Part shown: positions 1 to 21,513 of the stretch, piece after piece
How the letters are laid out: every line of letters starts with the position of its first letter
Numbering within the stretch: position 1 is the stretch's first letter
IMG/VR virus record: IMGVR_UViG_3300023278_001158
Coordinates: 1 to 21,513 of that record
Length of the DNA: 21,513 nt
Reading direction: 5' to 3' (one strand)
Source: a virus
Notes under the pieces: generated by a model
What the model saw: only the letters and a program-made list of their open reading frames with translations
What the model was told of the DNA's origin: nothing
Databases searched by the model: none
Made by a program: the position numbers and the translations under genes

Positions 1-261
1 CAAACAAACGGCAGAGATGATTTTTACGCACCGTATTGGTTCGGTAACAATGCATTTTTGTTTTCAATGAAAACACCACAAGAAGTAGACGACGAAACTG
101 GACAAATGCCAAACATGGTATATGCAGATGCAATTGCAGGTGCGTACTTTGTATATGGAGTAGAAAGTGTGTTTAGTGCAGGCGCATTCACACAAACACT
201 TAGAGCATATCAAGATGAAACATTACCGTTTGGTATAATCAGAAGCATTATAAGAGAGTAA
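1..261 (+). CDS. C-terminal part of a tail/baseplate structural protein (possible gp27-type hub)
   Basis: The reading frame is open from base 1 to the TAA at 259-261, so this is the 3' end of a gene that begins upstream; 86 codons are visible. The TTG at 58 lies inside the frame and is not a credible start. The segment VYGVESVFSAGAFTQTLRAY resembles the end of phage hub proteins (gp27, Mu gp44, P2 gpD type), where a 'V..V.H.F..G.FTQTL' strand pattern closes the last beta domain. Lying one base upstream of the gp5-like spike gene also fits, since in T4 gp27 and gp5 form one hub complex. This is an inference: a tail-tube cap protein (gp48/gp54 type) is the main alternative. No enzymatic motif is visible. 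Confidence 0.55.
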   Translation, partial: QTNGRDDFYAPYWFGNNAFLFSMKTPQEVDDETGQMPNMVYADAIAGAYFVYGVESVFSAGAFTQTLRAYQDETLPFGIIRSIIRE

Positions 262-262
262 C

Positions 263-3200
263 ATGGCAAGAGACGGAACTAGTAGTACCAGAGTTGCAGA
301 TAGGTACACAGAAGGCGCACAACAGCGTATCAACCCTGCATTCCCGGTATACGAAGGATATGTAATTGATACTGAGGATTTTTCATATACAGGTAGAGTG
401 CGAGTTCGCATCCCTGCACTAGAATCTGCACAGACCAACAACAGTGAAATTCCAGAAGAAGCAAAACCAAACGGAATTTTGGTAAGATACATGAGTCCAT
501 TCTTTGGACATACCAATATCAACAACATGGCACCTAACCAAAGTGCAGGATTTAATTGTACAACTGCAACTAGAAGTTACGGATTGTTTACAGGTCCACC
601 ACCAGACGAAAATGCCAATGTGGTTATTCTGTTCCCTCGTGGTAATATTCACGATGGTATTATTATTGGCAGTGTTGTAGAAGTTAACAGTAACTTTAGC
701 GTACCTGCGCCAAGCACCAGTATGGTAGTTGACCAAAACAGTCCTAGTGGAGCCAGTGTTGGTTTAGGTGCAGAACGAAACAAACGAGATGTAGAAGGTG
801 TTACTAGCGAAAACACAGAGATTAGACCTCCTCACTCACAGAACGGAGTGTTGCAAGAACAGGGTCTAGCAGAAGATGGTGTTCGTGGCCATGGAACTCA
901 TAGTAGCACACGAGAAGCACCTACTAGAACAGTAGGACTGTTGACACCTGGTCAGCATGCAATAGTGTTTGACGATGGAGCTCATCCAGAAGGTGCTGAC
1001 AGACGAGTAACAGGGCAAACAGGCGTTGACCCTATGATCCGCATGCGTTCAGCAAATGGCGGGCAAGTGCTACTACATGATGGTGCTGGTGTTATCTACA
1101 TGATTACACCTAGCGGAAGAACATGGGTAGAAATGAGCAACAATGGTAAGATTGATATCTATGGTGCAGATGATATAAGTTTGCATTCAAGTGCCAACCT
1201 AAACCTTGTTGCAGACGGTGCAGTAAACATTGAAGGAGCCAGTGTTGCTATTAGAGCAAGAGAAGGTGATATTCAAGCATGGGCACAAGGCGGTAAACTA
1301 GAACTAAAATCTAAAGACGACATGAACTTAACAACTGATGCAAATGGTAACTTGTTTGTAACAGGGCACCTAAAAATAAAAGGTACTAGAGTTGACATGA
1401 ACGGTCCTGTTCCTAGTAAGGCATGTGAGCCTAATGTACAACAACTAACTGACAGCAACCGATTCTATAGAGCAAGTATTGCTAGTCGTGTTCCAGAACC
1501 TGAACCATGGGGCGGCCATGAAATACAAAAGTTCCCTGTTGTTACAGGATTCAGTGCAAGTTCAACTAACCCTAGAACAGTTAATCCTAATCAGGCAATT
1601 GCCGCTCCTGCGCTTGTTCCAAGTGATGTTCGCCCAAGTGGACAGACCAGTTCAGAACAAGTCGGAAATAACGCAGACGATAATATACTGGCATCAACTT
1701 TAAGCTCTGTGGTTAACCGAGCGGTAACTGCAATAGGACAATTGCCACTTTCGACCAGAATAGCTGATACACTTGCGTCGGTAACTGACTATCTTCCAAT
1801 AGTAGATGTGCGAGGAAACAGAGCAGTTGCAGGATATTCACAAAACATTGAAGAACTAGGAAATGCACTGGGTAGATCAAATAGTAATAGACCAGTTGAC
1901 AGCAGTCAAGGCGGCATTAGAGAAATATTAAGTAATGCAGGTAAAGCAGTTGGTAATGCATTTGCGCCAATTGGCAGCTCAATAGACAACATACTAGACA
2001 ATATCGACAGAGGCATCTTTATTGGACAGAGTACACTAGACAATGTGTTTGGAACTGCACAACAAGGAATCAACACTGGTATTGGTAGAATTAACAGAAG
2101 TGCAGCTAGAAACTTGCCTGCAGGCATCACATTTGGTATTACACAAGAAGAAGCATACAGTGCATACCATACCAGTATGTGGCGAAACAGAAACAGTGTT
2201 GTAAACACATGGGGTGCTGAAACACAAGTACCGCAACGAGTGTTTGACTCGTTTGTTATTGCAGACAGAGTATACGGCGACAGTCGTTACTGGTTAACAC
2301 CAAGTGGTGCAACAATAGATATTAAACCGCTGGTTGACAACAAGAAGTGGGACAGTATTGCAGAATACATAAAGCTAGATCCTAGAAGTAGAAACATCAA
2401 CAAGAAGATGTATAACATCGTTCGTTATGAGCAGTATCCTACACTAGATCCTGCTAGAAGTCAACGAGCAGGTTTCCAAGAAATATTAAAACGATATTCA
2501 AAGTTAACCAAAGAACAAAAAGATATGGTAGACTTGCAGTACTACATTGCATATGGCAGATTCCACAAGAACTTTGCTGAACAGAGACAGCGTGAAATCA
2601 GAGCAATGTATGCTGACAGAGAAAAACTATTACCAAACGGTCTTAACTTGGTTAGTCAGTTGCCAGAAGGTGATATCACAACTATTACTCTTCCGGGTCA
2701 AACAATCATTGATAGTATACTTGACAAAACAACAACAGTTGGGTTTAATGTATTCCCAAGCGGTTATCTGTTTGCAGTAGCAGGTGTACTCAGTGATTTT
2801 GATACTGATTATGAAGATACTACAACAGGCGCCGCAGGCCTGTATCAGTTCACAGAAGATCAGTGGAATAGCATTGTTAACACATATGACAGTGACGGTA
2901 CCGCTTGGGGGCTAGTGCCAGTTACATCAGTTGATCAACGAGTAGACATTGAAGCTGCAACAATTGGCGCCGCACTGATAACTCGTATTAATCGTGACCT
3001 ACTAGAAGAAACATTGTCTAGAGCACCATCTCAAGACGAACTGTTCCTTGCACATCGTTACGGTATTGTAACTGCTAAGTTGATTGTGTCCGCAGATACT
3101 AATGCTAATCTTGAGGATATCGGCTTACCTGCAGATTTTATAACTGCAAACAGCAGCTTGACAAAAGATCAATTTGACTTTACAGTTATAGTAGGCGACT

Positions 3201-3268
3201 TTAAACAAAATGTCAGAAATATGATTGTTAAAAAATCATACGCTTTCCAAACAAAGTACGGAAATTGA
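263..3268 (+). CDS. gp5: gp5-like baseplate hub / tail spike with C-terminal transglycosylase-like domain
   Basis: This 1001-residue protein is the membrane-piercing spike of the contractile tail; T4 gp5 has about 575 residues. Residues about 30-145 look like the N-terminal OB-fold (VYEGYVIDTEDFSYTGRVRV, then PRGNIHDGIIIGSV). Residues about 225-255 contain the conserved TPGQHAIVFDDG stretch, and about 260-382 form short alternating strands (GGQVLLHDG, GKIDIYG, NLNLVADGAVNIEG) expected of the gpV/VgrG-type trimeric beta-helix. A linker rich in Ser, Asn and Pro follows. Residues about 610-800 are helical, and VPQRVFDSFV at 656-665 recalls the scaffold of GH24-type phage lysozymes, though no catalytic site is evident. 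Residues about 835-975 match the lytic transglycosylase fold: GAAGLYQF at 856-863, then DELFLAHRYG. The residue 13 before Gly856, where the family has its catalytic Glu, is Leu843. The ATG follows the previous stop by one base with a weak GAGAG site. The gp5-like call is firm; lytic activity is doubtful. Confidence 0.87.
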   Translation: MARDGTSSTRVADRYTEGAQQRINPAFPVYEGYVIDTEDFSYTGRVRVRIPALESAQTNNSEIPEEAKPNGILVRYMSPFFGHTNINNMAPNQSAGFNCTTATRSYGLFTGPPPDENANVVILFPRGNIHDGIIIGSVVEVNSNFSVPAPSTSMVVDQNSPSGASVGLGAERNKRDVEGVTSENTEIRPPHSQNGVLQEQGLAEDGVRGHGTHSSTREAPTRTVGLLTPGQHAIVFDDGAHPEGADRRVTGQTGVDPMIRMRSANGGQVLLHDGAGVIYMITPSGRTWVEMSNNGKIDIYGADDISLHSSANLNLVADGAVNIEGASVAIRAREGDIQAWAQGGKLELKSKDDMNLTTDANGNLFVTGHLKIKGTRVDMNGPVPSKACEPNVQQLTDSNRFYRASIASRVPEPEPWGGHEIQKFPVVTGFSASSTNPRTVNPNQAIAAPALVPSDVRPSGQTSSEQVGNNADDNILASTLSSVVNRAVTAIGQLPLSTRIADTLASVTDYLPIVDVRGNRAVAGYSQNIEELGNALGRSNSNRPVDSSQGGIREILSNAGKAVGNAFAPIGSSIDNILDNIDRGIFIGQSTLDNVFGTAQQGINTGIGRINRSAARNLPAGITFGITQEEAYSAYHTSMWRNRNSVVNTWGAETQVPQRVFDSFVIADRVYGDSRYWLTPSGATIDIKPLVDNKKWDSIAEYIKLDPRSRNINKKMYNIVRYEQYPTLDPARSQRAGFQEILKRYSKLTKEQKDMVDLQYYIAYGRFHKNFAEQRQREIRAMYADREKLLPNGLNLVSQLPEGDITTITLPGQTIIDSILDKTTTVGFNVFPSGYLFAVAGVLSDFDTDYEDTTTGAAGLYQFTEDQWNSIVNTYDSDGTAWGLVPVTSVDQRVDIEAATIGAALITRINRDLLEETLSRAPSQDELFLAHRYGIVTAKLIVSADTNANLEDIGLPADFITANSSLTKDQFDFTVIVGDFKQNVRNMIVKKSYAFQTKYGN

Positions 3269-3270
3269 AG

Positions 3271-3276
3271 TAAATA
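3271..3276 (+). promoter_or_regulatory. Candidate T4-type late promoter upstream of the HNH gene
   Basis: TAAATA lies in the 27-base gap after gp5, 25 bases before the TTG start of the HNH gene and 5 bases before its ribosome-binding site GAGGG (3282-3286). T4-like phages use TATAAATA as the -10 element for late transcription. Two other gaps in this window have the same arrangement. This copy overlaps no stop codon or hairpin. Confidence 0.45.
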
Positions 3277-3295
3277 CAACTGAGGGAACAGACCA

Positions 3296-3841
3296 TTGAG
3301 CGATGTACTACTGTTAAATGCAGATGCAAGACCTTTAAGTTTATCCCCTCTGTCGATCATTTCATGGCAAATGGCTGTAAAGGCACACTTTGCCGATAAG
3401 GTTACGATTCTTAAGTCATACGAAGATCGTTATATTAGGAGTCAGCGGTTAGTAATGAAAAGACCACTAGTGGTAATTACTAACCGCTATCTTCGGCCAC
3501 CTAGCATAGTTAAATTTACTAGACGCAATTTGTTCTTGAGAGATAACTTTAGTTGTCAATACTGTAACAAACCATTCCCCTATAAAGAGTTAACATTTGA
3601 TCATGTATTGCCTCGCAGTTTAGGTGGTGATACCAGTTGGGAAAATGTTACAACTGCATGCCATAAATGCAATCTTGCCAAGGGCAATGATCCTAGCATC
3701 AAGCCTAAAAAGAAGCCAGTTGAGCCTTCATATTGGGATTTGATTAAACAAATACAAAATAGACCACACGGACAGCGCATACACCCAAACTGGTATGAGT
3801 ATTTGCCGTGGGAAGCCCCGTCTGTACAGGATGTTGCATAA
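3296..3841 (+). CDS. HNH endonuclease
   Basis: This 181-residue protein is a predicted metal-dependent DNA nuclease. The N-terminus VLLLNADARPLSLSPLSIIS matches the 'VLVLNA.Y.PL....W..A' opening of a widespread HNH family, which supports the TTG start at 3296; GAGGG at 3282-3286 is well placed and no ATG lies nearby in frame. The nuclease core is complete: zinc-binding Cys87-Cys90 and Cys122-Cys125, the catalytic Asp102-His103 pair (FDHVLPRSLGG) and Asn117 (WENV), with His123 inside the second Cys pair. The C-terminal 40 residues are basic and Pro/Trp-rich. It interrupts the baseplate genes, as free-standing phage homing endonucleases often do. Six of its 14 Ser codons are TCN and it uses CGG and AGG for Arg, unlike the neighbouring genes, which strongly prefer AGY and AGA; this hints at separate origin. 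A nested palindrome lies within the gene (3444-3488). Homing is inferred; a packaging or general nuclease role remains possible. Confidence 0.9.
   Translation: MSDVLLLNADARPLSLSPLSIISWQMAVKAHFADKVTILKSYEDRYIRSQRLVMKRPLVVITNRYLRPPSIVKFTRRNLFLRDNFSCQYCNKPFPYKELTFDHVLPRSLGGDTSWENVTTACHKCNLAKGNDPSIKPKKKPVEPSYWDLIKQIQNRPHGQRIHPNWYEYLPWEAPSVQDVA
3444..3488. repeat. Nested inverted repeat inside the HNH gene
   Basis: A perfect 13-base inverted repeat (AGCGGTTAGTAAT at 3444-3456, ATTACTAACCGCT at 3476-3488) encloses a perfect 12-base palindrome ACCACTAGTGGT (3463-3474). Together they could form a cruciform or a branched RNA hairpin. The repeat encodes residues about 50-64, just before the nuclease core. 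Confidence 0.7.
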
Positions 3842-3877
3842 AAATTCATAAATCCTCAAACCATGGTTTTCTGCCAT

Positions 3878-3885
3878 GATAAATA
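3878..3885 (+). promoter_or_regulatory. Candidate T4-type late promoter upstream of gp25
   Basis: GATAAATA lies in the 63-base gap before gp25. Its TAAATA core (3880-3885) is 25 bases before the ATG at 3905, and AGAGG (3892-3896) follows as the ribosome-binding site. This is the closest of the candidate sites to the T4 late consensus TATAAATA. Confidence 0.55.
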
Positions 3886-3904
3886 TAGTATAGAGGTATT
3901 ATGA

Positions 3905-4294
3905 ATGGTCAATCCAATTTACAAATTTTCAGGTTTTTCAAGCAAGACAGAGGACTTCTATCCTGTGCGCTTGCATGATATTGATCTAGCTAAACAGGAT
4001 CTACTAAACGAAATCTACACTCGCAAGGGCGAAAGATTAATGAGTCCAAATGTTGGAAGCATTGTTTGGGAGATGTTGTTTGACCCATTTACAGAACAAG
4101 CGTCAATTGATATTAGAAATGATATGATTCGTATTGTTAAAAGAGACCCTCGTTGGAATCTAGTTGAAGTAAACAGTAGTCAAACCACTGATCAAAATAC
4201 AATCCAAGTACAACTAGATTTAACTTATGTACCAACAACCGAACCAGTACAATTACTGGCAATATTCGAGGAAAGCGCGGCAGAGGCTGAATAA
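3905..4294 (+). CDS. gp25: gp25-like baseplate wedge protein
   Basis: At 129 residues it matches T4 gp25 (132). This small protein belongs to the gpW/gp25 family (TssE in type VI secretion) and in T4 sits in the inner wedge, joining the gp6-gp53 core to the first sheath ring. The family signature is visible: an N-terminal strand stretch around GFSSKTEDFYP, DIDLAKQDLLNEIYTRKGER (about residues 24-43), the MSPNVGSIVWEMLFDP motif, the helix about 65-80 (SIDIRNDMIRIVKRDPRW), then the closing beta strands. The ATG at 3905 has AGAGG eight bases upstream; the ATG at 3901 is out of frame. It lies two bases before gp6, its structural partner, so the two are probably translated from one transcript. Confidence 0.9.
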   Translation: MVNPIYKFSGFSSKTEDFYPVRLHDIDLAKQDLLNEIYTRKGERLMSPNVGSIVWEMLFDPFTEQASIDIRNDMIRIVKRDPRWNLVEVNSSQTTDQNTIQVQLDLTYVPTTEPVQLLAIFEESAAEAE

Positions 4295-4296
4295 AC

Positions 4297-7200
4297 ATGG
4301 CACAAGAAATTAGACAGAATAACCTATTTGCGGCAGAAAACTATCAGGCAATTTATGCCAGTTTTGCTAATGCAAACTTTAAGGCATACGATTATGATAC
4401 CATTCGCTCAGCAATGGTAACTTATATTCAAAACAACTATCCAGAGGACTTTAACGACTGGATTGAATCGAGTGAATTTGTTGCACTCATTGACTTGATG
4501 TCATTTCTCGGACACAACCTAGCGTTCCGTGCCGACCTAGGTGCTAGAGAAAACATTTTAGATACAGCAGAGCGTAGAGAGAGTGTACTACGAATTGCTC
4601 GCATGCTTTCCTATAATCCAAAAAGAAATATTGCCAGTGAAGGTATTATGAAAGTACTCAGTGTTCGCAGTGACGAAATCATTTACGATAGCAACAACAG
4701 AAACTTACAAAACCAAGAAATTACATGGGGCGATACAATTAACCCAGATGCATATGAGCAGTTTGTAAAAATTATCAACAGTGCATTTGTTAGCAGCAAC
4801 AGATTTGGTACGCCTACTAAAACTGTTACAGAGGATAATGTATTAACTCAACGCTACGAAATCAATACGCCAAGCATTCAAGAAATTGCACACAAGATTG
4901 GATTAAACCTAAACACTGTTAGAACCAGTGTTGAAGTGGTAAGTGCTGGCCTTACTGAAGCAGGCATAGTATACGAGCAAGAGCCTAATCCAAACGGAAA
5001 CTTTGGCATACTGTATCGCAATGACCAAGGTGGTCTTAAAAGTCCAAACAATGGTTTCTTTGCACTGTTTAAAGAAGGTACACTAAACTTCAGTGATACA
5101 CTGATTGAAAACCCAATTGAAAACCAAGTGATTGATATTGATGCAGAAAACATCAATGAAACTGATGTTTGGGTACAAACAATTGATGAAGATGGAACCA
5201 TTGAAGACAGTTGGACCAAAGTAGATAATACAGTGGGTAACAATGTTATTTTTAACAGTATCCAAAACGATATTAGAAAAATTTATGCAGTTATCACAGG
5301 CGATAACGATAGCATCAGTTTAAAGTTTGCTGATGGTAGATTCGGCGATGCTCCTAAAGACATTATCAGAACATGGTATAGAACCAGTTCTAATAGAAGC
5401 ATTGTTATTAGACCAGTTGACCTAAACAGAGTTGGCATACGAGTCCCCTACATTGGTAGAGATGGCCGCCAGTATACACTAACACTTAAAATGAGTCTAC
5501 AGTACACAGTTAGAAATTCAAGTGCTACATCAAGCATTGAAGATATTCGTGTTAATGCACCTGAAGTTTACGCAACACAGAATAGAATGGTAACTGCCAA
5601 AGATTATACAGTATATCCATTTACTAGCGGGTCAAGCATTAAGAAGATTAAAAGTATTAACCGTACCCACAGTGGACACAGTCGTTACAGTGACATTTAT
5701 GATCCAACAGGAACATATAAAGATCTAGATATATTTGCTGATGACGGGTACTTGTACAAAGAACAAATTATTAAACGCAAATCAGTTGCATTACCTAGCA
5801 ATAGAACACCTCGTGATATTACTAATAATGTTATCGGAAGTGCTATTAGAGACACAGAAAGTATCAACTTTTACTATGACAACTATCCAAGTTTAAGCAT
5901 CGCGACTGCGATGAAATGGAAGTTCCACACACAAACAAACGGAAATACTACAGGGTATATTAAAGACTCACTTGATGTAGTACAACGAGTTGGCAGTGCA
6001 GGCACAGGTGATTACAGATATCTAAAGCCAGGCGCCGTTATAGAATGGCAGACACCTGCAGGTGATCGTATCTTTACTAACATTTCATCAGTTGATGGCA
6101 GTGGCCTAGGTGTAGATGATGTTAACGGTAATGCTAGTGGACTTACACAAGATGGTAAAGGAACAATACTGATGAATGGTATACTACCTAACAACAGTGT
6201 TGCCCTTAGAGTTTGGCCAGTGTACAACTATAGATTTACAGCAGGTGAACGCAACAGTATTGTACAGAAATTAGGACAACGAACTAATTTTGGTATTAGG
6301 TATGATTATATTCAAAGCAGATGGAAAATTATTGAAGGTGACGATCTAGGTACAGGTGCATGGAGTTTAGCTAATGCAGGTAACACCAGCAAAAATAGTT
6401 TAGACACCAGCTGGATTGTGCGAGTAGAATATACTACTAACCAATATGTAATCAGCAATAGAACCACTCGTGTTGTAATGGCTAGCTCCGATGCCGTTAG
6501 ATTTTTTAACGAACTATACAGATACGAAATTAGTGAAACAGATAAAAAGTCACAACGAGATCAAATTCGTGTGCTTGAGATTAACACTAAGCCAGGAAGC
6601 AGTGATGCACTTGGAGAAGAAATTGTATATAATATCAATGGCTATTATCAATATGAAGATGGCTATACAGATCCACGCCGCGCAATCATTGCATTGATTG
6701 ATCCAGATCTAGATTATATTCCAAGCGACCCAACTGCATTTGAAAAGATTGTTGGCACAGAACAAGTGTATCTTAAAACAGAAACAGAGTACGGATTTAC
6801 ATATGAAGTACTAGGAACTGCAAACGATTATTCTAGATTGATCAGTGGTAGAAGCAATTTAAAATTCCATTGGAAACACTACAGTGAAGGTGATCATAGA
6901 ATCAATCCTAGTGTAACCAACATCATTGACACATTCATGTTAACCGACGGTTATGATACAGACTTTAGAACATGGCTTGTACTAGATGGCGCAGAGTCAA
7001 CAAGACCGCTACCGCCTACAACTGAAACACTAAGACAACAGTTTGCTGATCTAGAAGAAGTTAAAATGGCCAGTGACACTATTATCTTTAAGCCTGCCAA
7101 ATACAAAATTATGTTTGGTAACGAAGCAGACAGCGAACTAAGAGCAAAATTTAAAGTTGTAAAAGTTCTAGGTACTAGTTATACTGACAATGACATCAAG

Positions 7201-7476
7201 AGTAAAGTAATTACTGCAATTAACAATTTCTTTGCATTAGAAAATTGGGACTTTGGAGAAACTTTTTACTTCACTGAGCTTAGTGCATATATTCACAATG
7301 AGCTAGTTGGAATAATTAGCAGTGTAGTTATTGTACCGCAAGATGATAACAGTAGATTTGGAAACCTTTTCCAAGTTACTCCAGACAGTGACGAATTATT
7401 CATTAGCAGTGCAAAAGTAGCAGATGTACAAATCATCAGCCAAATTACTGAAACTAACATTAGGGTCAACTCATAA
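4297..7476 (+). CDS. gp6: gp6-like baseplate wedge protein
   Basis: In T4, gp6 forms the dimeric ring that ties the six wedges together and opens when the tail contracts. This homologue has 1059 residues against 660 in T4, as marine relatives often do. The N-terminal 130 residues are the conserved helical part (DWIESSEFVALIDLMSFLGH, then RADLGARENILDTAERRESV). The baseplate-J-like core carries NAPEVYATQNRMVTAKDYTV (about 420-439), the usual 'AP..y.tqnR.vT..DY' motif. The extra length falls largely in a middle region (about 480-800) of beta-rich, Asn/Thr-rich sequence. The C-terminal about 120 residues (SYTDNDIKSKVITAINNFFA, then FGETFYFTELSAYIHN) again match the family. AGAGG at 4282-4286, inside the end of gp25, serves the ATG. 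The stop shares its last base with the ATG of the next gene (TAATG), implying coupled translation. Confidence 0.88.
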   Translation: MAQEIRQNNLFAAENYQAIYASFANANFKAYDYDTIRSAMVTYIQNNYPEDFNDWIESSEFVALIDLMSFLGHNLAFRADLGARENILDTAERRESVLRIARMLSYNPKRNIASEGIMKVLSVRSDEIIYDSNNRNLQNQEITWGDTINPDAYEQFVKIINSAFVSSNRFGTPTKTVTEDNVLTQRYEINTPSIQEIAHKIGLNLNTVRTSVEVVSAGLTEAGIVYEQEPNPNGNFGILYRNDQGGLKSPNNGFFALFKEGTLNFSDTLIENPIENQVIDIDAENINETDVWVQTIDEDGTIEDSWTKVDNTVGNNVIFNSIQNDIRKIYAVITGDNDSISLKFADGRFGDAPKDIIRTWYRTSSNRSIVIRPVDLNRVGIRVPYIGRDGRQYTLTLKMSLQYTVRNSSATSSIEDIRVNAPEVYATQNRMVTAKDYTVYPFTSGSSIKKIKSINRTHSGHSRYSDIYDPTGTYKDLDIFADDGYLYKEQIIKRKSVALPSNRTPRDITNNVIGSAIRDTESINFYYDNYPSLSIATAMKWKFHTQTNGNTTGYIKDSLDVVQRVGSAGTGDYRYLKPGAVIEWQTPAGDRIFTNISSVDGSGLGVDDVNGNASGLTQDGKGTILMNGILPNNSVALRVWPVYNYRFTAGERNSIVQKLGQRTNFGIRYDYIQSRWKIIEGDDLGTGAWSLANAGNTSKNSLDTSWIVRVEYTTNQYVISNRTTRVVMASSDAVRFFNELYRYEISETDKKSQRDQIRVLEINTKPGSSDALGEEIVYNINGYYQYEDGYTDPRRAIIALIDPDLDYIPSDPTAFEKIVGTEQVYLKTETEYGFTYEVLGTANDYSRLISGRSNLKFHWKHYSEGDHRINPSVTNIIDTFMLTDGYDTDFRTWLVLDGAESTRPLPPTTETLRQQFADLEEVKMASDTIIFKPAKYKIMFGNEADSELRAKFKVVKVLGTSYTDNDIKSKVITAINNFFALENWDFGETFYFTELSAYIHNELVGIISSVVIVPQDDNSRFGNLFQVTPDSDELFISSAKVADVQIISQITETNIRVNS

Positions 7477-10400
7477 TGGCGAGAAATTATAAAAGTCAGG
7501 CCAAGCCTGTTGTAAAAAATTTAACGATTCCAGGACGCACCAAGCGTGATTATTCTAGTAGAAAAAGTGAGGATTTTCTTCCTCGCTATCTCCGTAGCGA
7601 TATAAACAAAAAGTTCTTAGATGCAACACTAGATCAGTTAATTGGAAATGGAAGTGCAGAGCGTATCAATGCTTTCTATGGAAGTAAAACAGGCCTAGTA
7701 AACAATCCGCAACAAGACTTTTATCAAACCAGTACTAACAAACTAAAAGAAGATTTTAGACTTGCGCCTGGTATTGTTAGCCGACCAGATGGTTATACAA
7801 GCGAAACCAAAGTGCATCTAACATATGATGACATCATTAATAGAATTGATTACCTTAAGGGTATTACAACCAACCATGATAAACTTTTCCAAGACATTAA
7901 CTATGTGTGGAGAAGTATTATTAATCCAAACAAGCTGATTAATTTTAACGATTACTATTGGTTTGAATTTGATTTGCCAGTTTGTGTGATCAGTACTGAA
8001 GTTAATCCGCTAACTGATGTAATTGGAAATCCATATTTTACATTTAGCGGAAATTCCGTACATCCGCCTCTGAGACTTATCAACGGACTTAAGATAGCGT
8101 TTGATGAAGAAACTATTAATATGTTTCCTGATCTAGGGTATACTGATAGAGATGGTTACTTTGTTAGTAGAGAATACATTGTAGAAGGCGTCGGCGATAA
8201 GATCATGCTTATTGATCTAACCAAGTTTAGTAGAAAAACGCCATACACTGATCGTGTTCCAATTCCATGGGATACAACAGGATGGGATTCAAACAATGCA
8301 CCATGGGATGGCAGCGATGATATCCCTAACCTAAAAGATTATATTGTTATGCAACGAGGCGCATGCGACAGAAACGCATGGAGTCGAGTTAACCAATGGT
8401 ATCACATCAATGCAATCAAACTGTCATATAACTTTAATAATCTAGTATTAACAGAACGAGATCTAGATAGCGCACAAGCCAAACGCCCAATCATTGAATT
8501 TTGGAGAGACTATAGACTATACAATTTTGGTACACAGGCAGTAAGCACAGTCAAAGAAATCATCACTGACAAAAGTTGGCCTGCAAGTGTAATGGGGTCA
8601 AGTGGTGATGTTCTTACACCTGGTGGCCGCGAAGTGTTTGAAGGTGATGTGTTTATGTTTAACACACCTGACGAACCACAGTATTATAGCAGAATGTGGC
8701 GTGCAACGCAAGTAGGTGTTAATCTACAATGGGTACTGGTTACAACTACCAGTGGCGTCAATGGTTACCCTGCACTTTGGGACAAAATACTAGACACTGT
8801 TACAGGATTTGAATATTACTGGAATGGCGACATTTGGTTTAAAGGTCAGCAAAAGTTAAGTGAAAATCAAAGTCCTTTGTTTGATCTTTATGATCACAGC
8901 GGACTTAGAATCAGTGACACTAGCACATTCCCTAACAATAACTTTACTGGTAACACAGTATTTGAATTTAAACTAGCAGATACTAGAATCCTTGATTCAG
9001 AATTAGGTATCAGTGTACTCTACAATGATAGCTACGGACTAAGTCAAGGCGTCTTTAAAAAGTTTGCTAACATTGTGTTCACTAACACACTTGAACAAGA
9101 TGTGTACAGTTATAACCTTGACACTGTACCAACTGAAATTGTAGGCTACTACTATTTGAGAAACAACTGCACAGGCGAGTTTAACTGCGGTTGGGATCCT
9201 GTAAAAACAGTTAACAGAGTAAAGCTACACGAAAATAGAGTAATTAAAAAAGGTACAACCACACTGGATATTGATCTTAAAACAGACAGTTGGGACGGTA
9301 CACTTAATCAATATAGAGAATATGAATTTGTATACACTTCTGCAGGGTATGAAGTATACGAGATACTGCCATTTGCAAAAAACAAAATGAGCGGATTGAA
9401 TCCTGACATCTTTATTACACGAGATCAAGCATACAACTTTATATACAACAGTGGTACAAGCCCATTGAGCATTGTTGATAAAAATGGAAACATTTGGACA
9501 GGCGGCGTAATAGGAGCCAGCCCAATTACCAGCGGCACATTTACAATCAATATTAACAGTCAAACATATCCTAATTTAGAATACTTGTACTACAATGGTG
9601 TTGCAGGCCGCGGCCGCATTTATATTATTGACCAAGGCACACAAGAACACTTCCCTGAAGTTAGGTACAACGGAAAATTGTGCAATTATCAAGTTGACTT
9701 TGATATTATAAACAACCATGTTGTAATGCCTATTGCTAATAACATTACACCTAAAGTGGTTGAATCTCTGGCGGAAAACGATGTTGTTGATGTATACTAT
9801 ACCAGCAACGAAAATGTTGCAAATCCAACATATACTGTTAGTGAAAGTATTAAAAACAATCCCAATAACGATACATTTGGAAATATTGCATACAACGAAG
9901 TGTGGGAACACTTTACTACACTGTTGAACAATTACAATGGCTTTAATGGATATGCATTTGGTAAAAACAACTTTGAAGAACTTCCAAGACAGCTAGGTGT
10001 ACAAGGTACTATCCAACAACATGAAAATAACATGCTATTGGTAGGACCGTTGTTTGGCAACTTTGATTACAGCATTGTTAATGCTCTTAGATATAATGGT
10101 GATCAAGTCGATAGATTTAGAAACAAGTTTAAACAAACTGTTACTAGAATATACGAGCAAAGCAACGCAAATACACCAATCTATAGGTTAGTTGATCTTG
10201 CACTAGAAGATATTAACTTTGGTAAAAGCAGCGAGTTTCCGTATGCTCATAGTGGCATGGCTTACTACTCAAATATCACAGAATACAGTTATACCGCAGA
10301 CGGAACAGATCCAATATACGAATTTGAAAGTGCAATTGAACTAGGCGAATATGCTCAACATGTATATGTGTATGTTGATGGTGTTCAATTGTTAGTGGAC

Positions 10401-13400
10401 CGTGACTATACAATTTCTACAACAGAAATTCAGTTTACATCTGCACCAACAGGCGCAGTTGTAGTACGAGTTGCAAACAAAAATGCTAGCACTTACATTC
10501 CAACAACTCTTCCTAAAATGTTGCTAGAGCCTGCAACACTACCTGAGCTAGGTGCAGATTACTTGATTTGTCATGATGGCGCAAGGTGGGAAGCACTAAG
10601 CGAATTTGATAAAGTTAACCAAGCAATACTAGATCTAGAATATAGAATATACAATCACCTAGAAGCCGCTACTAAAACAGCCCGACTAGATAGAAAGCTA
10701 TATCCTAGCAGAAGCAGAGTACACTTTATTGGTGGCTATGAGTATCTAGACCTTGCAGAAGATAGATTTAACAGTTATATTATCAGCAAGGGATACAGTG
10801 TAGCACAAAAAGATCAGTTGTTTAAAAATGTAAATTGGAATACAAATGCATTTGAAAAGAACTATAGCAGCACTGCAAAATATCCTTATAGTCCTGGTTA
10901 CTACAAGGGCATGTATAATTGGCTATTTGACACAATTACTCCACACCTAACACCATGGCACAGTTTAGGGTATAACATCAAACCATCGTGGTGGGATGCA
11001 CACTATCCAAGTCCAGATGTATCAGGCAGCTGGGGCGATGCACAAAAAGTATCTGACTTTAAAGAAGCAATGCGTGTAGGCAATGTTGCAGAGCCCGATA
11101 CCCCTTATCAAATTGATTTGCAATATGCAAGAGGTTCAGCAAGCGCAGAGTATCCAGTTACTCCAACAGGTCAACTAATGGATCCATACAGTGCAGGTCT
11201 TGCAGCAGATCCTGGTGTTAACGGCGCAGACGATTTTAAATTTGGTGACATGTACGGCATTGAAGCAGAATGGCAAAACACAACTGAATTTAGATTTGCA
11301 ATTTATGAACTTAGATTGATATTACAACCTGGTACATTCCTTAAAGATTGGAATACCAACTTGTACACTACCAGTATTAATGGCGAACGAGTTCTTGCAA
11401 AAACAATGAAAAGAACAACACCAGCCGACTTGTTGATGCACAGACAACTAGACGATACTGGCAACGAATTACAGGTTAGTGGCATTAACCAAATTCTAGT
11501 AGAGTATTTGCGTAGTAAAAACCAAGACGGAACTGAACTAGCCACTGATATTAAAACACTAGAGCCTGCACTATCGTTTAAACTAGAAGGCTTTACTGAT
11601 GCAAGAACAGTGCGTCTAGTAACTGACGGTATTAACAGTAACAACGATAGATTTGTTCCTGAAGAAGATTTTGAAATCAGCTTGTACCTAAGTCCGCCGC
11701 TAGAAGAATACACTATGAGCAGTATCAGCATTACATGGACCGGTGATGCATATGAAATTAATGGTAAAGACAATGTTGAAGCGTTCTTTACTGTACTGCC
11801 AAGTGATCGTAACGGTAAGACCACTGATATACAATTTGGGTCAGACACCATTGTTAAATTCTTATCATGGAGCGACACAAGCCAGCAGGTGTTGTATGGT
11901 ACAGAATACACTCGTCGTTCAGATGTGTATGACCTGTTTATTGCATACGGTCGTTGGTTAACAAAGATCGGATTTGTATTTGACAATGAAAAAACATTTG
12001 AAGATGCAGCAGGCAAGTTTATTAATTGGAGTAAATCAACTCTATCACCAGGTGATACAATTGTTATTAGCCCGTTTGAAGATAAAGTTGTATTCGATGC
12101 AAATGGTAAAGGCTTTATCGGAAACACCAGAAGTCTTATTAACGAAGTTTACAACATTAAAGATCTAGTAGACAAAGAAATTACTGGTAAGGATATTAAT
12201 GTAAGTAGACTAGACAACCTTGTAACAATTCTACCTACCGGCGAGCAGAAATTGTATTTTACTAGATTGTATACTAGTGAATACGATCATGCTGTTACAC
12301 TAAGCGGCATTACTAGATTTGAAGATATCATTTACAAATCAGTATTTGGTATGCAGATTCATAGAATTAAATTTGTTGGACAAAAGACAGGCGACTGGTT
12401 TGGTGCACCTAAAGCAAATGGTTATTTGTTAGCAGACAACCTGCTGGTACAAAACTTTGAAAAGACTGTGAACGATGTTGACCGCGGACTGTTTGATGTT
12501 GAAGAAACAGTTCTTAACCCAACCATGGTTGATGCAGCTCGTCACAACATTGGATATACCACACAGGACTATCTCAAGAAATTGTTGTTTAACAAAGATG
12601 TGAGCTTTGAGTTCTGGAAAGGTTTAATCCACAAAAAAGGTACTCCTAGTTCTTATAAAAATCTATTGCGTTCAATTGATATTGATAACGAAATCAGCGA
12701 TGTTGAAGTACAAGAAGAATGGATGTTCAAACTGGGCGAATATGGCGGGCAGGGGCTTACTAAGAATTATGAAATTGAATTAACACCAACTGATCTAAAG
12801 CATAACCCACAGATTGTAAACTTTGTGCAAGACATTAGAGAAGATCGTGTAACCAATAAAGAACTGCAATACGATACTCGTGTAACAGTTACAACCAACG
12901 ATACTCGCTGGGTTAACAAGCCAGAAGGTAGCATATCATTCCCTACACTAAATGACAGTGCATATAACGCAGTTGCATTACCAAGTGCAGGAAATGTTTG
13001 GGAACACGAAGCAACATTTATGTTGTTTGATGAAAATGGATTTAGAGCCACAGTTGCACCAGAAATATTACCTTACAGTATTCCTAACTGGATTAACGGT
13101 GTTGAGTATGATGCAGGCGCACAAGTTAGATACAACGGCAGAGTATGGGAAGCAACAACTTCAAGCGATAGCAACGGTTTAAATGAGCCAAATGTATTGC
13201 AGTTTGTACAAATAGAAGAACCAGAGCTACCTACATTCTGGTTAGCTAAAAACGCTAACGGCACCGCAGATCTATTAAAAGCACAAGATGATACCTACGC
13301 AATTATTGAAATTTGTGCAGGATTAACCAGTCAGGATCAAGCACTGGTCAAGTGCGATAAAGCACACAACTTAGCAGTAGGTGACTTTGTAATGATTGTT

Positions 13401-16400
13401 AACAGTAGCACAACACCAAGTGTTAACGGAGTGCATAGAGTTTCAAACATTCAAAGCGATGAGTGGTTCTTGATTGATGCGTACATATCAACTAAAGGAT
13501 TTACTGGCAAGTTCTTTCCATTAAGAACAATGATGTTTGCTGATGTTGATGCAATGGATGCCGCAATAACAGATCCTCGCTACAAAATTAGACAAAATGA
13601 TATTGTGTATACGCCAACTGCGGTGTACCGATACAACGGCAGTTTAACCGGTACTTGGAATATTATTAGAACCAGTGATGCACCAGTTGATAATACTGCA
13701 TTGACCAATGTTAGATTGTACAACAATGCACAAAACAATATCATTGCAGAGTTTGAAGCATATGATCCTAGAAAAGGAATCATTCCTGGCAGGGCACAAA
13801 AAGAAATAAACAGTATGTCATACTATGACAATGCAGTGTATTCGCATACCAACAGTGATTCGCATACAGATGAAGTTAGATATTGGGGTGTTAACAAACT
13901 TGGAACAACATGGTGGGATACCAGCAGTGCAGTGTTCCAAAACACAGAACAAACCAGTGCAACCCATCCGGAATATAGACACACACATTGGGGTAAACTA
14001 CATCCTAGTGCAAGTATTGATATTTACGAATGGACTCAAGGCACAGTAACTCCTGACAAGTGGTCTACTGCAAAACAGGGCCAAGGTGTTCCTTACTACC
14101 TAACAGATCCATATGGTAATAGAACATACTTTTGGAGTGAAGAAGAACTTCCAGATCCTGTTACAGGACAAATGAAAATATACTACTTCTACTGGGTAAG
14201 AAACAAAACCAGCGTACCTAATATCAACAACAGACAACTTAGCACAACCGCTATGGCCAGAATGATAGAAAATCCAACTCGTCAAGGCATATTATGGTGC
14301 AGTGCAACTGGAGAGTCAGATCTATTAATTGCAAACAGTAGCAATTATGTAGTTGACAATAATTGTGTACTAGAGTTTACATTCAAAAGCGGTACCGTTC
14401 CAAATCATGAAGAATGGATGTTGCTCAGAGAAAACGACAGCGATATACCTGTGTTCTTCCACAAAAGAATGCGTGACAGTATGGTTGGGCAATCAACCAG
14501 CTATCAAAGTTTTAGTTATACTACATTTAGCCATACAGTAGATTATCCGTTTGGTAGTATTGTAGAATATAACAACGCCATCTACAGAGCAACTGCTAAT
14601 AACACACCACGCCCATTTGCAAGCGGTGCATGGCAAGAGCAGTACAGATATAAGATTAACAATGTAGGCAGAGTTGAACTGTTGGTATTTAGACCTGTAC
14701 CAGATCTGGATCAACATCCGCTGATGCGTTATGGCAACCAAACTAGACCTGCACAAGCATGGTTTGAGTTTAAAGACAGTGCTAGACGAGTGTTTGTAGA
14801 ATCAGCTAATAGACTGTTAGCACAAATGAACCTAGTAGATGAAATACTAGACTGGGATAAAACACTTGGCCTTACTGCATATGATACTGGAACGGCAACA
14901 TATGATGTTACAAAATATTGGTCATATGTTGATTGGTTTAATGCTGATTGGGACAGAAGTGGACTACCAGAAAAAGACATTGCAAACAGACTAGCATTAG
15001 AATCTGAAACACCAACTGCTAACAGACTTATTCGTGTACTAAACGACGGACAAAATCGTTATGAAATCTATCTAGGTAACGGCACGGACTGGGTTCTAGT
15101 AGAAAAACAAAATGCTACAATTGAACTAAGTGGTAAACTGTGGGACTTCTATATCGACAACAGTGGTTGGGATATGGATCCGTTTGATAGCGGCGTATGG
15201 GACGAATATCCAACAGTTGAGTTGTTTAACATTATTAATGCATTGCGCTATGATGTATTTGTAGGAGATTACAAAGTAAACTATAACAAGTTATGGTTCT
15301 CTATGATATACTACACAATGAGCGAGCAAGAAAAAGTAGATTGGATTGCTAAAACAACCTTGCTACAAGTTAAAACTAGAAGCCAAGGTAATATTCAAAT
15401 CAACTTGTATAACAAAGAAATCAGTGATACAATTGTTGAATACATCAGTGAAATTAAACCGTTCCACACCAAGTTGCGTAATGTGTTTAACATCAAAGAG
15501 TTTGATGACGCTACTACTGCTGAAATCACAGAAGACTCACGCACAGGTAAGATTGTGCTTAAATTTGATAGACACGGCAAGCCTCGTTGGAATCAAACAA
15601 TGGTTGATGCTGCAAACTTCTGGGTACTAGAGCCTGGATATGATATGGCACCATGGGAAGCAATATATACTAACTGGCCAAACTTTGTAAGTAAAGCAAG
15701 ATCACTAGACGGCACACTAAAAGAAAGACAAGCCAAGTACCCAGATGGCAGTCCTAGATTTGATCAATGGGGCATGCCAGTAATGGAAACATTCTGGGAA
15801 CCAAAGCAACCATCTGATTATGATGTAGAGCCGCATATTGAAACCAGTACTAGACCTTGGGATGTTGATCGCCAAACACTAGAAGATCTATATATAGGAA
15901 CCATTTATGATGGATACGGCTTCCAGCGAGACACACAACGAGATGCAAGCGATACCCAACCAACTGTTGATACATCAAAAGTAACTACAGACGACGATGC
16001 GATTGAAGATCCAATTGAAACAATTGTAGAGGGCAATGCCTTTATTCAACCGCATTATGAAGGTTATCCAGAAGAAGAAGTTCCGGTACTACCGTTTGAT
16101 GCAGTGAGTATTCGTGTACAAACTAATACTAGCGGAAGCACCGAAACAGGTGCTTCAAGAACATTCCACCTGTTTAAAGACATGTTAGGAGACTTCCATA
16201 TTCATCGTGTAAATGACCTAGGTAAAACTATGTTAAATACTAACATAGATCAGATTACCACTTCAATTGAAGTGCAAGATGCCAGTGTTCTTACTGTATC
16301 CGATGCAGTTAACCTTGTGCCTGGCGTTATTTGGATTGGGTCTGAACGAATCGAATATTGGGGTATCAACGGAAATATACTAGTAAATTGTGCTAGAGGC

Positions 16401-16604
16401 ACATTAGGTACTGCTGCACAGTCACATCAGCTCAATGATATGGTTGTTGATCAAGGCAGACAACAAGATATACCGGGCATTGCCAGGTTTGTTCGTTACG
16501 GAGATCAACTAAAACCTGCATTTAATGACGCAGGAACCGAACTCCAAAACAGTACAAACGCAGAAGCAAACTTTATTAACCAAGTTAAAGGTACAATATG
16601 GTAA
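7476..16604 (+). CDS. Giant tail/baseplate structural protein (gp7 position)
   Basis: This 3042-residue protein follows gp6, where T4 has gp7 (1032 residues). The opening (SEDFLPRYLRSDINKKFLDA, FYGSK) matches the N-terminus of very large structural proteins of T4-like marine phages, which probably act at the baseplate edge. Visible modules: a conserved region about 110-180; Trp-Asp-rich turns at about 264-280 (PWDTTGWDSNNAPWDG), 2482-2497 and 2563-2580; two segments like chitin/cellulose-binding CBM5/12 modules, NWINGVEYDAGAQVRYNGRV (from 1871) and YPFGSIVEYNNAIYRAT (2357-2373); and a C-terminal beta module about 2918-2995 with IGSERIEYWG and CARGTLGTAA, common in phage and bacterial surface proteins. 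No protease, hydrolase or membrane segment is evident. AGGG at 7462-7465 serves the ATG. The frame is intact over 9.1 kb, so strong selection maintains it. Whether it replaces gp7, gp8 and gp10 together, or adds a fibre-like part, cannot be told here. Confidence 0.8.
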   Translation: MARNYKSQAKPVVKNLTIPGRTKRDYSSRKSEDFLPRYLRSDINKKFLDATLDQLIGNGSAERINAFYGSKTGLVNNPQQDFYQTSTNKLKEDFRLAPGIVSRPDGYTSETKVHLTYDDIINRIDYLKGITTNHDKLFQDINYVWRSIINPNKLINFNDYYWFEFDLPVCVISTEVNPLTDVIGNPYFTFSGNSVHPPLRLINGLKIAFDEETINMFPDLGYTDRDGYFVSREYIVEGVGDKIMLIDLTKFSRKTPYTDRVPIPWDTTGWDSNNAPWDGSDDIPNLKDYIVMQRGACDRNAWSRVNQWYHINAIKLSYNFNNLVLTERDLDSAQAKRPIIEFWRDYRLYNFGTQAVSTVKEIITDKSWPASVMGSSGDVLTPGGREVFEGDVFMFNTPDEPQYYSRMWRATQVGVNLQWVLVTTTSGVNGYPALWDKILDTVTGFEYYWNGDIWFKGQQKLSENQSPLFDLYDHSGLRISDTSTFPNNNFTGNTVFEFKLADTRILDSELGISVLYNDSYGLSQGVFKKFANIVFTNTLEQDVYSYNLDTVPTEIVGYYYLRNNCTGEFNCGWDPVKTVNRVKLHENRVIKKGTTTLDIDLKTDSWDGTLNQYREYEFVYTSAGYEVYEILPFAKNKMSGLNPDIFITRDQAYNFIYNSGTSPLSIVDKNGNIWTGGVIGASPITSGTFTININSQTYPNLEYLYYNGVAGRGRIYIIDQGTQEHFPEVRYNGKLCNYQVDFDIINNHVVMPIANNITPKVVESLAENDVVDVYYTSNENVANPTYTVSESIKNNPNNDTFGNIAYNEVWEHFTTLLNNYNGFNGYAFGKNNFEELPRQLGVQGTIQQHENNMLLVGPLFGNFDYSIVNALRYNGDQVDRFRNKFKQTVTRIYEQSNANTPIYRLVDLALEDINFGKSSEFPYAHSGMAYYSNITEYSYTADGTDPIYEFESAIELGEYAQHVYVYVDGVQLLVDRDYTISTTEIQFTSAPTGAVVVRVANKNASTYIPTTLPKMLLEPATLPELGADYLICHDGARWEALSEFDKVNQAILDLEYRIYNHLEAATKTARLDRKLYPSRSRVHFIGGYEYLDLAEDRFNSYIISKGYSVAQKDQLFKNVNWNTNAFEKNYSSTAKYPYSPGYYKGMYNWLFDTITPHLTPWHSLGYNIKPSWWDAHYPSPDVSGSWGDAQKVSDFKEAMRVGNVAEPDTPYQIDLQYARGSASAEYPVTPTGQLMDPYSAGLAADPGVNGADDFKFGDMYGIEAEWQNTTEFRFAIYELRLILQPGTFLKDWNTNLYTTSINGERVLAKTMKRTTPADLLMHRQLDDTGNELQVSGINQILVEYLRSKNQDGTELATDIKTLEPALSFKLEGFTDARTVRLVTDGINSNNDRFVPEEDFEISLYLSPPLEEYTMSSISITWTGDAYEINGKDNVEAFFTVLPSDRNGKTTDIQFGSDTIVKFLSWSDTSQQVLYGTEYTRRSDVYDLFIAYGRWLTKIGFVFDNEKTFEDAAGKFINWSKSTLSPGDTIVISPFEDKVVFDANGKGFIGNTRSLINEVYNIKDLVDKEITGKDINVSRLDNLVTILPTGEQKLYFTRLYTSEYDHAVTLSGITRFEDIIYKSVFGMQIHRIKFVGQKTGDWFGAPKANGYLLADNLLVQNFEKTVNDVDRGLFDVEETVLNPTMVDAARHNIGYTTQDYLKKLLFNKDVSFEFWKGLIHKKGTPSSYKNLLRSIDIDNEISDVEVQEEWMFKLGEYGGQGLTKNYEIELTPTDLKHNPQIVNFVQDIREDRVTNKELQYDTRVTVTTNDTRWVNKPEGSISFPTLNDSAYNAVALPSAGNVWEHEATFMLFDENGFRATVAPEILPYSIPNWINGVEYDAGAQVRYNGRVWEATTSSDSNGLNEPNVLQFVQIEEPELPTFWLAKNANGTADLLKAQDDTYAIIEICAGLTSQDQALVKCDKAHNLAVGDFVMIVNSSTTPSVNGVHRVSNIQSDEWFLIDAYISTKGFTGKFFPLRTMMFADVDAMDAAITDPRYKIRQNDIVYTPTAVYRYNGSLTGTWNIIRTSDAPVDNTALTNVRLYNNAQNNIIAEFEAYDPRKGIIPGRAQKEINSMSYYDNAVYSHTNSDSHTDEVRYWGVNKLGTTWWDTSSAVFQNTEQTSATHPEYRHTHWGKLHPSASIDIYEWTQGTVTPDKWSTAKQGQGVPYYLTDPYGNRTYFWSEEELPDPVTGQMKIYYFYWVRNKTSVPNINNRQLSTTAMARMIENPTRQGILWCSATGESDLLIANSSNYVVDNNCVLEFTFKSGTVPNHEEWMLLRENDSDIPVFFHKRMRDSMVGQSTSYQSFSYTTFSHTVDYPFGSIVEYNNAIYRATANNTPRPFASGAWQEQYRYKINNVGRVELLVFRPVPDLDQHPLMRYGNQTRPAQAWFEFKDSARRVFVESANRLLAQMNLVDEILDWDKTLGLTAYDTGTATYDVTKYWSYVDWFNADWDRSGLPEKDIANRLALESETPTANRLIRVLNDGQNRYEIYLGNGTDWVLVEKQNATIELSGKLWDFYIDNSGWDMDPFDSGVWDEYPTVELFNIINALRYDVFVGDYKVNYNKLWFSMIYYTMSEQEKVDWIAKTTLLQVKTRSQGNIQINLYNKEISDTIVEYISEIKPFHTKLRNVFNIKEFDDATTAEITEDSRTGKIVLKFDRHGKPRWNQTMVDAANFWVLEPGYDMAPWEAIYTNWPNFVSKARSLDGTLKERQAKYPDGSPRFDQWGMPVMETFWEPKQPSDYDVEPHIETSTRPWDVDRQTLEDLYIGTIYDGYGFQRDTQRDASDTQPTVDTSKVTTDDDAIEDPIETIVEGNAFIQPHYEGYPEEEVPVLPFDAVSIRVQTNTSGSTETGASRTFHLFKDMLGDFHIHRVNDLGKTMLNTNIDQITTSIEVQDASVLTVSDAVNLVPGVIWIGSERIEYWGINGNILVNCARGTLGTAAQSHQLNDMVVDQGRQQDIPGIARFVRYGDQLKPAFNDAGTELQNSTNAEANFINQVKGTIW
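16228..16248. repeat. Short perfect inverted repeat in the giant gene
   Basis: CTATGTTA (16228-16235) and TAACATAG (16241-16248) form an 8-base stem around a 5-base loop and include a TAAATA. The stem is AT-rich and is not followed by a T run, so a terminator role is unlikely. It lies at the start of the C-terminal beta module and may mark a module junction or be chance. Confidence 0.4.
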
Positions 16605-17302
16605 AAACTGAATCTGCTAAAATTAATGAGATAAATATTGATAACAAAGGTATAAATGGAATGGACAAACTTAATCGCGAAGATAGCAATGTTATGATGG
16701 AAGGCCACATCAAGATCTGGGATCCAGAGAGTGGTGATATCTATATCAATAAACGAAATGCTATTAACTTTGAAAATATGAGTATTGCTCTTGCTCAGAG
16801 TCTGAGTAACAGAGGAGAAGGTACTGTATATGAACTACATTTTGGTAATGGTGGTACTGTTGTTACTGCAACAGGCACTGTTGAATATAGAACGCCTAAC
16901 ACTGACGGCCAAAGCGAAGATTTATACAACGCTACATTCTTTAAAGTGATTGACGAGTCTGATACCTTTAACAATACCGACATTACACAAAACTATATGG
17001 AAATAAGCCATGTAGCAGGAACTAACTACACTGACATTATTGTAACATGTACACTAGACTATGATGAGCCTAGTGCAACAGATACAACATTTAATCTAGC
17101 CGGTGTAGATCAAGATGTTGTTGACAACGCAACAGACTTTAACGGTAGTTTTGTTTTTGATGAACTTGGGTTGAAAAACAAAAGCGCCAGCGCAAATTTG
17201 AACGAAGGGCTGCTATTGACCCATGTGGTTTTCCACCCTGTTCAAAAGAGTGCTAACAGACTACTCCAGGTAGTTTATACATTGCGTGTTCGCGCAGGTT
17301 AA
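16598..17302 (+). CDS. Virion structural protein of the marine T4-like type
   Basis: The protein has 234 residues from the ATG at 16598. The section from about residue 36 (GHIKIWDPESGDIYINKRNA, then FENMSIALAQSLSNR and LHFGNGGT) matches a family of virion proteins found beside fibre genes in cyanophage-type genomes; its exact role is unknown to me. The rest is predicted beta-rich, ending FHPVQKSANRLLQVVYTLRV. The ATG overlaps the giant gene's stop (ATGGTAA) and has AAAGG six bases upstream, favouring 16598. A second in-frame ATG at 16661 (residue 22) also has AAAGG ten bases upstream and starts nearer the conserved part, so a 213-residue form is possible. It is followed by a 46-base gap with a candidate late promoter. 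Confidence 0.75.
   Translation: MVKTESAKINEINIDNKGINGMDKLNREDSNVMMEGHIKIWDPESGDIYINKRNAINFENMSIALAQSLSNRGEGTVYELHFGNGGTVVTATGTVEYRTPNTDGQSEDLYNATFFKVIDESDTFNNTDITQNYMEISHVAGTNYTDIIVTCTLDYDEPSATDTTFNLAGVDQDVVDNATDFNGSFVFDELGLKNKSASANLNEGLLLTHVVFHPVQKSANRLLQVVYTLRVRAG
16630..16637 (+). promoter_or_regulatory. Possible internal late-promoter motif before the alternative start at 16661
   Basis: GATAAATA is identical to the motif before gp25, lies 29 bases (from its TAAATA) before the in-frame ATG at 16661 and is followed by AAAGG (16646-16650). It falls inside the coding frame, so it may be chance. Confidence 0.22.
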
Positions 17303-17324
17303 TGAGCATAAAGCTATAAAACGG

Positions 17325-17330
17325 TAAATA
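17325..17330 (+). promoter_or_regulatory. Candidate T4-type late promoter upstream of the 344-residue fibre-type gene
   Basis: TAAATA sits in a 46-base gap, 24 bases before the ATG at 17349, with AGAGG (17336-17340) as ribosome-binding site. Spacing and order match the sites at 3271 and 3880. No terminator hairpin is seen between the preceding stop and this site. Confidence 0.5.
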
Positions 17331-17348
17331 CACATAGAGGAATAATAA

Positions 17349-18383
17349 ATGGCATACGATATTAACAAAAGCGATGGCTCACTACTAGTAACAGTAAACG
17401 ACGGCAAAATTGAAGATACTGCTAGCAGTATTAAATTGGTCGGCAAGAACTACACTGGATATGGTGAATTTATCGCAGAAGATTTAATCCACATGCTAGA
17501 GCACTTTGCTAACACCAGTGCGCCTAGCAGTCCACAAATTGGACAATTATGGTTTGATAAGTCATCAAACAAACTGAATGTTTATGACAACAGCGGTAAC
17601 TGGAAAGAAATTGCACAATTGGTTGCAACAGGTACAGAACCAAATTCAAGCACACGACTAACAGGCGACCTTTGGTGGGACACTGCTAATGAAGTGCTTT
17701 ACATTTGGAACGGTACAAAGCATGTTCCAGTTGGTATTGGTAGCGGTAGCACCAGTATCAGAGTTGTAACTATTTTAGATACAGGTGGCACGCCACATAT
17801 TTGTATCGCAAATATTCATGACAACAGATTTGTCAGTGTTATGAGTGGAGACAGCTTTACTCCAGCAAACACTGAACTACAACCAGATAATACACTTATT
17901 GTTAGCGAGTTTCCAAGTATCGGAAAAGGTGTTAACATGACAAACAGAGCAGACTTTAAATTTAGAGGTACTGCAACTGTTGCTGAATATGCTGACTTGG
18001 CTGAAAGATATCATTCAGGTAAACCACTTGAGCCAGGCACGCTAGTTGGCATTCACTCAAGCATTGAGTATGAAATTGCAGAAACAACTAGCATTGCAAG
18101 CCCTTGGGTATTTGGTGTTATTTCAACTGCGCCAGGCGTTGAGCTAAACGCTAATGCAGGCGGTGATGACACACACCCGTTTGTAGCACTAACAGGACGA
18201 GTTCCATGTAAAGTAATTGGCCCAATTAGAAAAGGTCAAAGACTTGTAAGTAGTGCAACACCTGGTGTTGCAAAAGGCGCCGCAATTGGTGACACACCAT
18301 GGGAAGCAATTTTTGGTAGAGCGTTAGAAAATTACGATAGCGAAGAAGTCGGAATTATCGAAGTTGTAGTAGGAGTAAAATAA
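17349..18383 (+). CDS. Tail fibre-like structural protein
   Basis: This 344-residue protein starts MAYDINKSDGSLLVTVNDGK, then LVGKNYTGYGEFIAEDLIHM, the standard N-terminus of a structural/fibre family in marine T4-like phages; it probably attaches the protein to the virion. Two similar short modules follow: GQLWFDKSSNKLNVYDNSGNW (split here as GQLWFDKSSN at 65-74 and KLNVYDNSGNW at 75-85) and GDLWWDTANEVLYIWNG (106-122), both of pattern 'G.LW.D....L..(Y/W)(D/N)G'. Residues about 210-344 form a conserved C-terminal domain (YADLAERY, then ALTGRVPCKVIGPIRKGQR and ALENYD) seen at the ends of many phage tail proteins, perhaps an assembly or trimerisation domain. The ATG is eight bases after AGAGG. 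Receptor binding is not shown by the sequence. Confidence 0.8.
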   Translation: MAYDINKSDGSLLVTVNDGKIEDTASSIKLVGKNYTGYGEFIAEDLIHMLEHFANTSAPSSPQIGQLWFDKSSNKLNVYDNSGNWKEIAQLVATGTEPNSSTRLTGDLWWDTANEVLYIWNGTKHVPVGIGSGSTSIRVVTILDTGGTPHICIANIHDNRFVSVMSGDSFTPANTELQPDNTLIVSEFPSIGKGVNMTNRADFKFRGTATVAEYADLAERYHSGKPLEPGTLVGIHSSIEYEIAETTSIASPWVFGVISTAPGVELNANAGGDDTHPFVALTGRVPCKVIGPIRKGQRLVSSATPGVAKGAAIGDTPWEAIFGRALENYDSEEVGIIEVVVGVK

Positions 18384-18384
18384 A

Positions 18385-19389
18385 GTGCCAACACTAGGGT
18401 ATCCAATTACCGCAGCAGAAGCAAATGTGTTGGTGGACTTGATCAATAAGATCTTTGCCGACAGATATGCAGCCAGCGCCTATCCAGGTGCTCCTGCAGG
18501 CTATGCAAATGCGTTCAAATATGGCTGGGGTGGACCTAGTACATATCAAGTTGCCATTGGCGACGAAGTTTTAGCAAAAGATCTTAATGAAGTTATCCAC
18601 AGAGCTAATATAGGTATTGATGTTACTAATGTTAGTAACAGCTACCTAGCGGTTAGGAACCCTCAAGCAAAGGTATTCGCAAGTGACTTTAACATTGTTC
18701 AATCAATGCTCAACAACATTGAAGCAAACAAAAGTACAGGCGACGACAGTGTATATAGTGTAACCAGCAGAGCAACAGATACAAGAACATCAACTTGGAC
18801 TTCCAATATTGATGTTGTATTTGATTTACAATTTGCTAGTTATAATAAAGCACGATACTTTTTCAACAGTGACGGACAAGCAAGATTCTTATTGTATGCA
18901 GCCAATGGATCCACTGCTGCATATTCACAATGGATTAACATCTATACACAATTGGGTACAGTGAGTGTTACACTAGACAATACAACACAAACAGGAACTG
19001 GCGGCGTTAGCACCAGCAAGGGTTTCTACGACTTAACAACAGACGGCAACTGGACACTACTGTTCACTAGTGGTAGTGGAGGCAGTGGTGGTTATGGCGG
19101 ATATGGCGGCTATGGAGGCTACGGCGGATATGGAGGCTACGGCGGATATGGCGGCTACGGAGGTTATGGTGCATATGCTAGCATTAGAGCCAAGTTATAC
19201 GGTAGACTAAATACTGATGGAAGCCTAGTTCAACTTAGAGTATCGCTAGAAAACCAAGCACTCGGATCAACAGTAGATGGTAGTCACACAGTAGAAATGC
19301 AGCAGCGTAAACTAAATGATCAAACCAACTCTGGCGTTACATTAGTAATCGACGCACCGACAGCAGCAGTTTCAGATACACTCGAATAA
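18385..19389 (+). CDS. Glycine-tyrosine-repeat structural protein, possible tail-tip adhesin
   Basis: The protein has 334 residues and starts at GTG (18385), one base after the previous stop, with AGGAG at 18371-18375; no ATG competes and the conserved opening TLGYPITAAEANVLVDLINK supports this start. Residues about 1-130 are helical and look like a virion-attachment part. Residues about 145-230 are beta-rich, with ARYFFNSDGQARFLLYAANG, a strand pattern often found in phage tail proteins. Residues 235-261 are nine perfect Gly-Gly-Tyr triplets, preceded by Gly/Ser and followed by Gly-Ala-Tyr. About 70 further beta-rich residues follow. Regular glycine spacing can build polyglycine-II helices, as in the gp38 adhesins at the fibre tips of some T4-like phages, so a host-contact role is a reasonable inference. 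An elastic linker is the alternative. It is the last gene before the sigma70-type promoter. Confidence 0.72.
   Translation: MPTLGYPITAAEANVLVDLINKIFADRYAASAYPGAPAGYANAFKYGWGGPSTYQVAIGDEVLAKDLNEVIHRANIGIDVTNVSNSYLAVRNPQAKVFASDFNIVQSMLNNIEANKSTGDDSVYSVTSRATDTRTSTWTSNIDVVFDLQFASYNKARYFFNSDGQARFLLYAANGSTAAYSQWINIYTQLGTVSVTLDNTTQTGTGGVSTSKGFYDLTTDGNWTLLFTSGSGGSGGYGGYGGYGGYGGYGGYGGYGGYGGYGAYASIRAKLYGRLNTDGSLVQLRVSLENQALGSTVDGSHTVEMQQRKLNDQTNSGVTLVIDAPTAAVSDTLE
19087..19167 (+). repeat. Nine tandem 9-base units encoding Gly-Gly-Tyr
   Basis: Nine in-frame units (GGN GGN TAY) run without interruption. Variation is confined to third positions, and an 18-base higher-order unit is visible: GGCGGATATGGAGGCTAC at 19123-19140 recurs with one change at 19141-19158 and with two at 19096-19113. 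This points to recent duplication by slippage or unequal recombination. Confidence 0.95.
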
Positions 19390-19397
19390 AATAATAG

Positions 19398-19426
19398 TTG
19401 ACATATTCCAAGAAAAAGTATATACT
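19398..19426 (+). promoter_or_regulatory. Sigma70-type promoter before the small-gene/glycosyltransferase block
   Basis: TTGACA (19398-19403) is a perfect -35 box, separated by exactly 17 bases from TATACT (19421-19426), a five-of-six -10 box. Transcription would start near 19433 and give a leader of about 20 bases carrying GGAG (19439-19442) before the ATG at 19453. It lies in a 63-base gap that lacks the TAAATA motif of the other gaps, so these genes may be read by unmodified host polymerase. Confidence 0.75.
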
Positions 19427-19427
19427 T
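19416..19427. promoter_or_regulatory. Palindrome over the -10 box, possible operator
   Basis: AAGTATATACTT is a perfect 12-base palindrome that covers the TATACT box. A dimeric repressor bound here would block the promoter. Its AT-richness makes a chance origin plausible. Confidence 0.3.
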
Positions 19428-19452
19428 ATACAAATTCTGGAGATACAATAAT

Positions 19453-19839
19453 ATGGACGATCGTTTACAACGAGCACTAAATTTTTCTAATTATAGACAA
19501 ACCCTACACATACAAAAGCAAAACCTGCAACAACGAATGAAAAATCAGTTGCAAGTGATGCAAGGACCTGGTATGTTCCTAGCAGATCAGCAAATGATCA
19601 GTTTTGTTAAAACACTTATTGACAAAGAATGGACAGAAGCAGTCCTAATTGACAGTAAACAAACCCCAGTAAAAGTAGACGACCTCGAAGAGTTTTTAGA
19701 TAAACTCATTGACGCATACTTCAAAGCTACTAACGAATACTATGTTGCTAGCGAACGACTAAAGCGATCACGAAACATCGAAGCACTTTTAGAATGGAAC
19801 CCTAAACAAGATGATGAAGAACAAGAAAGCGCAAAGTGA
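19453..19839 (+). CDS. Small helical phage protein of unknown function
   Basis: This 128-residue protein resembles a short conserved protein of T4-like marine phages, but I know no function for it. It is predicted mostly helical: residues about 5-35 (RALNFSNYRQTLHIQKQNLQ) are Gln-rich and could form a coiled coil, a loop with GPGMFLADQQ follows, and about 75-115 form two charged helices (DDLEEFLDKLIDAYFKATNE, then SERLKRSRN). The C-terminus is acidic (DDEEQE). There is no signal peptide, membrane segment or catalytic motif. ATG at 19453 has GGAG ten bases upstream and is the first gene after the sigma70-type promoter. It overlaps the next gene by 29 bases. A scaffold, chaperone or small virion role would fit its make-up, but none is shown. 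Confidence 0.65.
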   Translation: MDDRLQRALNFSNYRQTLHIQKQNLQQRMKNQLQVMQGPGMFLADQQMISFVKTLIDKEWTEAVLIDSKQTPVKVDDLEEFLDKLIDAYFKATNEYYVASERLKRSRNIEALLEWNPKQDDEEQESAK

Positions 19840-20722
19840 AACAACTGGCGTTTGTCTGTTTGCGTACAATAACACTGAAATTAACTATGCCAAGATAGCA
19901 TATCTATGTGCGCTGAGTGTGAAGAAACACATGAAGCACAATACTACTGCTATCATTGTAGATTACGGTACAGAAGCATACCTTAACACTCAGTTTTCAC
20001 AAGCTCAACTAGATGCGGCATTTGACTATATTGTTGCACATGATCTCAAGCCTGTTAAAAACACTCGAGTTAATCATGACAGTCCGTATACAACATTTAA
20101 CAGTCAATTTACAAATCATAACAAGCATAAAATTTATGAGTATAGTCCGTTTGATAAAACATTGCTAATTGATACTGACTATGTTATTGCAAATAATCAA
20201 CTGGACGGAATGTTTGAAACTGACAGTGAACTTGCAATGTACGACCGTGCATTGAACCTCCGCAACGATTTGCCGCTTGCTCCAGAAATTAGATTGCACC
20301 CAGGCGGAATCAACATGTGGTGGTCAACTGTAGTGTACTTCCGTAAGACACCGCTGAGTAAGTTGTTCTTTAGTATGTGGGAACACATCAGAGACAACTG
20401 GGATTTTTACAAATTCCGTTACGGGTTCCCAGGGCATATGTATCGCACAGACTATGCTGCCAGCATTGCAGTACACATCATGAACGGCCTAATTGAAAAC
20501 AAGATGATAGACACACTACCGGGTGAGTTTATGCGGTTCCAAGATCAAAAAGATGACATCATGCATATACACAACAGTAACGACATTGTGTTCTTGAGCA
20601 ACGATCAGAATCAACACTGGAAAGACATTGCAGTTAGACTACAAGATGAGAATATCCATGTCATGAACAAGCGCAGTATTATGCGACACTATGATACATG
20701 GTTGGAGCATTTAGAACAATGA
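19811..20722 (+). CDS. Glycosyltransferase-like protein (GT-A fold, DTD motif)
   Basis: This 303-residue protein looks like a nucleotide-sugar-dependent glycosyltransferase. After a short basic start the first beta-alpha unit reads GVCLFAYNNTEINYAKIAYL, and SPFDKTLLIDTDYVI (112-126) has the Asp-x-Asp motif (Asp121, Asp123) that binds the metal and nucleotide sugar, in the context typical of glycogenin/GT8-like enzymes. Further conserved-looking parts are HPGGINMWWSTVVYFRKT (about 172-189) and YRTDYAASIAVHIMNG. It may glycosylate a virion protein, phage DNA or host surface; the substrate is not evident. The start is ATG at 19811 or 19814, both inside the preceding gene, with no clear ribosome-binding site, so coupled translation is likely. 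Its stop overlaps the next start (ATGA). A sugar-independent structural homologue cannot be excluded. Confidence 0.72.
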   Translation: MMKNKKAQSETTGVCLFAYNNTEINYAKIAYLCALSVKKHMKHNTTAIIVDYGTEAYLNTQFSQAQLDAAFDYIVAHDLKPVKNTRVNHDSPYTTFNSQFTNHNKHKIYEYSPFDKTLLIDTDYVIANNQLDGMFETDSELAMYDRALNLRNDLPLAPEIRLHPGGINMWWSTVVYFRKTPLSKLFFSMWEHIRDNWDFYKFRYGFPGHMYRTDYAASIAVHIMNGLIENKMIDTLPGEFMRFQDQKDDIMHIHNSNDIVFLSNDQNQHWKDIAVRLQDENIHVMNKRSIMRHYDTWLEHLEQ

Positions 20723-21513
20723 GCAAAGATAAAATTGACTTTGGTGTAATTATTTTAGCACATGGAAATTCAGCAACACCGTATAATATCAGTGTTGCTG
20801 CTAAAAGTGTTGCTACCAGTATTAGATCATACACTAAAAATCATGTACCAATTGCACTAGTAACACACCAATCAAAATGGCTAGATGAAGTAGCAGACAA
20901 AGTAGATTACATTATTGAATTTCCGTTCGGCGATGCAGGATATGATGACGGCCGCACAGTCAAGAACATGTATCAACTTTGGTATGCAACACCATTTGAG
21001 CGCAATCTTGTTGTTAGTATTGACAGTTTATGCTTACAGGATGTAGAAATAATAGGAGATGCACTAGAAGGGCATCAGCTGGTGTTCCCTCGCAAAAGCA
21101 AAACCTACAATAACAACAACATCAATCCTGCAGGGTTAGTAGACACATATAATAAAATGAATCTGCCTAGACTGTTAACAGACTTTTGGTACTTTGAAAA
21201 GAAAGATACACAGGACTTTTTTGATCTAATAGACTTGTACAGTAAAAATTACAATATTGTAAAAGAGCAGTTGGGAGAGTTTTGTCCGGTAGAGTTTAAC
21301 ATTGATGTAGTAATTAGTTTAGCAGTTGATGTGCTTAATTGGTCAGACAGTACAGATGATTTTGGTATCTTAGAATATACAGACATGAAGGTACTAGGCA
21401 AAGATTGGCAAAAGCGTGTAAACAATTGGATCAAGCCAGGACAAATAAAAATTGAAAACTTTGTATTAAATGGGTTAGTACATCTAGGCAAAGACACAGA
21501 CTTTAGAGAATTA
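20719..21513 (+). CDS. Diverged glycosyltransferase-like protein, 3' end outside the window
   Basis: The frame is open from ATG at 20719 (overlapping the previous stop as ATGA, GGAG at 20704-20707) to the window edge: 265 codons, no stop. It aligns by eye with the preceding gene along its length. Its FGVIILAHGNSATPYNISVA corresponds to the neighbour's first beta-alpha unit. RNLVVSIDSLCL (95-106) lines up with the DTD segment, and FWYFEKKDTQDFF plus FNIDVVISLAVDVL align with the neighbour's VVYFRKTPLSKLFF and YRTDYAASIAVHIM. The motif here is Asp102-Ser-Leu104 rather than Asp-x-Asp, so metal or sugar binding may be altered. I read it as a tandem duplicate that may have become non-catalytic or changed substrate. 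The true length is unknown. Confidence 0.62.
   Translation, partial: MSKDKIDFGVIILAHGNSATPYNISVAAKSVATSIRSYTKNHVPIALVTHQSKWLDEVADKVDYIIEFPFGDAGYDDGRTVKNMYQLWYATPFERNLVVSIDSLCLQDVEIIGDALEGHQLVFPRKSKTYNNNNINPAGLVDTYNKMNLPRLLTDFWYFEKKDTQDFFDLIDLYSKNYNIVKEQLGEFCPVEFNIDVVISLAVDVLNWSDSTDDFGILEYTDMKVLGKDWQKRVNNWIKPGQIKIENFVLNGLVHLGKDTDFREL

Follow-up and report, generated by a model that had tools for sequence, protein, structure and literature searches.

The window, by which we mean the whole stretch of DNA analysed here, is a fragment of 21,513 bases from an uncultured phage and makes up the entire record. When 50,697 phage records were searched at the nucleotide level, none matched it. Its gp6-like protein shows 35-42% identity to its jumbo-phage matches (PA5oct, Atu_ph07, CBB, RaK2, 121Q and others). 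The genes follow each other in the order gp5-type hub/lysozyme, HNH endonuclease, gp25, gp6, a 3042-aa protein, a phrog_11259 protein, a virion-type protein and further genes (Table 1). The nearest relatives are two contigs, L004 and L007, the gp6 proteins of which are 62-63% identical to that of the window. Searches with the lysozyme and the giant protein and among bacterial genome contigs confirmed no further relatives, and a neighbouring gene of L007, used as a query, matched only itself.

The TTG start assigned to the HNH gene is backed by an ATG of L007 in the same alignment column. This gene, placed between hub and gp25, has a predicted late promoter and a Shine-Dalgarno (SD) site of its own, an arrangement kept in L004 and L007; in other relatives the interval between hub and gp25 carries different cargo. 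Relatives of the HNH gene sit in other contexts, and among those with readable starts only the one in contig L248 is preceded by TAAATA at a comparable spacing (28 bases). Further downstream, positions 18385-19389 encode a protein of 334 aa that contains a glycine-tyrosine repeat (GGYGGYGGYG...) and for which no family match was found.

Table 1. Genes, predicted late promoters and ribosome-binding sites discussed in the text (window coordinates).
Feature	Position	Strand	Remarks
TAAATA, predicted gp55-type late promoter (-11 to -6) of the HNH gene	3271..3276	+	also in L004 (2245) and L007 (7450)
GAGG, Shine-Dalgarno-like	3282..3285	+	predicted +1 at 3282, leader 14 nt (T4 rule)
HNH endonuclease gene	3296..3841	+	TTG start; phrog_16726, 8.9e-30
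TAAATA, predicted late promoter of the baseplate operon (gp25, gp6, giant virion protein)	3880..3885	+	position, conservation
GAGG	3893..3896	+	predicted +1 at about 3891, leader 14 nt (T4 rule)
gp25-like baseplate wedge gene	3905..4294	+	phrog_261, phrog_43; N-terminus aligned
gp6-like baseplate wedge gene	4297..7476	+	phrog_10646; 2 bases 3' of gp25, without own promoter
TAAATA, predicted late promoter of the 17349 gene	17325..17330	+	also 5' of homologues in L084-L088
GAGG	17337..17340	+	predicted +1 at about 17336, leader 13 nt (T4 rule)
Probable virion/tail-fibre-type protein gene	17349..18383	+	phrog_6427, phrog_14394; weak tail-fibre families
Sigma-70-like site, TTGACA-N17-TATACT	19398..19426	+	11/12 matches; fourth gap, without TAAATA

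The window has four same-strand gaps longer than 25 bases (3269-3295, 3842-3904, 17303-17348 and 19390-19452). As stated in the preliminary description, three of them carry TAAATA 24-25 bases before a start codon, each time followed by GAGG; they precede the HNH gene, the gp25-gp6 baseplate operon and the virion-type gene. At the sites at 3271, 3880 and 17325 the first T of TAAATA lies 25, 25 and 24 bases from the start codon, the spacer between TAAATA and GAGG comprises 5, 7 and 6 bases, and GAGG stands 10, 8 and 8 bases before the start, rather than 8-9 bases as first described. All six letters of the hexamer are present at each site, and the bases at -13/-12 are AG, GA and GG, where T4 has TA (TATAAATA at -13 to -6). 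In a read-through RNA the gp25 gap would be foldable by CATGG...CCATG (-14.0 kcal/mol for 63 bases), a fold that overlaps the promoter as well as the ribosome site.

On both strands together the window contains eight copies of TAAATA, about three times fewer than expected (26.3 +/- 4.8). The other five all lie within genes; the three on the plus strand had been listed before, one of them now being corrected to 16234, and two on the minus strand (14691 and 14026) had been missed. Three of the six plus-strand copies fall inside the 199 gap bases (P = 1.6e-5). The occurrence of TAAATA at 20-30 bases in at least three of the four gaps has a P of 1.8e-6 with the composition of the window and of 2.8e-4 with the AT-rich composition of the gaps themselves. 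These values speak against a chance origin, in which AT-rich gaps and TAA stop codons simply yield TAAATA near starts. Such an origin would agree with the behaviour of the full string TAAATA-N4-8-GAGG, which is significant with window composition (P = 5e-4) and loses significance when the base composition of the gaps is assumed for the entire 21.5 kb (P = 0.11). However, same-letter hexamers other than TAAATA show less enrichment, and the sites are conserved in L004 and L007 and enriched in complete relatives. Chance is thus strongly disfavoured and the least probable of the alternatives weighed here.

In L004 and L007, TAAATA is found 23 bases before the starts of the HNH gene and of gp25. 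The sequence GATAAATAT at the gp25 promoter, i.e. the 3880 site of the window, is identical in both contigs, and their spacers and SD letters (GGAG, GGAGGG, AAGGA) differ from those of the window. L007 has an extra TAAATA about 19-25 bases before the start of a gene annotated at 413. TAAATA occurs within 70 bases 5' of gp25 in 52 of 68 related contigs; of the other hexamers with these letters, the runner-up is found in 29 and most in fewer than 10. Before ORF starts it is enriched in every long relative, as measured by the share of copies with a start within 60 bases in comparison to other A4T2 hexamers: 57% vs 8.8% in the environmental relative G002, 48% vs 19% in Phosso, 38% vs 9.8% in CBB, 31% vs 9.7% in Atu_ph07 and, as a modest excess, 12% vs 7.5% in PA5oct. 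The CBB genome contains 168 copies of TAAATA against a mean of 615 for the other same-letter hexamers, and this depletion, together with the high share before ORF starts, suggests that stray late promoters are avoided.

What is enriched in the relatives is TAAATA at a set distance and not the literal TAAATA-GAGG string. The preliminary description had proposed a special fused unit of promoter and SD site. As a group-wide unit TAAATA-N4-8-GAGG has to be rejected, since in eleven relatives and comparators it is no commoner than its reversed pattern; the relatives vary the SD core (GGAG, AGGA) as well as the leader length, and the T4 genes 19 and e are already equally compact with shorter leaders. 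The constrained distance to the start could also point to an RNA leader element, namely one in longer read-through transcripts that enhances translation or marks a processing site, the more so as folding around the ribosome site is possible in late leaders of T4 (PMC3014915). Yet the distance varies widely among phages while the hexamer remains constant, boxes of an 11-base class described below directly abut the start codon without any SD site, and TAAATA agrees with the late promoter published for this group. We regard an RNA element as highly improbable.

Of 20 relative records, 14 contain a match to the family 'sigma factor for late transcription' (phrog_12791), whereas the 14 control genomes contain none. 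The late sigma factor of PA5oct has an additional match, to the late sigma family phrog_234 (1.1e-17), and its gene is divergent and located just ahead of the late cluster. Positions 1-296 of L007 encode an N-terminal fragment (first 98 codons) of a gp55-like late sigma factor (5.9e-17), which is placed as in PA5oct and is 38% identical to the PA5oct protein. The 21.5 kb of the window, which begins downstream of that point, contain no sigma gene. Four records (G007, G008, G009 and G018, those of L052, L009, L055 and L044; loci L165-L168) have a late sigma gene whose match to the family is split in two (positions about 4-199 and 185-282). Both parts lie in a single open frame of 427-631 aa, and the insertion of about 140-330 codons that separates them looks like an intein. 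In another record, G021 (L248, 139,590 bases), TAAATA-N4-6-ATG occurs 18 times against 3 in the reversed control, and no match to phrog_12791 was found.

The sites could instead be -10 elements of host sigma-70 promoters, which would be active throughout infection. TAAATA resembles TATAAT, and in bacterial leaderless genes a TANNNT box precedes the start by about 12 bases (PMC3160421). However, the last base of the hexamer is A, whereas sigma-70 -10 elements need T, and no -35 element is apparent, as three-way alignments of the window, L004 and L007 (three sequences only) contain no conserved upstream hexamer. In addition, the single clear sigma-70-like site of the window falls in the gap without TAAATA, and the relatives encode a late sigma factor of their own. 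Recognition by host sigma-70 is the foremost of the alternatives and nevertheless very unlikely.

We consider it highly likely (probability about 0.87) that the three TAAATA sites are T4-type late promoters, with mRNAs predicted to run from GAGG and leaders of 13-14 nt. A gp55-family sigma factor encoded by the phage would direct the host RNA polymerase to a short -10-like element without a -35 element. By the T4 rule, carried here to distant relatives, the +1 is predicted about 11 bases past the first T of TAAATA; transcription would start at GAGG or 1-2 bases before it, and each late mRNA would have its SD site at the 5' end of the short leader. In this way the three sites would provide for late expression of the HNH gene, of the baseplate operon (gp25, gp6 and giant protein) and of the 17349 gene. 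This reading builds on the position of the sites, their conservation, their scarcity elsewhere and the sigma family in relatives, from which their use, exact start and timing are predicted. CBB is reported to have no recognisable gp33 and gp45 (PMC5259590), so that the activation step may differ from that in T4.

The fit to T4 late promoters noted at the outset has gained from the orthologous sites in relatives, the late sigma factor of these relatives and the published late motif of CBB/GAP32. The window is best read as containing a genuine and ordinary set of T4-type late promoters with very short predicted leaders, which would be of a known kind. The description of these mRNAs as near-leaderless holds insofar as they would begin at GAGG by the T4 rule, but the predicted leaders of 13-14 nt with an SD site are longer than the 5 nt or so of a leaderless mRNA. 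The idea fits several relatives better, which look truly leaderless.

In three environmental relatives, G001, G002 and G003 (400, 310 and 152 kb analysed), a second class of ORFs has TAAATA only 9-13 bases before an ATG. It comprises 28, 16 and 7 ORFs, where 3.4, 0.8 and 0.8 are expected from same-letter hexamers (Poisson P = 9e-17, 6e-16 and 2e-5). Few distances of 14-21 bases and many of 22-45 bases are found in these genomes. T4, CBB, PA5oct, Phosso and Atu_ph07 show no clear excess at 9-13 bases. SD sites are present in 0/28, 0/16 and 1/7 of the near class, an absence that is partly forced because the box occupies the space of the SD site, and in 32/49, 19/38 and 11/14 of the far class of G001, G002 and G003 (50-79%). 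The start codons at 9-13 bases are ATG in 51 cases (5.0 expected), GTG in 3 (2.0) and TTG in 1 (2.8), the last two thus being close to chance. Near-class starts are also consistent with protein homology: the alignment of gp25 proteins from near- and far-class phages runs from the first methionine, and a tail-sheath-stabilizer-type protein and a virion protein (phrog_14802) match their families from residue 1.

Some members of the 9-13-base class are probably false. The baseplate hub of G001 (distance 9) was rejected as a leaderless candidate, as its family homology begins at the second methionine, and it may be leadered. A 3-base periodicity among the longer distances proved to be a filter artefact, because an in-frame TAA counts as an upstream stop. 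In G001 (L169-L188), 7 of the 28 near-class genes start with a short [LI]xE peptide like the prohead-targeting sequences of T4, against a background of 25 among the 639 ATG ORFs that encode 100 aa or more; that a prohead-targeting N-terminus is common to leaderless genes is only suggestive.

The cultured pelagiphage HTVC008M, which encodes a late sigma factor, has 13 ORFs in the 9-13-base class, where 2.1 are expected; in ten of these the distance is exactly 11. Its deposited annotation agrees with these starts, and according to it the first 50 kb contain nine genes at exactly 11 bases and one at 12; the next follow at 24, 24, 27 and 36, all four with GGAG. The near class includes gp2, gp4, gp48, gp25 and the tape measure gene, and gp3 outside the first 50 kb. 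Between the divergent genes gp2 and gp4, 26 bases (18917-18942, L307) hold two outward TAAATA boxes, each 11 bases from its ATG. Among marine contigs related to HTVC008M (near-duplicates included), TAAATA lies exactly 11 bases before the ATG of gp48 in 32 of 33, a spacing that holds down to 41% identity with differing spacer letters, and at 11-14 bases before gp25 in all 30 readable ones. XacN1 shows a smaller excess (12 vs 4.8 expected, P = 0.004), and the annotated gp25 starts of XacN1 and RAS14 have TAAATA at 12 or 11 bases. Tenacibaculum phage PTm1 was dismissed as a near-class candidate: the simple pattern gave 54 vs 28, but the ORF-aware count only 11 vs 8.1.

A leaderless class is thus predicted for the three environmental relatives, HTVC008M and, more weakly, XacN1. 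In these phages the promoter would mostly lie at one of two distances. At about 11 bases the +1 would fall on the A of ATG and give a leaderless mRNA, and at about 24 bases or more there would be room for an SD site. The space of 14-21 bases is sparsely used; a leader there would be too short for an SD site. It is quite probable that pelagiphages such as HTVC008M and several jumbo lineages transcribe core late genes (gp2, gp4, gp25, gp48, gp3, tape measure) as leaderless mRNAs from gp55-type promoters about 11 bases from the ATG, with a second late set at about 24 bases or more that usually has SD sites, and with distances in between being rare. The sites of the window would belong to the shortest edge of this second set. 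Leaderless late mRNAs in relatives are a well-supported prediction, and a limited search of the open-access literature brought up no previous account of T4-type late promoters that yield leaderless transcripts.

Our reading would explain how the late genes of the window are switched on, and it adds an uncultured lineage of jumbo phages to the range of the T4 late-promoter system. If confirmed, one conserved phage promoter, shifted by a few bases, would present the host with either leadered or leaderless mRNAs. This choice bears on translation during infection, in which initiation factors and ribosome states may change. For gene calling, the 11-base rule would pin start codons in phages without SD sites. 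Since HTVC008M is cultured, the leaderless prediction is directly testable.

In T4, the late consensus spans -13 to -6 (PMC2988020), and variants at -13/-12 are known from Aeh1 (a/gC; PMC2988020) and S-PM2 (N; PMC2984593). In annotated late-region genes of T4 we found TAAATA 15-52 bases before the start (median 33). T4 is the exception to the two-distance pattern, with a few genes at 15-20 bases. Gene 19 (TAAATACTACAGAGGCTAATATG) has TAAATA, CTACA, GAGG, CTAAT and ATG in succession (distance 20), and the nearer promoter of gene e (TAAATACTTAGGAGGTATTATG) has TAAATA, CTTAG, GAGG, TATT and ATG (distance 19); late transcripts of gene e begin immediately 5' of its ribosome site (PMC3014915). The T4 system (gp55/gp33/gp45), in genes 19 and e, shares with the window the TAAATA core, the lack of a -35 element and a predicted start at the SD site. 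It differs in the TA at -13/-12 and in the predicted leaders, which are 8-9 nt for genes 19 and e and mostly 19-23 nt, in contrast to 13-14 nt in the window.

The cyanophage late promoter NATAAATA (S-PM2, Syn9; PMC2984593) has the same core and a free base at -13. In the cyanophages Syn9 and P-SSM2, TAAATA-N4-6-ATG shows no clear excess over the reversed control (7 vs 10 and 13 vs 11). A map of the transcription start sites of Syn9 has reportedly been published. In CBB, a related jumbo phage, an ATAAATA late motif was described at 35 places 5' of structural genes together with a gp55-like sigma factor (PMC5259590). The CBB/GAP32 promoter resembles that of the window in its core, its neighbours (gp25, gp6, giant protein) and the gp55-like sigma factor (PMC5259590), whereas the distances in CBB are mostly 25-55 bases and the leaders therefore longer. 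The 11-base class, finally, resembles those leaderless genes of bacteria that carry a TANNNT box 12 bases ahead of their start codon (PMC3160421), in that the element abuts the ATG without an SD site; unlike in these genes, the box is a T4-type TAAATA and the sigma factor is encoded by the phage.
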